A stretch of 64,000 nt of DNA from Aeromicrobium camelliae (GCF_003850045.1 NZ_RQJX01000017.1:1-64000); one strand, 5' to 3'. Counted from the stretch's first letter, positions 1 to 64,000 are shown. Translations and numbers: made by a program. Notes: generated from the letters alone by a model not told the origin.

Positions 1-327
1 TTACGCTGCAAGGAACGAGCTCACGCCGACCGGCTGAGCCAACGAAAAGAGCCTCCGGACTTGCCGGGACGGTTCAGTTCGACGAGGCGCTCCGCGGCTG
101 CTTGATAACCGCGGTAAAGAGGTCCCGCTCGCTCGAGAAAAGACGGTACCCCAGCGCCCTCGAACTCGTTCTGCCCGCAGCAACCTCGTCCGTGTGCACC
201 GCGTCGTGGGACTTGGATCCGAACAGCTAGGAACCAGTCTCGAGAATCAGCCGGCGCCGCTCGGGAGCCGGGATACGACGGCGGGTTGCTTCCGCGGAGA
301 CATCTGTCCACAACCGTGGGAGTTTCG
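1..327. other. Left-edge stretch without a supported gene
   Basis: No reading frame here has a convincing start, ribosome binding site and family resemblance. A 24-base segment at 152-175 is identical to 666-689, inside the DUF4345 gene downstream. It reads in the same sense and encodes the same peptide (SALELVLP) before hitting a stop at about 228. This suggests a decayed fragment of a related gene, but the match is short. Minus-strand frames give alanine-rich peptides that I could not recognise. Confidence 0.4.
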
Positions 328-777
328 GTGAGCGGACAGGAACAGGGCACACTCCTGCGAGTTTTGCTGTGGGTGATGGGCGTCGCCATGGTCGCGATCG
401 GGTTCTATCACCTGGTTGGCGGCCTCGCCTCCGTGCCCGGAACCGGGGAGCTCACCGGGGTTGGGCGGGCGACCGAAGACAGTCGCGAACGCTTCTACAA
501 CGCCATCTTCATCGGGTACGCCCTGGCATGGATCTGGGTCGCGCGAGAGGCCACTATCCCCCTCACGGCGGTGAACTGGCTCGCTGGCATCTTCCTGGTC
601 GGTGGCATCGGTCGCCTTCTGTCCATCCTGACCGCAGGGTGGCCGCACTGGTTCCCGAACCCGCTCAGCGCCCTCGAACTCGTTCTGCCGCCGATCTTTT
701 TCTGGCTGACCGGACGCGAACGCCGGCGCCGCGGTGACGTCACCTCGGCGCAGCCTCCTGGCTCCACTGGTACATGA
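328..777 (+). CDS. DUF4345-like small membrane protein
   Basis: A 149-residue, four-helix membrane protein of unknown function. Hydrophobic segments lie at about residues 8-30, 55-75, 80-102 and 110-128. The sequence YNAIFIGYALAWIWVAR followed by a second helix pair with GGIGRLLS resembles the DUF4345 family, whose members are about 120-150 residues. I chose GTG at 328 (VSGQEQ) because the longer start at 286 adds an arginine-rich tail with no ribosome binding site. The C-terminus is basic (RERRRRGD). Nothing around it suggests a pathway. Family assignment is from remembered pattern, not a search. Confidence 0.6.
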   Translation: MSGQEQGTLLRVLLWVMGVAMVAIGFYHLVGGLASVPGTGELTGVGRATEDSRERFYNAIFIGYALAWIWVAREATIPLTAVNWLAGIFLVGGIGRLLSILTAGWPHWFPNPLSALELVLPPIFFWLTGRERRRRGDVTSAQPPGSTGT

Positions 778-1014
778 AAAATCGGCCCAGTCGGCCGAAT
801 CCGACGCAAGCACCACGGAACCATCCGAGCCAGCGATGAACGGGCGCGAACCACGGATGAATCTGCGGGAGCCGCGCGGTTCCAAGGCCTTCTCGCCAGC
901 AAAACAAGGGCAGGGCACAAAGGGTTGAAGAATCAGGGTGGTCCCCCGATGACGCAGCGTGTCCCCTCCACCGACAGTGGTAAGACCGTCACCAACTTCC
1001 GTCGGGGGAACGCC

Positions 1015-1938
1015 ATGTCCGAAGTGTCACGTCCAGTCGCGCTGCTCCAGCGAGGTGCGCTCATCACCGCCTGCATCGCAGCCGTGCCCTATGTCGTCCT
1101 GAAGGTGCTGTGGCTGAGCGGTTCCACTGTCGGGATCACCAGTGCGGCGGCAGCCTTCGAGATGTCCAGTACGCGTGTTGTCGCCGCAAACGTCACGACC
1201 GTTCTGCTGCTACTCGTGGCCATCGTGTTCGTGACCGCGTTGACCCGTCCTTGGGGGCAGCGGGTGCCGGGCGCAGTTGTGCTCGTGCTGGCTGCGGGAG
1301 CCACGGGGCTTCTCGCGCCCTTCCTCCTCGGCCTGCCCATCGGGATGGTGGTTCAGCTCCTCAGCGGTCCCGGCGCCTCGCGACCGGAGGTCCAACCGGG
1401 ACTGGCTCCGTGGGTCTTCAGCGTCGTGTACGGCGGCTTCGGCGTCTTCGCCGTGGCCCTCGCGGTCCTGTCAGCGGTGTACGTGGTGCAACGCTGGCCT
1501 GAGCTGACCGCCGACGTGCCGACTCCAAGCCCGTGGACCACCGTCGTGGGCGTGATCGGCCTCGTGCCGTTCAGCGCCGCCATGCTCTTCTGGGGCCTGT
1601 CCGGTCCCGGCTCCACCGGACCGCAGGGCATGGACTCCCCCGCCCAACGAACCGTTCTGGTCGTCAACGGGGCGCTGAGCGCGGCCGCGTTGATTCTCCA
1701 GGCGACAGCGGCGGCCCGACGGCATCCTCACATCGCCTGGCTGGTCATCTGGACGGGTACCTGCGTCGCCGCACTCCAAGGGCCGAGCCACGTCCTTCTC
1801 GCGCGGGACGGCCAGATCGAGCCTCTTGTCGCCGTCATCGCGGTCTTGTCCGCTTCCGGCGCGACGGCGTACGGACTCGGGATCTTGCGGCACCGGTGGA
1901 AGCGAATGGCATCGCAACGAGCGCTCACGGCGCGGTGA
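1015..1938 (+). CDS. Integral membrane protein, unknown function
   Basis: A 307-residue protein with about eight predicted membrane helices, alternating hydrophobic stretches with short polar loops and ending in a basic tail (RHRWKRMASQR). The start ATG at 1015 is preceded by GGGGGAA six bases upstream. An in-frame ATG at 949 and a codon at 925 would add 22-30 non-hydrophobic residues and have no better ribosome binding site. The pattern of the helices (loop containing PGSTGPQGMDSP between helices 6 and 7) resembles uncharacterised actinobacterial membrane proteins. I cannot name a family. It ends 34 bp before the convergent DUF6919 gene. Confidence 0.7.
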   Translation: MSEVSRPVALLQRGALITACIAAVPYVVLKVLWLSGSTVGITSAAAAFEMSSTRVVAANVTTVLLLLVAIVFVTALTRPWGQRVPGAVVLVLAAGATGLLAPFLLGLPIGMVVQLLSGPGASRPEVQPGLAPWVFSVVYGGFGVFAVALAVLSAVYVVQRWPELTADVPTPSPWTTVVGVIGLVPFSAAMLFWGLSGPGSTGPQGMDSPAQRTVLVVNGALSAAALILQATAAARRHPHIAWLVIWTGTCVAALQGPSHVLLARDGQIEPLVAVIAVLSASGATAYGLGILRHRWKRMASQRALTAR

Positions 1939-1972
1939 GGCACCAGCCGGGCGGGCATGTCCTCGAAGGTGA

Positions 1973-2524
1973 TCAGTCCGTTGTGAGAGCACGAAGGACG
2001 GCGGTCCAGAGGCGATCGTTGCGCGCCCACTGCGGGTCGAATATCTGGATCGCCCAAGCGGCGTCCAGGTCAGCATCAAGTGAAGCGAGGCCATTGCGGA
2101 AATGATCCAACTCCTCAACCGACCAGCGGCCGAGAAAGGTGCACGGAGAGCCGTGACTGACCGTCACCACGATACTGCTGTCGACATCGCTACCTGGCGC
2201 AAACGAGACCATCACCAGATCTTCGGTCAGCAGACCCCGCTCGATCCTCGCCGCGGTTGCTTCGTGACAGATGCCTTCAACATAAGCACGCTGAACGCGA
2301 CGCGTCGGCTCGTTGATCGAACCCGGCTGGGAATCGGTGGTGACAAACCCGGCACGGTTCATCGCCACCAGCGTGGGAATGAGAGGCAAGCTCTCCGGGT
2401 TCGGAAGCCCGCCATGGAGCGGCGTCTCCTGAAGACGACCCTCGAGAAAATCGATCGTCGCTGCGGCCAAGTCATCCAAGGACCGGGCGACGTTCCACGG
2501 CTCGTCCAGTCCACCGATCGTCAC
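1973..2524 (-). CDS. DUF6919 domain protein
   Basis: A soluble protein of about 183 residues. The stretch PLIPTLVAMNRAGFVTTDSQPG, followed by QRAYVEGIC, is the signature I associate with the DUF6919 family, found in actinobacteria and without known function. The family usually has a tryptophan about ten residues from the start, which fits GTG at 2524 (VTIGGLDEPW). That GTG overlaps the TGA of an HxlR-type remnant (GTGA), supporting a formerly coupled pair. A GTG five codons further upstream (2539) is an alternative. A longer open frame to 2719 exists, but it runs antiparallel in frame to the HxlR remnant and is probably not translated. Confidence 0.6.
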   Translation of the reverse strand: MTIGGLDEPWNVARSLDDLAAATIDFLEGRLQETPLHGGLPNPESLPLIPTLVAMNRAGFVTTDSQPGSINEPTRRVQRAYVEGICHEATAARIERGLLTEDLVMVSFAPGSDVDSSIVVTVSHGSPCTFLGRWSVEELDHFRNGLASLDADLDAAWAIQIFDPQWARNDRLWTAVLRALTTD

Positions 2525-2697
2525 GCCCCCATTCTGCACGAGCCCAAGCCGTGGTCGGCCTGAACGGCATCCCTGTGGTCGTGTGCCCAGCCTCTGAGCT
2601 GGCGTGTCGTCTGATGGAGCGACAGCCCGAGATCGGCCAACGCGTAGTGCAGTGTGACCGGGACGGCCGGGGTGACGGTGCGAGTGAGCAACCCGTC
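2521..2697 (-). pseudogene. C-terminal remnant of an HxlR-family regulator
   Basis: On the minus strand the frame beginning right after a TGA at 2698-2700 encodes 58 residues reading DGLLTRTVTPAVPVTLHYAL and then ADLGLSLHQTTRQLRGWA. This is the wing and last helix of an HxlR-type winged helix domain (family pattern DGLVxRxVxPxVPxxVEYxLTxLGxSL). The recognition helix and N-terminal half are missing: the stop precedes the aspartate, and upstream sequence shows no HxlR similarity in any frame. The fragment ends in a TGA that overlaps the GTG start of the DUF6919 gene. It looks like a truncated regulator that was once co-translated with it. Confidence 0.6.
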
Positions 2698-2863
2698 TCA
2701 CCACCGACACTCCTGACACCGCGCCTCCCGGGTGTCGACGTCCTGAGCGATGGCCGCGTTCACCCCCGGCTCAGCACTGCACCGCGGCGGCATGAGGTAC
2801 ACGAGAAGCCATGAGACGCTAAGACCTCCGCAGCTGCCGGCGAACAACGACAAGGAGAACGGC
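2525..2863. other. Region between DUF6919 and lipase genes
   Basis: Apart from the HxlR remnant (to 2697) I see no gene here. The ribosome binding site AAGGAG of the hydrolase gene lies at 2852-2857. No obvious terminator or strong dyad was seen between 2700 and 2850. Confidence 0.4.
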
Positions 2864-3730
2864 GTGTCCTACATCAGCGGATCGTACGCATCAGACCAGG
2901 ACGGCATCGCCATCGCCACATACTCGTGGCTGCTACCCGACGACACGATGGCACGCGGTGTCGTCCAGATCGCCCACGGGTTGGCCGAACATGCCGGCCG
3001 TTACGACCGGTTCGCGCGGGCGCTGAACGACGCCGGCTTTCACGTCGTTGCGTCCGATCACCGCGGTCACGGACAGTCCATTCATACGGTCGGCGGCGAT
3101 TTCGGCGCTCCAGGGTTCCCGGGATTGCAAGCAGATATGGTCCAGCTCGGCGAGGAGCTCAAAAGCTCCTACCCGCGGGTGCCCCTGTTCCTCTTCGCGC
3201 ACTCGATGGGCTCGTTCGCGACGCAGCACCTCCTGCTCGAGCGTTCCGATCTCTACGACGGCGTCGTCCTCTCCGGCACCTCAGTGCTCGACGCCATCGT
3301 GGCGTCGATGGGCGACCGACCGATCGGCGACCTGAGTGCGTTCAATGCGCAGTTCGAGCACCGGACCGGATACGAGTGGCTGTCCCGTGACACCGACGAG
3401 GTCGACAAGTACGTCGCCGATCCCCTGTGCGGTTTCGATCTGCCTGCGGAGACCGTGGCGACGCTGTTCGCCGGCGCCGACGAGCTCGCCGATCCCGCGA
3501 ACCTGGCCACGATTCGCCACGACCTGCCGATCCTGCTGGCATCGGGGACCGCCGACCCGCTCGCCGGCGGCGGTCAACTCGTGGAGAATCTCGCGGATCG
3601 TTACCGCGCGGCCGGCCTCACGGATGTCGAGGTGCGCTTGTACCCGGAGGCACGCCACGAGATCGTGAACGAGACCAACCGCGACGAGGTCACCGAGGAC
3701 ATCGTTCGCTGGCTCATCGAGCACTCCTGA
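2864..3730 (+). CDS. Alpha/beta hydrolase, monoacylglycerol lipase-like
   Basis: A 288-residue alpha/beta hydrolase of the Hydrolase_4 / serine aminopeptidase S33 group, whose best known members split monoacylglycerols or lysophospholipids. Visible features are the oxyanion segment QIAHGLAEHAGRY, the strand-turn SDHRGHGQS, the nucleophile elbow AHSMGS, the acid in SGTADPLAG and the histidine in EARHEI near the C-terminus, so the Ser-Asp-His triad is complete. No signal peptide is visible. GTG at 2864 is chosen because AAGGAG sits six bases upstream; an in-frame ATG at 2750 has no ribosome binding site. It ends 2 bp from convergent lpdA. The natural substrate cannot be read from sequence. Confidence 0.8.
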   Translation: MSYISGSYASDQDGIAIATYSWLLPDDTMARGVVQIAHGLAEHAGRYDRFARALNDAGFHVVASDHRGHGQSIHTVGGDFGAPGFPGLQADMVQLGEELKSSYPRVPLFLFAHSMGSFATQHLLLERSDLYDGVVLSGTSVLDAIVASMGDRPIGDLSAFNAQFEHRTGYEWLSRDTDEVDKYVADPLCGFDLPAETVATLFAGADELADPANLATIRHDLPILLASGTADPLAGGGQLVENLADRYRAAGLTDVEVRLYPEARHEIVNETNRDEVTEDIVRWLIEHS

Positions 3731-3732
3731 CG

Positions 3733-5097
3733 TCAGTGACCGTGGAGTGCGCGCCCGACGAGGGCCTGATGGGCCTCGCCCAATGACTCGTGCTGCGTCG
3801 GGTGCGCATGCACGAGTCGGGCCACCTCGTCGGGAGACAGCTCGAGGTTGGTGATCAGCTGCGCCTCACCGATCATCTCCCCGGCCCGTGCCGCGACGAC
3901 GTGCACGCCGACGACCGGGCCGCCGCGGCGGCGCACGAGCTTGACCACACCCCCGGACCCGAGGATCAGGCTGCGGCCGTTTCCGCTCAGGTCATAGCTC
4001 ACGCATTCGACGTCGTCACCGTACGCGGCTCGGGCCGCGGCCTCCGTCAGCCCCACCGCAGCCACTTCGGGCTGGGTGAACGTCACCCGCGGGACGCCTT
4101 CGTCCCGCACAGGGGTCGGGGCGAGCCCGGCGATCTCCTCGGCGACGAAGATGCCGTGGGCGTAGCCCCGATGCGCCAACTGCGGCCCAGCCACGAGGTC
4201 GCCGATCGCGAAGACGTCGGGGAGCGACGTGCGAAGGCGCTTGTCAGTGACGACGAGACCGTCCTTGACCGTCACCCCCACGTCCGCGTAGCCGTCGACG
4301 ACCGCCTCACGTCCCACGGCGACCAAGAGCGCAGTGGCGTCGAGCTCCGTCCCGGAGGCGAGTACGACTCGGACGCCGTCTGCTGTCCGCTCCACCTTGT
4401 CGACCAGCGACGAGAGCTTGAACGTGATGCCACGGCGGCGGAAGGCGCGTTCGAGGTGCTTCGATGCTGTCGCGTCCTCGGTTGGCAGGAGGTGGGCCTG
4501 CGCCTCGACGATCGTCACCTCAGCGCCGAGTGACCGCCACAGCGACGCGAATTCACACCCGATGACGCCGCCGCCGAGAACGATCACGGATTCGGGAATC
4601 CGGTCGAGCTCCAGCGCGTCGTCCGAGGTCAGCACGTGTTGGCCGTCGATGTCGATTCCGCGCACCTGCTTGGGACGACCGCCGGTGGCCAGAACGACGT
4701 GCCGCCCCGTGATGCGGCGGCCGTCGACCTCGATCTCCCCGGGTCCGACCAGACGGCCCACACCGGCGACGACCTCGATCCCACGGCTCGCCACGAGCGC
4801 CTCGAGCCCACGGGCCAGTCGTTCGACCACGGCGTCCTTGTAGTCATGGACGCGATCCAGATCGATGTCCCGCACTTCCATCATCACGCCGAGGTCAGGT
4901 GCCTCACGGGCATGATCGGCGAGCTCGGCCACGTGCAGCAGCGCCTTGGTCGGGATGCAACCGCGGTGCAGGCAGGTTCCGCCCAATCGGTCACGGTCGA
5001 TCAGGACCACGGAGAGGCCGAGCTGGCTGGCGCGGAGAGCGCAGGCATAACCCGCACTTCCTCCGCCGAGCACCACGATGTCGACGTCATCAGTCAT
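3733..5097 (-). CDS. lpdA: Dihydrolipoyl dehydrogenase (E3)
   Basis: The FAD-dependent E3 component that re-oxidises dihydrolipoyl groups with NAD+. The 454-residue protein has the FAD-binding GGGSAG at 11-16, the redox disulfide GGTCLHRGC (Cys42/Cys47), a second nucleotide-binding GGGVIGCE in the middle and the C-terminal interface motif HPTQHE, giving the catalytic pair His432-Glu437. Its length is normal. The ATG overlaps the stop of lipA by four bases. It is the last gene of the osmC-lipA-lpdA unit, divergent from acoXABC, so it most likely serves the acetoin dehydrogenase complex. A second E3 for pyruvate dehydrogenase is probably elsewhere. Confidence 0.93.
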
Positions 5098-6038
5098 GCG
5101 ATTTCCTCTCGGGTACGGCGCGCCATGGCCTGTTGGTAGAGGCGTCCGGCGCGGTAGGAGGAGCGGACGAGGGGGCCGGACATGACGCCGGCGAAGCCGA
5201 TCTGTTCGGCCTCGGCGGCCAGATCGATGAATTCTTCGGGCTTGACCCAGCGTTCGACCGGGTGGTGACGCACCGAGGGGCGCAGGTACTGGGTGATGGT
5301 GATGAGATCACAACCGGCCTCGTGCAGGTCCCGCAACGCCTCGGAGACCTCCTCGCGGGTCTCACCCATGCCGAGGATGAGGTTGGACTTGGTCACCAGC
5401 CCGAACGCACGGGCTTGGGTGATGACGTCGAGGGACCGCTCGTAGCGGAACGCGGGACGGATGCGTTTGAAGATCCGCGGGACGGTCTCCACGTTGTGCG
5501 CCAGCACCTCCGGGCGTGACTCGAACACCTCGGTCAGCAGGTCGGGGTTGCCGTTGAAGTCCGGGATCAGGTTCTCCACGCCCGTGCCCGGGTTGAGCTC
5601 GTGGATCTTACGGACCGTCTCGGCATACAGCCAGGCGCCGCCGTCGGGAAGATCGTCACGGGCGACACCGGTGATGGTGGCGTACCGCAGCTGCATCTTC
5701 TGCACACTCTCGGCCACCCGCCGCGGCTCGTCACGGTCCAACGCGGCCGGCTTACCGGTATCGATCTGACAGAAATCACACCGACGCGTGCACTGCTCCC
5801 CACCGATCAGGAACGTGGCCTCACGATCCTCCCAACACTCGAAGATATTCGGACAACCGGCCTCCTGACACACCGTATGCAGACCCTGCGAGGCCACCGT
5901 CTCCTGCAGATCGAGGTAGGACGGACCTTGACGCACACGTGTCCGGATCCAGGGCGGCTTGGCCTCGCTCGGGACCTCGGCGTTGCGCGCTTCGATCCGC
6001 AGCAGCCGCCTGCCGTCGGCGCGCACCGGGGTCGTCAT
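5094..6038 (-). CDS. lipA: Lipoyl synthase
   Basis: A radical-SAM enzyme that inserts two sulfurs into protein-bound octanoyl groups. The 314-residue protein carries both expected clusters: the auxiliary cluster cysteines CX4CX5C (Cys57, 62, 68, [12 protein letters not shown]) and the radical SAM CX3CX2C (Cys83, 87, 90, CTRRCDFC). The motifs [10 protein letters not shown]-like ([10 protein letters not shown]) and MLGMGE-like (LILGMGE) are present. It overlaps osmC by four bases at its start and lpdA by four at its end, indicating translational coupling. In actinobacteria lipA usually sits next to lipB. Its position in an acetoin arm suggests a second, pathway-dedicated copy, or a relocated single copy. 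Confidence 0.93.
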
Positions 6039-6478
6039 GCTGGGACGAACGTCGTGGCCAACGAGATCTCAACGCCGGTCAGAGCCTTGCTGACCGGGCA
6101 GATCCGCTTGGCGGTCTCAGTCAGTTCGGCGAACGCTCCCGCGTCCAGGCCTGCGGCGGAACCGGTGACCGCGAGATCGATCCCCATGAGCCTGAATCCG
6201 CCGGCAGGGTCCGGACCGAGGGCCACCTCGGCCGTGACATCCAGCTGAACGGAGGTGGCCCCGTGCTCGCTGATGAGAGCCGACAGCTGCATCGCCAGGC
6301 ACGCGCTGTGCGCCATGGCGATCAGCTCCTCGGGGCTGGTCACGCCTTCGGCGCTGTCCGCCGCTCGCCGGGGGAAGCTGACAGGGAAACTCCCGACGCC
6401 CGAACTACTCGCCGAGGTGGTGCCGGCGCCATCGTGGAGGCCGCCCTGCCATGCCGTGGTGGCAACCCGTACAGGCAT
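6035..6478 (-). CDS. OsmC/Ohr-family protein
   Basis: A 147-residue OsmC-superfamily protein, a dimeric thiol peroxidase family acting on organic hydroperoxides with electrons that in some members come from lipoylated protein and a dihydrolipoyl dehydrogenase. The two family cysteines are at Cys60 (AHSACLAMQ, helix start) and Cys127 (RICPVSKAL). ATG at 6478 follows AAGGGA eight bases upstream. Longer upstream frames enter the divergent promoter region and are rejected. Being first in an operon with lipA and lpdA is meaningful, since Ohr/OsmC proteins can be reduced by dihydrolipoamide. A role in protecting or using the lipoyl system is my inference. Confidence 0.85.
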
Positions 6479-6557
6479 CGTGGGTCCCTTCGCGTCGGGG
6501 CCTCGCACGGGCCCGTTCGGCATCGATGCTGGACCGAAAGACGTCGGCCGGCACAGG

Positions 6558-6572
6558 GTTGCAGGCGGTTGC
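6558..6572 (+). promoter_or_regulatory. Paired GTTGC site, forward (candidate AcoR operator)
   Basis: GTTGC at 6558-6562 and again at 6568-6572, exactly one helical turn apart, each preceded by G. It mirrors a reverse pair at 6598-6612 around a centre at 6585. It lies between divergent osmC and acoX, 79-93 bases upstream of the acoX start. The same paired motif recurs upstream of acoR and of the butanediol dehydrogenase operon. The binding protein is inferred. Confidence 0.5.
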
Positions 6573-6597
6573 GAGCAAGGGCTGCGCCAGTGCCGAT

Positions 6598-6612
6598 GCA
6601 ACCGTGAGCAAC
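6598..6612 (-). promoter_or_regulatory. Paired GTTGC site, reverse (candidate AcoR operator)
   Basis: On the minus strand GTTGC-N5-GTTGC, giving with the forward pair a large nested dyad (6557-6613) in the acoX / osmC promoter region. It sits 39-53 bases upstream of the acoX GTG, the usual place for an activator next to a -35 box. Confidence 0.5.
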
Positions 6613-6617
6613 CCTGT

Positions 6618-6634
6618 TCAGACACCCGGTCTGA
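6618..6634. promoter_or_regulatory. Perfect inverted repeat upstream of acoX
   Basis: TCAGAC-ACCCG-GTCTGA, a perfect 6-5-6 dyad ending 16 bases before the acoX start. It could be an operator for a second regulator or part of the promoter. No matching copy was noticed at the other aco promoters. Confidence 0.35.
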
Positions 6635-6650
6635 GCGGTCTGCTACCGCT

Positions 6651-7730
6651 GTGACCGAAACCACAGCACCGGCAACCGTTGGCGTCATCGCCAACCCGGC
6701 CTCTGGGCGCGACATCCGCCGCCTGGTGGCGCGCGCGTCCGTCTTTCCCACGGCGGAGAAGGCGAACATGGTGCTGCGGATGCTGACCGCCTTCGCCTCC
6801 GTCGGCGTCGAGCGGGCCCTGCTCTCCACCGACTTGGGCGGGATCTCCTCGGGAATCGTCCGAGCGATGAACGGTCGGCGCGAGGGAGTGGATCCCGCCT
6901 GGCCCGCCGTCGAGTTCATCGACGACGACCCGATCACCGGTCGCGGCGAGGACACCACCAACGCCGTACGGCGCATGGTCGCGGCCGGAGCCGACGTGAT
7001 CGTCTGCCTGGGCGGCGACGGCACCGCGAGACTCGCGGCGGACGCATGCGGGACCGTGCCACTCCTCGCACTGAGCACGGGGACCAACAACGCCTATCCC
7101 GTCATGCGCGAAGCGACCGTCGCCGGCCTCGCCGCCGGTCTCGTTGCCACTCAAGCCGTTCCCGCGGAGATCGCGCTCCGCCAGGACACGGCACTCGAGG
7201 TGCGCACCTCGACCCGCGCCGAGCTCGCCCTCGTCGACGTCTGCGTCGCGAGCTCCCGCCACATCGGGTCGCGCGCGCTGTGGGACCCGGCAGGGCTCAA
7301 GACGTTGTTCTGCACCTTCGCCGACCCGGACGCGATCGGTCTCTCCAGCATCGCCGGCCTGCTGTGCCCGTCGCCGCGCAGCGACGCGCACGGAGTGGTG
7401 CTCCACCTGGCCCCGAGCGACCGAGCCCCCCACGTCGTCCACGCGCCGATCGCCCCCGGTCTCGTGGTCCCGGTCGGTGTCGAGTCCTGGCAGGAGATGA
7501 CACCCGGCACCACGATCGGCGTCACGGAAGGCGGCGTCATCGCCGTCGACGGCGAGCGTGAGGTCGAACTACGGGCAGGCGACGAAGCGACGGTGACGCT
7601 GAGGGCAACCGGCCCTCGAGCCGTCGACGTTCCGAGGGTCATGGCAGAGGCTGCACGGCTACAGCTGCTAGCTCGGCCCTCGCGGCGCATTCCCACCCCA
7701 TCCGGTACGAGAGAAGGAGCACACCCATGA
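6651..7730 (+). CDS. acoX: AcoX-like ATP-NAD kinase family protein
   Basis: A 359-residue member of the NAD kinase / diacylglycerol kinase-like superfamily regularly found in acetoin catabolic operons as AcoX, whose exact reaction is unsettled. The N-terminal GVIANPASGRDIRR, the nucleotide-binding CLGGDGTARLAA and STGTNNAYP are the fold signatures, and the C-terminal half is the beta-sandwich (VGVTEGG...DGEREVEL). GTG at 6651 begins the first conserved strand, and upstream in-frame codons run into the operator region. The stop overlaps acoA by four bases (ATGA). First gene of acoXABC, with candidate activator sites 20-90 bases upstream. It could supply NADP+ or modify a cofactor; this is not deducible here. 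Confidence 0.85.
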   Translation: MTETTAPATVGVIANPASGRDIRRLVARASVFPTAEKANMVLRMLTAFASVGVERALLSTDLGGISSGIVRAMNGRREGVDPAWPAVEFIDDDPITGRGEDTTNAVRRMVAAGADVIVCLGGDGTARLAADACGTVPLLALSTGTNNAYPVMREATVAGLAAGLVATQAVPAEIALRQDTALEVRTSTRAELALVDVCVASSRHIGSRALWDPAGLKTLFCTFADPDAIGLSSIAGLLCPSPRSDAHGVVLHLAPSDRAPHVVHAPIAPGLVVPVGVESWQEMTPGTTIGVTEGGVIAVDGEREVELRAGDEATVTLRATGPRAVDVPRVMAEAARLQLLARPSRRIPTPSGTREGAHP

Positions 7731-8722
7731 CCGACAGGGCAACTGTCCGTACAGAGCAAGGTCTGGACGCAGACGGCCTGCGCGACGCCTATCGCATGAT
7801 GCGGACCATCCGCGAATTCGAGGAGAGGCTGCACACGGAGTTCGCTACCGGTGACATCCCGGGATTCGTCCACCTGTACGCCGGCGAGGAGGCATCGGCC
7901 ACGGGCGTGTGCACCAACCTCGACGGACGCGACTCCATCGCCTCGACCCACCGCGGTCACGGCCACTGCATCGCCAAGGGAGTCGAGGTCAAGGGCATGA
8001 TGGCCGAGATCTACGGCAAGGCGACCGGCACGTGTCGGGGCAAGGGCGGCTCGATGCACATCGCCGACCTCTCCAAGGGCATGCTGGGCGCCAACGGCAT
8101 CGTCGGTGGCGGCCCGCCGCTGATCTGCGGTACCGCGCTGGCTGCCAAGATCCAGGGCACCGGAGGGGTGAGCGTCGCGTTCTTCGGCGACGGCGCCAGC
8201 AACCAGGGCACGACGCTCGAGGCCATGAACCTCGCTGCCGTGTGGAACCTGCCGGCCATCTTCGTCGCTGAGAACAACGGGTACGCGGAGAGCACCTCGA
8301 GCAACTGGTCCGTGGCCGCGGACAACATCGCCGACCGTGCTGCGGGCTTCGGCATGCCCGGGGTCATCGTCGACGGCTTCGACTTCTTCGCGGTGCACGA
8401 GGCGGCCGGCGAGGCCATCGCACGGGCTCGTGCCGGCGGCGGACCGACCCTCATCGAGGTCAAGTTCACGCGCTACTACGGCCACTTCGAGGGCGACCAG
8501 CAGACCTACCGTGCCGACGAGGTCGCGCATGCTCGCGAGGAGCTCGACTGCCTCAAGCGCTTCCGCGCCCGGGTCATCGAGACCGGCGAACTGACCGCGG
8601 CGGAGCTCGACGCGATCGACGCCGAGGTGCTGCAGCTCATCGAGGAGTCCGTCACGGAGGCGAAGGCCGCGCCCGTGCCGACGGCGGACGATCTGCTCAC
8701 CGACGTCTACATCACTTACTGA
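7727..8722 (+). CDS. acoA: Acetoin dehydrogenase E1 alpha (thiamine diphosphate)
   Basis: The alpha subunit of the acetoin-cleaving E1, which splits acetoin to acetaldehyde and an acetyl group passed to the lipoyl arm of AcoC. The 331-residue protein has the thiamine-diphosphate motif GDGASNQG at 154-161 ending in NN at 183-184, the HRGHGH loop (75-80) and the phosphorylation-loop-like YYGHFEGD near 250. This is the size of AcoA rather than pyruvate or branched-chain E1 alpha, and the combination with an AcoC that has a hydrolase domain fixes the substrate class. ATG overlaps the acoX stop and has AGAAGGAG upstream. Confidence 0.93.
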   Translation: MTDRATVRTEQGLDADGLRDAYRMMRTIREFEERLHTEFATGDIPGFVHLYAGEEASATGVCTNLDGRDSIASTHRGHGHCIAKGVEVKGMMAEIYGKATGTCRGKGGSMHIADLSKGMLGANGIVGGGPPLICGTALAAKIQGTGGVSVAFFGDGASNQGTTLEAMNLAAVWNLPAIFVAENNGYAESTSSNWSVAADNIADRAAGFGMPGVIVDGFDFFAVHEAAGEAIARARAGGGPTLIEVKFTRYYGHFEGDQQTYRADEVAHAREELDCLKRFRARVIETGELTAAELDAIDAEVLQLIEESVTEAKAAPVPTADDLLTDVYITY

Positions 8723-8737
8723 CCAGGAGGAACAGTC

Positions 8738-9757
8738 ATGGCTCGAATGATCAGCTATCGCGACGCCATCAACGAGGCGCTCACCCTCGAGATGGAGCGC
8801 GACGAGACCGTCATCGTCATGGGCGAGGACAACGCCGGCGGCGCGAGCGCGGGCAGCCCCGGAGAGGAGGACGCCTGGGGCGGCGTCCTCGGCGTGACCA
8901 AGGGCCTCTACGGGAAGTTCCCCGGCCGCGTACTCGACACCCCTATCTCGGAGTCGGCGTTCGTCGGCGCGGCCGTCGGCGCCGCGACCGCCGGTCTTCG
9001 CCCCGTCGCCGAACTCATGTTCATCGACTTCATGGGCGTCTGCTTCGACCAGATCTTCAACCAGGCGGCGAAGTTCCGCTACATGTTCGGCGGCAAGGCG
9101 GTCACCCCCGTCGTCATCCGGACCATGTACGGCGCCGGCCTGCGGGCCGCGGCGCAGCACTCCCAGGTGCTCTACCCGCTCTTCACGCACATCCCCGGCC
9201 TCAAGGTCGTCGTGCCGTCCAGCCCGTACGAGGCCAAGGGTCTGCTCATCCAGGCGATCCGTGACAACGACCCCGTCATCTTCTGCGAGCACAAGGCCAT
9301 GTACGACGTGCAGGGTGACGTCCCGGAGGGCGCGTACGCGATCCCCTTCGGCGAGGCCAATGTGGTCCGCGACGGCGACGACGTCACGATCGTGGCGCTC
9401 GGCCGCATGGTTAGCGTCGCGGAGGAGGCGGCCAAGGAGCTGGCCGCGAACGGCATCGAGGCGGAGATCGTCGACCCGCGCACGACGAGCCCGCTCGACA
9501 CGGAGACGATCCTCGAGAGCGTCGAGCGGACCGGTCGACTGGTCGTGGTCGACGAGTCGAGTCCGCGGTGCAGCGTCGGGCGCGACATCTCCGCGATCGT
9601 CGCCGAGCAGTCGTTCGGCGCGCTGCGGGGGCCGATTCAGGTCGTGACACCGCCACACACTCCGGTTCCGTTCTCTGACGTGCTCGAGGACCTGTACGTC
9701 CCGAGCGCTCAGGACGTCGTGAACGCGGTCAAGACCGTCGCAGATTGGAAGCGGTGA
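8738..9757 (+). CDS. acoB: Acetoin dehydrogenase E1 beta
   Basis: The 339-residue beta subunit that forms the alpha2beta2 E1 with AcoA. The N-terminal MISYRDAINEALTLEMERDE, the glutamate-bearing GVTKGLYGKFPGRVLDTPISE (Glu activates thiamine), the RTMYGAGLRAAAQHSQ segment and the C-terminal transketolase domain VDPRTTSPLDTETI...VVVDE are all typical. It lies 15 bp after acoA with AGGAGG in the spacer and 2 bp before acoC, so the three subunits are one transcript. No truncation or unusual residues were seen. Confidence 0.93.
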   Translation: MARMISYRDAINEALTLEMERDETVIVMGEDNAGGASAGSPGEEDAWGGVLGVTKGLYGKFPGRVLDTPISESAFVGAAVGAATAGLRPVAELMFIDFMGVCFDQIFNQAAKFRYMFGGKAVTPVVIRTMYGAGLRAAAQHSQVLYPLFTHIPGLKVVVPSSPYEAKGLLIQAIRDNDPVIFCEHKAMYDVQGDVPEGAYAIPFGEANVVRDGDDVTIVALGRMVSVAEEAAKELAANGIEAEIVDPRTTSPLDTETILESVERTGRLVVVDESSPRCSVGRDISAIVAEQSFGALRGPIQVVTPPHTPVPFSDVLEDLYVPSAQDVVNAVKTVADWKR

Positions 9758-9759
9758 TC

Positions 9760-10881
9760 ATGTCAGACATCATCAAGGTGGTCATGCCCAAGTGGGGCCT
9801 CTCGATGACGACCGGGCGGGTGACCGAGTGGCTGGTCGACGAAGGCGACGAGGTCTCCCCCGGCGATGACCTGCTGGAGATCGACACCGACAAGATCGCC
9901 GGTGCTCTGGAGTCGCCCGGCGGCGGCATCCTGCGCCGCCAGATCGCGCAGATCGACGAATCGATCCCGGTCGGTGCCACCATCGGTCTGCTCGCTCCGG
10001 CCGAGGTCTCCGAGGAGGAGATCGAGAAGGCCGCCCGGATCGCTCGCGAGGAGCTCGATTCCGGCAGCGTCGAGGACGTCGCCGGACCCGAGGTCGGCAA
10101 GGTCGCCGTCAAGGGACGCGAGATCGCCTTTGCCCGGCTCGGAACCGAGGGAGAGGACATCGTCCTGGTCCACGGCTACGGTGGCGACAAGAACTCCTGG
10201 CTGTTCGTCCAGGAGCCCCTGTCCGCGGCGTACGTCGTCGACGCCATCGACCTTCCCGGTCACGGCGAGTCCTCGAAGGACGTCGGCGACGGGTCACTCG
10301 ACGTCCTCGTCGAGGCCGTGACCGGCTACCTGGCCGAGCAGGGCATCGAACGGGCGCACCTCGTCGGACACTCGCTCGGCGGTGCTGTCGTCACCGCAGC
10401 CGCGGCGGCGGCGCCCGAGCGGGTCGCCTCGCTGACGCTCATCGCGCCCGCTGGCTACGGCCCGGCGATCAATGCGACCTACCTGCGCGGGTTCGCCGGG
10501 GCCCAGTCACGCCGGCAGTTGCAGCCCCATCTCGGCGACCTCTACGGCGACCCTTCGCTGGCCACCCGTCAGCTCGCTGACGACCTGATGAAGTTCAAGC
10601 GTCTGGACGGGGTGGACGAGGCACTGAACGCGATCCTCGGCACCCTTCTGGACGGGGACGCCCCGGGCATCGACGTCGCGCCGCTGCTTGCCGGGATCGA
10701 CGTTCCCGTGCAGGTCGTGTGGGGCGATGCCGATGCGGTGATCGCTGCGTCCAACGCGCAGGGGCTGGACGACCGCTCGGTGGTCACCACCTTGCCGGGT
10801 GTGGGACACATGGCCCACATGGAACAGCCGTCCGCTGTGGTCACGGCCATCACGTCCGCCGTCGAGGCCGCGAACGGCTGA
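9760..10881 (+). CDS. acoC: Acetoin dehydrogenase E2, lipoyl domain plus alpha/beta hydrolase
   Basis: A 373-residue dihydrolipoyl acetyltransferase of the acetoin complex. Residues 1-80 form a biotinyl/lipoyl domain with the lipoylation site IDTDKIAG (Lys45). About 85-115 is a linker/peripheral segment. From 125 on there is an alpha/beta hydrolase fold with LVHGYGGDKNSW, DLPGHGES, GHSLGG (Ser205), an Asp in WGDADAV and a His in GVGHMAH. This replaces the normal CAT-type catalytic core and is diagnostic for AcoC-type E2. ATG at 9760 is preferred over the earlier ATG at 9745, which lies inside acoB. A strong terminator follows. Confidence 0.93.
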   Translation: MSDIIKVVMPKWGLSMTTGRVTEWLVDEGDEVSPGDDLLEIDTDKIAGALESPGGGILRRQIAQIDESIPVGATIGLLAPAEVSEEEIEKAARIAREELDSGSVEDVAGPEVGKVAVKGREIAFARLGTEGEDIVLVHGYGGDKNSWLFVQEPLSAAYVVDAIDLPGHGESSKDVGDGSLDVLVEAVTGYLAEQGIERAHLVGHSLGGAVVTAAAAAAPERVASLTLIAPAGYGPAINATYLRGFAGAQSRRQLQPHLGDLYGDPSLATRQLADDLMKFKRLDGVDEALNAILGTLLDGDAPGIDVAPLLAGIDVPVQVVWGDADAVIAASNAQGLDDRSVVTTLPGVGHMAHMEQPSAVVTAITSAVEAANG

Positions 10882-10905
10882 CTCCCCTCGCAGGTGGCCG
10901 TGCAC

Positions 10906-10938
10906 CGCGCCGGCCCGGGGCTTCCCCGGGCCGGCGCG
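10906..10938 (+). terminator. Strong hairpin after acoC
   Basis: A perfect 15-bp GC-rich stem (10906-10920 with 10924-10938) with a three-base loop, followed by the T-rich TTGTTGC. It should end the acoXABC transcript and separate it from the regulator gene. Confidence 0.85.
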
Positions 10939-10940
10939 TT

Positions 10941-10955
10941 GTTGCACGTTGTTGC
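10941..10955 (+). promoter_or_regulatory. Paired GTTGC site upstream of the regulator gene
   Basis: GTTGC-N5-GTTGC (10941-10945 and 10951-10955), with T preceding each copy, 68-82 bases before the acoR start. It has the same ten-base spacing as the pairs at acoX and the butanediol operon. It touches the T-rich tail of the acoC terminator, so coincidence is possible. If real, it implies autoregulation. Confidence 0.45.
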
Positions 10956-11022
10956 ATCCCTCACGCTGTGGCGCCCGTCACAGCGGCCCGCCTATTCTGA
11001 TCCGAAGGAGGTGTCCAGTCCG

Positions 11023-12210
11023 GTGACCGATTTCAAGGCCGTGCTGCCCGGCACGAACCTGTCGCGCTACGCCCGGCAACTCACCCAGATTCATGACTCC
11101 GTCGTCAGCGGAGCGCGTCCGGCCGAGCGGCCGCGAGCTGTCGTCGCGCGCTCGTGGCAACGAGTCCTCAGGGCAGGACTCGACGCGTCACGCCAGAACT
11201 ATCGCGAGCCGCTCGGCATCGAGGAGGTACTCCGCCGACGCGAGGCCTCTCCCCTGCGCTTGGTGATCAGCGACCTCATCGGCGTCGTCTCGCGCGTCGC
11301 CGACGCCTCGCGCATGCTCATGGTCGTGACGGACGCGGACGGCATCGTGCTGTGGCGCGCCGGATCGGCCGCGGTGAGGGCGCACGCCGATGCGCTCGGG
11401 TTCACCGAGGGCGCGGACTGGACCGAGAGGCAAGTGGGGACCAATGCCATCGGCACCGCCCTGGTGGAGGCAGCACCCGTGGAACTGTTCTCGGCGGAGC
11501 ACTTCGAGCAGGCCCAGCATGCGTGGTACTGCACCGCGCATCCGATCCACGATCCACGAACCGGCGACATGCTCGGCGTCATCGACGTGAGTGGCCCCGC
11601 GCTCTCGCTGCACCCGACCATCAGCGCGCTCGTCGAGACAGCGGTCCGACTGGCCGAGTCGCAGCTGTGGCGATGTCATGAGGACCGTCTCGCGAAGCTC
11701 AGGAAGTCAGCAGAGCACCTCGTCGCGGCGGTCAAGGGCCCACTCCTCGTCGTCGACGACCACGGCTGGGTAGCGCTGCACGCCGGAGTGCCCGCGCGCG
11801 ACCGGATCGCCGTGCCGCGGCCCGACACGACCCTGACGATTCCCGGCATGGGAATCTGCCTGCCCGAACGACTCCGCGAAGGCTGGCTGGTCCGACCGGC
11901 GACCGGCGCGCGTTGCATCACCGCTGTTCTCAAGCTTCAGGGAGCGGCGACCTTGGAGGTCACTTCCGCGGAGGACACCTGGCGAATGCCGCTGACTCAA
12001 CGACATGCGGAACTGCTTCGCCTTCTGCATGCTGCCGGGGCGGACGGGCTCAGCGCGAGCCAGTTGAGTACCGCGCTCTTCGGCGACGACGAGCATCTCG
12101 TGACCGTCCGCGCGGAGATCTCCCGCATGCGCCGCCACCTGGGTGCGCTCGTCGCGACGAAGCCCTACCGCATCGCCGATGACGTCAATCTGACCGTGCA
12201 GGAGGGCTGA
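11023..12210 (+). CDS. acoR: AcoR-like GAF-domain regulator without AAA+ domain
   Basis: A 395-residue regulator. Residues about 65-215 form the GAF-type sensor arrangement of AcoR / sigma54 activators (TDADGIVLWRAGS, EGADWTERQVGTNAIGTAL, EHFEQAQHAWYCTAHPIHDP, GVIDVSG). The AAA+ ATPase domain and Fis-type helix-turn-helix of true AcoR are absent. Instead the C-terminus has LTQRHAELLRLLHAAGADGL then SASQLSTALFGDDEHLVTVR, which looks like a winged helix-turn-helix. It should therefore act with sigma70-type polymerase. The GTG at 11023 has AAGGAGG about ten bases upstream. It probably senses acetoin or a breakdown product and activates acoXABC and bdhA. Confidence 0.8.
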   Translation: MTDFKAVLPGTNLSRYARQLTQIHDSVVSGARPAERPRAVVARSWQRVLRAGLDASRQNYREPLGIEEVLRRREASPLRLVISDLIGVVSRVADASRMLMVVTDADGIVLWRAGSAAVRAHADALGFTEGADWTERQVGTNAIGTALVEAAPVELFSAEHFEQAQHAWYCTAHPIHDPRTGDMLGVIDVSGPALSLHPTISALVETAVRLAESQLWRCHEDRLAKLRKSAEHLVAAVKGPLLVVDDHGWVALHAGVPARDRIAVPRPDTTLTIPGMGICLPERLREGWLVRPATGARCITAVLKLQGAATLEVTSAEDTWRMPLTQRHAELLRLLHAAGADGLSASQLSTALFGDDEHLVTVRAEISRMRRHLGALVATKPYRIADDVNLTVQEG

Positions 12211-12237
12211 ACTCCTCGCCGCACCGGCAACGGACGA

Positions 12238-12280
12238 GGCTCGCCGAGCACCTCGGTGAAGCTGAGATGCTCGGCGAGCC
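12238..12280. terminator. Bidirectional hairpin between acoR and bdhA
   Basis: A perfect 13-bp inverted repeat (12238-12250 with 12268-12280) with a 17-base loop between two convergent genes. There is no T-run. It is likely to stop transcription from both sides. Confidence 0.65.
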
Positions 12281-12294
12281 AGGGCGGATTCACG

Positions 12295-13350
12295 TCAGGG
12301 GCGCACCAGGATCTTGACGTTCTCCTCCTTGTTGTTGATGAGCTCGTCGAAGCCTCGCGTGACGATCTCATCGACGCCGATCCGGCCCGTGATGAACTGG
12401 AACGGGTCGACCTTGCCGTCGGCGATGAGCTTGATGGTGTCGGGGTGGTCGTTGGCGTAGGCCAGGCTGCCGAGGACGTTGACCTCGCGGAACACGAGGT
12501 CGTTCATGGCCACGGAGGCCTCGTGTCCCCAGATCGCCACGTTGACGCACGTGCCTCCCACGCGGGTGCCCTGGATCGCCGACTTCAGCACGGAGTCCAC
12601 ACCTGCGCACTCGAAGCTGATGTCGGCCCCCCGCCCGCTGGTGAGGTCCATCAGCTGCTCGAGGATATCGTCGGTCGTCGGATCGATCACGACGTCGGCG
12701 CCCGCGGCGAGCGCCTTCTTCTTGCGCACCTCCGCCGGCTCCACGACTACCACCTGCTCAACGCCCACGGCGCGCAGGACCGAGGTGGTGACGAGACCGA
12801 TGGGCCCCGAGCCGAACACCACGGCGGACTGTCCCGACCGGGCTCCGGCCAAGCGAACCGCATGGTAGGCGACGGCAAGAGGCTCGACGAGGGCGCCGAC
12901 ATCGGTACCGAGCTCTCCGAGCGGATGAATCCACCGCCGTTCCGCGACGACGTACTTGCTGAAGCCGCCTCCCCACCCCGAGAGCCCGACGAAGCCGAGC
13001 GTCGCGCAGACGTTGTAGCGGCCCTGGACGCACGCATCACAACGGCCGCAGACGATGTACGGCTCGACGACGACCCGATCGCCCACGCGCAGGTCCGTGA
13101 CTCCGTCACCGAGTTCGGCCACGACCCCGGCGAATTCGTGCCCGAGCGTGATGGGGACGGTCTCTCCGGTAAGCGGATGGGGCGCGTCGGAGGGTGGGGC
13201 GAAGATCGGCCCTTCGAGGTACTCGTGCAGGTCCGTTCCGCAGATCCCACACCATTCGACCTCCACCTTGACGGTGCCGGGTCGAGTCGCGGGCTCGGGG
13301 ATCTCCTCGATCCGGATGTCGCCGCGCCCATAGAACTGTGCTGCTTTCAT
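12295..13350 (-). CDS. bdhA: 2,3-butanediol dehydrogenase (zinc, medium-chain)
   Basis: A 351-residue zinc-dependent medium-chain dehydrogenase that interconverts 2,3-butanediol and acetoin with NAD(H). Catalytic zinc ligands are Cys37 (WCGICGTD) and His71-Glu72 (GHEFAG), and the structural zinc site is CGRCDACVQGRYNVC (Cys101, 104, 107, 115). The Rossmann motif is GSGPIGLV. The insert HEYLEGPIFAP after the first zinc ligand is characteristic of the butanediol dehydrogenase subgroup. It follows the repeat membrane protein gene by 10 bp on the same strand and feeds acetoin to the AcoABC complex, so the locus degrades butanediol as well as acetoin. Confidence 0.9.
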   Translation of the reverse strand: MKAAQFYGRGDIRIEEIPEPATRPGTVKVEVEWCGICGTDLHEYLEGPIFAPPSDAPHPLTGETVPITLGHEFAGVVAELGDGVTDLRVGDRVVVEPYIVCGRCDACVQGRYNVCATLGFVGLSGWGGGFSKYVVAERRWIHPLGELGTDVGALVEPLAVAYHAVRLAGARSGQSAVVFGSGPIGLVTTSVLRAVGVEQVVVVEPAEVRKKKALAAGADVVIDPTTDDILEQLMDLTSGRGADISFECAGVDSVLKSAIQGTRVGGTCVNVAIWGHEASVAMNDLVFREVNVLGSLAYANDHPDTIKLIADGKVDPFQFITGRIGVDEIVTRGFDELINNKEENVKILVRP

Positions 13351-13360
13351 GTGATTTCTC

Positions 13361-14527
13361 CTAGTGGTGAGCCGAGGCTGTAAGGGGCTCCGTCTCGTCG
13401 ATGTCGGACGGAGGCGGAGTGTCGGGGGCGCGGAGACCGAACGAGCCGAATCCCGCGACGTACAACAGGGCGACGAGCGCCATCCAGTTCATGAAGCCGA
13501 GCGCATTGCCCGCGATGTCGCCGACGACCACGGGCTCGTGCAACACGGCCGACGCCAGGACGAAGTAGTAGGCGACGAAGGTGGCGGCACCGAGTCCGAA
13601 GGTCACGAGCGTCCGGAGGGCGAGGTTCGCCGGCTCGGGGAGTCGCGTCGGCTTGTTGCCGAAGGCGTTGCTCCAGATGATCATCCACACCACCCAGCAC
13701 ACGCCCAGTTGAGCGGGAAACTGCTGGATCGCCCCGCCGAGCGCGCTGACGTTGTCCGGACCGAGCAACACCTTGCTCACGGCACGCATCAGCCAGAAGA
13801 GCAGGGTTCCCAGCACGATGTTCCCGGCCAGGGAGGCCAGCGCCACGCGTCCGCGACTGCCCGCCAGCCGCCATGGCCAGTTGTCCCAGAGCGATCCGGT
13901 GAGAATGATCGACACGACCAGCGCGTAGTACCACCCGAGCAGGGTGTCGAGGTCCATGAGGGCGCCGTCCGGTGCCACCGCCAGCGACAAGGTGGGCAGA
14001 CCGAGACTCACGTACAGGGCCACGGTCGGGAGCATGAGGAAGGCGATCTCGCACCATCCGACCAGCGGCTGGCGCAACCCGAGATCTGGCCACGGCCAGT
14101 GGCCCCAATTGACCGCGCTCATGACATAGGTCGAGAAGCCGAAGAGGACGAAGAGGGCGCCGACGAAGTAGCCGCTTCCGTCGTCGCGAGACGCCGCGAA
14201 GTCCGGATCCAGGTGCCCGAGCCCTGCCGCCAGCAGCCACGTGACGAGCACCCCGAAGCCCAGTGCGCTCGCGGCGATCGTCATGCCCCGCAGTGGTTGC
14301 GGCAGTCGGACGAAGCCGGAGAACTCCAGGTTGAAACCGCTCCAGACCACGAACATGAGCGCCCAGAAAAGTACGGCGTTGAAGGGCAGCGGATAGACGT
14401 TCAACGGGCTGGTCTGCGGGTCGGCAAGGAGATACCAACCCGCCACGGACGCGAGGACGACGACCAGCAGATTGAGCAGGCCGAAGGTCCACCAGGGACG
14501 GGGGCGGGGGTCGGGGTTCATGTTCAC
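13361..14527 (-). CDS. Ten-helix membrane protein with internal repeats, unrecognised
   Basis: A 388-residue membrane protein with about ten helices (near 12-33, 48-66, 81-103, 120-140, 157-178, 198-216, 229-250, 272-290, 305-328, 340-362). A tryptophan-centred helix end recurs at W62 (WSGFN), W141 (WGHWPW), W214 (WDNWPW) and W285 (WSNAF), with a period of 71-79 residues. A following RLPQP or RLPEP in repeats 1 and 4 suggests four copies of a two-helix unit. I do not recognise the family. GTG at 14527 or ATG at 14521 can start it. It is co-directional with bdhA 10 bp away, so uptake or efflux of butanediol/acetoin or a related compound is a reasonable guess only. Confidence 0.7.
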   Translation of the reverse strand: MNMNPDPRPRPWWTFGLLNLLVVVLASVAGWYLLADPQTSPLNVYPLPFNAVLFWALMFVVWSGFNLEFSGFVRLPQPLRGMTIAASALGFGVLVTWLLAAGLGHLDPDFAASRDDGSGYFVGALFVLFGFSTYVMSAVNWGHWPWPDLGLRQPLVGWCEIAFLMLPTVALYVSLGLPTLSLAVAPDGALMDLDTLLGWYYALVVSIILTGSLWDNWPWRLAGSRGRVALASLAGNIVLGTLLFWLMRAVSKVLLGPDNVSALGGAIQQFPAQLGVCWVVWMIIWSNAFGNKPTRLPEPANLALRTLVTFGLGAATFVAYYFVLASAVLHEPVVVGDIAGNALGFMNWMALVALLYVAGFGSFGLRAPDTPPPSDIDETEPLTASAHH

Positions 14528-14607
14528 GTGCTTTCGGCTCAGGAGCTCGCGCCGAAGGGCGAGCTAGTGGCGCCCAGACAAGCGCCAGTGACGCGCCTCA
14601 CACCAGA

Positions 14608-14622
14608 GTTGCCGGGTGTTGC
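14608..14622 (+). promoter_or_regulatory. Paired GTTGC site upstream of the bdhA operon
   Basis: GTTGC-CGGGT-GTTGC, two copies with the same ten-base spacing seen at the two other aco promoters. It lies 81-95 bases upstream of the membrane protein / bdhA operon (minus strand) and about 260 bases from the ligase gene. It links this operon to the presumed AcoR regulon. Confidence 0.5.
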
Positions 14623-14821
14623 AGCAGCCAGGCAAGGACGCAGTCCGCGCCCGTCCGGCGCGGACTGTCATGCGATAAGCGCCGCGGATGCGCCCTCGAT
14701 CGCCGCACGCGAGGCAGCGGAGACCGCCACCCCGCGCCTGCCCTCGACTCTGTGCTCAATCGACAAAGCGCACCCGATTCTTCGTCCACGCACGATGTAG
14801 GCAAGGGCAGCCACCCTACCT

Positions 14822-14837
14822 AGTGTTCTAGATCACA
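14822..14837. promoter_or_regulatory. CRP/GlxR-like binding site
   Basis: AGTGT-TCTAGA-TCACA matches the cAMP receptor protein (GlxR type) consensus TGTGA-NNTANN-TCACA except at the first and fifth bases. It sits 43-58 bases upstream of the ligase start, fitting catabolite control of this operon. Inferred from consensus only. Confidence 0.45.
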
Positions 14838-14845
14838 GCCCGAAA

Positions 14846-14859
14846 GTGGCGTACGCCAC
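14846..14859. promoter_or_regulatory. Perfect 14-bp palindrome before the ligase gene
   Basis: GTGGCGTACGCCAC is its own reverse complement and ends 20 bases before the ATG. It overlaps the probable -10/transcription start area, so it looks like a repressor site, possibly for the PucR-type protein encoded at the end of the same operon. Confidence 0.45.
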
Positions 14860-14879
14860 ATCGAGACGGTGAGGGACAT

Positions 14880-16367
14880 ATGCAGCTGGGATATCTGCCT
14901 TGGGGCGGCTCCACGGAACTCCGCAACCGACGGAACGAGATCGGCCTCCGCGACGACCGCGTCGAACTCACCTATGCCGAGTTCGACGACTGGACCGCGG
15001 CCTTCGCCGAGCAGCTCAGCGAGCACGGGCTCGGCGCCGAGGACGTTCTGGCGATCATGCTGCCCAATCGGGTCGAGCTTCTCGTCGCCATGTTCGCGGC
15101 CTGGCGCCTCGGCGCGGTCGCCACCCCGGTGAACCCCACCTTCACCGACCATGAGGCCGACTACCAGATCCGGGATTCGGCGGCGAAGCTCGTCGTCACC
15201 GCGCGTCCGGTCGCCTCGATCGGGGATCGCCCGACGATCTACGTCGAGGACATGCGCACCTCGTGCCGTCGAGAGCCGACTGTTCCGCAGCCGCTGACCA
15301 GCGACTCCCTCGCACTGCTGATCTACACCAGCGGCTCCACCGGCCAACCCAAGGGCGTGATGCTCGACCACGGCAACGCCGAAGCCATGTCGGACATGAT
15401 GGCCCGGCACCTCGGCCTGACCGAACAGGACCACTGTCTGCTCGTCCTCCCGCTGTTCCACGTGAACGCGATCATGGTGAGCGTCCTGGCCCCGATGCGT
15501 TCGGGCGGTCAACTCAGCATCGTCGGTCAGTTCTCGGCCAGCAGGTTCTTCGAGCAGGTGGAACGGCTACGCCCCACCTACTTCTCGGCCGTCCCGACGA
15601 TCTACGCAGTGCTGGCGTCACTGCCCGAGGATGTCCGACCCGACACCTCGTCCCTGCGCTTCGTCATCTGCGGCGCCGCTCCCGTCGCCAAGGAGCTGCT
15701 CGAGCGATCACAGCAGCGCTACGGGTTCAGCATCATCGAGGGGTACGGGCTCACCGAGGGCACGTGTGCTTCGGCGTGCAACCCCGTCGACGGACCCCGC
15801 AAACTCGGCACCGTCGGGCCCGCACTGCCGGGTCAGACGATCGCGATCATGGGCAGCGACGGCACGCTGCTGCCACCGGGATCGACCGGGGAAGTCGTCA
15901 TCGCCGGTCCCAACGTCATGCGGGGATATCTCAACCGTCCCGAGGCCACCGCCGAGACCCTGCGAGACGGGTGGCTGCACACCGGCGACGTGGGACGACT
16001 CGACGACGACGGTTACCTCACCATCGTCGACCGGATCAAGGACATGATCATCCGCGGCGGCGAGAACATCTACCCCAAGGAGATCGAGGCCGTCCTCAGC
16101 CGACTCGACGACGTCCTCGAAGCCGCCGTCGTCGCCCGTGCCGACGACACCTACGGCGAGGTGCCCGTCGCCTACGTCAGCCTCTATCCCGATGCCCGGC
16201 TCACCGAGGACGACCTCCTCGAGCATTGCCGGCGCCACCTCACCAAGGTCAAAGTGCCCGAGCGCATCCACATCGTCGATGAACTGCCGAAGAACCCGGT
16301 CGGCAAGATCGACAAACCTACGCTGCGGCACCTCGTCCGCACCTCGACGCAGGCGCCAACCGCCTAG
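14880..16367 (+). CDS. AMP-forming acyl-CoA synthetase
   Basis: A 495-residue ANL-superfamily ligase that adenylates a carboxylic acid and transfers it to CoA. It has the phosphate loop YTSGSTGQPKG (149-159), a GYGLTEG motif, WLHTGD, the hinge YLTIVDRIKDMIIRGGENIYP and the C-terminal catalytic Lys476 in NPVGKIDK. Motifs and length fit medium- or long-chain fatty acid or aryl acid ligases; substrate choice cannot be read. ATG at 14880 has GAGGGA closely upstream. It is the first gene of a run with a DUF3556 protein, an FAD oxidoreductase and a PucR regulator. The promoter carries a CRP-like site and a palindrome. Confidence 0.88.
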   Translation: MQLGYLPWGGSTELRNRRNEIGLRDDRVELTYAEFDDWTAAFAEQLSEHGLGAEDVLAIMLPNRVELLVAMFAAWRLGAVATPVNPTFTDHEADYQIRDSAAKLVVTARPVASIGDRPTIYVEDMRTSCRREPTVPQPLTSDSLALLIYTSGSTGQPKGVMLDHGNAEAMSDMMARHLGLTEQDHCLLVLPLFHVNAIMVSVLAPMRSGGQLSIVGQFSASRFFEQVERLRPTYFSAVPTIYAVLASLPEDVRPDTSSLRFVICGAAPVAKELLERSQQRYGFSIIEGYGLTEGTCASACNPVDGPRKLGTVGPALPGQTIAIMGSDGTLLPPGSTGEVVIAGPNVMRGYLNRPEATAETLRDGWLHTGDVGRLDDDGYLTIVDRIKDMIIRGGENIYPKEIEAVLSRLDDVLEAAVVARADDTYGEVPVAYVSLYPDARLTEDDLLEHCRRHLTKVKVPERIHIVDELPKNPVGKIDKPTLRHLVRTSTQAPTA

Positions 16368-16461
16368 CTCGATCCACGCGGCAGTTCCCCCCACGATCCA
16401 CCAGGTCCAGCGCGAGCACGTGCTCGTGCAGGACGCCCTTGCCCAAGTGAAGGAGCAGACC

Positions 16462-18303
16462 ATGGGATTCACGACAGCGGACATGCCGCCGATCGATCCG
16501 GCGGACTACGAATCGATGCCGTTCATGGAACGGATGCGGATGCTGGCGACGCACTGGGTCGACTACGGCTTCGGCAGCCCGAAGACCAACCACATGCTGT
16601 ACGTCTACAAACTGCTGTTCTACGTCGTCGGCGGCACGCTGATCGTAGGACTCACGACCCCTGGCCTCGGCGGCCTCACGAACATGGGTGCCTGGTGGGG
16701 TGAGCCCATCGTGTACCAGAAGCTCATGGTCTGGACGATCCTGTTCGAGATCCTCGGACTCGCCTCGTCATCGGGTCCATTGGCCTTCAAGTTCAAGCCG
16801 CTCATCGGCGGAGTCCTGTACTGGAGCCGGCGTCACACCCTTCGCGTACCTCCCTGGCCCTCGAAGGTCCCGCTGACCCAGGGCGATCACCGCACCGTCG
16901 TCGACGTCACGCTCTACGTGGCGATTCTGGGCGTGCTCGGCTTCCTCCTCGTGACGCCCGGCGTGGAGTCCTCCGCCCTTCCCGGCAGCGACGCCGGTCT
17001 CCTCCCCGCCTGGGCTCTGCTGACCTACGTGGCGCTCATCATCGTCATGGGCCTACGCGACAAGGTCGTCTTCCTGGCGGCCCGCTCCGAGCAGTACCTC
17101 GCGGTGATCTTCTTCTTCGGAGTCCTCACTCATCACGTCGACATGATCCTGGCCGCGAAGATCGCGATGGTGACCATCTGGATGGGAGCCGGCGTCTCGA
17201 AGTTCGGCCACCACTTCACCAACGTGGTGCCGCCGATGATGAGCAACACGCCCTGGCTGACATCGCGGCGGTTCAAGCGATCGCTCTACCGTCACTACCC
17301 TGACGACCTGCGCCCTTCCAAGGTCGCCTGGGGCTTCGCCCACATCGGTGGAACGGTCGTCGAGCTGGCCCTTCCCCTCGTCCTGCTGTTCTCCACCCAT
17401 CCGGCCGTCACATGGTTGGCCATCATCGGGATGATCGTGTTCCATGTCTTCATCACGTCGACCTTCCCGCTCGCCGTACCGTTGGAGTGGAACGTCTTCT
17501 TCATCTTCGCCACGGTGTGGCTGTTCGGCGGTTTCCCGGCGTGGGACGGCTACGGCGTGGGCGACATCAGCGCGGCCTGGCTCTACGTGCCGATCCTCGC
17601 GGCGTTCCTGACCTTCCCGATCCTCGGCAACCTCCGGCCGGACCTGGTGTCGTTCCTTCCCTCGATGCGGCAGTACGCCGGAAACTGGGCGTCAGCCACG
17701 TGGGCGTTTCGAGGAGACGAGGCCGAGGCCAAGCTCAACCAGCACCTGGTGAAGTACAACCTCAATCAGGTCGACCAGCTCAGCGGGGCGTTCGGCAAGG
17801 ACATCGCCGAGATCTTCATGCAGAAGGCGATGGCTTGGCGCACGATGCACAGCCAAGGTCGTGGTTTGATGTCGTTGATGATGCGTCACCTGGACAAACT
17901 CGAGAACTACCGCATTCGCGAGGCTGAGTTCGTGTGCACGACGCTCGTGGGTTGGCAGTTCGGCGACGGGCACCTGCACAACGAGGCCACCATTGAGGCG
18001 GTTCAGCGGCGGTGCCGGTTCGAGCCCGGCGAGTGCATGGTGGTCTGGGTCGAGTCCCAGCCGATCCACAAGACGACGCAGGAGTACAAGGTGATCGACG
18101 CCGCCCTCGGAGTGGTCGAACGGGGCACGTGGCGGGTCACGGACGCCGTCAGCGAGCAACCCTGGCTCCCCAACGGGCCGATCCCGCACCAGGTCGCCTG
18201 GCGCAGGGCCGGTTACGAACCCCGAGGCATGGCCACGCCTCACGTCGACGCGACCGTGGAGCAGGACCGCAGGGACGCGCAGGTCGAGGGCGAGCTCGCG
18301 TGA
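16462..18303 (+). CDS. DUF3556-like multi-pass membrane protein
   Basis: A 613-residue membrane protein. The N-terminal IDPADYESMPFMERMRMLATHW, about nine to ten helices between residues 48 and 390 (with HHVDMILAAKIAMVTIWMGA and VSKFGHHF in the centre) and a C-terminal soluble domain of about 200 residues fit the DUF3556 family of actinobacterial transmembrane proteins (usually 576-592 residues) of unknown function. The central helix weakly recalls HTTM / gamma-carboxylase-like membrane domains. The soluble tail contains a cysteine pair (RRCRFEPGEC). ATG at 16462 has AAGGAG six bases upstream. Its stop overlaps the GTG of the next gene (GTGA), arguing that the two proteins work together. Confidence 0.75.
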   Translation: MGFTTADMPPIDPADYESMPFMERMRMLATHWVDYGFGSPKTNHMLYVYKLLFYVVGGTLIVGLTTPGLGGLTNMGAWWGEPIVYQKLMVWTILFEILGLASSSGPLAFKFKPLIGGVLYWSRRHTLRVPPWPSKVPLTQGDHRTVVDVTLYVAILGVLGFLLVTPGVESSALPGSDAGLLPAWALLTYVALIIVMGLRDKVVFLAARSEQYLAVIFFFGVLTHHVDMILAAKIAMVTIWMGAGVSKFGHHFTNVVPPMMSNTPWLTSRRFKRSLYRHYPDDLRPSKVAWGFAHIGGTVVELALPLVLLFSTHPAVTWLAIIGMIVFHVFITSTFPLAVPLEWNVFFIFATVWLFGGFPAWDGYGVGDISAAWLYVPILAAFLTFPILGNLRPDLVSFLPSMRQYAGNWASATWAFRGDEAEAKLNQHLVKYNLNQVDQLSGAFGKDIAEIFMQKAMAWRTMHSQGRGLMSLMMRHLDKLENYRIREAEFVCTTLVGWQFGDGHLHNEATIEAVQRRCRFEPGECMVVWVESQPIHKTTQEYKVIDAALGVVERGTWRVTDAVSEQPWLPNGPIPHQVAWRRAGYEPRGMATPHVDATVEQDRRDAQVEGELA

Positions 18304-19721
18304 CCAAGGCAGTGGTGGTCGGCAGCGGGCCCAACGGGCTCGCTGCCGCCCTGACCCTCGCCGCCGAAGGTGTCGAGGTCGAGGTGCTCGAGGCCGCCGA
18401 CACCATCGGCGGGGGCACGCGATCGAGTGAGCTGACCGTCCCCGGAGTGCTGCACGACGAGTGTTCCGGCTTCCACCCGTTGGCGGTCGACACCGCGTTC
18501 TCGCGCCGTTTCGACCTCGCTCGCCACGGACTTCGCTGGCGGTGGCCACAGATCCAGTACGCCCATCCGCTCGATGACGGCCGGGGCGCTGCGGCGTGGC
18601 GGTCGGTCGAGGACACCGCCGCCCAGCTGGGCTCCGACGGCCGAGGATGGCGGCAGATCTTCGGGCCACTCACCGAGCGCTTCGACGGCATCGCCGAGGA
18701 CTTCCTGCGGCCGATGCTCCACGTCCCTGCGCACCCGATCAAGCTCGCCCGATTCGGGGCCTTCTCCCTCGCACCTGCCAGCCTGCTGGCCCGTCGGTGG
18801 TCGACGGACGAGGGGCGAGCGCTCTTCGCGGGAGTCGCCGCACATGCGCTCCGCCCGTTCGGCTCCCCCGTGTCCTCGGCCATCGGCGTCGCATTGGGAA
18901 CGGCTGCCCACCGCTACGGGTGGCCCGTGGCGGAAGGCGGATCCCGCTCGATCGCGAGCGCCATGGTCTCCCTGATCGAAGAGTTCGGCGGCAAGGTGCA
19001 GACCGGGGTTTCGGTGTCGTCCCTGCAGGAGATCCTGCCCGCGGACATCGTCATGCTCGACGTCGCACCGGCGGCCGCCGCGCGCATCGTGGGCGACCGG
19101 ATGCCATCACGCATCGCTCGCGCCCTCACCCGGTATCGGCACGGCCCGGGCACGTTCAAGGTCGAGTTCGCCGTTCACGAAGGCGTGCCCTGGACCCACG
19201 AGGAGTCCCGGCACGCAGGCACGGTCCACGTCGGCGGAACGTTCGAGGAGATCGCGACGGCCGAGGCGGTCGTGAACCGAGGCCGCATGCCGGATCGCCC
19301 GTTCGTGCTCGTCGGGCAGCAGTTCCTGGCCGATCCCACCCGCACGGCCGGCGACATCGTCCCGGTCTATGCCTACGCGCACGTTCCCTCCGGATACACC
19401 GGCGACGCTACGGGCGCGATCGAGGCGCAGATCGAGCGCTTCGCTCCGGGCTTCCGGGACCGCATCGTCGCCCGGCATCTCCGCTCGGCGATCGAGATGG
19501 AGCAGCACAATCCCAACTATGTCGGCGGCGATGTCGTGACCGGCGCCAACGACGCACGGCAGCTGATCTTCCGCCCCCGCGTCACGCTCGACCCCTACAC
19601 CCTGGGCGTACCGGGGGTCTATCTCTGCTCGGCGGCGACACCGCCCGGCGCCGGAGCGCACGGGATGTGCGGCTACAACGCCGCTCAGTCCGCCCTGCGC
19701 CGCCGGCGCGGCGAGCAGTGA
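18300..19721 (+). CDS. Phytoene-dehydrogenase-like FAD oxidoreductase
   Basis: A 473-residue flavoprotein of the CrtI / amine-oxidase-like group. The N-terminal VVVGSGPNGLAAALTLAAEG is the dinucleotide-binding motif (GSGPNG at 8-13), followed by the acidic strand end EVLEAADTIGGGTRS. The C-terminal AATPPGAGAHGMCGYNAA is the second FAD contact of this group. Members act as carotenoid desaturases/isomerases or retinol saturase-like enzymes, and many are uncharacterised. There are no carotenoid genes nearby, so carotenoid biosynthesis is unlikely. It starts inside the stop of the DUF3556 gene and is followed 10 bp later by the PucR gene, so it belongs to the ligase operon. Confidence 0.82.
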   Translation: MTKAVVVGSGPNGLAAALTLAAEGVEVEVLEAADTIGGGTRSSELTVPGVLHDECSGFHPLAVDTAFSRRFDLARHGLRWRWPQIQYAHPLDDGRGAAAWRSVEDTAAQLGSDGRGWRQIFGPLTERFDGIAEDFLRPMLHVPAHPIKLARFGAFSLAPASLLARRWSTDEGRALFAGVAAHALRPFGSPVSSAIGVALGTAAHRYGWPVAEGGSRSIASAMVSLIEEFGGKVQTGVSVSSLQEILPADIVMLDVAPAAAARIVGDRMPSRIARALTRYRHGPGTFKVEFAVHEGVPWTHEESRHAGTVHVGGTFEEIATAEAVVNRGRMPDRPFVLVGQQFLADPTRTAGDIVPVYAYAHVPSGYTGDATGAIEAQIERFAPGFRDRIVARHLRSAIEMEQHNPNYVGGDVVTGANDARQLIFRPRVTLDPYTLGVPGVYLCSAATPPGAGAHGMCGYNAAQSALRRRRGEQ

Positions 19722-19731
19722 GCCCGCCGCC

Positions 19732-21021
19732 ATGAACGAGCAGGTTCCTCGTCGCCGCACCGTCGCACCCGGTTCTCCCGAGGCCGCAACGATCACCCGC
19801 CTCACCGCCCTCGTCGCCGAGCGACTGCAGCGACGCCACGACGAGATCAACGCCAGCATGAACGACGCGATCGAGCACTCGATCGCCGATCTCGACGACC
19901 CGGAACTGCGCGACATGCTGCACGCGAGTGTCGACGGCAACATCGCCACGATCCTCCATATGCTCCACAACGACATCCCCGTCGACCACGCTCAGCCGGC
20001 CACCGCCGCCATCGAGTACGCCGTGCGTTTGGCCCAGCGCAAGGTCCCCGCCACGTCGCTGCGCCGGGCGTACCACTTCGGGTCCGACGATCTTCTCGCG
20101 CAGATCTTCGAGGAGGTGCGGACGATCGAGGTCGACCCCGACACCCGCCTGCGACTCCTGCACCACCTCGCCGGCTGGCTGCACAGTTACGTGGACTGGA
20201 TCAGCCGCCTCGTGCTTGACGCCTATGAGGACGAACGGCGGCAGATGGAGGAACGCAGCGCGTCGATCGCGGCGTCGCTGGTGCGCGGTGTCCTCGATGA
20301 CGTCCCTGGCGCCCACCACGGCTTCGCCGAACGCACCGGATACCGGCTCGAACAGCAGCACGTCGCAGCCGTCATGTGGATCGCACCGTCCAACCTGGGG
20401 GTCGATCACACCGAGCGCCTGAGATCGCTCGCCGCGAACCTGGCGAAGGCGACCGGCTGCGCGGGACTGCTGTTCACCGCGGTGGATCGCAGCACGGCTT
20501 GGGTCTGGTTCGGGCGCGGCGGCCACGGCGGCGGCCTCGATCGGTCAGCCGTCGACTCGGTACTCGCCGAAGACCTCGACACCGGCATCGCCCTGGGTCG
20601 CCTCGGACACGACGTCACCGGGTTCCGCGCAAGCCACCGTCAGGCCGAGGCGGCTCGCGACGTCGCGAGCGTTGCGCGAACCGGCCGCCAGCTGACGGCG
20701 TACGGCGACCGGGCGGTCGCGGTCGTGGCCATGCTGCTCACCGACATGGATGCGCTGGCCGCCTGGGTGGCGGACGTTCTCGGCCCCCTCGCCGCGGATA
20801 CGGAACAAGCCGAGCGGCTTCGGGGAACTCTGCTGGAGTTTCTGGCCAACGGCGGCAGTTATCAAACGGCGGCCCATCACCTACTCCTGCACCGCAACAC
20901 GGTGAAGTACCGGATCGAGCGCGCGGCCGCCTTGCGCGGACGGCCGCTCGACCAGGACCGTCTCGATCTTGAACTAGCGCTCGAGGTGGTCCGACTCCTC
21001 GGCGCCGCCGTGCTGTCCTGA
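19732..21021 (+). CDS. PucR-family transcriptional regulator
   Basis: A 429-residue regulator. Its C-terminus has the PucR-type helix-turn-helix (LEFLANGGSYQTAAHHLLLHR then NTVKYRIERAAAL, about 367-400), preceded by a GGDEF-like linking domain (about 285-350, with TGIALGRLGHDVTGFRASHRQAEAARD). The N-terminal 180 residues are helical, of the RsbRD-like sensor type (MLHASVDGNIATILHMLHND). It lacks the classical purine-catabolism PucR domain, so a purine role should not be assumed. It is the last gene of the ligase-DUF3556-oxidoreductase run, 10 bp after the oxidoreductase, and probably controls that operon in response to its substrate. Confidence 0.85.
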   Translation: MNEQVPRRRTVAPGSPEAATITRLTALVAERLQRRHDEINASMNDAIEHSIADLDDPELRDMLHASVDGNIATILHMLHNDIPVDHAQPATAAIEYAVRLAQRKVPATSLRRAYHFGSDDLLAQIFEEVRTIEVDPDTRLRLLHHLAGWLHSYVDWISRLVLDAYEDERRQMEERSASIAASLVRGVLDDVPGAHHGFAERTGYRLEQQHVAAVMWIAPSNLGVDHTERLRSLAANLAKATGCAGLLFTAVDRSTAWVWFGRGGHGGGLDRSAVDSVLAEDLDTGIALGRLGHDVTGFRASHRQAEAARDVASVARTGRQLTAYGDRAVAVVAMLLTDMDALAAWVADVLGPLAADTEQAERLRGTLLEFLANGGSYQTAAHHLLLHRNTVKYRIERAAALRGRPLDQDRLDLELALEVVRLLGAAVLS

Positions 21022-21025
21022 TCCC

Positions 21026-21574
21026 TCAGCGTGCCGAGCCCTTGACGGCTCGCTCGAGCGCGCCGAGATACCGGCCCGCCATGACGCGCTGGACGACAGG
21101 CAGTGGCTGGCTGACGAGCGTGGTGAGCCGAGAGGCCGGTCGCGAGAAGGCCCGGATGGTGCAGACCACCGTGCCATCGTCGCGCCAGTGAGCCAGGAAC
21201 GCCTCCTCCCCCGCCAACGGGTGACCCGGCAGCGTGCCGTAGGCGAAACCGCGACGCCGTTCCTCCTCCACGACGTACACCACCCGTGCTGGAGCACTGA
21301 TCGCCGCCGGCCCTACGCCAAGACGGACGACGAGCACCGTCCCCGGTCGTGCCGTCTCCGTCGACGCGAGGACGTCGGCCCCGGCACCGCGCTGCGCCTG
21401 CCAGCGCATCACCGCCGCCGTCGCCGCCGCGAAGTCGCACTCGCCGTGGCCGACGACACGCGATCGGTCTAGGTGAGCGAAACCAGCAGGGAGGGCACCG
21501 GCGGTGGCTCCCACCTGCTCATAGCTGAACGGTTCCTCGTGGAGCCGGTGCAGATCGTGTCTCGTCGCTCGCAC
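21026..21574 (-). CDS. DUF1990 family protein
   Basis: A 182-residue protein matching the DUF1990 family by the sequence FSYEQVGATAG...LPAGFAHLDRSRVVGHG, VMRWQAQRGAGA and the C-terminal ERRRGFAYGTLPGHPLAGEEAFLAHW. Function is unknown; the fold is predicted to be a lipid- or ligand-binding barrel of the START-like kind. GTG start at 21574. It is convergent with the PucR gene (4 bp apart) and 26 bp after the pterin dehydratase gene on the same strand, so the two may be co-transcribed. Confidence 0.85.
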   Translation of the reverse strand: MRATRHDLHRLHEEPFSYEQVGATAGALPAGFAHLDRSRVVGHGECDFAAATAAVMRWQAQRGAGADVLASTETARPGTVLVVRLGVGPAAISAPARVVYVVEEERRRGFAYGTLPGHPLAGEEAFLAHWRDDGTVVCTIRAFSRPASRLTTLVSQPLPVVQRVMAGRYLGALERAVKGSAR

Positions 21575-21600
21575 GTTGAGCCTTTCCGCGGTGGGCAGGG

Positions 21601-21999
21601 CTACCTCGGCCCTAACGCCGCCTCGTGATACGCCGTGAACGTCTCCTGATCCAGCGGCGCGCTCTCGTCATCGAGCAACCCGTTCTCGACGCCCCAGCGT
21701 CGAACGTCGGCGGGGTCGTGGCCGAACGTGTCGAGTTCCGGCTCGACCGTCCTGCCGCTGGCGCACGCATCGAGCACTTCGGCCAGTCGCTCGTCGCGTT
21801 CGGTCACGCGGCCGACGTCGTGGCTTTGCAGCCGGACCTCGACCCGGTTGTAGACGTTGGTCCATTCCGGGTGGTGGTCCAGCTCGTCGATGCGCTCGGA
21901 CGCCCGGCTCATGAAGTCGATCGCGGCGCGGAAATCGTCGAACTCGTAGGTCTTGGTCAGCGCCTCATCCGAGACGTCCCATCCGTCACGTGTGCCCAT
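21601..21999 (-). CDS. Pterin-4a-carbinolamine dehydratase-like protein with extra C-terminal domain
   Basis: Residues 1-78 match pterin-4a-carbinolamine dehydratase, which recycles the cofactor of aromatic amino acid hydroxylases. The signature is DHHPEWTNVYNRVEVRLQSH followed by DVGRVTERD (His42, His43, Pro44, His60). The family is about 95-110 residues. This protein has 132, and its last 45 residues contain DPADVRRWGVENGL then PLDQETFTAYHEA. That looks like the small helical motif of Lsr2-type C-terminal domains or E3-binding domains. No phenylalanine hydroxylase gene is seen in the window. Start ATG at 21999. Confidence 0.8.
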   Translation of the reverse strand: MGTRDGWDVSDEALTKTYEFDDFRAAIDFMSRASERIDELDHHPEWTNVYNRVEVRLQSHDVGRVTERDERLAEVLDACASGRTVEPELDTFGHDPADVRRWGVENGLLDDESAPLDQETFTAYHEAALGPR

Positions 22000-22043
22000 G
22001 TCGCGAGGCTACGCCGGATTCGCGGAGCCGACAGGCCGAGCGT

Positions 22044-23033
22044 CTACGCCCTGACAGTGTCAAGGAACTCCAGCAGGAGCGCGTTGACGTCGTCGGGCCG
22101 CTCCTGCTGCACCCAGTGGCCGCAGCCGGGCAGGATCTCGGCGCGGGTCAGCCGCGGGAGAGTCTGAGGAAAGCGCTCGATGGCCCGGCTGCCCCATCGC
22201 GTCGGGCCGTCGAGCTCGCCGCCGATGAACAGCGCCGGCACCTCGATCGGGCGACCGCGGAACACGCTGAGATCTTCCCAGTCGCGGTCGACGTTGCGGT
22301 AGCGGTGGAGGGGACCGGTGAATCCGCTGCGCTCGAACTCGCCCACGTAGAAGTCGAGGTCATCCTCGGTCAGCCACACCGGCGGCTGCTCCGGCTCGAC
22401 GAAGCGGTCGCACATCCGGCCGCCCGACGCGATGAGCATCGAGGGACCCAGACCCGCCGCCTTCGCCGCGCGCACGCCCTCGCCGCTGGCCGTGAAGTAC
22501 ATCCCCCGAAGCCAACCGCGCACGTCCGCCTCGATCTCCGCCTCCGCGCGGCCCGGTTCCTGGAAGTACGAGATGTAGAACTCCTCGTCGCCGCCCATCG
22601 CCGCGAAGGACTCTGTGGGTCGGCTGAACCCTGAGTGCGTGAACGGTACGGAAAGACCCGCCACCGCCCGGAACACGTCGGGGCGCAGATGCGCAGAGGC
22701 CCACGCGATCGGTGCACCCCAGTCGTGGCCGACGACGACTGCCTGCGTCTCACCCAGAACCTCCAGTAACGCCAGGTTGTCGGCGACGTGGCGCAGCATC
22801 CGGTACTCCTCGACCGCGTGCGGCCGACCCGATTCGCCGTACCCCCGCACGTCGATCGCCACCGCCCGATAGCCCGCGTCGGCGAGCACGGGGAGTTGAT
22901 AGCGCCAGGAGTACCAGGACTCGGGGAAGCCGTGGATCAACAGGACCAGCGGCCCTTCTCCCGCCTCGACCCAGTGCAGGTCGATGCCGTTGACCTGTTC
23001 GGTGCCGTGAACCAGTCCGGCAAGCTCGCTCAT
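22044..23033 (-). CDS. Epoxide hydrolase (alpha/beta fold)
   Basis: A 329-residue alpha/beta hydrolase with the epoxide hydrolase signature: oxyanion motif HGFPESWYSWR (34-44), nucleophile elbow GHDWGAPIA with Asp104 instead of serine, a cap containing the ring-opening tyrosines (ISYFQEPGRAEAE and FYVGEFERSGF), and the base in GCGHWVQQERP near the end. Such enzymes hydrolyse epoxides to diols via an aspartyl ester. ATG at 23033; a longer frame reaching back to 23360 would overlap the TetR gene and is not supported. It lies 40 bp downstream of the TetR gene on the same strand. Confidence 0.9.
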   Translation of the reverse strand: MSELAGLVHGTEQVNGIDLHWVEAGEGPLVLLIHGFPESWYSWRYQLPVLADAGYRAVAIDVRGYGESGRPHAVEEYRMLRHVADNLALLEVLGETQAVVVGHDWGAPIAWASAHLRPDVFRAVAGLSVPFTHSGFSRPTESFAAMGGDEEFYISYFQEPGRAEAEIEADVRGWLRGMYFTASGEGVRAAKAAGLGPSMLIASGGRMCDRFVEPEQPPVWLTEDDLDFYVGEFERSGFTGPLHRYRNVDRDWEDLSVFRGRPIEVPALFIGGELDGPTRWGSRAIERFPQTLPRLTRAEILPGCGHWVQQERPDDVNALLLEFLDTVRA

Positions 23034-23073
23034 TCCCGCAGTCTGGCAGACCGGGCCGATGCGCGGGTCGGCG

Positions 23074-23703
23074 TCAGCTGCGCCACTTCTCGAAGCCGAG
23101 GACGATGAGGCGCATCTGGCGCCGCGCCCCCTCCTTGATCTTGGCTTCGAGGTCCGGGCGGCCGTCGGGCATCTCGACGACCTCCTCGGCGTTGGCGACC
23201 ATGTTGCGGACGAACAGCCGGGCCACCATCTGGACGTCGTCGCTGCTCCAGTTCTCGATGTTGGGCAGGCGCGCCAGCACGACCGCCAGTTCGGAGACGA
23301 AGAGGTCGAGTTCGTGGTTGATCGCCTCACGCACCGCCTGCGAGCCGCCGACCCGCTCACGTGCGACGAAGGCGAAGTGCGCCTTGTTGACCTTCACCGT
23401 CTCGACGAGCACCTCGGCGGCGGCATCGATGATGTGGGCGAACACGTCGGGGTCGCGCTGTGCGTCCCGGATCATCCGCCGCAATGTCGCGAACGACCGC
23501 TCCACCAGCGCCAGACCCAACTCGTCCATCGAGGCGAAGTGCCGATAGAACGCAGCCGGGACGACGCCCGCCCGCTTGGCCACCTGCCGCAGGCTGATCT
23601 GCGCAAAACCACTCTCCTGGCTGAGCTCCAGTGCGGCGTCGAGCAGAGCGGCGCGGGTGCGCTCCTTCTGCTCTTGGCGCGTGAGCGCCGCGGACTCGGC
23701 CAT
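23074..23703 (-). CDS. TetR regulator, DesT/FabR-like
   Basis: A 209-residue TetR-family repressor. The N-terminal DNA-binding domain is clear (KERTRAALLDAALELSQESG then FAQISLRQVAKRAGVVPAAF, YRHFASMDEL). The body contains AHFAFVARERVGGSQAVREAI, a segment I associate with FabR/DesT-type regulators that sense acyl-CoA saturation. It is divergent from a ferredoxin-reductase / desaturase pair, and the 162-bp intergenic region has two DesT-like operators. It most likely represses desaturase expression according to the fatty acyl-CoA pool. Confidence 0.88.
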   Translation of the reverse strand: MAESAALTRQEQKERTRAALLDAALELSQESGFAQISLRQVAKRAGVVPAAFYRHFASMDELGLALVERSFATLRRMIRDAQRDPDVFAHIIDAAAEVLVETVKVNKAHFAFVARERVGGSQAVREAINHELDLFVSELAVVLARLPNIENWSSDDVQMVARLFVRNMVANAEEVVEMPDGRPDLEAKIKEGARRQMRLIVLGFEKWRS

Positions 23704-23741
23704 GCCCCCACCCTAGTGGTATGCTTCGCCGGCCATTTCCA

Positions 23742-23757
23742 GTGAACAGGTGTGATC
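23742..23757. promoter_or_regulatory. Degenerate DesT-type operator
   Basis: GTGAACAGGTGTGATC shares the left half-site and spacer of the perfect dyad at 23809-23824 but has a degenerate right arm. It lies 39 bases upstream of the TetR start, suitable for autoregulation. Confidence 0.4.
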
Positions 23758-23808
23758 GCTTTCTCCCCGCCGGTTCTTGCGCACGTTGCCGATCCATGGT
23801 CTAGTTGA

Positions 23809-23824
23809 GTGAACGGGTGTTCAC
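23809..23824. promoter_or_regulatory. Perfect DesT-type operator
   Basis: GTGAAC-GGGT-GTTCAC is a perfect 6-4-6 inverted repeat 42-57 bases upstream of the ferredoxin-reductase gene. The TGAAC-N4-GTTCA core is the arrangement reported for Pseudomonas DesT, which also sits next to an oxidoreductase/desaturase pair. Confidence 0.65.
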
Positions 23825-23865
23825 GGCGTGTGGCACCTCAGAAGTCCGACCGACGAGGAGTCGCC

Positions 23866-24957
23866 ATGGGAGTCATCCGGCGCATGCTGGCCTCCGCCCC
23901 CATCGCTCACCTCACCTCGCCTCATACGGTCGACCACTACCTGGAGTACCTCCACCCCATGTGGACCGCCGAGGCTGTGCGCGCACGCGTGGTGGACGTG
24001 AAGCGGGAGACGGGTGCGGCGAGCACGGTCGTCCTGCGTCCCAACGGCGCCTGGAACGGCTTCAAGCCCGGCCAGCACGTCGAATTCGGTGTCGAGGTCG
24101 ACGGCACGCGGCGCGTGCGCTGCTTCTCCCTGTCGGACTCCGCTGAACGGTCCGACGGGCTCATCACCGTCTCGGTCAAGGCGCACCCCGACGGTTTCGT
24201 CTCGCAGTTCCTGCACGGCGGCAAACTCCAGCAGCGCACCATCGTCTACCTCTCGCAGGCGCAGGGCGACTTCGTCCTGCCCGACGAGATCCCCGACCGT
24301 CTCGTCATGATCAGCGGCGGCTCGGGCATCACGCCCGTCATGAGCATGCTGCGCACCCTCGTCGCCCGCGGTCACGCCGGCGAGGTCGTGTTCTTGCATT
24401 ACGCCCGCTCCCGCGAGGACGAGATGTTCACGCCCGAGCTCGACCGCCTCGCCGGCGCCGCCAACGTCCGCATGGTCCGCGTGTACACGCGCGAGCCGGA
24501 GCCGGGTGCCGAACTGGCCGGCCGGTTCACGATCGACCACCTCAAGCACCTCGGCGTCGATCCGGCGAGCACGCTCACGTACGTGTGCGGCCCCGCCGGC
24601 CTCATCGCCACCGTCCGCGACACCTACGAGGACCTCGGCGCGGCCGACCAGTTGCGCATGGAGTACTTCAAGGTGCCCGCCGTCGACCTCGACGCCGCGG
24701 ACGCCACCGGCACGCTCTCCTTCGAGGCGAGCGGCACCAGCGCCGAGAACTCCGGTGCCACGATCTTGGAGCAGGCCGAAGCAGCCGGCCTCTCCCCCGC
24801 CTACGGCTGCCGCATGGGTGTCTGCAACACGTGCGCGGTCAAGAAGCTGCACGGCGCGGTCCGTCACGTCATCAGTGGCGAGGTCTGCGCCAACACCGAC
24901 GAGACCATCAAGGTCTGTGTCCAGGTCCCGGTCGGCGACGTCGCCGTCGATCTGTGA
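23866..24957 (+). CDS. Ferredoxin reductase with [2Fe-2S] domain, desaturase electron donor
   Basis: A 363-residue flavoprotein with FAD domain (RCFSLSDSAERSDGLITVSVK), NAD(P)H domain (MISGGSGITPVMSMLRTL, YVCGPAGLI) and a C-terminal plant-type [2Fe-2S] ferredoxin (CRMGVCNTC, Cys315/320/323, with Cys351 as likely fourth ligand). It resembles mycobacterial Rv3230c, which passes electrons from NADPH to the stearoyl-CoA desaturase DesA3. ATG at 23866 is preferred because GAGGAG lies five bases before it and the earlier start at 23809 falls in the operator. The desaturase gene begins 11 bp downstream. Confidence 0.9.
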   Translation: MGVIRRMLASAPIAHLTSPHTVDHYLEYLHPMWTAEAVRARVVDVKRETGAASTVVLRPNGAWNGFKPGQHVEFGVEVDGTRRVRCFSLSDSAERSDGLITVSVKAHPDGFVSQFLHGGKLQQRTIVYLSQAQGDFVLPDEIPDRLVMISGGSGITPVMSMLRTLVARGHAGEVVFLHYARSREDEMFTPELDRLAGAANVRMVRVYTREPEPGAELAGRFTIDHLKHLGVDPASTLTYVCGPAGLIATVRDTYEDLGAADQLRMEYFKVPAVDLDAADATGTLSFEASGTSAENSGATILEQAEAAGLSPAYGCRMGVCNTCAVKKLHGAVRHVISGEVCANTDETIKVCVQVPVGDVAVDL

Positions 24958-24968
24958 GAGGAATCGCC

Positions 24969-26300
24969 ATGAAACTGTTCCGACGACGCTCCAAGCCCGC
25001 TCCGATCGAGCCGCTCAGCGCGAGCGATCACAACCGCGCTCCCGTGCCGCTCGTCTCGCTCGAGGACCCGAACCGGCCCTCCACGATCGGCCTCGACTAC
25101 ATGACGTACGAGCAGCTCGAGGAATTCGGCCGCGAACTCGACGAAGTCCGCCAGCGCGTCCTCGACGACCTCGGCCAGGAGGATGCCGACTACATCCGAC
25201 GTGTCATCAAGGTGCAGCGCTCCTTCGAGGTGCTCGGCCGGGTCGTCCTCTTCGGCTTCCCCTTCCTGCTCCCCGTGTCGACCGCCGCGTGGGTCACGGC
25301 CCTCGTCGCCGGCGTCGTGCTGCTCGGTCTGGCCAAGATCATCGAGAACATGGAGATCGGCCACAACGTCATGCACGGCCAGTACGACTGGATGAACGAT
25401 CCGCTCGTCGACGGCAAGCGGTACGAGTGGGACAACGTGGCCCCCGCGCAGGAGTGGAAGCACGGCCACAACTACATCCACCACACGTACACCAACATCC
25501 ACGGCATGGACCGGGACATCGGCTACAACATGTTCCGCATCGACGAGGACCAGCCGTGGTACCCGAGCCACCGCTTCAACCTGCCGCTGGCGTTCATCCT
25601 CATGCTCGTCTTCGAGTGGGGCGTCATGTACCACGGCATCGAGCTCGACGAGTACCTCGCCGGCCGCATGGACAAGAAGGAGTTCCAGGGACGCAAGAAG
25701 CGCGCCTACGCCAAGATCCGTCGCCAGCTCGCCAAGGACTACCTGCTCTACCCGGCCCTGTCGCTGCCGCTCGCGCCCTTCACGGCCTGGTGGGTTCCGC
25801 TGGCGGTGTTCGGCGCTAACTTCGTCGCGAACATCATCCGCAACATCTGGACGTTCCTGGTCATCTTCTGCGGTCACTTCCCGGCCGACGTGGAGACGTT
25901 CCAGGAGGAGGACGCCAAGAACGAGACCCGCGGCCAGTGGTACCTGCGCCAGATCCTCGGCTCGGCGAACATCTCGGGCACGCCGCTCTTCCACGTGATG
26001 ACCGGCAACCTGAGTCACCAGATCGAGCACCACCTGTTCCCCGACATCCCGGCGCGCCGCTACCGCGAGGTGTCCGAGGACGTGAAGCGACTCGTGGAGA
26101 AGTACGGCCTGCGTTACAACACGGGCCGGCTGTCCAAGCAGCTCGCCAGCGTCGCGCGCAAGCTGCACCAGCTCTCGCACAAGCCGGACGACCCGTACAA
26201 GGTCGGCAACTCGCCGGAGTCCAAGGCCCTGCGCCGCGCCAAGCGCGAGGCCGAAGCCGCGGCCCGCGAAGCGGCCGAGAAACGGCACGCAGCAGTCTGA
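24969..26300 (+). CDS. Membrane acyl-CoA desaturase, DesA3-like
   Basis: A 443-residue di-iron membrane desaturase. Histidine boxes are HNVMH (132-136), HGHNYIHH (165-172) and HQIEHH (350-355), the eight-histidine pattern of fatty acyl desaturases. Hydrophobic pairs lie at about 88-122, 212-232 and 265-300. The C-terminal 60 residues are charged and helical (KREAEAAAREAAEKRH). It pairs with the upstream ferredoxin reductase as in the Rv3230c-desA3 module and probably makes delta-9 unsaturated acyl chains. Control is by the divergent TetR through the dyad at 23809. A terminator hairpin follows. Confidence 0.92.
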   Translation: MKLFRRRSKPAPIEPLSASDHNRAPVPLVSLEDPNRPSTIGLDYMTYEQLEEFGRELDEVRQRVLDDLGQEDADYIRRVIKVQRSFEVLGRVVLFGFPFLLPVSTAAWVTALVAGVVLLGLAKIIENMEIGHNVMHGQYDWMNDPLVDGKRYEWDNVAPAQEWKHGHNYIHHTYTNIHGMDRDIGYNMFRIDEDQPWYPSHRFNLPLAFILMLVFEWGVMYHGIELDEYLAGRMDKKEFQGRKKRAYAKIRRQLAKDYLLYPALSLPLAPFTAWWVPLAVFGANFVANIIRNIWTFLVIFCGHFPADVETFQEEDAKNETRGQWYLRQILGSANISGTPLFHVMTGNLSHQIEHHLFPDIPARRYREVSEDVKRLVEKYGLRYNTGRLSKQLASVARKLHQLSHKPDDPYKVGNSPESKALRRAKREAEAAAREAAEKRHAAV

Positions 26301-26311
26301 CGCCCGATCGC

Positions 26312-26347
26312 GACGGCGGCCGGTCCCGCAAGGGCCCGGCCGCCGTC
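26312..26347. terminator. Hairpin after the desaturase gene
   Basis: A perfect 12-bp stem (26312-26323 with 26336-26347) with a 12-base loop that can pair further (CCC/GGG), between the desaturase gene and convergent glnE. It probably terminates both transcripts. Confidence 0.75.
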
Positions 26348-26387
26348 GTCGTTGTCGACCGCGCGCGTATCGAGACCAGCGGCCGGG

Positions 26388-29291
26388 TCAGTCCCAGAAG
26401 ACGCGTTCGACGACTTTGCGGGCCTGGCGGGTGATCTTGAGGTAGCGGTCCATGAGCTCCTCGAAGCGGTCGGCACCGTCCCCGATGAGATGGGCGAGAC
26501 CGGCGCGGTCGTCCGGGGCCTCCACCATCGACTCCGCCGACTTCGCGCGCAGCAGCACCACACCGTTGCGGATGCGGCTGACCATGCGCCAGGATTCGAT
26601 GAGGATGTCCGCGTCACCGCGGTCCAGCAGGCCGGCCTCGGCCGCGGCGTCGATCGCGGCGATCGTCCGGGTGGTCCGCAGCGCGGGATGCTCATGGGCA
26701 TATTCGAGCTGGAGCAGCTGCGCCGTCCACTCGATGTCGGCGAGGCCACCGCGGCCGAGCTTCAGGTGGGTGTTCGGGTTCGCGCCGCGCGGCAACCGCT
26801 CGGCATCGACCCGCGCCTTGATCCGCCGGATCTCACGCACTTGCGACTCGCTGAGCCCGCCCTCGGGATACCGCAGCGGATCGATGAGCTCGGTGAACCG
26901 ACGGCACAGGTCCGGGTCGCCCACCGCAGCGTCGGCGCGCAGCAGCGCCTGCGCCTCCCAGGTGTCCGACCACTTCTCGTAGTAGGCCGCGTACGAGGAC
27001 AGCGAGCGGACCAGCGGACCGTTCTTGCCCTCCGGGCGCAGATCCGCGTCGACTTGCAGCGGCGGGTCGTCTCCCGCCGCACCGAGCTGCTGCCGCAACT
27101 TCTGCGCGATCCAGAGCGCGCACTTGGAGGCGTCGGCGTCCGCGACGCCTTCGAGCGGCTCGTGCACGAACATCACGTCCGCGTCGGACCCGTATCCGGT
27201 CTCGTGCCCGCCGAGGCGGCCCATCAGCACGATCGCCATCCGCACCGCCAGCGGGCCCTTCTCCTGCTCGTAGGCGGTCATGGCCACGGCGAGGGTCGCC
27301 TGGAGGGTCGCGGTGTTGATCGCGGTCAGCGCCTCCCCCACCGCGGCGATGTCGAGCAGACCCAGCACGTCGGCCATCGCCACCCGGGCGAGCTCGCGGC
27401 GTCGCACCCGACGGATCGCGCGTACGGCGGCGTCGGGCACCGAGTGCCGACGCGCGGCCAACTCCATCTCCGTGGACAGGCGGTCGAGGTCGTGAGGAAC
27501 CAGTTCGGCGTCGTCACCGAGGAGCGCCACGACGTCGGGCGCGCGCACGATGAGGCCGGTGACGTACTTGCTCGACGACAGCAACCGCGCGAGCTGCTCA
27601 GCCCCGACGCCCTCGTCGCGAAGCTTGCGCAGGTACCAGTGCGACTCGCCGAGTTCCTCCGAGATCGTCCGGAACGCCAGCAGACCGCCGTCGGGGTCCG
27701 GCGATTCGGCGAACCAGGCGAGCATCGCCGGCAGCAGCGACTGCTGGATCGCCGCACGACGGGAGACGCCGCTCGTGAGCGCCTCGATGTGCTTCATGGC
27801 GCCCACCGGGTCGACGAAACCGAGCGCCGCGAGGCGCTGCTCGGCCGCGGACTGGGTGAGTCGCAGTCCCTCCGTCGGCAGGCTGGCGACGGCGTCGAGC
27901 AACGGACGGTAGAACAGCTTCTCGTGCAGCCGGCTCACCACGCGCCGGTGCGCCTGCCATTCCTTGACCAGGCTGTCGACCGGGCTGTGGCGGTATCCCA
28001 TGCTGCGACCGATGCGTCGCAGGTCCTCCGGATCCTCGGGGACGATGTGCGTGCGCTTGAGCCGGAACAGCTGGATGCGGTGCTCGAGCGTGCGCAGGAA
28101 CTCGTACGCGTCCTCCAGCGCGGCACCGTCGCGTCGTCCGACGTACCCGCCCTCGGTGAGCGCGTGCAGGGCCAGCAGCGTCGTGGGACTGCGCAGCTCG
28201 GTGTCGCCGCGTCCATGCACGAGCTGCAGCATCTGCACCGCGAACTCGACGTCGCGCAGGCCGCCGCTGCCGAGCTTGAGCTGACGGTCGCGATCGGCGT
28301 GCGGGATGTTGTCGACGACCCGCTTGCGCATGGCGCGCACGTCGGCGACGAAATTGGGGCGATTGCTCGCCGACCAGACCATCGGGCTGAGCGCGTCCAG
28401 ATAACGCTGGGCCAGGTCCTCGTCGCCGGCGGCGTAGCGGGCCTTGAGCAGCGCCTGGAACTCCCACGTGCTCGCCCACTTCTCGTAGTAGGCCACGTGA
28501 CTGTTGAGGGAGCGGACGAGCGGTCCGTTCTTCCCCTCCGGACGCAGGTTGGCGTCGACCTCCCAGATGGTGCCCTCGCGCGTGTGCTCACGGCACAGCC
28601 GCATGACGGCTGAGGCCATCCGGGTGGCGACGTTCATCGCCTCAGTGTCGTCGGCGCCCTCGGCCGGCTCGTAGACGAAGATGACGTCCACGTCGCTCAC
28701 GTAGTTGAGCTCGTGCCCGCCGGTCTTGCCCATCGCCATGATCGCGAGGCGGGCGGCGTCGGACTTCGGCTCCTCCGCGGCCACGATGCGCAGCGCCGCG
28801 TCGAGCGTCGCGATCGCGAGGTCCGCGAGCTCGCCGGACGACTCGACGAACGACGTCACCGCCGTGAGGTCGCGCGCGGCGATACGCAGCAGCGCCCGGT
28901 GGTACTGCACTCGCAGGCTCGCCGAGTCGGTGGCCTGCAGCATCCACGCCCGGTACTCGTCCAGGGTGGCGGGACGGCGCAGCAACTCGTCGGCGGCCAC
29001 GTCGGTCACGTACTCGGGGTGACGGGCCAGGAAGTCGCCGAGCGCCTCGCTCGTGCCGAGGACGATGAGCAGCCGCAGCCGCAGCTCGTCATCGGACTCC
29101 AGCAGTCCGACCAGCCGCTCGCACCCGCCGTCGGCTTCGGCGATGCGCGCCAGCGACGCCAGGCAGGTGTCCGGGTCGGCGACCGACGCGATCTGGGTGA
29201 CGAGGTCGTCCGAGCAGTCGCCGAGCACCGCGAGGTCGGCGGTGGCCCGCTGCGTGTCGCGGAATCCGAGGCGGGACAGCACCACGGGCAT
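26388..29291 (-). CDS. glnE: Glutamine synthetase adenylyltransferase/adenylyl-removase
   Basis: A 967-residue bifunctional enzyme that adds or removes AMP on glutamine synthetase. It has the expected two nucleotidyltransferase halves: the N-terminal adenylyl-removing domain with YVSDVDVIFVYEP, and the C-terminal adenylylating domain with YGSDADVMFVHEP. Each is followed by a conserved PEGKNGPLVRSL motif and a helical LKLGxGGLxDIE segment. Length is normal. It starts 4 bp after the glnA2 stop on the same strand, an order conserved in actinobacteria. No truncation or frameshift was seen. Confidence 0.95.
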   Translation of the reverse strand: MPVVLSRLGFRDTQRATADLAVLGDCSDDLVTQIASVADPDTCLASLARIAEADGGCERLVGLLESDDELRLRLLIVLGTSEALGDFLARHPEYVTDVAADELLRRPATLDEYRAWMLQATDSASLRVQYHRALLRIAARDLTAVTSFVESSGELADLAIATLDAALRIVAAEEPKSDAARLAIMAMGKTGGHELNYVSDVDVIFVYEPAEGADDTEAMNVATRMASAVMRLCREHTREGTIWEVDANLRPEGKNGPLVRSLNSHVAYYEKWASTWEFQALLKARYAAGDEDLAQRYLDALSPMVWSASNRPNFVADVRAMRKRVVDNIPHADRDRQLKLGSGGLRDVEFAVQMLQLVHGRGDTELRSPTTLLALHALTEGGYVGRRDGAALEDAYEFLRTLEHRIQLFRLKRTHIVPEDPEDLRRIGRSMGYRHSPVDSLVKEWQAHRRVVSRLHEKLFYRPLLDAVASLPTEGLRLTQSAAEQRLAALGFVDPVGAMKHIEALTSGVSRRAAIQQSLLPAMLAWFAESPDPDGGLLAFRTISEELGESHWYLRKLRDEGVGAEQLARLLSSSKYVTGLIVRAPDVVALLGDDAELVPHDLDRLSTEMELAARRHSVPDAAVRAIRRVRRRELARVAMADVLGLLDIAAVGEALTAINTATLQATLAVAMTAYEQEKGPLAVRMAIVLMGRLGGHETGYGSDADVMFVHEPLEGVADADASKCALWIAQKLRQQLGAAGDDPPLQVDADLRPEGKNGPLVRSLSSYAAYYEKWSDTWEAQALLRADAAVGDPDLCRRFTELIDPLRYPEGGLSESQVREIRRIKARVDAERLPRGANPNTHLKLGRGGLADIEWTAQLLQLEYAHEHPALRTTRTIAAIDAAAEAGLLDRGDADILIESWRMVSRIRNGVVLLRAKSAESMVEAPDDRAGLAHLIGDGADRFEELMDRYLKITRQARKVVERVFWD

Positions 29292-29295
29292 CGTC

Positions 29296-30633
29296 TCAGA
29301 CGACCGGCATGAGCCGGTCGATCTCGAACTGCGTGACCTGCGACCGGTAGTCCTGCCACTCGGCGCGCTTGTTGCGCAGGAAGAAGTCGAAGACGTGCTC
29401 GCCGAGCGTCTCGGCCACGAGCTCGCTCGACTCCATGATGCGGATCGCCTCGTCGAGGTTGCGCGGCAGCGGCGCGATGCCGAGGGCGCGACGCTCGTTC
29501 TCGGTGAGCGACCAGACGTCGTCCTCGGCCTCCGGCGGCAGCTCGTAGCCTTCCTCGATGCCCTTCAGCCCGGCCGCGAGGATCAGCGCGAAGGCCAGGT
29601 AGGGGTTGCAGGCCGAGTCGAGGGCGCGGTGCTCGATCCGCGCCGACCCGCTCTTGTGCGGCTTGTACATCGGCACCCGGACGAGGGCGGAGCGATTGTT
29701 GTGGCCCCAGCAGACGTAGCTGGGCGCCTCGCCGCCCCACGCGAGCCGCTTGTAGGAGTTGACCCACTGGTTCGTGACGGCGGTGATCTCCGGCGTGTGC
29801 TCGAGGACGCCCGCGATGAACTGGCGACCCGTCTTGCTGAGCTGGTACTCGGCGCCGGCCTCGTAGAAGGCGTTCTCGTCGCCCTCGAAGAGCGACACGT
29901 GGGTGTGCATGCCCGAGCCGGGGTGCTCGGTGAACGGCTTGGGCATGAAGGACGCCCACTTGCCTTGGCTCAGCGCGACCTCGCGGACCACGGTCCGGAA
30001 GGTCATGATGTTGTCGGCCGTGCTGAGTGCGTCGGCGTAGCGCAGGTCGATCTCCTGCTGGCCCGGGCCGCCCTCATGGTGGCTGAACTCGACCGAGATC
30101 CCCATCGACTCGAGCATCGTGATGACCTCACGACGGAAGTCCTGGCCACCGCCCTGCGCGGTGTGGTCGAAGTAGCCGCTGTCGTCGACGGGAACGGGCT
30201 GTTCGCCGCGACCGGGCTTGCCCTTGAGCAGGAAGAACTCGATCTCGGGGTGGGTGTAGAACGTGAACCCGGCGTCGGCCGCCTTGCCCAGCGCCCGCTT
30301 GAGCACGTGCCGCGGGTCGGCGTAGGACGGGCTGCCGTCGGGCATCAGGATGTCGCAGAACATGCGCGCGGTCGCGGGCGTCTCGCCGCGCCACGGCAGG
30401 ATCTGGAACGTGGACGGGTCGGGCTTGGCGAGCATGTCGGCCTCGTGCACGCGGGCGAATCCCTCGATCGCCGAGCCGTCGAAGCCGATGCCCTCCCCGA
30501 AGGCGCCCTCGAGCTCGGCCGGGGCGATCGCCACCGACTTGAGCGAGCCGAGCACGTCCGTGAACCACAAGCGCACGAACCTGACGTCGCGCTCCTCGAG
30601 CGCCCGGAGTACGAACTCCTCCTGCTTACCCAT
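29296..30633 (-). CDS. glnA: Glutamine synthetase type I, GlnA2-like
   Basis: A 445-residue type I glutamine synthetase. Conserved signatures are GFDGSAIEGF, the metal-ligand segment THPEIEFFL, NIMTFRTVVREVA, the ATP motif KPFTEHPGSGMHTHVS and NRSALVRVPMYKP. It is shorter than GlnA1 (about 470-475) and resembles the second actinobacterial enzyme GlnA2. The C-terminal YELPPEAEDD aligns with the region of the adenylylated tyrosine in GlnA1, so modification by the adjacent GlnE is possible but not shown. ATG at 30633 follows the divergent 150-bp promoter region shared with nadE. Confidence 0.92.
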   Translation of the reverse strand: MGKQEEFVLRALEERDVRFVRLWFTDVLGSLKSVAIAPAELEGAFGEGIGFDGSAIEGFARVHEADMLAKPDPSTFQILPWRGETPATARMFCDILMPDGSPSYADPRHVLKRALGKAADAGFTFYTHPEIEFFLLKGKPGRGEQPVPVDDSGYFDHTAQGGGQDFRREVITMLESMGISVEFSHHEGGPGQQEIDLRYADALSTADNIMTFRTVVREVALSQGKWASFMPKPFTEHPGSGMHTHVSLFEGDENAFYEAGAEYQLSKTGRQFIAGVLEHTPEITAVTNQWVNSYKRLAWGGEAPSYVCWGHNNRSALVRVPMYKPHKSGSARIEHRALDSACNPYLAFALILAAGLKGIEEGYELPPEAEDDVWSLTENERRALGIAPLPRNLDEAIRIMESSELVAETLGEHVFDFFLRNKRAEWQDYRSQVTQFEIDRLMPVV

Positions 30634-30783
30634 GCGGTCAGTGTAGGGGCGCGGGCGTGCGCGAGGGACCAGCCGTGGGCGGTGACCTGTCACGCATCGG
30701 TGTGTCACGGTGCGTCGTCGCTCACCGCTCCTGTCGGGTCCGCTCGCCGCTCGCGGCGGCCGCGGACGCCCTAGGCTGGCGTC

Positions 30784-32550
30784 GTGCCTCAACTGCGTCT
30801 CGCCCTTGCCCAGGTCAATGCGGTCGTCGGCGACATCGACCACAACGTCGAGCTCGTCGTGAGCGCCTGTCACGATGCCGCCCGCGCGGGAGCCCACCTC
30901 GTCGTGTTCCCCGAGATGGTGCTCACCGGCTACCCCGTGGAGGACCTCGCCGGTCGGCTGACCTTCATCCGCCGCTCGCAGGAGGCGATCGCCGCCCTCC
31001 CTGAGCGGCTCGCCGACGAAGGTCTGGGCGACCTCGTCGCCGTGGTCGGACACCTCGACAGCGCCAAGCCGCGCGAGGTCGAGGCCATGCCCGAGCGGCT
31101 GGGCGTCCCCAAGAACGCCCCCACGAACTCCGCCTCCGTCATCAGCGGCGGTCGCGTCGTCGCGCGCTACGACAAGCACCATCTGCCCAACTACGGCGTC
31201 TTCGACGAGTTCCGCAACTTCGTCCCCGGCGAGGAGGTGCAGATCGTCCAGGTCCACGGCGTCGACGTCGCCATCGCGATCTGCGAGGACATCTGGCAGG
31301 ACGGACCGTCGGCGGCGGCCAAGGCGGCCGAGGCCGGCCTCCTGCTCGTGCTCAACGGCTCGCCGTACGAGGCGGCGAAGGACGACGCCCGGCTGGAACT
31401 GTGCGCGCGTCGGGCCCGCGAAGGCGCCTGCGCCCTCGCCTACGTCAACCTCGTCGGCGGTCAGGACGAGCTCGTCTTCGACGGCGACTCCCTCGTGGTC
31501 GACGCCGACGGCGAGCTCGTCGCCCGCGCCGCGCAGTTCGTCCCCGAGCTGCTGGTGACCGACCTCGACCTCGCGGCGGCCACCGCGCCCATGCCGGACC
31601 CGGACACGCGCGTCCACGGGCTGCTGGTGGACCGAGTCGTCGTCTCCTCCGATCCGCTGCCTTCGTACGAGCCGCTCACACCGACGGTCGCCGAGCGGTG
31701 GGACGACCTCGGCGAGCGTTACCAGGCGATCGTTCTCGGCCTGCGTGACTACGTCGAGAAGAACGGCTTCCGGTCGGTGCTGCTCGGGCTCTCCGGCGGC
31801 ATCGACTCGACGCTCGCGGCCGCCGTGGCGGTGGACGCCCTCGGCGCCGATCGCGTCTTCGGCGTCTCGAATCCCAGCGAGTGGTCGACGGAGCATTCGC
31901 GGTCCGACGCCGCCGAGCTCGCACGGCGCACCGGCCTGCATCTCGACACCGTGCCGATCGCGCCGATCTTCGACGCATATCAGGACGCCCTTCAGCTCGA
32001 GGGGCTCGCCGAGGAGAACCTCCAGGCCCGCATCCGCGCGGTGATCTGGATGGGACTGTCCAACCAGCACGGGCATCTCGTCCTCGCCTGCGGCAACAAG
32101 TCCGAACTCGCCACCGGCTACTCGACGATCTACGGCGACGCCGTCGGTGGTTATGCGCCGCTCAAGGACGTGCCCAAGACGATCGTGTGGGAGCTCGCCC
32201 GGTGGCGGAACGCCTGGGCGGAGTCGCGGGGAGAGCAGCCGCCGATCCCGGAGAACACCATCAGCAAGCCGCCGTCGGCGGAGCTGCGGCCCGGTCAGCT
32301 GGACACCGACTCGCTGCCGCCGTACGACGTTCTCGACGGCATCCTCGACGCCTACGTCGAGCGGGACCTCGGCGCGAAGGCGGTCATCGAGGAGGGCTTC
32401 GACCCAGCGATCGTGCAGCAGGTCGTCACGCTCGTCGATCGCGCGGAGTACAAGCGCCGGCAGTATCCGCCCGGACCCAAGATCAGCGCCCGCAACTTCG
32501 GCCGGGACCGACGCGTTCCCATCACCAACCGCTGGCGCGAGGAGCTGTAG
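30784..32550 (+). CDS. nadE: Glutamine-dependent NAD+ synthetase
   Basis: A 588-residue two-domain enzyme converting deamido-NAD to NAD+. The N-terminal nitrilase-type glutaminase has its triad visible: Glu44 ([10 protein letters not shown]), Lys131 ([15 protein letters not shown]) and Cys167 ([10 protein letters not shown]). The C-terminal synthetase has the PP-loop SGGIDS at 337-342, followed by [13 protein letters not shown] and [23 protein letters not shown] at 30784 starts right at the first strand ([11 protein letters not shown]). It is divergent from glnA2 and 50 bp before panB, which may be co-transcribed. Confidence 0.95.
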
Positions 32551-32600
32551 GCTGCTGCTGTCCGTGGACCCCGCCGAGGGGCTGCGAGAAGGAGAAGTCG

Positions 32601-33470
32601 ATGAACGATGCTGTTCAGCATGCCGAGGAACCGGCGCCGTACGGCGGCGGCCCCACGGCGGATCCGTCCGTCAAGAAGGTCCGGATCCACCATCTGCAGA
32701 GGTGGAAGTCCGAGGGTCACCGGTGGGCCATGCTCACCGCCTACGACCAAGGAGCGGCCACGGTCTTCGACGAGGCGGGCATCCCGGTCCTGCTGGTCGG
32801 AGACTCCGCTTCCAACAACGTCTTCGCCAACGGCACGTCGCTGCCGGTGACGGTCGACGAGCTCATCCCGCTCGCGCGCGCCGTGGCCCGTTCGGCCCGC
32901 CGTGCGCTCGTCGTGGCCGACCTGCCGTTCGGCTCCTATCAAGGCTCGCCGGAGCAGGCGTACGCCACGGCCGTGCGCTTCCTCAAGGAGGCCGAGGTGC
33001 AGGCGGTCAAGCTCGAAGGCGGGGTCGAGATGGTGCCGCAGGTGCGCAAACTGACGGAGGGCGCCGTCCCCGTCATGGCCCACGTCGGATTCACGCCGCA
33101 GTCCGAGCACGCGCTCGGCGGCTACCGCGTGCAGGGTCGCGGCGATGCCGCCCAGCGACTGATCGACGACGCCCTGGCGATGCAGGAGGCAGGCGCCTTC
33201 GCCGTCGTGATGGAGATGGTGCCCGCTCCTGTGGCGGCCGAGGTCACCAAGGCGCTCGACATCCCGACGATCGGGATCGGCGCGGGCGTCTCGTGCGACG
33301 CCCAGGTGCTCGTCTGGCAGGACATGATGGGCCTCAACACGGGCCGGTCGCCGCGCTTCGTCAAGAAGTACGCCGACCTGCACGGCGTCATGCTCGCGGC
33401 AGCCCAGGAATACGCCGCCGACGTCGCTGCCGGAACCTTCCCCGGCCCGGAGCACTCCTTCGAGAGCTGA
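32601..33470 (+). CDS. panB: 3-methyl-2-oxobutanoate hydroxymethyltransferase
   Basis: A 289-residue enzyme of pantothenate synthesis that makes ketopantoate from 2-oxoisovalerate and methylene-tetrahydrofolate. The motifs [40 protein letters not shown] and [17 protein letters not shown] are typical, including the catalytic glutamate in VVMEMVPA. The N-terminal 20 residues are a variable extension. ATG at 32601 has GAAGGAG six bases upstream. It lies downstream of nadE, so two cofactor genes sit together. A long hairpin follows. Confidence 0.95.
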
Positions 33471-33479
33471 GCGTCGACG

Positions 33480-33540
33480 CGCTGAGTGTGGCGTTCCGGC
33501 GCCGAAATCCGCTGATTAAGCCGGAACGTCGCACTCAGCG
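33480..33540. repeat. Long 21-bp inverted repeat between panB and a small gene
   Basis: The arms 33480-33500 and 33520-33540 pair over 21 bp with only two G-T wobbles, and the loop is 19 bases. It lies between convergent panB and the 65-residue gene and ends 5 bases before the latter's stop codon. There is no T-run. It may act as a two-way terminator, or be a copy of a dispersed palindromic element; no second copy was noticed in the window. Confidence 0.7.
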
Positions 33541-33545
33541 GGTTC

Positions 33546-33743
33546 TCACTCGTCCGGATCGTTCCAGGCCGGGTCGTTGTCCCAGGCCTCGTTGCGGGCC
33601 TCGGCGATCTCGAGGGCGCGCGCCGCTTCCTCCGGGGTGTCGTAGGGGCCCATGCGGTCGGCGCCGCGGCAGCCGTCCTCACCCTCGACGGTCTGGTGCT
33701 TGAAGCAGTAGTAGTACTTGGGTCCGTCGCTGTCACTGCTCAT
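33546..33743 (-). CDS. Small conserved actinobacterial protein
   Basis: A 65-residue acidic protein beginning MSSDSDGPKYYYCFKHQTVE, with GCRGADRMGPYDTPEEAARAL and ending NDPAWNDPDE. Small proteins with this pattern are common next to panB/map/glnA2 genes in actinobacteria. Function is unknown. Cys13, His16 and Cys25 could bind a metal, and the GPYDTPEEAARALE part looks like a helix-turn typical of SPOR-like short folds. No membrane segment. It reads toward panB, with the promoter in the 72 bp before map on the other strand. Confidence 0.8.
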   Translation of the reverse strand: MSSDSDGPKYYYCFKHQTVEGEDGCRGADRMGPYDTPEEAARALEIAEARNEAWDNDPAWNDPDE

Positions 33744-33815
33744 GCCCTCATCGTGCCGCAGCCGGCTCCGCTCCGCTCGACGCCCCGCTCACCCGGCCGC
33801 CGATAGAATCGCGCC

Positions 33816-34670
33816 ATGCTCGCACCTCGGCTCACGCCCGGCGTCGTCTCGGCCGAACGGCCGGTTCCGGCGCACATCGACCGACCCGAGTACGTGGGCC
33901 AGTCCGCTCCCCTGCCCTACCGCGGGCCGCTCGTGCGGGACACCGCGACGATCGAGGCGATGCGGGTGGCAGGCCGGCTCGCGGCCCAGGCACTGGACGC
34001 CGTGGAGGCCGCGATCGCTCCCGGAGTGACCACCGACGAACTCGATCGCGTCGCCCACGAGTTCCTCGTCTCCCACGACGCCTACCCGTCGACGCTCGGC
34101 TACCGCGGGTACCCGAAGAGCGTGTGCACGAGCGTCAACGAGGTCATCTGCCACGGCATCCCGGACGACCGTCCCCTCCTCGACGGCGACATCGTCAACG
34201 TCGACATCACGGCGTACGTCGACGGCGTGCACGGGGACACCAACAAGACCTATCTCGTCGGTGACGTCGACGAGGAGTCCCGCCTGCTGGTGGAGCGCAC
34301 GGAGGAGTCGCTGCGCCGAGCCATCGCAGCGGTCAAGCCCGGCCGGCAGATCAACGTGATCGGCCGCGTCATCGAGGCGTACGCGCGACGCTTCGGGTAT
34401 GGCGTCGTGCGTGACTTCACCGGCCACGGCGTGGGCCCGGCATTCCACGACGGGCTCGTCATCCCGCACTACGACGACCCCGAGGCCGACACCGTCATCG
34501 TGCCGGGCATGACGTTCACGATCGAGCCGATGCTGACGCTGGGCACGATCGAGTGGGACCTGTGGGACGACGGCTGGACCGCCAGCACCCGCGACGGGAA
34601 GCGGACCGCCCAGTTCGAGCACACGCTTCTCGTCACCGACGACGGAGCCGAGATCCTCACCCGCAGCTGA
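33816..34670 (+). CDS. map: Methionine aminopeptidase, type I
   Basis: A 284-residue metalloprotease that removes N-terminal methionine from new proteins. Metal ligands are the two aspartates in [16 protein letters not shown], the histidine in [10 protein letters not shown] and the glutamates in TIEPMLT and QFEHTLL. The N-terminal 40 residues (rich in proline, [14 protein letters not shown]) are the extension found in actinobacterial MetAP1c. ATG at 33816. The gene is followed by a strong hairpin shared with the convergent aldo/keto reductase gene. Confidence 0.95.
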
Positions 34671-34676
34671 CACGCG

Positions 34677-34712
34677 CGAGCCCCCGCTCGTCCGGTGACG
34701 GGCGGGGGCTCG
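34677..34712. terminator. Bidirectional terminator hairpin after map
   Basis: A perfect 11-bp stem CGAGCCCCCGC (34677-34687) with GCGGGGGCTCG (34702-34712) and a 14-base loop, 6 bases after map and 9 bases before the convergent reductase stop. Confidence 0.8.
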
Positions 34713-34721
34713 GCGCTGTGA

Positions 34722-35561
34722 TCAGGCGGGGATGTAGTCGAACGTGTCGGGGTCGGGCCCGATGCGACGTCCCTCGTCGAGTGCGGAGATCGACCCCATG
34801 TCCGCGTCGGACAGCTCGAAGTCGAAGACGTCGAAGTTCTGACGCACACGCTCGATCGACGACGCCTTCGGGAAGACGATGTCGCCGCGCTGCAGGTGCC
34901 AGCGCAGGGCGACCTGCGAGGGCGCCCGGCCGATCGCCTCGGCGATCTGCGTGACCGCCGGGTTGGACAGGATCTGCCCCTGCGCGAGCGGCGACCACGC
35001 CTCGGTCGCGATGCCGTGCTCGGCGTTGACCGCACGCAGGTCGTCCTGCGCGAAGAACGGGTGGACCTCGATCTGGTTCACCGCGGGGACGACCTCGGTC
35101 TCGTCGAGCAGCCGACGCAGGTGGTGGGCGTTGAAGTTGGAGACGCCGATCGCGCGGGTCTTGCCCGACCGGTAGACCTCCTCCATGGCCTTCCACGTGT
35201 CGACGTAGTCGATGTCGATCGTGGGCAGCGGCCAGTGGATGAGGAAGAGGTCGAGCCGCTCGAGACCGAGCCGCTGGAGCGACTCGTCGAGCGATGCCCC
35301 GACCCGCTCGGGGGCGTGGTTGTTGTTGTTGAGCTTGCTGGTGACGAAGACGTCCTCGGGAGCAAGCCCGGCGGCAGCGATCGCCGCGCCGACGCCTTCC
35401 TCGTTGCCGTACATCTGCGCGGTGTCGATGTGCCGGTAGCCGACCTCCAGCGCCTCGGCGACGCGAGCCTGCGCGTCCTCCGGCGGGATCTGCCACGTTC
35501 CGAACCCGAACTGCGGAATCTCGACACCGTTGTTGAGCGTGATGTGGGGAACTGAAGCCAT
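34722..35561 (-). CDS. Aldo/keto reductase
   Basis: A 279-residue NADPH-dependent aldo/keto reductase of the 2,5-diketo-gluconate reductase-like group. The tetrad is visible: Asp and Tyr in DTAQMYGNE, Lys in VTSKLNN, His in LIHWPLP. Cofactor segments include IGVSNFN, VNQIEVHPFF and FPKASSIERVRQNFDVFDF. ATG at 35561 (MASVPHITLNNG) is chosen; the earlier GTG-type start at 35597 adds a basic stretch without support. The physiological substrate is unknown. Convergent with map. Confidence 0.9.
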   Translation of the reverse strand: MASVPHITLNNGVEIPQFGFGTWQIPPEDAQARVAEALEVGYRHIDTAQMYGNEEGVGAAIAAAGLAPEDVFVTSKLNNNNHAPERVGASLDESLQRLGLERLDLFLIHWPLPTIDIDYVDTWKAMEEVYRSGKTRAIGVSNFNAHHLRRLLDETEVVPAVNQIEVHPFFAQDDLRAVNAEHGIATEAWSPLAQGQILSNPAVTQIAEAIGRAPSQVALRWHLQRGDIVFPKASSIERVRQNFDVFDFELSDADMGSISALDEGRRIGPDPDTFDYIPA

Positions 35562-35645
35562 ACTCGTGACGCTAGCGCGCCCGCATCGCACGGGCACCTC
35601 GGCGACACGGTGAGAGTTCTCTCGCCGCGCCGGGGAATAACGGCG

Positions 35646-36257
35646 TCAGTCGCCGAGCATGCCGGCGCACACCGTCGCGGCCGTGGCGGCATCGCCGCGG
35701 ATGATCGCCTCGGCGAGCTCGTCGATGCGCGCACGAAGCTCGGGAGTCGGCGTCGGGTCGGGCGCGTGCGCGGCCAGCGTGTCGTCGAGTTCGGCCAACA
35801 GGGGCGATTCGGCGAGCCGGCGGATGCACCGCCACGTGTGCTCGAAGGTGCGCGTGCGCCCGTCGTCGGCCAGCATCGCCACCCGGAGCGAGTCCTGCGG
35901 ATGGACCGCCGCGGCCCGAGCGATACCGGCCAGCATCGCCTCGCGCGCCGCGATGACCTCCGCGCGAGGGCGGGTGTCGACGCTCGCCAGCAGAGGCGGC
36001 GCGGCCGACTCGCTACTCTCCCGGACGAGGGCTCCGACGCCGTGCCGCACCTCGATCCGGCCCTTCGTCTCCAGGGCGGCCAATGCCCTCGACAGGGTCG
36101 CGCGGCTGACCCCGAGCTCGGCCGCCAGCTGCCGCTCGGGCGGCAGCCGGTCCCCGCCGACCAGCCCCTGGGCCTCGATGAAGTCGGAGATGTGCGCGGC
36201 CAGACTTTCGTAAAGACGTTCTCGGCGAACGGGCGGCAGTTTGGAGCGCTCGGGCAT
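35646..36257 (-). CDS. GntR-family regulator (FadR-like)
   Basis: A 203-residue regulator with an N-terminal winged helix (LYESLAAHISDFIEAQGLVGG then DRLPPERQLAAELGVSRATL, SRALAALETKGRIEVRHGVG) and a C-terminal all-helical FCD-type ligand domain (from about residue 90, RAEVIAAREAMLAGIARAAA). It is divergent from the MatC-like carrier gene with a 93-bp spacer carrying a near-perfect palindrome, so it most likely controls that transporter in response to a carboxylate. ATG at 36257. Confidence 0.88.
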   Translation of the reverse strand: MPERSKLPPVRRERLYESLAAHISDFIEAQGLVGGDRLPPERQLAAELGVSRATLSRALAALETKGRIEVRHGVGALVRESSESAAPPLLASVDTRPRAEVIAAREAMLAGIARAAAVHPQDSLRVAMLADDGRTRTFEHTWRCIRRLAESPLLAELDDTLAAHAPDPTPTPELRARIDELAEAIIRGDAATAATVCAGMLGD

Positions 36258-36293
36258 GGCGACATGGTAGCCACGCCACCCCGCAGTGGACAG

Positions 36294-36306
36294 GTGGCTG
36301 AGCCAC
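36294..36306. promoter_or_regulatory. Candidate GntR operator
   Basis: GTGGCT-G-AGCCAC, a perfect 6-1-6 palindrome between the divergent GntR gene and the carrier gene, 45-57 bases upstream of the carrier ATG. Confidence 0.5.
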
Positions 36307-36350
36307 AGCTAGGCTCCCCGGGTTGAGACTTCGATCACACCAGGAGAACC

Positions 36351-37706
36351 ATGTCCCACGAGCTGATCGCGTTGGCCGTCCTCGCGATTGTCTTCCTCGT
36401 CGCCACGATCCGAGGCGTCAACATGGGCGCCTTGGCCCTCGTCGCCTCGTTCATCGTCGGGCTCGCGGTCTACGACGCGACCACTGACGACGTCCTGGCC
36501 GGCTTCCCCAGCGACCTGTTCGTCATCCTCGTCGGCGTCACCTACCTGTTCGCGCTCGCCAAGAACAACGGCACCGTCGACTGGATCGTCCACGCGGCCG
36601 TTCGCGCGGTCGGTGGACGGGTGGCGCTGGTGCCCTGGGCCATGTTCGCCGTGTGCGCCGCGGTCACCGCCATCGGCGCTGTGAGCCCCGCTGCGGTGGC
36701 GATCGTCGCGCCGGTCGCGATGGGCTTCGCGCTGCGCTACCAGATCCATCCGGTGCTCATGGGCATGATGGTCGTGCAGGGCGCCACGGCAGGCAGCTTC
36801 TCCCCGATCGGCATCTTCGGCTCCATCACCAACGGCGTCGTCGACAGCAACGACCTGCCCGGCAACCAGGGCGTCCTGTTCGTGACAACGTTCGCTGCGG
36901 CGACCTTGATCGCGGTCATCACCTACCTGTCCTTCGGCGGGCGCCAGCTGATCGGCCGCGGCCGCGACGAGGCGGCCGTGGGTGCGATGGGAGCGGAGGC
37001 CGAGCGCACCTCGCGCGAGGCCACTCACGCCGCGACCCGCCAGACTCCCCACTCGGCTGTCGAGGCCCGGCGCGGCGCCTCGGATTCGGACGATGCCGAT
37101 GACGCCACCCGTCTCAACCCGCAGCGGTGGCTCACGCTCCTCGGGCTCCTCGCGCTCATGGTCGGTGCGCTCGGCTTCGACCTCGACGTGGGCTTCACGG
37201 CGCTCACCATCGCCGTCGCGCTGACGCTCGCCTTCCCGGCGTCGGCCAAGGGCGCCGTGGAGAAGATCAGCTGGGGCACCGTCCTGCTGATCGGTGGCAT
37301 CGTCACGTACGTGTCGCTGCTGGAGAACCAGGGCGTCGTGCAGTGGCTCGGTGACGGCGTCGCCGGAGTCGGCGCTCCCCTGGTCGCGGCGCTGCTCATC
37401 TGCCTCATCGGCTCGGTGGTCTCGGCGTTCGCCTCGACGACCGGCATCATCGGCGCGCTCATCCCGCTCGCGGTGCCGTTCCTGCTCACCGAGCAGGTCA
37501 ACGCGATCGCGCTGATCGCCGCCCTGGCCATCTCGAGCTCGGTGGTCGACTGCAGCCCGTTCTCGACCAACGGAGCGCTCGTCGTGGCCAACGCCGAACC
37601 CGACCAGCGCGAGATGGTGTTCAAGCGACTCATGCAATGGGGCATGAGCATCGTCGTGGTGGCCCCGCTCGTCGCGTGGGCGCTGCTGGTGGTCCCGACG
37701 GCCTGA
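36351..37706 (+). CDS. MatC-like SLC13 dicarboxylate carrier
   Basis: A 451-residue permease of the ion transporter superfamily with about 11-12 helices in two halves, split by a hydrophilic loop at about 205-258 (AERTSREATHAATRQ...DSDDADD). The N-terminal segment is of the MatC (malonate/dicarboxylate carrier) type. Hairpin-like substrate motifs occur in each half: AVSPAAVAIVAPVAMGF with GSFSPIGIFG, and SAFASTTGIIGALIPLA with DCSPFSTNGA. ATG at 36351 has AGGAGAA upstream. It is divergent from a GntR regulator. Malonate or another C3-C4 dicarboxylate is the likely cargo; no decarboxylase genes are adjacent. Confidence 0.85.
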   Translation: MSHELIALAVLAIVFLVATIRGVNMGALALVASFIVGLAVYDATTDDVLAGFPSDLFVILVGVTYLFALAKNNGTVDWIVHAAVRAVGGRVALVPWAMFAVCAAVTAIGAVSPAAVAIVAPVAMGFALRYQIHPVLMGMMVVQGATAGSFSPIGIFGSITNGVVDSNDLPGNQGVLFVTTFAAATLIAVITYLSFGGRQLIGRGRDEAAVGAMGAEAERTSREATHAATRQTPHSAVEARRGASDSDDADDATRLNPQRWLTLLGLLALMVGALGFDLDVGFTALTIAVALTLAFPASAKGAVEKISWGTVLLIGGIVTYVSLLENQGVVQWLGDGVAGVGAPLVAALLICLIGSVVSAFASTTGIIGALIPLAVPFLLTEQVNAIALIAALAISSSVVDCSPFSTNGALVVANAEPDQREMVFKRLMQWGMSIVVVAPLVAWALLVVPTA

Positions 37707-37716
37707 GGGCCGCACA

Positions 37717-37745
37717 CGGCGGGCCCGGCTCGACCGGGCTCGCCG
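37717..37745 (+). terminator. Hairpin between the MatC-like gene and rnpB
   Basis: A 12-bp stem with one G-T wobble (37717-37728 with 37734-37745) and five-base loop, 10 bases after the carrier stop and just outside the rnpB 3' end. It probably serves both convergent units. Confidence 0.65.
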
Positions 37746-37760
37746 CCGTCGGGCGGGGGC

Positions 37761-38150
37761 GAATGAGCCGGCCTGTAAGCCGGATTCTGTCCTCGCGCCA
37801 GGCGCGAGGGGCGGCCATCCATCTGGGACGCGCATTGCTGCGCGCCTCGGTGCGACCTACCCGCTGACATCGGACGAGCAGCCCGTCAGCGCAGGCCCGA
37901 AGGCCCTCTTGGTCTTGCTCCCGGTGGGGTTTACCTAGCCGCGACGGTCACCCGCCACGCTGGTGAGCTCTTACCTCACCGTTTCACCCTTACCCGCACC
38001 CTCGTCCCAGGACGAGGGCCGCTGGCGGTCTGCTTTCTGTGGCACTGTCCCGCACGTCGCCGTGGGTGGCGGTTAGCCACCACCGTGCTCTGTGGAGTCC
38101 GGACTTTCCTCGACACCTCACGGTGCCGCGACCGCCCGGCCGACTCATTC
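37761..38150 (-). ncRNA. rnpB: RNase P RNA, bacterial class A
   Basis: The catalytic RNA that trims tRNA 5' ends. On the minus strand the 5' part has GAGGAAAGTCCGGACTCCAC (conserved P4/CR-I region, ending near 38090). The 3' end has ACAGAATCCGGCTTACAGG just before the closing helix. The terminal helix P1 pairs GAATGAGTCGGCCG at the 5' end (about 38150) with CGGCCGGCTCATTC at the 3' end (about 37761), giving about 390 nt. A TAGGAT -10 box lies at 38160-38165 (minus strand), about seven bases upstream. Ends are set from the P1 helix and could shift by a few bases. Confidence 0.93.
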
Positions 38151-38221
38151 GCATCCTCGATCCTACGCGTGCGACGCAGCTCACGGTGCACCGCGGCCTC
38201 GCGGTCTGCTAGCGTTGCGAG

Positions 38222-38398
38222 CCGAAAGGGAGTAGTCCCCAATCGCTGTGTCGACATACTGAACGACCTCGGTCGATCCGGTGCAGCGGGCCAGATGTCT
38301 GGCGGACGAGACTTTCGACCGGACCGTAGTACAGACGACGAGCCGGTCGAGGACTCGTCATCGCGGCTCTTCGTCCAGCTCGGACGAGGAGCTTTTTT
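38222..38398 (+). promoter_or_regulatory. Manganese (yybP-ykoY) riboswitch with terminator platform
   Basis: The leader of the TMEM165/GDT1 gene. The aptamer part (about 38222-38330) shows the class signatures AAAGGGAGTAGTCCCC, GTGTCGACATAC, GCGGGCCAG and GGACGAGACTTTCGACC. It is followed by an 11-bp hairpin (38366-38376 with 38382-38392, one G-T) and six T residues (38393-38398) ending one base before the ATG. The hairpin's right arm contains GAGGAG, the ribosome binding site. Mn2+ binding would be expected to disrupt this hairpin and turn on both elongation and translation. The class call is by remembered consensus. Confidence 0.82.
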
Positions 38399-38399
38399 C

Positions 38400-38981
38400 A
38401 TGTGGGACGCCCTGGTGCTCAGCACCGTCGTGATCTTCGTCGCCGAACTGGGCGACAAGAGCCAGCTGATGGCGATGACGTTCGCCTCCCGTTACCGTGC
38501 GCGGGACGTGCTGGTCGGCATCACCCTCGCGACGGCGATCGTGCACCTCGCCTCCGTGGCGATCGGCTTCTGGATCGGCGAGGCCTTCGCCGACTACCAG
38601 GGCTGGATCGCGATCGCGGCCGGTATCGCATTCCTCGGGTTCGCGGCCTGGACCTTGCGCGGTGACGAACTGACCGAGGACGAGGCCGCCAAGGCGCGCA
38701 CCAGCACGGGCGCCGCGATCCTGGCGGTCGGGTTCGCCTTCTTCCTCGCCGAACTGGGCGACAAGACGATGCTCGCCACGATCACGCTCGCCGTGCGTGA
38801 GGACTGGTTCGGCACCTGGATCGGCAGCACCATCGGCATGGTCGCCGCGGACGCCCTCGCGATCGTCGTCGGTGCCGTGCTCGGCCGCCACCTGCCCGAG
38901 AAGGTCATCCGCTACGTCGCCGCGGCGGCCTTCGCGGTGTTCGCCGTCCTCCTCCTCGGCGAGGGCGTCCGCGCGGTCTGA
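38400..38981 (+). CDS. TMEM165/GDT1-family manganese exporter
   Basis: A 193-residue membrane protein with two copies of the family motif, VAELGDKSQLMAMTFA (near residue 13) and LAELGDKTMLATITLA (near 118), each at the start of a three-helix half. The short acidic central loop is DELTEDEAAK. The family (UPF0016) transports Mn2+/Ca2+ against H+; bacterial members are often Mn2+ exporters. ATG at 38400 directly follows the riboswitch terminator. Longer frames to 38085 run through the riboswitch and into rnpB antisense and are not real. Mn2+ riboswitch control supports the export role. Confidence 0.93.
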   Translation: MWDALVLSTVVIFVAELGDKSQLMAMTFASRYRARDVLVGITLATAIVHLASVAIGFWIGEAFADYQGWIAIAAGIAFLGFAAWTLRGDELTEDEAAKARTSTGAAILAVGFAFFLAELGDKTMLATITLAVREDWFGTWIGSTIGMVAADALAIVVGAVLGRHLPEKVIRYVAAAAFAVFAVLLLGEGVRAV

Positions 38982-39006
38982 TCGACGCCGCCGGTAGGGT
39001 CGTCGG

Positions 39007-39765
39007 GTGCTGATCCTGCTCCCACCGTCCGAAGGCAAAACCCGGCCCGAGCGGGGCCGCGCACTCGACCTGGAGACGCTCGGTCTCCCTGAGCTCACCA
39101 CGACTCGCGAGCAGCTCCTGCGCGCGCTCATCCGGCTGAGCGAAGGCAGGCCGGCGCGGGCGATGGAGGTGCTGGGGCTCGGTCCCACGCAGGCCGACGC
39201 CCTCCCCCGCAACGCGAACCTGCGGGACGAACCGACCGCCCGGGCCGACGCCGTCTACACGGGCGTGCTGTTCGAGAACCTCGATCCGGCGAGCTTCGAC
39301 GAGAGCGTCCGCGAACGCGCCGACCGCACTCTGGCGATCGCGTCCGCGTTGTTCGGCCTGGTCCGCCCGAGCGATCACATCCCCGCGTACCGGCTCTCCG
39401 GCTCAGTCACGCTGCCGCGGTTGGGCACCGTCGCGAGCCGGTGGAAGCCCCGCCTTCCGGCGGCGATCGAGCGTCTCGCCGACGGGCGGCTCGTCGTGGA
39501 CCTGCGGTCCGGCACGTACGTCAATCTCGGCACTCCTCCGCGCGATGTGCCCACCGCGACGATGCGGGTCCTGCACGAGAAGGGCGGCAAGCGCACCGTC
39601 GTCAGCCACTTCAACAAGGCGACCAAGGGCCGCGTCGTCCGCCAGCTGCTGAGCGAGGGAGTGGACGCGACGACGATCGACGAGCTCGCGACCGCCTTGC
39701 GCGATCTCGGCTGGACCGTGGAACGCGAGAAGAACCGCCTCGACCTCGTCGTCACGCAGCTCTGA
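39007..39765 (+). CDS. yaaA: YaaA-family peroxide stress protein
   Basis: A 252-residue protein of the YaaA/DUF328 family, which in E. coli lowers intracellular free iron and protects DNA during peroxide stress. It begins LILLPPSEGKTRP, the family hallmark, and has RNANLRDEPTARADAVYTGVLF, ALFGLVRPSDHIPAYRLS and the C-terminal SHFNKATKGRVVRQLL. GTG at 39007. It is 25 bp after the manganese exporter gene. The pairing of Mn2+ export and peroxide/iron protection is plausible but may be incidental. Confidence 0.9.
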   Translation: MLILLPPSEGKTRPERGRALDLETLGLPELTTTREQLLRALIRLSEGRPARAMEVLGLGPTQADALPRNANLRDEPTARADAVYTGVLFENLDPASFDESVRERADRTLAIASALFGLVRPSDHIPAYRLSGSVTLPRLGTVASRWKPRLPAAIERLADGRLVVDLRSGTYVNLGTPPRDVPTATMRVLHEKGGKRTVVSHFNKATKGRVVRQLLSEGVDATTIDELATALRDLGWTVEREKNRLDLVVTQL

Positions 39766-39806
39766 CGCCCCGCAGCGGTGGGTATGCGTCCGTTCCCGGA
39801 CCCCAG

Positions 39807-39859
39807 ATGGACGCTGAGTCACCGCCCGCGCCGGAGAATGGACGCTAAGTCACCGCCCG
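39807..39859. repeat. Two 22-bp direct repeats
   Basis: 39807-39828 and 39838-39859 are identical except for one base (ATGGACGCTGAGTCACCGCC versus ATGGACGCTAAGTCACCGCC, plus CG), period 31. They fill the gap between yaaA and the convergent RNase H gene. Function is unknown. Confidence 0.75.
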
Positions 39860-39860
39860 G

Positions 39861-40940
39861 TCACGGGACGGCGTTGAAGGAGCGGAGGCTCGCGTTGCCG
39901 TCGGGCCACCACGCCACCGTGGAGATCGACGCCGGAGCGAGTTCCATCCGGTAGATCGCAGTGATCGGCGCACCGAGGGCGAGTCCGACGAGCATCTTGA
40001 TCGGGGTGACGTGGGTGACGGCGACGACGGTCTTACCCGCGTACTGCTCCAGCAGCCGGTCGCGCGCCGCGGTGACGCGCTCGAGCACGGCATCGAACGC
40101 CTCTCCGCCGGGCGGCGCCACCGCCGTGGAGCCGAGCCAGGCGCTGATCTCGTTCGGCCAGCGTTCCTGGATCTCGGCGAAGGTGTAGCCGTCCCACTCG
40201 CCGAACGACGTCTCGGCGAGCCCGTCGTCCACGGCGACGTCGAGCCCCAGACGCCGGCCGACGTGATCGGCCGTCTCGCGAGTACGGCGCAGCGGAGAGG
40301 CCACGACGGCGTCAGCTCCCCCGTGGCCGGCGATCCACTCCGCCGCACGCTCGGCCTGCTCGTGCCCCACGGCGGTGAGCTCGGGATCGGAGGCCCCCAT
40401 CCCGCTGAACGCCTTGCGCTCGGTGAACGGAGTGACGCCGTGGCGGACGAGGATCAGGGTGGTGGGCTCGCCCGTGACAGCGCTCCAGCCCTGAGCGGGA
40501 GCGCGCACGACGTCGGCGGACGCGTCGGGCAGCTTGCCGTCCAGCGCCGCATTCACCAGCGCGTCGGCGGCCTTGTTCTCGCTCCGCGGTACCCACGTCC
40601 AGGTGATCGGCAGCAGCTCCCGGGCGATGAGCTGCGCCTCGAGCGCGAGCGGCTTCATGTCCGGGTGCTTGATCTTCCAGCGCCCGGCCATCTGCTCGAT
40701 GACGAGCTTGGAGTCCATGCGGACCTCGATCTGCGCGTCCGGTGCGTGCTCACGCGCCAGCTCGAGACCGGCGATCAGCCCGCGGTACTCGGCGACGTTG
40801 TTCGTGGCCGTGCCGATGACCTCACCGCGCTGAGCGATGACGGCACCGCTGATCGCATCGCGCAGCACAGCGCCGAAGGCCGCCGGGCCGGGATTGCCGC
40901 GCGACCCACCGTCGGCCTCGACGATGACGCGCGAACTCAC
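39861..40940 (-). CDS. Bifunctional RNase H / acid phosphatase
   Basis: A 359-residue two-domain protein. Residues 1-135 form a type I RNase H (EADGGSRGNPGPAAFGAVL, Asp10; NVAEYRGLIAGLELA; RMDSKLVIEQM; catalytic Asp in NKAADAL). Residues about 165-359 are a histidine phosphatase (LVRHGVTPFTERKAFSGMG, VASPLRRTRETA, VAVTHVTPIKML). It corresponds to mycobacterial Rv2228c, which has RNase H and CobC-like phosphatase activity. GTG at 40940 overlaps the stop of the zinc-ribbon gene (GTGA); a longer frame to 40979 is ignored. Third gene of the NIF3 / zinc ribbon / RNase H unit. Confidence 0.92.
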   Translation of the reverse strand: MSSRVIVEADGGSRGNPGPAAFGAVLRDAISGAVIAQRGEVIGTATNNVAEYRGLIAGLELAREHAPDAQIEVRMDSKLVIEQMAGRWKIKHPDMKPLALEAQLIARELLPITWTWVPRSENKAADALVNAALDGKLPDASADVVRAPAQGWSAVTGEPTTLILVRHGVTPFTERKAFSGMGASDPELTAVGHEQAERAAEWIAGHGGADAVVASPLRRTRETADHVGRRLGLDVAVDDGLAETSFGEWDGYTFAEIQERWPNEISAWLGSTAVAPPGGEAFDAVLERVTAARDRLLEQYAGKTVVAVTHVTPIKMLVGLALGAPITAIYRMELAPASISTVAWWPDGNASLRSFNAVP

Positions 40941-41680
40941 AGACCTGGCTCGCGCGTGCGCACGAGGATGCGGCTGCACTCGGGGCAGCGCTGGACGTCG
41001 TCGTCGGGCGCCTGGGCGAGTTCACGCAGGTCGGCGCCGTTCAGCTCCAGTCGGCATCCCTCGCAGCGCCGCGCGCGCAACGCGGCGGCGCCGAGGCCGC
41101 CGTGGGTGCTCCGGACCTTCTCGTACAGCGCGACGAGATCCTCGGGCAGCGAACGCGCGATGGCACCGCGCGCGGCCTGGACGTCAGCGAGCTCGGCATC
41201 GATCGACGCGTAGGCCTCGTCGCGTGCAGCGACGAGCTGGTCGCGTGTCTGGTGGCGCGCCTGCAGATCGTTGGCGACCATGTCGAGGGCGGCCAGCGCC
41301 TCCTCGAGCGACTCCATGACCTCGAGCTCGGCGTCCTCGAGCGTCGCGATCCGACGGTCGAGCGCGACGATCTCGTGCTGCAGGCTCTCGAGGTCCTTGG
41401 GGTTCGTGACGGCGCCGGAGTTGAGCCGCTCCTCGTTGCGCTGGCGCCGCGTCTTCACGAGCTCGACCTCCTGGTCGGCCTTCTTCTGCTCGCGTTCGAG
41501 GTCGGACACCCGCGTCGACGCCTCGATCCGCTTGCCGTCGAGCGCCGCGATCTCGGCGTCGAGCTCGGCGATCTGGGCGAGCTCGGGCAGCGACTTCCGG
41601 CGGTGCGTCAACTGCGCGATCGTGGAGTCCTTGGCCTGCAGGTCGAGCAGGGTCTGCTGGGCGGACGGTTCGGCTTTCAG
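40937..41680 (-). CDS. Coiled-coil protein with C4 zinc ribbon (CTG start)
   Basis: About 247 residues: a long coiled coil (about 20-185, heptads such as LDAEIAALDGKRIEASTRVS) followed by a C4-type zinc ribbon, CEGC (21 residues) CPEC, of the Rv2229c type. Homologues start with a lysine/acid-rich AQQ..LLDLQ segment, and that segment is encoded upstream (LKAEPSAQQTLLDLQAKDST). It can begin only at CTG 41680, which has AGGAG five bases before it. The first ATG/GTG/TTG-type codon is TTG at 41611, without a ribosome binding site and inside the conserved coil. CTG is therefore my start. It begins 9 bp after the NIF3-like stop. Confidence 0.85.
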   Translation of the reverse strand: MKAEPSAQQTLLDLQAKDSTIAQLTHRRKSLPELAQIAELDAEIAALDGKRIEASTRVSDLEREQKKADQEVELVKTRRQRNEERLNSGAVTNPKDLESLQHEIVALDRRIATLEDAELEVMESLEEALAALDMVANDLQARHQTRDQLVAARDEAYASIDAELADVQAARGAIARSLPEDLVALYEKVRSTHGGLGAAALRARRCEGCRLELNGADLRELAQAPDDDVQRCPECSRILVRTREPGL

Positions 41681-41689
41681 GGTGGCTCC

Positions 41690-42814
41690 TCAGCTCAACG
41701 TGGTGGTCCACGGATCGGTGACGATGGTGGAGACGTGTGTCTTCACCGTACCGCCAAGGCGCGCTGCGACCTCGCGCGCCGCCACCGGAAGCCAGGTCCA
41801 TTCGGCTGCCCAGTGGGGAACGTCGATGACGGCGCACGCGCCCGGCTGTTCGAGGTGCTCACTGACCGGGTGGTGGCGAAGGTCGGACGTCACGTAGACG
41901 TCGGCGCCCATCGCGTCGGCTCGGCCCAGCAGGAAGTCGCCGGAGCCGCCGCAGAGCGCGACGGTGCGCACCTCGCGGCCGAGGTCGCCGGCGATCCGGG
42001 TCGCGCCGTGGTGCTCGGGCAGTGCGCTCGTGACGTGCCGGGCGAACTCGCCGAGCGACATGGGCGTCTCGAGGACGCCGATCCGCCCGCTCCCGCGTCC
42101 GCTGGGGCGCGCGGCCGTCTCGATGAGGTCGTAGGCCACCTCCTCGTACGGGTGGGCGGCGAGGAGGGCGGCGCGGACCGTCTCGCGACGCTGGGCCGGA
42201 GCGACCATCTCGATCTTGACCTCGTCGACGTACTCGACTTCGCCGATTCCGCCGATGGCCGGACTGGCACCCTCGAGGGGCCGGAACGAGCCCGTGCCGC
42301 GCGACTGGAACTGGGCGCGGTCGTAGTCGCCGAGCCGACCCGCGCCGGCCTCGTGCATCGCGGCCGCCACGGCATCCGCATCCTGGACGGGAACGAAGAC
42401 GGCCCACTTGTCGAGGCCCGGGTCGAGATCGTCCTCGAGCGGCCGCAGGTCGCGGAGTCCGAGCGCGTGCGCCATCGCCTCGGAGACGCCGAGCGGCGGG
42501 GCGTCGGCGTTGGTGTGGCACGTGTGCAGGCCGATGCCGTTCGACACCAGCGTGTGGACGACGCGACCCTTCGGCGTGGTGGCGGCGACCGAGGTCGTGC
42601 CCTTGAGGTACAGCGGATGGTGGGTCACGACGAGATCGGCACCGATCCGCACCGCCTCGTCCGCGACGGCCTGCACGGGGTCGACGGCGAAGAGGATCGT
42701 GCGCACCTCGGCGGCCGGATCACCCGCCACCGTGCCGACGGCATCCCAGCCGTCGGCCCACCGCGGATCGTAGAGCTCGTCGAGGACGGCGACGACGTCG
42801 CGAAGCGTGGTCAC
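41690..42814 (-). CDS. NIF3-like dinuclear metal center protein
   Basis: A 374-residue NIF3/YqfO-family protein with N- and C-terminal halves that build the dimetal site (VVTHHPLYLKG and HTCHTNADA in the first half; DVYVTSDLRHHPVSEH in the last part) and a middle insert of about 100 residues of the CutA-like kind (HPYEEVAYDLIE), as in the longer members. Function is unsettled, variously linked to GTP cyclohydrolase-like or metal chaperone roles. GTG at 42814. It leads the operon with the zinc-ribbon and RNase H genes, an order conserved in actinobacteria. Confidence 0.9.
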   Translation of the reverse strand: MTTLRDVVAVLDELYDPRWADGWDAVGTVAGDPAAEVRTILFAVDPVQAVADEAVRIGADLVVTHHPLYLKGTTSVAATTPKGRVVHTLVSNGIGLHTCHTNADAPPLGVSEAMAHALGLRDLRPLEDDLDPGLDKWAVFVPVQDADAVAAAMHEAGAGRLGDYDRAQFQSRGTGSFRPLEGASPAIGGIGEVEYVDEVKIEMVAPAQRRETVRAALLAAHPYEEVAYDLIETAARPSGRGSGRIGVLETPMSLGEFARHVTSALPEHHGATRIAGDLGREVRTVALCGGSGDFLLGRADAMGADVYVTSDLRHHPVSEHLEQPGACAVIDVPHWAAEWTWLPVAAREVAARLGGTVKTHVSTIVTDPWTTTLS

Positions 42815-42848
42815 GGCGCCACTGTAGTCGCACCGCCCGTCGCGCCGG

Positions 42849-43472
42849 TCATCGCTCGGCGGGCTCGCTGAGCGCGAGGAGCAGCGTCGGAATCTGCTCG
42901 CGCATGGCGGTGAGGTCGGCCTCGTCGGCGTCGGAGCCGAGGAACGCGTCGCGCAAGGTGGCGTCGAAGATGGCGATCAGCAGCCGGGTGGCGTCGCGAA
43001 GGTCGATGGTGAGGCGACGCCCCAGCGCCTGGCATGCGGCGTCGATGACGTCGCCGAATTCGCGATGCGTCTGCTCCCAGAGTTCGGCGTAGACGTCCGC
43101 GATCCGGTGCTGGCGCACAGCGTGGGTGACGAATTCCTGGTGCACGAGGAACCACGTACGGTCCGTGGGCTGGCTCGTGACGAAGCGGTCGAGGACGTGG
43201 GCGATGCTGCCGATGTCGCCGCCCTCGAGCTTGTCCTCGACGGCCGAGCGCAGGGCGATCAGCATGCGGTCCTTCTCCCGCATGAAGAGGTCGAGGATGA
43301 GGTCGTCCTTGCTCGCGTAGTTGGAGTAGAACGCACCCCGCGTGTACCCCGCGCGCTCGCAGATCTGCTCCACCGTCGCGCCTTGGATACCCGTGTCCGC
43401 GAGCACCTCCCGCGCCGCGTCGAGCAGCCGCTCGCGGGTGCTGGCCCGTCGCCGTGTCGCCGACTCCTGCAT
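42849..43472 (-). CDS. TetR-family regulator of the MMPL operon
   Basis: A 207-residue TetR repressor with the DNA-binding domain RERLLDAAREVLADTGIQGA then TVEQICERAGYTRGAF, YSNYASKDDL, and a helical ligand domain with TWFLVHQEFVTHAVRQ. ATG at 43472 (MQESATRRRAS) is used. A longer frame to 43565 crosses the operator region and is rejected. It is divergent from the MMPL exporter gene, with two dyads overlapping that gene's promoter. Confidence 0.88.
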   Translation of the reverse strand: MQESATRRRASTRERLLDAAREVLADTGIQGATVEQICERAGYTRGAFYSNYASKDDLILDLFMREKDRMLIALRSAVEDKLEGGDIGSIAHVLDRFVTSQPTDRTWFLVHQEFVTHAVRQHRIADVYAELWEQTHREFGDVIDAACQALGRRLTIDLRDATRLLIAIFDATLRDAFLGSDADEADLTAMREQIPTLLLALSEPAER

Positions 43473-43520
43473 GGACGCCCTCCCTCTCGACCGCACCGAG
43501 GGTACCGCAGACCACACCGT

Positions 43521-43556
43521 CGATACATTGACGTATCGAATACAGATTTGTATCGT
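43521..43556 (+). promoter_or_regulatory. Promoter with two operator dyads before the MMPL gene
   Basis: The -35 TTGACG (43528-43533), a 17-bp spacer and the -10 TATCGT (43551-43556) put the start point at about 43563-43564, the A of the ATG, so the mRNA is probably leaderless. Dyad CGATAC-N6-GTATCG (43521-43538) covers the -35 and ATACA-N4-TGTAT (43540-43553) covers the -10. This is ideal for repression by the divergent TetR. Confidence 0.7.
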
Positions 43557-43563
43557 CACGGCC

Positions 43564-46335
43564 ATGTCGTCCTCCCTTCATGCCCTCGGCCGGTGGTGCC
43601 ATCGCCACGGCCGGCTCGTCCTGGTCGGGTGGCTCGCGGCCCTGCTCGCCGCGATGCTGTTCGCGGTGGGCGTCGGGAAGGGAACCCACGACGACTTCTC
43701 GCTCCCCGGGACCGAGGGCCAGGAGGCACTCGACGCACTCGAGCGGACGTTTCCGCAGATCGCCGGGGTCTCGGCCCAGATCGTCCTCGTCGCTCCGGAC
43801 GGGAGCACGGTCGACGACCCCGCAGTCCGCTCGGCCATCGACGCGACGCTGGCCAACGTCCGCGCGATGCCGCTCGTCGACGAGGCGCTCTCCCCCTTCG
43901 ACGACCTCGTGGACGGCACGGTCAACGACGAGCGCGATGCCGCGATCGTGCAGGTGCAGTTCGCCGGCGGCCCCGGGGACATCACGGAGGCCGTCAAAGA
44001 CGAACTGCAGGCGACCGCGGACCCGCTGCGCGACATCGGTGCCCGGGTGGAGTTCGGTGGCGGAGCCTTCATGAACACCGGACCCACCATCACGTGGATG
44101 GAGGCCGCCGGCGTGGTCGTCGCCTTCGTCGTCCTGTGGATCACGCTCGGATCGGTCCGTGCGGCCGGGATCCCGATCATGACGGCGCTCGTCGGCGCGG
44201 GTATCACGATGAGCCTGATCTGGGCGCTGACGGCCGTGGTCTCCCTGGCCTCGCCCACACCCCTGCTGGCCCTGATGATCGGCCTCGCGGTGGGCATCGA
44301 CTACGCGCTCTTCATCGTCTCCCGGCAGCGCGAGGAGCAAGCTGCCGGCGTCGCGCCGGACGAGGCGAGCGGCCGGGCGGTCGCGACGGCCGGCTCGGCC
44401 GTCGTGTTCGCGGGCATCACGACACTCATCGCCCTCGCCGGCCTGGCGATCGCGCGCATTCCGTTCCTGACCTGGATGGGGGTGACCGCCTCCGCGTCCG
44501 TGGCGATCGCCGTGGCCGTGGCCGTCACCCTGCTGCCCGCGCTCATGGGGCTGGCCGGGCCGCGCCTCGCACCTCGCGGGAACGGGCGCCAGGCACGGCA
44601 CCCGATCGCCCGGCGATGGGTGCGGTCCGCCACCGTGGCGCCCTGGGCCACGATCGTGCTCGTGGTCGCCGGCCTCGCGGCCCTCGCACTCCCCGGACGC
44701 GAGTTGCAGCTCGCCTTGCCGGGCAACGGGACCGCCGAACACGAGACGACTCAGCGCGCGGCCTACGAACTCATCGACGAGTATTTCGGGCCCGGATTCA
44801 ACAATCCGATCCTCCTCCAGGCTGACATCGTCCAGTCGATGGACCCGGTCGGGCTCATGGACGCGCTCGGCGCCGAGGTCGCGGCGTTCGACGGTGTCGA
44901 CACGGTCGCGCTCGCCACTCCGAATCCCACCGCCGACACCGGCGTCGTGCAGTTCTTCCCGACGACGGCCGCTGAGAACCCGGCGACCGCGCGTCTCGTC
45001 GAGCGGCTCCGTGACGCGGGGCCTCGATTCGCCGACGAGTACGGCGTGCACACTGCGGTCACAGGGCAGACGGCGATGGAGATCGACGTCTCGGATCAGC
45101 TGTCAGCGACGATGTTGCCGTTCGGCGCCTTCGTGGTGGTCCTGACCGTGATCTTCCTCAGCACCGTGTTCCGCTCTGTCGTCGTGCCCGTCAAAGCCGC
45201 GGCCGGGTACCTGCTCAGCGTGGGAGTCTCGTTCGGCGCTGTGGTCATGGTGTTCCAGTGGGGATGGGCCGCGGAGGTGCTGGGGGTCGACCACGTCGGG
45301 CCGGTGATCAGCTTCCTGCCGATCCTGCTGATGGGGGTGCTCTTCGGCCTCGCGATGGACTACGAGTTGTTCCTCGTGTCGCGGATGAAAGAGGAGTTCG
45401 GACGCGACGGTGACCCCGGACGGGCGGTCACTGCCGGCTTCCTCGCCAGTGGACGCGTCGTCACAGCCGCCGCCGTCGTCATGCTCGCGGTGTTCGTCGC
45501 CTTCGTTCCCGAGAGCGACGCGATGGTCAAACCGATCGCCTTCGCCCTCGCGATCGGCGTCTTCGTCGACGCCTTCATCGTCCGGATGGTCCTCGTGCCG
45601 GCCGTCATGGCGGTGCTCGGCCGCCGGGCCTGGTGGATGCCTGCCGCGTTCGAGCGGTTGTTGCCGCGTCTCGACGTGGAGGGTGACGCCTTGCACGAGC
45701 GTGTCGCACGGGAGACGTGGCCCGACGAGCCGGTGGTGATCGCCGCCGACGGCCTGCGCCTGCGCAGTGGCCTGCGGGTGGAGCGCCTGCGCGTGCCCGC
45801 ACCGCTCCTGGTCGTCGAGGGCGCGGCGGCGGACCGTGCCGAGGTCCTCGCCCTGCTCACCGGCCGCTCCCCCAGCACCCCCGCTCCGGTGCGCGTCGGC
45901 CAGTACGTTCTCCCGTTCGATGCCGCCCGCCTGCGTCGTGACGCCGTCCTCGCCGACTGGCCGGGCCGGACGGATCGCGGCAGCGTCGCCGAGGAGCTTC
46001 GTCGGCTCGGAGCCGAGGACCCGGGGGCGGCGGTCAGCGCGACGACCGCGGCGCTCGGAGCGGCCGGCTGCAGTGTCCGCGAGATCGACCTCGACACTCC
46101 ACTCGATCGGCTCCGGGCTGCTGAGCGGGCCGTGCTCGCCGTCGCCGCGGCACCGGTCCGCGTGGTCGCCGTCGACCTGGCGGAACTCTCCGACGCCGAC
46201 GTCGATCACGTTCTCGCGGCCCTCGGCTGGGTGGCGGACGATCGCATCGTCGTCGCGGGTGTGGCCCCGGGCCAGCCGCCCCAGGATGCTCACGTGCTCG
46301 ACCTCACCGCTCGATGGGAGCTGACCTCGGCATGA
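43564..46335 (+). CDS. MMPL-family RND exporter
   Basis: A 923-residue MMPL transporter: one N-terminal helix (RLVLVGWLAALLAAMLFAVG), a periplasmic domain, a five-helix block (about 175-365) with the GIDYALFIVSR motif, a second periplasmic domain and a second block (about 520-690) with GLAMDYELFLVSRMKEEFGR, the proton-relay aspartate-tyrosine pairs of MmpL proteins. The C-terminal about 230 residues form a cytosolic domain unlike the mycobacterial tail. The ATG is used as a probable leaderless start; earlier in-frame codons fall in the operator. The stop overlaps the next gene (ATGA). Cargo is unknown, but a lipid or a drug-like molecule is usual. Confidence 0.9.
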   Translation: MSSSLHALGRWCHRHGRLVLVGWLAALLAAMLFAVGVGKGTHDDFSLPGTEGQEALDALERTFPQIAGVSAQIVLVAPDGSTVDDPAVRSAIDATLANVRAMPLVDEALSPFDDLVDGTVNDERDAAIVQVQFAGGPGDITEAVKDELQATADPLRDIGARVEFGGGAFMNTGPTITWMEAAGVVVAFVVLWITLGSVRAAGIPIMTALVGAGITMSLIWALTAVVSLASPTPLLALMIGLAVGIDYALFIVSRQREEQAAGVAPDEASGRAVATAGSAVVFAGITTLIALAGLAIARIPFLTWMGVTASASVAIAVAVAVTLLPALMGLAGPRLAPRGNGRQARHPIARRWVRSATVAPWATIVLVVAGLAALALPGRELQLALPGNGTAEHETTQRAAYELIDEYFGPGFNNPILLQADIVQSMDPVGLMDALGAEVAAFDGVDTVALATPNPTADTGVVQFFPTTAAENPATARLVERLRDAGPRFADEYGVHTAVTGQTAMEIDVSDQLSATMLPFGAFVVVLTVIFLSTVFRSVVVPVKAAAGYLLSVGVSFGAVVMVFQWGWAAEVLGVDHVGPVISFLPILLMGVLFGLAMDYELFLVSRMKEEFGRDGDPGRAVTAGFLASGRVVTAAAVVMLAVFVAFVPESDAMVKPIAFALAIGVFVDAFIVRMVLVPAVMAVLGRRAWWMPAAFERLLPRLDVEGDALHERVARETWPDEPVVIAADGLRLRSGLRVERLRVPAPLLVVEGAAADRAEVLALLTGRSPSTPAPVRVGQYVLPFDAARLRRDAVLADWPGRTDRGSVAEELRRLGAEDPGAAVSATTAALGAAGCSVREIDLDTPLDRLRAAERAVLAVAAAPVRVVAVDLAELSDADVDHVLAALGWVADDRIVVAGVAPGQPPQDAHVLDLTARWELTSA

Positions 46336-48389
46336 CTGCTGCCACCACACCGACCCGGTCGCGCCGGCGACTCCTGCTCGCACTCGCCCTCGTGCTCCCC
46401 CTCGCCGTGATGGCCGTTCATGCCGCCGCCGACGGCGCCCGCACGCCCCGGGCGGCGGACGTCCGTGCGGCGGTCGTGAACGAGGACGAGATCGTCACCC
46501 TCACCACTCCCGCCGGTGAGGAGCAGCCGGTCGCCGTCGGGCGCCTTCTTGCTGCCGAGCTCACCGGCGATGACCGCCCCGACAACTTCGACTGGGTCAT
46601 CACCCACCGCGACGATGCCCTGACCGGTCTGCGTCGGGGCGATTACGGCGCCGTGCTGATCATTCCGAGCGACGTCTCGGCGGCGGCGATCTCACCGGCC
46701 GGCGACGACCCCGGCTCCGCCCGGACCGCACAGCTCCGGCTCGTCACGGACGATGCGACGAACCGGCTCGCGGGCCGGCTCGCGGGAAACGTCACCGTCG
46801 CCGCGATCGCCGCGATGAACGCTCAGGTGGCGCAGACGTTCATCGACAACATCGTCCTGTCCACCGGCTCCGTTCGCGATGCGCTGAGCGAAGCAGCCGA
46901 GGGTGCCGAGCAGTTGCGTGACGGCACGGCGCAGCTCGCGGCAGGCTCGACCGGACTCGCCGACGGCGCGACCCGTCTCGACGACGGCGCGTCCGAGCTG
47001 TCGTCAGGAGCAGCGCGCCTGTCCTCCGGTGCGGCGGAGGCGGCCGGAGGGGCCGGCGAGCTCGCCGGAGGCATCGCGCAGCTCGACGACGGCCTGCAGG
47101 AGTTGCGACGACAGACCGCCGCGCTCCCGGACCAGGCGGCGCAACTCGATCAGGGGGCTCGGGACCTGCGCGACGGCGCCCAGCAACTCGACGCCGGCGC
47201 CCACGAGCTGATCGCCACGGTGGAACCGTTCCTCCAGATGGCGCAGCACCTCACCGACACCATCACCGGATGGGCCGCGCAGTGCAGCGAGCTGCTCCCG
47301 CCCGAGGCGTGCGTGTGGGTGAACGAGGCCGTGACGGAAGCGCAGCGCATCAACGGAGAGATCCAGGCGCTGGGCGCGCAGGGGACACTGCTGACCGACG
47401 GGACCTCACGGCTGAGTTCCGGGCTCGCGCAACTCAGCGAGGCGACGGCCCAGCTCGCCGCCCAAGCCCCGCAACTGACCGGCGGCATCGCTCAACTCGC
47501 CGACGGGTCCGCGCAGGCGCGCACGGGTTCGGCGGCGCTCGCCGACGGTGCCTCCCAGCTCGCCTCCGGAGCCGGGGACTTGCGCGACGGCACGCGCGTG
47601 CTGAACCGGGGCACGTCGCAACTCGCCGAGGGGACACGTGAGCTCGTCGACGGCAGCGGAGCGTTGCGGGACGGCAGCGGTGAGCTTGCCGACGGACTGA
47701 GCGAGGGGGTGGAGCAGATCCCTCGCTACTCGGCCCAGGAGCGAGAACGACTCAGCGAGGTCGCGGCCGCTCCGTTGCGCGCGTCTGCCGAGCGGCGCCA
47801 CCCCGTGCCCGTCGACGCACTGGCCCTTCCCGCGGCGGTCGCGCTCGGGCTGCTCGCGGCCGCGGCTGCGGCATGGGCGGTACGACCCGCCTTGTCGCGC
47901 TCGCGACTGGTGGCCTCGCAGAGACTGGCGCGGCAGCTCATCGCGCCCCTGCTGCCGGTCCTCGGCATCGTGGCCGGGCAAGTGGCGCTCTTGCTCATGG
48001 CGGTGCTCGTGGCCGCTGATCACGAGTCGATCGAGCGCCCGGCCGCCTTCGCGGTCGTCGCGGTCACCGCCGCGGTGGCGCTCACCGTGCTCGGCCAAGG
48101 TGTGGTCGCAGTCGCCGGACGGCCACCGGCCGCCGCGCTCGCGGCAGTGGCGGCACTCGTGACGCTGGGGGCCGAGTCGTCGGGTTCCGGCTCGCCGCTC
48201 GTGAGCGCGCTACGGGACCTGTCGCCGCTCTCCCGCGCGCTCGACGGCCTCGAGGCCGCGCAAGCAGGCACCTCGGTCGCGGCGACGGTCGTGGCTCTCA
48301 GCCTCTGGGCGATCCTCGGTGCCGGTCTCACGCTGCTGGCCGCCCAACGCGCGCGGGCGGACTTGCGCTGGCTCCTGCCCGCGGCGTGA
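46332..48389 (+). CDS. YhgE/Pip-like membrane protein
   Basis: A 685-residue protein with an N-terminal anchor (RRRLLLALALVLPLAVMAVH), an extracytoplasmic domain, and a long alanine/glycine coil in which a seven-residue pattern LxxGxxx repeats from about 200 to 500 (for example LADGATRLDDGASELSSGAA). Five helices follow at the C-terminus (about 508-680). This is the layout of YhgE/Pip and ESX-linked proteins that partner with ABC-2 or MMPL exporters. ATGA overlap with the MMPL gene argues for a complex. Substrate is unknown. It ends 9 bp before convergent lplA. Confidence 0.87.
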   Translation: MTAATTPTRSRRRLLLALALVLPLAVMAVHAAADGARTPRAADVRAAVVNEDEIVTLTTPAGEEQPVAVGRLLAAELTGDDRPDNFDWVITHRDDALTGLRRGDYGAVLIIPSDVSAAAISPAGDDPGSARTAQLRLVTDDATNRLAGRLAGNVTVAAIAAMNAQVAQTFIDNIVLSTGSVRDALSEAAEGAEQLRDGTAQLAAGSTGLADGATRLDDGASELSSGAARLSSGAAEAAGGAGELAGGIAQLDDGLQELRRQTAALPDQAAQLDQGARDLRDGAQQLDAGAHELIATVEPFLQMAQHLTDTITGWAAQCSELLPPEACVWVNEAVTEAQRINGEIQALGAQGTLLTDGTSRLSSGLAQLSEATAQLAAQAPQLTGGIAQLADGSAQARTGSAALADGASQLASGAGDLRDGTRVLNRGTSQLAEGTRELVDGSGALRDGSGELADGLSEGVEQIPRYSAQERERLSEVAAAPLRASAERRHPVPVDALALPAAVALGLLAAAAAAWAVRPALSRSRLVASQRLARQLIAPLLPVLGIVAGQVALLLMAVLVAADHESIERPAAFAVVAVTAAVALTVLGQGVVAVAGRPPAAALAAVAALVTLGAESSGSGSPLVSALRDLSPLSRALDGLEAAQAGTSVAATVVALSLWAILGAGLTLLAAQRARADLRWLLPAA

Positions 48390-48398
48390 AGACACCGA

Positions 48399-49445
48399 TC
48401 AGGGGACGCGCGCGAGCCAGGCCGGGTCCTCGTACTTCTCGCGGGCGAGCTCCTCGGCCTCCTTGCGGGTGGCGTCGTCGAGCTCCACCCGCCGCAGACC
48501 GTAGCTGTTCTCGAAGGACTGCAGCATCGCCTCGACGACCTCGGCACGCGACAAGCCGGTCTGCGACCGGATCGGGTCGACGCGCTTGGCTGCGCTGACG
48601 TGCCCCTTGTCGGAGAGCTTCTCGCGGCCGATGCGCAGGATGTCGAGCATCTTCGCGGCGTCCATGTCGTAGGACATCGTGACGTGGTGGAGCACCGCTC
48701 CGTTGGCCGTCCGCTTCTGCGCCGCTCCCCCGATCTTGCCCGCCGGCGACACGATGTCGTTGATCGGCACGTACGACGCCTCAACACCGAGTTCGCGCAG
48801 TGCGCGCACCACCCATGCGTCGAGGAAGGCGTACGACTGGATGAAGCTCATCCCCTCGACGAGCGTGGCCGGGACGTAGAGCGAGTAGGTGATGGTGTTG
48901 CCGGGTTCGACGAACATCGCGCCGCCACCGGAGATCCGCCGCACCACCGTCGTGTCGTGGCGTGCCGCGGCGTCGAGATCGACCTCGTTCGACAGCGACT
49001 GGAAGGATCCGATGATCACGGCGTTGGAGGCCCACTCCCATACGCGCAGCGTGGGCGGCCGTTCGCCGTCGCCGACCTGCCGCGTGATCACCTCGTCGAG
49101 GGCCATCTGCATCGCCGGATGCTGCTCGCCGGTGTCGACGAGTTCGAACGTGTGGTCCGCCCAGCTCGTCGAGCGACCCAGCGCACGCAGCACCGCGATG
49201 GCGATGGACCGGGGGTCGAAGCCGACCATGACCGCGTCCCCGCGGGCCCGCTCGATCGCCTGCTCGAAGGTCGTGGCGGGGGCGTCGGCCGGTAGTCCGT
49301 CGAGCGCGTCGGACATGCGGCCCAGCGCGTCCTCGGGCTCGAGGAAGAAGTCGCCGGAGAGGCGGATGTCGGTCAGGACGCCGTCGCGCACGTCCACGTC
49401 GGCGACGACGAGCTTGCCGTTCGGAACCTTGAACTCACCATGCAC
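48399..49445 (-). CDS. lplA: Lipoate-protein ligase, permuted domain order
   Basis: A 348-residue ligase attaching lipoate to E2/H proteins. Residues 1-90 (MHGEFKVPNGKLVVADVDV, SGDFFLEPED) correspond to the accessory domain that lies at the C-terminus in E. coli LplA. From about 95 on comes the catalytic BPL/LplA domain with VVRRISGGGAMFVEPGNTITYS and the lysine-bearing VSPAGKIGGAAQKR. Domain order is therefore swapped, as in other actinobacterial enzymes I recall. GTG at 49445. With lipA/lpdA/acoC/aceE in the same window it supports both salvage and synthesis of lipoate. It starts beside the SurA-like gene. Confidence 0.88.
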   Translation of the reverse strand: MHGEFKVPNGKLVVADVDVRDGVLTDIRLSGDFFLEPEDALGRMSDALDGLPADAPATTFEQAIERARGDAVMVGFDPRSIAIAVLRALGRSTSWADHTFELVDTGEQHPAMQMALDEVITRQVGDGERPPTLRVWEWASNAVIIGSFQSLSNEVDLDAAARHDTTVVRRISGGGAMFVEPGNTITYSLYVPATLVEGMSFIQSYAFLDAWVVRALRELGVEASYVPINDIVSPAGKIGGAAQKRTANGAVLHHVTMSYDMDAAKMLDILRIGREKLSDKGHVSAAKRVDPIRSQTGLSRAEVVEAMLQSFENSYGLRRVELDDATRKEAEELAREKYEDPAWLARVP

Positions 49446-49516
49446 ATCACACTCAACGCCGGGCGGTGCCGTTTGCTTCCGGGCGCCGCACGGCCGTCTC
49501 GGCCGCGCCGCCGGGG

Positions 49517-50263
49517 TCAGAGCCGACGCTCGATCTCGGCGTCCTTCCGCGCTTCGTCGACGATGCGCGTCAGGGTCTCCTGCTGACGCTGCGACTGCGC
49601 CGCCTCCTCGAGCTGGGGACGGACCTCCTCGAACGAGGGCACCTCGGCGGCGCCTCCTTGCGCTTGACCCAGTTGCTCCTGCTGAGCGACCGCCTGGTCG
49701 TAGAGCTCACGAAGTTCGGACTCCGCGATCGGCTCGTCGCCCATCTCGTCGTCGACGAGGGCTTCGATGACGATCCCGTCGGCCACCTGTGCGCGCACCT
49801 CGTCCTCCGAGAGACCCTGCTGCTCCTGGAGGGCGGCGACGTACTCGTCCGCTGACGCCATCCCGTTATTGGTGGCGAACGTCTGGAGCGACTCCTCGAT
49901 CTGCTTCTCGGACGCGCTGAAGCCGCGCGCCTCGGCCTCCTGAACCAGCAAGGTGTTGTCGACCATGAGATCGAGCGTCTGCTTCTTCAGGTCATCTTGA
50001 TCCACCGCCTGGCCCGCAGCGGCAGACTGTTCGAACTGCGGCTCGTACACCGCGACGAAGTCGTCGCGCCCGATCTCCTCGCCGTTCACCACCGCCACGA
50101 CGTCGGGGATTCCGGAGAGATCCGCTTCGGTGGTCTCCGCGGCCGGCTGGTCGTCGGCTTGGTCGTCGGCGCCGGACGTCCCGGCCACCACGGCCATCAA
50201 CAGGACCCCCAGCACGAGAGCCGCGGCGACGACGGCCGCCAGCATCCTTGTTCGAATTGACAC
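49517..50263 (-). CDS. SurA N-terminal domain protein, membrane-anchored
   Basis: A 248-residue secreted or membrane-anchored protein: the N-terminal hydrophobic segment (MLAAVVAAALVLGVLLMAVV) is followed by an acidic linker, then the SurA-type chaperone domain (VVAVVNGEEIGRDDFVAVYE then PQFEQ, KKQTLDLMVDNTLLVQEAEA, RGFSASEKQIEESL) and a C-terminal charged helix. There is no parvulin isomerase domain, so a pure chaperone or foldase-like role outside the membrane is likely. Not a lipoprotein: no cysteine lipobox is seen. It is close to lplA on the same strand. Confidence 0.82.
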   Translation of the reverse strand: MSIRTRMLAAVVAAALVLGVLLMAVVAGTSGADDQADDQPAAETTEADLSGIPDVVAVVNGEEIGRDDFVAVYEPQFEQSAAAGQAVDQDDLKKQTLDLMVDNTLLVQEAEARGFSASEKQIEESLQTFATNNGMASADEYVAALQEQQGLSEDEVRAQVADGIVIEALVDDEMGDEPIAESELRELYDQAVAQQEQLGQAQGGAAEVPSFEEVRPQLEEAAQSQRQQETLTRIVDEARKDAEIERRL

Positions 50264-50334
50264 GTGTACTCCCTCGTCGTCGGTCGAGCGGGTCCGACGC
50301 TAGCAACGGGAGCCTGAGTCCGGCCGTCCGTCGA

Positions 50335-51021
50335 TCAGCGGGCAGGGGGCCCGACCGGCTCAGCGTGACGCCCGCGCCGCGACCCGATGTACGCGCGCTC
50401 GCGCAGTTCGGCCAGGAACCCCACGGGGGCCAGATCCGGGAGGTTCACGAGGTACGGGTCGAAGGAGATGTCGCCGGTGCGGCGCCGCCCGAAGATCTCC
50501 ACCCGGCCGATGACGTTCCAGGCTCCCTCTCGCCGTTCCTCGAGGGCGAAACCGAGTGGACCGCTCGCCAGTGCCGCGTCCAGCGCAGCGACGGAAGCCG
50601 GTGTCGCGGCACCCACGTCGGGGCGCAACGCGAGGACCACCCGTTCGCCGGAGGCGCGGTACGGCAGCAGTGTGCTGTACGCCGTGCGGTTCCATCGCGT
50701 CGTCGGACTCAGCACGTTCCGCCGCCATCCGCTGCGGCCCACTGTCGTGAGGAGCAGATCGATCGAGTCGTGGTCCGGACGAATGCGGATCGCGATGCCG
50801 AGGAGATCGGGAAGGCCTCCGGGCGTGCCGATCCCCTTCGACACGCGGACCACCGCGTCGGCCGACCCGGGGCCGCCGAGCGCACGCACGGTCGGCGATG
50901 CCGGATCGTCCCAGCGTGCGCTCGCCTCGAAGATGTCACCCGACGGGTGGAAGCCGCGGGCCGAGCGGGCGCGGGCGAGCAGCTCGAAGGCGGACTCGAC
51001 GGCATCCATCGCACGACTCAT
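50335..51021 (-). CDS. Uncharacterised protein with catalase-like pattern
   Basis: A 228-residue soluble protein. The stretches RGFHPSGDIFEASARW and VRVSKGIGTPGGLPDLLGIA then IRI recall the heme-binding core of catalase-like proteins (HPxG, then VRFSxGxGxPxxxPDxxGxAIK), but the catalytic His-Asn context is not evident and the length is half that of catalase. Similar proteins in actinobacteria are unannotated or called phosphodiesterase without evidence I can verify. It may bind heme or a lipid. ATG at 51021; 46 bp before the TetR gene stop on the same strand. Confidence 0.6.
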   Translation of the reverse strand: MSRAMDAVESAFELLARARSARGFHPSGDIFEASARWDDPASPTVRALGGPGSADAVVRVSKGIGTPGGLPDLLGIAIRIRPDHDSIDLLLTTVGRSGWRRNVLSPTTRWNRTAYSTLLPYRASGERVVLALRPDVGAATPASVAALDAALASGPLGFALEERREGAWNVIGRVEIFGRRRTGDISFDPYLVNLPDLAPVGFLAELRERAYIGSRRGRHAEPVGPPAR

Positions 51022-51067
51022 GCCTGGTCGGTGCCCGGCGGGTTGGTACGCGAAACCCGCCCCGACC

Positions 51068-51880
51068 TCATCTGGCGGCGTGATCCTCGATGTACGCGGC
51101 GATGCCGTCGAGCACGATGCGAAGACCGAACGTCACGGAGTCCTCGGCGTCCGCGGAGGGTGCCTGCGGGGCGCCGGTCAGCGCGGTGAACAAGTGCGGG
51201 AAGTCCTCGGGGTCGGCCAAGGTGCGCAGCTGCGTCTCGAAGTCGCTGTAGATGTTCGCCTCCGCGACGGCCGTGGCATCGAGCTCGCTGTCGGGTACCT
51301 CGGGTGCCACGCCGCTGGCCTCGCGCACGTGCTGGATCGCCGCGCGGTCGGACTCGACCTGGACTCGGGATTCACCGAGCACGTACTCGGCCAGCAGGCC
51401 CAGGATGGCGAGCTTGTCCTCGCCCGGCAGCGCGACGTCACGCAGACAGCCCATCCCGGCATCGAACCACCGCAGCCGATTCGGGCCCGGATACATCGCC
51501 GAGAGGGGCAGGTCCAACACCCACGAACGAGCGACGATCTGCTCGATCTGGGCGCGCGTCCAGCGCGCGAGGCCCTGGCGCCAGTCCTCGCCGGGAACGA
51601 GAGGCGGCGGCTCACCGACGAAACGATCGCTCATGAGCGCCAGCAACTCGTCCTTGCTCCCCACATGGCGGTAGAGCGCCATGGAGGAGTACCCGAGTTC
51701 CTGAGCCACCCGGGCCATCGAGACCGCGGCGAGGCCCTCGGCGTCGGCGATCGCCACCGCAGCTCCGAGGATGCGGTCGACCGACAGCCCGGCTTTCGGC
51801 CCGCGGCGGCCCTCCGGCTGCCGACCCCAAAGACGTCGGAGAGTCGGCGAGAGCTGGTCATCCGCCTCGTGATCGGTCAT
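51068..51880 (-). CDS. TetR-family regulator of the ABC exporter
   Basis: A 270-residue TetR regulator with an N-terminal tail, the DNA-binding domain LSVDRILGAAVAIADAEGLA then AVSMARVAQELGYSSMALYR, HVGSKDELLALM and a long TetR_C-type ligand domain (WRQGLARWTRAQIEQIV onward). ATG at 51880 is chosen; upstream codons to 52024 run into the divergent ABC gene. Next to a DrrAB-type exporter with dyads in between, it resembles repressors that respond to exported antibiotics. Confidence 0.87.
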   Translation of the reverse strand: MTDHEADDQLSPTLRRLWGRQPEGRRGPKAGLSVDRILGAAVAIADAEGLAAVSMARVAQELGYSSMALYRHVGSKDELLALMSDRFVGEPPPLVPGEDWRQGLARWTRAQIEQIVARSWVLDLPLSAMYPGPNRLRWFDAGMGCLRDVALPGEDKLAILGLLAEYVLGESRVQVESDRAAIQHVREASGVAPEVPDSELDATAVAEANIYSDFETQLRTLADPEDFPHLFTALTGAPQAPSADAEDSVTFGLRIVLDGIAAYIEDHAAR

Positions 51881-51934
51881 GTGCCCATTCTCGCGTGGGC
51901 GAGGAGCTGGACACGGGATACCACCCTGGTCCAC

Positions 51935-51970
51935 ACTGTTAATGACATAAACAGTTTCTTTCATAAACAG
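51935..51970. promoter_or_regulatory. Operator region of the TetR / ABC exporter pair
   Basis: ACTGTT-N9-AACAGT (51935-51955) is an inverted repeat in an AT-rich island, and CATAAACAG occurs twice, at 51946-51954 and 51962-51970 (16 bases start to start). It ends 10 bases before the ABC start codon, so occupancy should block the exporter promoter. Confidence 0.55.
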
Positions 51971-51980
51971 AAGGATGTCC

Positions 51981-52952
51981 ATGCCTCCTTCCGAGCCGAT
52001 CGTCGTCGCGAGCGGGCTTCGCAAGTCCTACGGGACGTCGCGCCGCCCCGTCACCGTGCTCGACGGCATCGATCTGATCCTTCATCGCGGCGAGGTTCTC
52101 GCCTTGCTCGGCCCGAACGGCGCCGGCAAGACGACGACCGTGCGCATCCTCAGCACGCTGCTGCGGCCCGACGCCGGCACCGCGACCATCGCGGGACACG
52201 ACGTCCTCACGGCGCCTCGCCGGGTCCGCGAGGTCATCAGCCTCACCGGTCAATACGCCGCCGTGGATGAGAAGCTCACCGGCCGGGAGAACCTCGCGCT
52301 GATGGCACGCCTGGCTCATCTCCCCCGCCCGGCGGCACGCGCCCGCGTCGACGATCTGCTCGAGGCCTTCGACCTCACCGACGCCGCCGACCGGCGCCTG
52401 ACCACCTACTCGGGCGGGATGCGGCGCCGACTCGACCTGGCGGCCGGGCTGCTGCGCCGTCCGCAGGTGCTCTTCCTCGACGAGCCGACCACCGGTCTCG
52501 ATCCGCGTAGCCGGCAGGGGATGTGGGAGGTGATCAACGAGGTGGTGGCCCAGGGAACGAGCCTGTTCCTCACCACGCAGTACCTCGAGGAGGCCGACCA
52601 GCTCGCCCACCGCGTCGCCGTGATCGACGACGGACGGGTGGTGGCCGAGGGCACGCCGACCGAGCTCAAACGTCGCGTCGGCGAGGCGGGGGTGGAACTC
52701 ACCTTCGGCTCCGCGGCCCTCGCCGCCGCGGCCGCCGCCGCACTCGCCGAGAACGCGGCCGTCCAGGAGGACCGCCTCGTGCGGATGCCGACCGACGGCA
52801 GCGTCGCCCACGTCAAGTCATTGCTGGCACGGATCGAGGCGGCGGGCGCCGAGCCGGAGCACTGGGAGGTGCGCGCCCCGTCGCTCGACGACGTGTTCCT
52901 CACGCTCACCGGGCGCGTCGCACGGGCCGCCGAGAAGGAGGTGGCGGCATGA
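51981..52952 (+). CDS. ABC transporter ATPase, DrrA type
   Basis: A 323-residue ATP-binding subunit: Walker A GPNGAGKTT, Q-loop LTGQYAAVDE, signature YSGGMRRRLDLAAGL, Walker B LFLDEPTTGLDP, D-loop and switch histidine in FLTTQYLEEADQLAHR. The C-terminal 90 residues are the DrrA-type extension (ENAAVQEDRLVRMPTDGSVA). ATG at 51981 is preferred: AGAAGG lies six bases upstream, whereas the ATG at 51975 would be immediately adjacent to it. It pairs with the following permease (ATGA overlap) to form a drug or lipid exporter. Confidence 0.92.
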   Translation: MPPSEPIVVASGLRKSYGTSRRPVTVLDGIDLILHRGEVLALLGPNGAGKTTTVRILSTLLRPDAGTATIAGHDVLTAPRRVREVISLTGQYAAVDEKLTGRENLALMARLAHLPRPAARARVDDLLEAFDLTDAADRRLTTYSGGMRRRLDLAAGLLRRPQVLFLDEPTTGLDPRSRQGMWEVINEVVAQGTSLFLTTQYLEEADQLAHRVAVIDDGRVVAEGTPTELKRRVGEAGVELTFGSAALAAAAAAALAENAAVQEDRLVRMPTDGSVAHVKSLLARIEAAGAEPEHWEVRAPSLDDVFLTLTGRVARAAEKEVAA

Positions 52953-53776
52953 CCACCGCGACAGCGAACCCGACCGCGTCGACTCGCGCTCAACGGATCC
53001 AGCACGCAGGATCGGACGTCCTCGCCATGACGGGGCGCGCCGTGCGCCTGGTGATCCGCGATCCCGACTCCATGCTGATCTCGCTCGTCCTGCCGATCAC
53101 GATCATGGTGATGTTCGTGTACGTGCTCGGCGGCGCCATCGACGTGGGCATGGACTACGCCACGTACGCCACACCCGGCGTGATCCTGCTCTGCGCCGGG
53201 TACGGCGCCTCCAACACGGCGATCGCGGTCGCCGAGGACATGATCGGCGGTGCGATGGACCGCTTCCGGTCCATGCCGATCCTCGGGCCCGCCGTGCTCG
53301 CCGGACACGTCATCGCGAGCGTCGCCAAGAACCTGGTGACCACCGCGCTGGTCCTGGTCGTGGCCACGCTGCTCGGGTTCGAGCCCGACGCAAGCCTGCT
53401 GGAATGGCTTGGGGCCATCGGGGTCATCGCGCTCTACATCCTGGCGATCACGTGCATCGCGACCTATGTCGGAGTCATCGTGCGCACTCCGGCAGCCGCG
53501 GGCGGGTTCGGCTTCTTCATGCTGTTCCTGCCGTACATCTCCAGCGCGTTCGCTCCCCCGGAGACGATGCCCGCCTGGTTGCGCGGTGTCGCCGAGCACC
53601 AGCCGGTCACGCCGATCATCGAGACGATCCGGGGACTGCTCGTCGGGCTCGGCTCGGACGCGGCCCCCGCGACCGACCTGGGCAGCACCGCCCTGCTCGC
53701 GATCGCCTGGTGCGCGGCCCTCATGGTGGTCTTCCTCACCGCGGCGTCGCGGGCCTTCAGTCGCCGGCGGGGGTGA
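52949..53776 (+). CDS. ABC-2 type permease, DrrB-like
   Basis: A 275-residue six-helix permease of the ABC-2 (DrrB) family: N-terminal cytoplasmic segment, helices at about 40-62, 75-95, 115-140, 155-180, 185-205 and 245-268, with the motif DMIGGAMDRFRSMPI in the family-conserved coupling loop and PYISSAFAPPETMPAWLRGV before the last helix. ATG overlaps the ATPase stop; GAAGGAGG lies eight bases upstream. It completes the exporter regulated by the divergent TetR. Confidence 0.9.
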   Translation: MTTATANPTASTRAQRIQHAGSDVLAMTGRAVRLVIRDPDSMLISLVLPITIMVMFVYVLGGAIDVGMDYATYATPGVILLCAGYGASNTAIAVAEDMIGGAMDRFRSMPILGPAVLAGHVIASVAKNLVTTALVLVVATLLGFEPDASLLEWLGAIGVIALYILAITCIATYVGVIVRTPAAAGGFGFFMLFLPYISSAFAPPETMPAWLRGVAEHQPVTPIIETIRGLLVGLGSDAAPATDLGSTALLAIAWCAALMVVFLTAASRAFSRRRG

Positions 53777-53788
53777 TGAGCCGGGAGC

Positions 53789-54313
53789 TCAGCGGCCGAG
53801 CATGCGGTGCTGGACGGCCTCGAGCCACGCCACGACCTGCCCGGCCGGCGCCTGGAGTGGGCCGACCTGCAGCACCCGCGAACCGCGCCCCCACACCACG
53901 GTGACCTGGACCGCGTTCATGACGACTTTCGCTCCGGTGACGTTCTGCCAGGGCACAGTCGCGAGCCCGGTGACCTCGATGCCGTGAACCGTGACGACGA
54001 GGTGACGGCGCAGGTGGCCGATTTGTTGCACCAGCACCACGGCGGAGAGCCCTGCACAGATGAGGAACGGCGGGGCGACGAAGAGGAGAGCGATCAGGCC
54101 GAAGGCCAGGGCGAATCCGATGGTCGCGCCGAGGCAGAGCACCAGGCTGAACGCGGCCAGCCCGATCGCGATGTATCGCAGTCGGCTCGCTGCCGGGATC
54201 ACGACGCGGCCCGAACGCTGCAACTCGGTGTCCCATGCCCGCAGCGGAGCCCACCATCCACCGTTGCCGTCGGGCCCATGCGGCGGCACCGCCGACCATG
54301 ACTGCTGACTCAT
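53789..54313 (-). CDS. Membrane protein with PH-like domain
   Basis: A 174-residue protein: a 45-residue N-terminal cytoplasmic part, a hydrophobic hairpin of about 45 residues (LRYIAIGLAAFSLVLCLGAT through AVVLVQQI) and a C-terminal beta-rich segment (HLVVTVHGIEVTGLATVPWQ, VTGAKVVMNAVQVTVVWGRG, QVVAWLEAVQ) typical of bacterial PH domains. Function is unknown. ATG at 54313. A longer open frame to 54484 runs through the tRNA-Val gene and is not real. Convergent with the ABC permease. Confidence 0.75.
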   Translation of the reverse strand: MSQQSWSAVPPHGPDGNGGWWAPLRAWDTELQRSGRVVIPAASRLRYIAIGLAAFSLVLCLGATIGFALAFGLIALLFVAPPFLICAGLSAVVLVQQIGHLRRHLVVTVHGIEVTGLATVPWQNVTGAKVVMNAVQVTVVWGRGSRVLQVGPLQAPAGQVVAWLEAVQHRMLGR

Positions 54314-54386
54314 GCGGTCTCCCCTAAGCCTTCGCTCCGCTCGTGCAGGCGGAACCCCCACCCACGGGGGTTCTCGCACTGCACAG

Positions 54387-54460
54387 TGGGCGAAGAGGGG
54401 TTCGAACCCCCGACCTTCCGGGTGTAAACCGGATGCTCTGACCAGCTGAGCTATTCGCCC
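54387..54460 (-). tRNA. tRNA-Val (anticodon UAC)
   Basis: 74 nt on the minus strand. Acceptor stem GGGCGAA / TTCGCCC, D-arm AGCTCAGCTGGTCAGAGC, anticodon stem-loop TCCGG-TTTACAC-CCGGA with anticodon TAC, T-arm GGGGGTTCGAACCCCT containing TTCGAAC. The discriminator is A and CCA is not encoded. Neighbouring genes are antisense or outside it. Confidence 0.96.
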
Positions 54461-54502
54461 TCGACGAGGTGGATCGGCTCGCAACGATAGCGCACGACAG
54501 GT

Positions 54503-54534
54503 GTGCCGCCAGGGTCTCGGGTCCCTGGCGGCAC
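54503..54534 (-). terminator. Hairpin between ahpE and tRNA-Val
   Basis: A perfect 12-bp stem (GTGCCGCCAGGG at 54503-54514 with CCCTGGCGGCAC at 54523-54534), loop of eight, 66 bp after the ahpE stop and upstream of the tRNA gene. No T-run. Confidence 0.6.
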
Positions 54535-54599
54535 GCTGCCATCAAAGCAGAACGAGGCTCGCCCGGAGGGCGATTCGCGAAATTCGTGCCGCGGGGGAC

Positions 54600-55058
54600 T
54601 CAGGCGAGGTCGGCGAGCGCGGCGCGGTAGGCCCCGAGGTCACGGGCTTCGCCCATCTGGTTCTCGACCTTCCACCGCACGATGCCCTCCGCATCGATGA
54701 GGAAGGTCCCGCGCAGCGCGCACCCGAGTTGCTCGTTGAAGACGCCGTAGGCCTTGGCGACCTCGCCGTGCGGCCAGAAGTCGCTCAGCAGGGAGAACTG
54801 GTAGCCGTCCTGGTCAGCGAACGCCCGCAGCGCGAACATCGGGTCGCAGGAGATCGCGAGCAGCTCGACGTCGTTGCCGGAGAAGTCCTCGAGGTTGTCG
54901 CGCAACTCGCACAGCTCGCCGGTGCAGATCCCGCTGAACGCGAAGGGGTAGAACACGAGCGCAACGGGTCGCCCCCGCAACGCCGACAGCGAGACGTCCT
55001 CGCCGTGCTGGTTCTTGAGCGTGAAGTCCGGTGCGGCGGTGCCGATCTCGATCGTCAT
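54600..55058 (-). CDS. ahpE: One-cysteine peroxiredoxin AhpE
   Basis: A 152-residue peroxiredoxin of the AhpE group. The peroxidatic cysteine is Cys45 in PFAFSGICTGELCELRD; the second cysteine follows four residues later, as in mycobacterial AhpE. Further signatures are DFTLKNQHGEDVSL and FSLLSDFWPHGEVAKAYGVF. It reduces peroxides and peroxynitrite using mycothiol/mycoredoxin-type partners in actinobacteria. ATG at 55058. The gene order ahpE - DUF3052 - (divergent) aceE is the same as Rv2238c-Rv2239c-Rv2241. Confidence 0.93.
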   Translation of the reverse strand: MTIEIGTAAPDFTLKNQHGEDVSLSALRGRPVALVFYPFAFSGICTGELCELRDNLEDFSGNDVELLAISCDPMFALRAFADQDGYQFSLLSDFWPHGEVAKAYGVFNEQLGCALRGTFLIDAEGIVRWKVENQMGEARDLGAYRAALADLA

Positions 55059-55118
55059 GCGCCCGAGCGTAGCCGCACCACGGCGCAGGACCTCCGACAG
55101 TCCGGGGCCAGCCGGCCG

Positions 55119-55505
55119 TCAGCGCCGGTGCGTGGAGAGCTTGGTGGCCGACCAGTCCTCCCCTGCGGGGAAGGTCGTGGTGACCGACAGGCCGGCGATC
55201 GGGGCCGCCTCGCCGATATCGGCACCTGAGACGTAACCGTCGCGCCCTACCTTCGGGGTCAGCAACCACACGAAGCCGCCCTCGGCGACGTCCTGCAGCG
55301 CATCCATCAGCCCCTCGGCAAGATCACCGTCGCCTTCGCGCCACCAGAGAATCACGCCATCCACGACTTCGCCGACGTCACCGTCGACCATCTCGTGACC
55401 GGTATGACCCTCGATCGCCGCGCGCAGCTCGTCGTCGACGTCCTCATCCCAGCCCAGTTCCTGGATGACGGTGTCGGGGACGAATCCCATCTTGCCGGCG
55501 TCCAC
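55119..55505 (-). CDS. DUF3052 family protein
   Basis: A 128-residue acidic protein of the DUF3052 family, actinobacterial, about 120-140 residues, of unknown function. Recognisable parts are LGWDEDVDDELRAAIEGHTG, GVILWWREGDGDLAEGLMDA and FVWLLTPKVGRDGYVSGADI. GTG at 55505 is preferred because AAGGAGG lies about six bases before it (an ATG five codons on is possible). It is divergent from aceE, with a dyad in the short shared promoter. Confidence 0.9.
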   Translation of the reverse strand: MDAGKMGFVPDTVIQELGWDEDVDDELRAAIEGHTGHEMVDGDVGEVVDGVILWWREGDGDLAEGLMDALQDVAEGGFVWLLTPKVGRDGYVSGADIGEAAPIAGLSVTTTFPAGEDWSATKLSTHRR

Positions 55506-55533
55506 CCGCTCCTCCTTGTCGTTGATGTGCCCC

Positions 55534-55555
55534 GAACCTACTGAAAAGTAGGTTC
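55534..55555. promoter_or_regulatory. Perfect dyad between DUF3052 and aceE
   Basis: GAACCTAC-TGAAAA-GTAGGTTC, an 8-bp perfect inverted repeat with six-base AT-rich centre, 84-105 bases upstream of the aceE start and 29-50 bases upstream of the DUF3052 start. It is a candidate site for a regulator of pyruvate dehydrogenase. Confidence 0.5.
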
Positions 55556-55638
55556 ACTCTGGGCACCTGCCGCTCTCACACTAGCGAACTTGAAGTGGAA
55601 TGATGGAGAAGTCCACCCGACACCCAAGGGAGCTTTCA

Positions 55639-58386
55639 ATGCCGCAATCCGGCCAGGAACGTCCGCCCATCATCCACGAAGGCATGCCGACCCAGCTGCC
55701 GGACGTCGATCCGGAGGAGACCCGCGAGTGGGTCGACTCGCTCGACTCGATGGTCGATGGCCGCGGACGCGAGCGTGCCCGCTACGTGATGCTGCGCCTG
55801 TTGGAGCGCGCGCGCGAGAAGAACGTCGGCGTGCCGGCGCTGCGGAGCACCGACTACATCAACACGATCCCGCCCGAGCGCGAGCCCGACTTCCCCGGCG
55901 ACGAGGACATCGAGCGCCGCATCCGTTCGTACATCCGCTGGAACGCGGCCGTCATGGTCTCGCGCGCCAACCGCCCCGGACTGGGCGTCGGCGGCCACAT
56001 CGCCACCTACCAGTCCGCCGCGAGCCTGTACGAAGTCGGCTTCAACCACTTCTTCCGCGGCAAGGACCACCCCGGCGGCGGCGACCAGATCTTCTACCAG
56101 GGCCACGCCGCCCCCGGCATCTACGCGCGCTCGTTCCTCGAGGGGCGCTTCAGCGAGGAGCAGCTCGACCGCTTCCGCCAGGAGCACTCGCACGGTTTCG
56201 GCAACGGCCTGTCGTCGTACCCGCACCCGCGGCTCATGCCGAACTACTGGGAGTTCCCCACGGTCTCCATGGGTCTCGCGGCGATCAACTCGATCTACCA
56301 GGCGCGCTTCAACCGCTATCTGCAGAACCGCGGCATCAAGGACACCAGCCAGCAGCACGTGTGGACCTTCCTCGGTGACGGCGAGATGGGCGAGCCCGAG
56401 TCGCTCGGCGCCATCGGCCTGGCCGCACGCGAACAGCTGGACAACCTGACCTTCGTCATCAACTGCAACCTGCAGCAGCTCGACGGCCCGGTCCGCGGCA
56501 ACGGCAAGATCATCCAGGAGCTGGAGTCGTTCTTCCTCGGCGCCGGCTGGAACGTCATCAAGGTGGTCTGGGGCCGTGAGTGGGACGACCTGCTGGCCAA
56601 GGACACCGACGGCGTCCTCGTCAACCAGATGAACCGCACGCCCGACGGCGAGTTCCAGACCCTCTCGGTGGAGTCCGGCGCGTACAACCGCGAGCACTTC
56701 TTCGGTGCCGATCCGCGTCTGCTCAAGATGGTCGAGCACCTCTCGGACGAGGACATCGAGAAGCTCCCGCGCGGCGGACACGATTACCGCAAGGTCTATG
56801 CGGCGTTCGACGCGGCGCGCAAGCACACCGGTCAGCCGACCGTGATCCTCGCGCACACCATCAAGGGCTGGCTCCTGGAGGCCTTCCAGGCGCGCAACGC
56901 CACGCACCAGATGAAGAAGCTCACCAAGGACGACCTCAAGGGCTTCCGCGATCGGCTGCGCATCCCCGTGACCGACGAGCAGATCGACTCCAGCGACATC
57001 GCGCCGTTCTACCACCCCGGCAAGGACAGCGACGAGATCCAGTACATGCTGGAGCGCCGCCGCGAGCTCGGCGGTTCGCTGCCCAAGCGCGTCGTCCACC
57101 CCGTCGAGGTCGAGCTGCCGAAGACCGACCTGTACGGCGAGCTCAAGAAGGGCTCGGGCAAGCAGCAGATCGCCACGACGATGGCCTTCGTCCGCCTCCT
57201 GCGCGACCTGATGAAGGACAAGAACCTCGGGCCGCGCATCGTGCCGATCGCGCCGGACGAGTACCGCACGTTCGGTATGGACTCGATGTTCCCGTCCAGC
57301 AAGATCTACAGCCCGCACGGCCAGACCTACGAGTCGGTCGACCGCAAGCTGCTGCTGGCGTACAAGGAGTCCGAGAAGGGCCAGCTGCTGCACGAGGGCA
57401 TCAGCGAGGCGGGCGCCATGGCGTCGGCGATCGCGGCCGGCAGCTCGTACGCCACGCATGGCGAGCCGATGATCCCGGTCTACCTCTTCTACTCGATGTT
57501 CGGGTTCCAGCGCACCGGTGACTCGATCTGGGCGATGGCCGACCAGATGTCGCGCGGCTTCCTCATCGGGGCCACGGCGGGCCGCACCACGCTGACCGGC
57601 GAGGGACTCCAGCACGCTGACGGCCACTCGCCGCTGCTCGCCCGCACCAACCCCGCGGTCGTCCATTACGACCCGGCGTACGCGTTCGAGATCAGCCACA
57701 TCGTCGAGGACGGCATCCGCCGCATGTACGGCCCCGACGCCGAGAACGTCATCTACTACCTGACGGTCTACAACGAGCCGCTCAACCAGCCGGCCGAGCC
57801 CGAGGACCTGGACGTGGCGGGGCTGCTCAAGGGCGCGTACCGGTACCGAACGGCGCCGTCGGGATCGCGCCGTGCGCGCATCATGGCGTCGGGCGTCGCC
57901 GTGCCGTGGGCGCTCAAGGCGCAGGAGATCCTCGCCGACCAGTACGACGTCGCCGCCGACGTCTGGTCGGTGACCTCGTGGAACGAGCTCGCGCGCGAGG
58001 GCACCGAGGCCGAGCGGTGGAACTTCAACCACCTCGGCGAGGAGCGCAAGGTCCCGTACGTCACGCAGGTGTTCACTGAGGACGATCCGCAGATCCCGAC
58101 GTTGGGTGTGAGCGACTACATGCGCGCCGTCCAGGATCAGATCGCCCGCTGGGTGCCGGGCCCCTGGCAGTCGCTCGGCGCCGACGGCTTCGGTTTCGCC
58201 GACACCCGCGCGGCCGCCCGCCGGTACTTCCAGATCGACGCCGAGTCGATCGTCGTGGGCGTGCTCGCCGAGCTGGCCGCACTCGGTCAGATCGACGGCA
58301 CCGTGGCCCGCGAGGCTTTCGAGAAGTTCCAGGTCGACGACCCCACCTCGATGGCCGGCGTGCCGCAGGAGGGCGCCGACGCCTGA
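55639..58386 (+). CDS. aceE: Pyruvate dehydrogenase E1, homodimeric
   Basis: A 915-residue homodimeric E1 that decarboxylates pyruvate and acetylates the lipoyl E2. Markers are the thiamine-diphosphate motif [16 protein letters not shown]...[18 protein letters not shown]-type [19 protein letters not shown], the transketolase-like middle domain [20 protein letters not shown] and the C-terminal [23 protein letters not shown] at 55639 has AAGGGA seven bases upstream. E2 and E3 are not adjacent, as usual in actinobacteria. A very strong terminator follows. Confidence 0.96.
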
Positions 58387-58398
58387 GCTGTCGATGCA

Positions 58399-58440
58399 CG
58401 ACGACGGGGATGCGCATTTCGCGCATCCCCGTCGTCGTTT
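58399..58440 (+). terminator. Strong terminator after aceE
   Basis: A perfect 17-bp stem (58399-58415 with 58421-58437), five-base loop, followed by TTT, 13 bases after the aceE stop. Confidence 0.9.
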
Positions 58441-58506
58441 CCGGCGCGTGTGGAGGGCGCGGAGACGCCCTCCAGGGCGGTGGGGCCGTCCCCCTAGACT
58501 GTCTCC

Positions 58507-59547
58507 ATGCAATCTGCACGATGGTGGGAGTTTTTGCGTCGCTGGCCGTACACGTTCGGTGTCGCCCTGTCGCTCGCAGTCGGTATCTTCACCATCGTCA
58601 TGTCGCAGAACCTCGGGGTCCCGCTGCGCGACCCTGAGGGTTTCCTCGGCCCGGCGTACGTCCGACTCCCGCTCATGGGCCTGGCGTTCTTCGCCGCTGG
58701 CGTCATCCCGATGGCGATCAAGCGGCGCGGTGTGCGCAACCTGGTTCCCGGCATCCGCGACGTCGTCCGCGACGAGTGGACCTGGGGTCGCGTCGTGCAC
58801 ATCCTCCTCGGCCTGCTGACCTTCTACGCCTGCTACGTCAGCTACCGCAACCTCAAGAGCTACCTTCCGGTCCTGCGCGAAGGCGTCCTCTACGACAAGA
58901 TGCTCTCGGAGTGGGACTACTGGCTGTCGTTCGGTCATCAGCCGGCCGAGCTGCTGCATCAGCTGCTGGGCACGGGGTTCAACGCGCAGATCCTCTCCAC
59001 GGTCTACCTGACCTACCTCATGCTGATCCCGATCACGCTCGCGGCGTTCCTGGTGCTCAACCGCGACGTCTCGCTCGGTGCGTGGTACGCGACGGCACTC
59101 GCCCTCAACTGGATCCTCGGCACGGTCAGCTACTACATCTGGCCGTCGCTCGGTCCGGCGTTCTACCAGCCGCAGTTCTTCACCGATCTCGAAGAGACCG
59201 GCGTGACCGCCCTGCAGCAGTCGTTGTTCCGCAATGGATCGGCCTTCAAGGAAGATCCCACCGGTGCCTACATCTACGGCATCGCCGGCTTCGCCTCACT
59301 GCATGTCTCGGTCACGTTCACCGCGGCGCTGTTCTTCCAGCGCACGGACCAGAACCGGTTCATTCAGGCTGCCGGCTGGATCTACTTCGTGCTCACGGTC
59401 ATCGCCACGATGTACTTCGGCTGGCACTACATCGCCGACGACATCGCCGGCGTCTTCATCGGCTGGTTCGCGGTCGCGCTCGGCGGCTGGGTCACCGGCA
59501 ACGGGTTCTGGAGACAGCGCCACCACAAGGTTCAGCTGACCGCGTAG
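58507..59547 (+). CDS. PAP2-family membrane phosphatase
   Basis: A 346-residue membrane protein with about eight helices and the C-terminal PAP2 signature: GFASLHVS (catalytic His/Ser region) and FGWHYIADDIAG (second His-Asp). The arrangement resembles the inositolphosphoceramide synthase / AUR1-like branch of the family. Substrate is probably a lipid phosphate or the head-group of phosphatidylinositol-type lipids. ATG at 58507. It overlaps the convergent hydrolase gene by 16 bp at its 3' end. Confidence 0.85.
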   Translation: MQSARWWEFLRRWPYTFGVALSLAVGIFTIVMSQNLGVPLRDPEGFLGPAYVRLPLMGLAFFAAGVIPMAIKRRGVRNLVPGIRDVVRDEWTWGRVVHILLGLLTFYACYVSYRNLKSYLPVLREGVLYDKMLSEWDYWLSFGHQPAELLHQLLGTGFNAQILSTVYLTYLMLIPITLAAFLVLNRDVSLGAWYATALALNWILGTVSYYIWPSLGPAFYQPQFFTDLEETGVTALQQSLFRNGSAFKEDPTGAYIYGIAGFASLHVSVTFTAALFFQRTDQNRFIQAAGWIYFVLTVIATMYFGWHYIADDIAGVFIGWFAVALGGWVTGNGFWRQRHHKVQLTA

Positions 59548-60500
59548 TCGAGCGGTTCGCTGGGCACCGGCTCGACGACGCACGGGTCCCCGCGCCGCAG
59601 CAGCGAACGCCAGCGGCCCCGGTGGTACTCGGCTGCCGGCTTGGTCGCGCAGAACTCCACCACGAGTTCGGTGAATCGTTCCGGCTCGTCGCGGTGGGGG
59701 AAGTGACCCGTGTGCTCGAACAGGTGGGTCTCGGAGTTGGCGAAAGCCGGCCCGTTGTGCGCGTGGTCGACGGGGATCACCATGTCGTCGGTCCCCCAGA
59801 TGAGCAGGACCGGCATGAGTCGAGCGAGGTAGGCGCGATCGGTCATCGTGACGTACTGCCCGCGCCAGTCCATCACGGTGCTCGTCACACGGCGGAAGGC
59901 GTGGCGCTGCGCCGGGTCCGCCAGTTTGAGATACGCATCCGCCACTTCGCCGAGATCGCGCATGGCGGTATGTGGCAGCTTGGCGAGCCCTCGCAGCGCA
60001 CCGGCCACCAGCGGCCGCCACGGCCGCATCGTGGCGACTCCCATGGCCAGCCCGGCCCCCGGAAGCGTGAGCATGCGGATCAGCGGCGTGACGTCGCGAC
60101 CCAGTCCGCCGGTCGCGACCAGCACCACGCGCTCGGTGCGCTCGGGGAACTGGTAGGCGAACTGCATCGCCACTCCCCCGCCGAGGCTGTGGCCGACGAC
60201 GGTGACCGTGTCGATGTCGAGGATCGTCAGCAGATCGCGCATGCCGTTCGCGTATCCGCCGAGCGAGTAATCCGCGTCGGGCTTGTCGGAGGCGCCGTGC
60301 CCGAGGAGGTCGGGAGCGATCACCGTGAAGTGCTCGGCGAGACGGTCCATCACCGGAAGCCAGGTGGTGGAGTCGCAGCCCAGCCCGTGCAGCAGCAGCA
60401 GCGCCGGACCGGATCCCCGTCGGCGATAGGCGCGCCGGTATCCGTGGACGACGACGTATTCCAGGTCGTCGTCCGAAGCGGACGAACGGCGCGAACTCAT
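59532..60500 (-). CDS. Alpha/beta hydrolase
   Basis: A 322-residue hydrolase with HGLGCDSTTW (oxyanion), DLLGHGASDKPDAD, nucleophile elbow GHSLGGG (serine), acid in WGTDDMVIP and histidine in FEHTGHFPHRDEP, so a complete triad. It resembles the 2-hydroxymuconate semialdehyde hydrolase / Rv2715-like group. The N-terminal 15 residues are a charged extension. ATG at 60500. Its 3' end overlaps the convergent PAP2 gene by 16 bp. Substrate unknown. Confidence 0.88.
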   Translation of the reverse strand: MSSRRSSASDDDLEYVVVHGYRRAYRRRGSGPALLLLHGLGCDSTTWLPVMDRLAEHFTVIAPDLLGHGASDKPDADYSLGGYANGMRDLLTILDIDTVTVVGHSLGGGVAMQFAYQFPERTERVVLVATGGLGRDVTPLIRMLTLPGAGLAMGVATMRPWRPLVAGALRGLAKLPHTAMRDLGEVADAYLKLADPAQRHAFRRVTSTVMDWRGQYVTMTDRAYLARLMPVLLIWGTDDMVIPVDHAHNGPAFANSETHLFEHTGHFPHRDEPERFTELVVEFCATKPAAEYHRGRWRSLLRRGDPCVVEPVPSEPLDYAVS

Positions 60501-60571
60501 TGACCCATCGTAGGGCGTGACGCGGCTTCGCGGCGGTAACGGCCGTGCGCCAGGTCACGCGTACCGCGCCG

Positions 60572-60577
60572 TACACT
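60572..60577 (+). promoter_or_regulatory. -10 box of a probable leaderless gene
   Basis: TACACT six bases before the GTG at 60584; the start point is expected at or next to the G of GTG. No clear -35 was seen. Confidence 0.5.
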
Positions 60578-60583
60578 CGTCTC

Positions 60584-61105
60584 GTGGACACGGACGACGA
60601 CATCGACCTGGAACGGGCCAAGAAGCCGGCCGTACGCGCCGTCTCCTGGATGGCGATCGTCGGTGCCGCATTGGGCATCGCCGCAGGACTGCTGGGAGCG
60701 ACCGTGTTCACGGCGACGGGCATCACCGGTGCCGATCTGCCCCCGCTGAACGCCACCCCGAGCCCCTCGGCGACGCCGACACCCACGCCGACCCCGACGC
60801 CGACCGAGACGAGCGAGCCCGGAGAGCCCGAACCGCAACTCTTCGCCGAGAGTGATCGCGTGCCGCCGGGCCAGCGCTTCCGGCTCAGCGGCGTGCTCCC
60901 CTCGGCAGCGGACGGAACGACGCTGCAGGTCCAGGTGCGCGATGGCGAGGGCCCGTGGGACGACTTCCCGGTCACCACGCAGGCCGAGGCGGACGGCAAG
61001 TTCGAGACGATCGTCTACACCTCGCGCACGGGCGAACGCGGGTTCCGGATCATCGATCCGGTGTCCGGAGACGCGACACCCGAGGTGCGCGTCACGATCG
61101 GCTGA
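60584..61105 (+). CDS. Membrane-anchored protein with proline/threonine linker
   Basis: A 173-residue protein: short acidic cytoplasmic start (DTDDDIDLERAKKPAVR), one membrane helix (AVSWMAIVGAALGIAAGLLG), a linker of repeated PTPTPTPT, and a C-terminal beta-sandwich-like domain (QRFRLSGVLPSAADGTTLQV, DGKFETIVYTSRTGERGFRI) resembling an Ig-like or Big-type fold exposed outside the cell. Function is unknown. GTG at 60584 is placed by the -10 box directly upstream; the longer start at 60545 would precede it. Confidence 0.75.
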   Translation: MDTDDDIDLERAKKPAVRAVSWMAIVGAALGIAAGLLGATVFTATGITGADLPPLNATPSPSATPTPTPTPTPTETSEPGEPEPQLFAESDRVPPGQRFRLSGVLPSAADGTTLQVQVRDGEGPWDDFPVTTQAEADGKFETIVYTSRTGERGFRIIDPVSGDATPEVRVTIG

Positions 61106-61111
61106 GGCCGC

Positions 61112-61630
61112 TCAGATCACCTGGTGCAGCCAGCGCACCGGGGCTCCGTCCCCCGCGTGCCGGAACGGCTCGAGCGCTGCGTCCCAGGCCTCCCCGAGCA
61201 GGCCGTCGAGGGCCTCGTCCATCGAGACCTCGCCCAGTGCCGCCTTGAGGCGGAACGCCTTGATGCGGTCCTCGGGGATCATGATGTCGCCGTGCACACC
61301 GACGACGGCATGGAAGATGCCGAGTTCGGGCGTGTAGGAGTAGCGGGCGCCCTCGCTGCTGGCGGTCGGTTCCTCGGTCACCTCGAAGCGCAGACGCTCC
61401 CAGCCGCGCAGAGCCGAGGCCAGCGAGGCGCCAGTGCCGACGCGAGCCTGCCAGGACACCTCGGCACGGTACGTGCCTGGTTCAGCGGGCTGCGTGGACC
61501 ACGCGAGATCGACGGAATCGCCGAGCACGTTGGCCGCCGCCCACTCGACGTGCGGGCAGAGCGCGGACGGCGCAGAATGCACGAAAAGAACACCCCGGGT
61601 GGTCGGGGCGTCACTCGATATCGTCCTCAT
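61112..61630 (-). CDS. DUF3145 family protein
   Basis: A 172-residue protein matching DUF3145: RGVLFVHSAPSALCPHVEWA, RAEVSWQARVGTGASLASAL, RGWERLRFEVTEEP, RYSYTPELGIFHAVVGVHGD and DALDGLLGEAWDAALEPFRH. The family is strictly actinobacterial and usually follows the fatty-acid synthesis genes. Here a small GNAT gene and a HAD gene lie between it and the carboxyltransferase. Function is unknown. ATG at 61630 with GGGAGGT upstream. Confidence 0.9.
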   Translation of the reverse strand: MRTISSDAPTTRGVLFVHSAPSALCPHVEWAAANVLGDSVDLAWSTQPAEPGTYRAEVSWQARVGTGASLASALRGWERLRFEVTEEPTASSEGARYSYTPELGIFHAVVGVHGDIMIPEDRIKAFRLKAALGEVSMDEALDGLLGEAWDAALEPFRHAGDGAPVRWLHQVI

Positions 61631-61726
61631 CGGTACCTCCCTAGGGTCGCCTTCCCCAGCGTCCTCGGGACCAAGTACCACCTACATTGTGACCTAACCG
61701 CCCCGGAGCGACAAGAGAGGATGCCC

Positions 61727-62032
61727 GTGAGCACCACCGTGCAGCAGAACGAAGCCGCATCGCGCTTCGAGATCCACGTCGACGGCGAGCTCGCCGGGTT
61801 CGCCGATTACGACCGCCGCGGCGACGTCTGGGAGATCCCCTACACGCGGGTCTTCGACCGGTTCGGCGGCCGCGGCCTCGGCCACGAACTCGTCGTCGCG
61901 ACATTGTCGAGCATCGCCGCGCAGGGCGGGCAGGTCCTTCCGACGTGCCCGTTCGTTCCGCTCGTCATCGCCGAACACCCCGAGTACGTGGCACTCGTGC
62001 CCGAGGAGCGCCGCGCCCGCTACGGCTGGTGA
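61727..62032 (+). CDS. Small GNAT (YjdJ-type) acetyltransferase-like protein
   Basis: A 101-residue single-domain protein of the small GNAT / YjdJ group: SRFEIHVDGELAGFADYDRR, WEIPYTRVFDRFGGRGLGHE (the shortened CoA loop) and LPTCPFVPLVIAEHPEY. The full GNAT fold is not present. GTG at 61727 has GAGAGG six bases upstream; the ATG at 61721 would directly abut it. It overlaps the convergent HAD gene by 13 bp. Confidence 0.82.
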   Translation: MSTTVQQNEAASRFEIHVDGELAGFADYDRRGDVWEIPYTRVFDRFGGRGLGHELVVATLSSIAAQGGQVLPTCPFVPLVIAEHPEYVALVPEERRARYGW

Positions 62033-62475
62033 GACACGCTCTCGCGCGTGTCGTGGACGACGGGGATGCCGGCGTCGCGCCACAGCTGGAGGATGTCGTC
62101 GCGATCCTCCCACGCCTCGACGGGGTCGAATCCGTCGTCGCGTAGCTGTTCCAGGAGCTCGGCCTTGACGACCTGGGCAGGTCGGAAGTCGCTGGCGTAC
62201 CGCATGTAGAGCCCGTCGTGCTCGATCTGGTGGGCGACCAGCCAGTCGAGCGTGAGGTCGCGCCAGATGAACTCGCGCGAGGTCACCAGGAGGACGGCGC
62301 GACCGTCCTCGCGGGCCCGCCGCGCCGCTTCGACCAGTTCCGGGCGGGCCGGACAGCCGGCCGACGCGGCGTGGAACGCGTGATAGTCCGGATCAGGGCC
62401 CTCGATGAGGTGCTCGATCTCGGTGGTGTCGCACAACGTGCCGTCGAGGTCGAACAGCACAGCGGGTCGCGGCAT
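62020..62475 (-). CDS. HAD-family phosphatase (PNKP 3'-phosphatase-like)
   Basis: A 151-residue HAD-superfamily protein: motif I DLDGTLCDT (Asp9, Asp11), motif II VLLVTSREF, and motif IV WEDRDDILQLW. It resembles the phosphatase part of polynucleotide kinase-phosphatase or short acid phosphatases, with YMRYASDFRPAQVVKAELL in between. It is on the same strand as the carboxyltransferase 40 bp upstream. Function is inferred from motifs only. ATG at 62475. Confidence 0.8.
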   Translation of the reverse strand: MPRPAVLFDLDGTLCDTTEIEHLIEGPDPDYHAFHAASAGCPARPELVEAARRAREDGRAVLLVTSREFIWRDLTLDWLVAHQIEHDGLYMRYASDFRPAQVVKAELLEQLRDDGFDPVEAWEDRDDILQLWRDAGIPVVHDTRESVSHQP

Positions 62476-62515
62476 GGGAGCACGGTACCCGACCGCGCCC
62501 CCATGCCGGTCCAGC

Positions 62516-63979
62516 TCAGCGCTGCGCCTGCGCTCGCGCGCGGTCGCTGGTGAGCTGCCGCAGCCAGTGGCCGATCTCGGCGGCGACGGCGTCGGCGAGA
62601 CCCTCGGGGGTGTCGCCCTCGGGCTCCGCGACGATCTGACGGACGACGCCGTTCGCGTGCAGATCGGCCGCGCCGATCTGTTGACGCCGCGCCAGTTCCT
62701 CGGCGTGGTCGATGTCGCCGTAGACGATGGCACTCGCGCCCTCGGGTGGCAGGGGCGAGAGCCAGCTGTGCTGCGCGGCCACCACGACGTTGGCCGGCAG
62801 GAGCGCCAGGGCTCCTCCGCCGGTGCCTTGCCCGAGCAGGACCGAGACGGTGGGCACCGTCAGCGTGGACATCGTGGCGATGCATCGCGCGATCTCGCCG
62901 GCGATGGCGCCCTCCTCGGCCTCCTTGGAGAGTTCGGCACCCGGCGTGTCGATGATCGAGACGAGCGGGAGGCCCAATTCCTCGGCCAGCCGCATGCCCC
63001 GGCGAGCCTCGCGCAGCGCGCCGGGACCCATCGGCGAGGCCGGGGTCTGCTTCGTCCGGTCCTGACCCACGACGACGCAGGGCACGCCGTCCAGGCGCGC
63101 GAGAGCCACGAGCATCGAGGCGTCGCGCTCACCCTCGTCGGTGCCCTTGAGCCGCAGCGTGGCATCGCTCCCCCGGCGCAGCACGTCGCGCACACCGGCA
63201 CGTCCGGGCCGGCGGGTCCGCATCACCGAGTCCCAGACGGCGCCGTTGACGCCGTCGGGCAGAACCCGGCGTTCGCGGCTGGACGGCTCGACCTCATCGA
63301 GCAGGATGCCCAGCGCGCGCTCGACGAGCGCCGGAAGCTCTGCCGACGACACGACCGCGTCGATGATGCCGCGATCGGCGAGATTCTCGCTGACTTGGAC
63401 GCCGGACGGGAACGGGTCGCCGTACAGCGTCTCGTAGACCTTGGGGCCGAGGAAGCCGACGAGCGCACCGGGCTCGGCGACCGTCACGTGGCCGAGCGAT
63501 CCCCACGACGCGAACACGCCGCCGGTCGTCGGGTGCCGCAGGTGCACGAGGTACGGCAGGCCGGCGGCGCGGTGATCCATGATCGCCCGCGAGATGTCGA
63601 CCATCCGGACGAACGCCGGGGTGCCCTCCTGCATGCGGGTGCCGCCGGAGGCCGTGGAGGCGAGCAGAGGCAGTCCTTCGGCGGTCGCGCGCCGGATCGC
63701 GGTCACGATGCGCTGCGCTGCGTCACGGCCGATGGAGCCGGCGAGGAACCCGAACTCATTGACGACGAACGCGACCGGGCGCCCGTGTACGGTGCCCCGT
63801 CCGGTCAGCACGGACTCGTCCACTCCGGTGCGCTCACGGGCGCGCAGCAGCTCCTGCTGGTACTTCTCGGCGTAACCGCTGATGTCGATCGGTTCGTCCC
63901 AGCTCTCGAAGGAGTCCGGGTCGAGCACGAGCTCGATGAGCTGACGTGCCGTCATCCGCTCGCGGGCCGTCGTCGTCAC
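62516..63979 (-). CDS. Acyl-CoA carboxylase carboxyltransferase (AccD-like)
   Basis: A 487-residue biotin-dependent carboxyltransferase with both N- and C-terminal crotonase-like halves (STASGGTRMQEGTPAFVRM, ASWGSLGHVTVAEPGALVGF; and GAELSKEAEEGAIAGEIARC, GQGTGGGALALLPANVVVAA), so it is the fused alpha/beta type that carboxylates acetyl- or propionyl-CoA. GTG at 63979 has AAGGAGG eight bases upstream. In actinobacteria this gene often closes the fabD-fabH-acpP-fabF run; those genes would lie beyond the right edge. The DUF3145 gene downstream supports this. Confidence 0.88.
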   Translation of the reverse strand: MTTTARERMTARQLIELVLDPDSFESWDEPIDISGYAEKYQQELLRARERTGVDESVLTGRGTVHGRPVAFVVNEFGFLAGSIGRDAAQRIVTAIRRATAEGLPLLASTASGGTRMQEGTPAFVRMVDISRAIMDHRAAGLPYLVHLRHPTTGGVFASWGSLGHVTVAEPGALVGFLGPKVYETLYGDPFPSGVQVSENLADRGIIDAVVSSAELPALVERALGILLDEVEPSSRERRVLPDGVNGAVWDSVMRTRRPGRAGVRDVLRRGSDATLRLKGTDEGERDASMLVALARLDGVPCVVVGQDRTKQTPASPMGPGALREARRGMRLAEELGLPLVSIIDTPGAELSKEAEEGAIAGEIARCIATMSTLTVPTVSVLLGQGTGGGALALLPANVVVAAQHSWLSPLPPEGASAIVYGDIDHAEELARRQQIGAADLHANGVVRQIVAEPEGDTPEGLADAVAAEIGHWLRQLTSDRARAQAQR

Positions 63980-64000
63980 TGGTCGTCCTCCTTCACCCAG

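What the first reader, a model, noticed from the sequence alone, without database searches (positions are those of the whole stretch)
14880..21021. Uncharacterised operon: acyl-CoA ligase, DUF3556 membrane protein, CrtI-like oxidoreductase, PucR regulator
Four genes on one strand have a GTGA overlap between the DUF3556 and oxidoreductase genes and a 10-bp gap to the PucR gene, so the products probably act together. No carotenoid or fatty-acid oxidation genes are nearby. The combination suggests activation of a lipid-like acid followed by membrane-associated desaturation or saturation. The promoter holds a CRP/GlxR-like box and a perfect palindrome. I know no described pathway with this set.
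Basis: partly seen in the sequence, partly recalled or inferred. Interest (0 to 1): 0.6.

Follow-up and report, generated by a model that had tools for sequence, protein, structure and literature searches.

The report
Four-gene module with carboxylase-fold membrane protein
Four neighbouring genes form a module that travels as a set through soil actinobacteria and their plasmids; its unknown membrane protein (DUF3556) turns out to be a distant, apparently flipped relative of the human vitamin K-dependent carboxylase, paired with a flavin enzyme and an acid-activating enzyme, which points to an undescribed quinone-linked reaction on lipid-like acids.

Summary
The four genes are real and placed as described. 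Of 123 DUF3556 loci with full flanks, 90 have the CrtI-like gene directly downstream. A ligase of this type is adjacent in 24; all 24 also carry CrtI and PucR, in three PucR positions, and two further loci keep all four genes in other orders. The set occurs in Aeromicrobium, Blastococcus, Kribbia, Tsukamurella and on Rhodococcus plasmids.

The new point is DUF3556. Its AlphaFold model (pLDDT 89.5) matches only human vitamin K-dependent gamma-carboxylase (GGCX): 15 entries at Z 10-13, next fold Z 4.1. Profile comparison with the HTTM/GGCX family supports kinship (E 1.7e-7; controls none) and puts an invariant lysine (K247) on GGCX's catalytic K218. GGCX's Glu-pocket Asn-His pair is Ala/Ser-Arg, so it is not a GGCX. 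Charge pattern places the lysine face in the cytoplasm, opposite to GGCX.

In mycobacteria the pair is, by synteny, Rv1431-Rv1432, beside lipid genes partly under KstR; Rv1432 is listed as required on cholesterol. Most likely: an acid is CoA-activated and oxidised by the FAD enzyme, with DUF3556 as quinone-binding membrane partner. Substrate unknown. The 'palindrome' is one of two conserved GTG-N8-CAC boxes.

The parts
14823..14836 (+). GTG-N8-CAC box 1 (CRP/GlxR-like, GTGTTCTAGATCAC)
   Evidence: sequence; conserved upstream of orthologous ligase genes
14846..14859 (+).
14880..16367 (+). adenylate-forming acyl/aryl-CoA ligase (AMP-binding + C-terminal domain; motifs YTSGSTGQPKG and NPVGKIDK)
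   Evidence: PF00501 299.8 bits, PF13193 73.7 bits; nearest solved relatives are fatty-acyl/feruloyl-CoA synthetases and FadD13
16462..18303 (+). DUF3556 membrane protein, distant member of the HTTM/GGCX superfamily
   Evidence: PF12077 906.6 bits; AlphaFold pLDDT 89.5; Foldseek top 14 hits all GGCX; VIA Z 10.2-12.8 for 15 GGCX entries; hhalign to HTTM E 1.7e-7
17083..17085 (+). codon of invariant R208, at the position of GGCX H160
   Evidence: hhalign register; R in 111 of 111 sequences
17200..17202 (+). codon of invariant K247, at the position of GGCX catalytic K218
   Evidence: hhalign register; K in 111 of 111; GGCX register
17443..17445 (+). codon of invariant H328, at the position of the HTTM-invariant FH histidine (GGCX H287)
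18300..19721 (+). CrtI/carotenoid-desaturase-fold FAD oxidoreductase, overlapping DUF3556 by GTGA
   Evidence: PF13450; model pLDDT 88.3; best fold match gamma-carotenoid desaturase 4rep, Z 32.4 over 442 residues
19732..21021 (+). PucR/CdaR-type regulator (GGDEF-like domain + PucR HTH)
   Evidence: PF17853 and PF13556; Rv1453-family model 110 bits, below cut-off

Best explanation
A mobile, self-regulated module for membrane-linked oxidation of a lipid-like carboxylic acid. (1) The ligase makes an acyl-CoA (inferred from an intact catalytic domain; substrate unknown). (2) The CrtI-fold flavoenzyme oxidises (desaturates) the activated chain (inferred from fold). (3) DUF3556, a distant GGCX/HTTM-fold membrane protein whose lysine face is turned to the cytoplasm, binds menaquinone or menaquinol at the site where GGCX holds vitamin K. 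There it couples the flavoenzyme to the quinone pool and/or uses the invariant lysine K247 for quinol deprotonation chemistry (kinship shown; quinone binding and role inferred). (4) PucR senses the acyl-CoA or its product and controls the promoter, possibly through the paired GTG-N8-CAC boxes (inferred). Shown here: conserved four-gene set, DUF3556-CrtI coupling, GGCX-like fold, conserved catalytic-lysine position, loss of the carboxylation pair, cytoplasmic charge pattern.
For: Gene set: 90 of 123 DUF3556 loci are followed directly by CrtI; ligase adjacent in 24, all with CrtI and PucR, against PucR in 31 of 99 without ligase (Fisher p 1.2e-10, relatedness not corrected). Orders vary: L-D-C-P, P(opposite)|L-D-C, P-L-D-C, and in L214 and L222 P(opposite)|D-L-C and D-L-P-C. 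Plasmid copies in Rhodococcus. Kinship: GGCX is the only clear fold match; HTTM profile E 1.7e-7, prob 93.8, against at most 0.5 for eight control comparisons; K247, H328 and K50 invariant in 111 sequences at positions where HTTM has K 29/30, H 30/30 and R 29/30. GGCX binds MK-4 hydroquinone and K218 deprotonates it (PMC12589487). Topology: K+R 6.2, 3.0 and 7.3 in loops 98-145, 199-208 and 247-286, at most 0.3 in the alternate loops. Lipid context: mycobacterial neighbours are acyltransferase, lipase, FadD-type ligase and WS/DGAT. KstR controls fadD12 and lipO (PMC1995591); Rv1432 and Rv1428c are listed as required on cholesterol (PMC6429209). A DUF3556 gene of R. opacus R7 rose (logFC 5.5) on polyethylene (PMC8556283). 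The PucR relative MabR is linked to long-chain acyl-CoA (title cited in PMC11617747).
Against: No sequence-only hit to any solved protein, and PF05090 does not recognise DUF3556. Foldseek E-values are only 2e-3 to 1.5e-2. Quinone binding is untested. Close CrtI-like relatives occur without DUF3556 (142 of 396 genomes have some homologue at E<=1e-60), and a mycobacterial DUF3556 clade lacks CrtI, so neither strictly needs the other. Ligase substrate is undetermined. The mycobacterial data concern orthologues whose adjacent ligase is only about 28% identical, and the host genome shows no KstR or HsaD above cut-off.
Confidence: 0.42

Rival explanations
1. DUF3556 is a true quinol-driven strong-base enzyme as in GGCX (menaquinol + O2 to epoxide, substrate C-H deprotonation, then carboxylation or another step), and the FAD protein reduces the quinone or epoxide, playing VKOR's part.
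For: Same fold, and the lysine that deprotonates vitamin K hydroquinone is invariant (PMC12589487). GGCX also works with a dedicated redox partner.
Against: The GGCX Glu pocket pair N159-H160 is Ala/Ser-Arg in DUF3556, so Glu carboxylation as such is unlikely. No NAD(P)H-binding domain is evident in the FAD protein. No CO2 or epoxide evidence.
Confidence: 0.17
2. DUF3556 is mainly a membrane anchor, lipid-binding or transport protein that presents a hydrophobic acid to the ligase and FAD enzyme; the HTTM fold is kept without catalysis.
For: Ten predicted helices plus a cytoplasmic C-terminal domain; in Acidimicrobiia the pair follows a branched-chain-type ABC transporter; the R. opacus paper filed its DUF3556 protein under membrane proteins/transport.
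Against: Many invariant polar residues in and near the membrane (K50, R199, D200, R208, E210, K247, H294, E301, H328, E342, W343, N344) look catalytic or cofactor-binding rather than structural.
Confidence: 0.2
3. The module acts in lipid anabolism (making a desaturated or otherwise modified membrane or storage lipid), not in catabolism.
For: Mycobacterial neighbours include acyltransferase and WS/DGAT genes; no beta-oxidation genes in the module.
Against: Patchy distribution (21 of 49 Aeromicrobium genomes), copies on Rhodococcus plasmids from oil or chlorophenol soils, and a linked regulator look like an accessory catabolic trait.
Confidence: 0.16

Closest known systems
Vitamin K-dependent gamma-carboxylase (GGCX) and the HTTM family (PF05090)
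   Same: Fold of residues 77-578 (Z up to 12.8); invariant K247 = K218; invariant H328 and K50 at HTTM-conserved H and R; profile E 1.7e-7
   Different: Below PF05090 recognition; N159-H160 replaced by Ala/Ser-Arg; one extra predicted helix before the lysine, so the active face is predicted cytoplasmic rather than lumenal; paired with CrtI-fold FAD protein and CoA ligase instead of VKOR
M. tuberculosis Rv1431-Rv1432 locus
   Same: DUF3556 immediately followed by the same FAD oxidoreductase (43-57% identity to the window proteins), a PucR gene nearby (Rv1429) and lipid genes, in loci syntenic with whiA ... gap-pgk-tpi (gene numbers by synteny, from own knowledge)
   Different: The adjacent ligase is a distant FadD (28%) on the other strand; acyltransferase, lipase and WS/DGAT genes added
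Carotenoid desaturases (CrtI, 4rep gamma-carotenoid desaturase)
   Same: Whole fold, Z 32.4 over 442 residues to 4rep; FAD dinucleotide motif GSGPNG
   Different: 15% identity; TIGR02734 54.9 bits against cut-off 238; no carotenoid genes nearby
MabR/PucR regulators of Actinobacteria
   Same: GGDEF-like + PucR HTH domains; Rv1429 is listed as having the MabR architecture (PMC11617747)
   Different: N-terminal domain not tested for the globin fold; Rv1453-family model below cut-off

Membership tests
HTTM/GGCX superfamily | GGCX-type fold | tested here: met
   15 GGCX entries Z 10.2-12.8, next fold 4.1; Foldseek ranks 1-14 all GGCX
HTTM/GGCX superfamily | profile similarity to HTTM proteins | tested here: met
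   hhalign prob 93.8, E 1.7e-7, 222 columns; eight control comparisons at most 0.5. Smaller alignments: prob 46 and 0.3
HTTM/GGCX superfamily | catalytic lysine position and FH histidine | tested here: met
   K247 and H328 in 111 of 111 sequences, aligned by hhalign
Pfam HTTM (PF05090) proper | score above the PF05090 cut-off | tested here: not met
   no PF05090 hit in the protein nor in the genome
gamma-glutamyl carboxylase (GGCX) proper | Glu-pocket pair N159-H160 | tested here: not met
   A/S207 and R208 in all 111 sequences
gamma-glutamyl carboxylase (GGCX) proper | lumen/outside-facing active site | tested here: inconclusive
   positive-inside pattern predicts a cytoplasmic face; not measured
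gamma-glutamyl carboxylase (GGCX) proper | vitamin K hydroquinone binding and epoxidation | not testable with these tools
   needs purified protein
CrtI carotenoid desaturase | fold and FAD motif | tested here: met
CrtI carotenoid desaturase | family model cut-off (TIGR02734 / CrtO NF045689) | tested here: not met
   54.9 of 238 bits; 72.5 of 1000 bits
acyl-CoA ligase (AMP-binding superfamily) | AMP-binding and C-terminal domains with catalytic motifs | tested here: met
   motifs read from the translation
[quoted passage not shown]
   445 of 476 bits
PucR/CdaR regulators | GGDEF-like domain + HTH_30 | tested here: met

The most novel reading that the evidence does not exclude
A cytoplasm-facing bacterial counterpart of vitamin K-dependent carboxylase chemistry: DUF3556 uses menaquinol and O2 to generate a strong base that attacks an unactivated C-H of a CoA-linked lipid acid, with a dedicated CrtI-fold flavoenzyme completing or recycling the reaction, spread by plasmids and present in mycobacteria as Rv1431-Rv1432.
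Probability: 0.14. Interest if true: 0.88.

Novelty: new variant of a known kind. Interest (0 to 1): 0.62.

Why it matters
DUF3556 has no known function, yet it has orthologues through much of Mycobacterium. Linking it to the GGCX/HTTM superfamily gives a testable biochemical hypothesis (quinone chemistry at K247) for Rv1431-Rv1432 and for a plasmid-borne module of oil-soil Rhodococcus. It also suggests that the vitamin K carboxylase fold works in both membrane orientations and with non-protein substrates.

Tried and rejected
Sequence search of DUF3556 against solved structures, alone and as a profile: nothing. hhalign with only four GGCX-like bacterial proteins: prob 0.3; with 12, prob 46; with 30 HTTM and 111 DUF3556 sequences, prob 93.8, so the sequence link needs deep alignments. 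Sterol-ring catabolism as the host's use: rejected, no KstR or HsaD above cut-off. CrtI as a marker exclusive to DUF3556: rejected, many copies stand alone. Recent horizontal gain judged by composition: no GC anomaly (66.8-67.1% around the operon). The palindrome as a separate operator: rejected in favour of a second GTG-N8-CAC box. A first gene caller mis-joined the ligase and DUF3556 genes and was replaced. DUF3556 papers: one paper with a passing mention; PF12077: none.

Full report
The observation. The window is from an Aeromicrobium-like genome (3.06 Mb, 40 contigs; nearest named locus A. phragmitis, DUF3556 85% identical). Pfam gives AMP-binding + AMP-binding_C, DUF3556 (906.6 bits), an NAD_binding_8-type FAD protein, and GGDEF_2 + HTH_30 of PucR type. 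No promoter-like or terminator-like site lies inside the stretch.

Is it a module? I collected 147 distinct DUF3556 loci and scored the neighbours. Of 123 with complete flanks, 90 have the CrtI-like gene directly downstream on the same strand, mostly overlapping or within 100 bp. The ligase is adjacent upstream in 24; all 24 also have CrtI and PucR. Without the ligase, PucR is near in 31 of 99 (Fisher p 1.2e-10; relatedness not corrected). PucR sits downstream (16), upstream divergent (6) or upstream in line (2), and in L214 and L222 the order is PucR(divergent)|DUF3556-ligase-CrtI and DUF3556-ligase-PucR-CrtI. Keeping the set while shuffling the order is strong evidence of joint function. Carriers span Aeromicrobium, other Nocardioidaceae, Blastococcus, Kribbia, M. 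talmoniae, Tsukamurella and large Rhodococcus plasmids. Within Aeromicrobium only 21 of 49 genomes have any DUF3556, so it is an accessory trait. A DUF3556 tree puts most ligase-type loci in one clade and M. talmoniae's in the mycobacterial one.

What DUF3556 is. From 35 sequences (A1) AlphaFold gives pLDDT 89.5 and pTM 0.89. Foldseek against the PDB: ranks 1-14 are all GGCX (E 2e-3 to 1.5e-2, probability 0.99-1.00), rank 15 has probability 0.13. VIA-align: 15 GGCX entries at Z 10.2-12.8 (354 residues aligned in the best), then Z 4.1. Independently, hhalign of 111 DUF3556 against 30 HTTM proteins, including bacterial GGCX-like ones, gives prob 93.8 and E 1.7e-7 over 222 columns, against at most 0.5 for eight control comparisons. 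Actinobacterial GGCX-like proteins align to human GGCX by phmmer (E 5e-40) and fix the numbering: N159-H160 = '(Y)LNH', K218 = 'GIAK'. In that register DUF3556 W-x-GAxxSK247 lies on K218, F/L327-H328 on F286-H287, K50 on the HTTM 'FRI' arginine, R199-D200-K on L-D-K, and A/S207-R208 on N159-H160. K50, R199, D200, R208, E210, K247, H328, E342, W343 and N344 are invariant in 111 of 111. In GGCX, K218 deprotonates vitamin K hydroquinone (bound as MK-4), while N159 and H160 hold the Glu substrate (PMC12589487). DUF3556 therefore keeps the quinol-base position but not the Glu-carboxylation pair: a relative, not a GGCX.

Orientation. DUF3556 has six predicted membrane helices before the lysine; GGCX has five. 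Mean K+R is 6.2, 3.0 and 7.3 in loops 98-145, 199-208 and 247-286 and at most 0.3 in the alternate loops. The lysine face and the C-terminal domain should thus be cytoplasmic, where CoA and the FAD protein are, opposite to GGCX, whose cap faces the ER lumen. This is inference from charge and helix count.

Partners. The FAD protein's model (pLDDT 88.3) is closest to gamma-carotenoid desaturase 4rep (Z 32.4, 442 residues, 15% identity) but scores far below the CrtI and CrtO models. Relatives at E<=1e-60 occur in 142 of 396 actinobacterial genomes, many without DUF3556; in one Aeromicrobium genome such a copy sits beside HMG-CoA lyase and an acyl-CoA carboxylase, a hint of branched-chain or isoprenoid acids. 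The ligase has intact catalytic motifs and falls just below the long-chain model (445 of 476 bits); its substrate cannot be named.

Physiological hints. In mycobacteria the pair lies between whiA-side genes and gap-pgk-tpi, next to acyltransferase, lipase, FadD-type ligase, WS/DGAT and often PucR. By synteny (own knowledge) these are Rv1425-Rv1432. KstR controls fadD12 and lipO (PMC1995591); Rv1428c and Rv1432 are listed as predicted to be specifically required on cholesterol (PMC6429209); Rv1432 mutants have a growth defect on hemin (PMC7058343). A DUF3556 protein of R. opacus R7 rose (logFC 5.5) on polyethylene (PMC8556283); which subtype it is I could not tell. In Acidimicrobiia the pair follows a branched-chain-type ABC transporter. 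All fit lipid-like acids; none names one. The host genome lacks KstR and HsaD above cut-off, so sterol rings are not the general substrate.

Promoter. Two GTG-N8-CAC boxes (14823, 14846) recur 21-23 bp apart in two other Aeromicrobium and two Blastococcus loci, and single boxes in several more loci. They may bind GlxR/CRP or PucR; nothing here decides.

Verdict. The main advance is the placement of DUF3556 in the HTTM/GGCX superfamily with the catalytic-lysine position kept. The mechanism (CoA activation, flavin oxidation, quinone-linked membrane partner) is my best inference at about 0.4; a GGCX-like strong-base reaction is the boldest reading not excluded. I found no paper linking DUF3556 to GGCX, but only open papers could be searched and Pfam clan data were not available.

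Noticed in passing
window 21026-21574 (-): DUF1990 protein (PF09348) converges on the PucR gene with a 4-bp gap; the same neighbour follows the operon in A. phragmitis (L031) and, on the other strand, in a Blastococcus (L034).
   Followed up: no
L023 / L128 (genome G288): Module in decay: ligase and PucR flank a 123-residue remnant of DUF3556, and the CrtI gene is gone from the site.
   Followed up: partly
L111-L117, L129: A separate mycobacterial DUF3556 clade without CrtI; in L115, L116 and L129 next to a DoxX-like protein, thiolase and enoyl-CoA hydratase genes.
   Followed up: partly
L161 8892-13250: In an Aeromicrobium lacking DUF3556 a 59% identical CrtI-like gene sits beside HMG-CoA lyase and a biotin-dependent acyl-CoA carboxylase.
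   Followed up: partly
L040-L064: In Acidimicrobiia DUF3556-CrtI directly follows a branched-chain-type ABC transporter (binding protein, fused permease-ATPase, ATPase).
   Followed up: partly
L131-L134: Actinobacterial proteins with clear GGCX similarity (phmmer E 5e-40 to human GGCX for L132), keeping the Asn-His pair and the catalytic lysine.
   Followed up: no
window 13361-14527 (-): 388-aa membrane protein with no Pfam or NCBIfam match, divergent from the operon; not conserved at that place in relatives.
   Followed up: no
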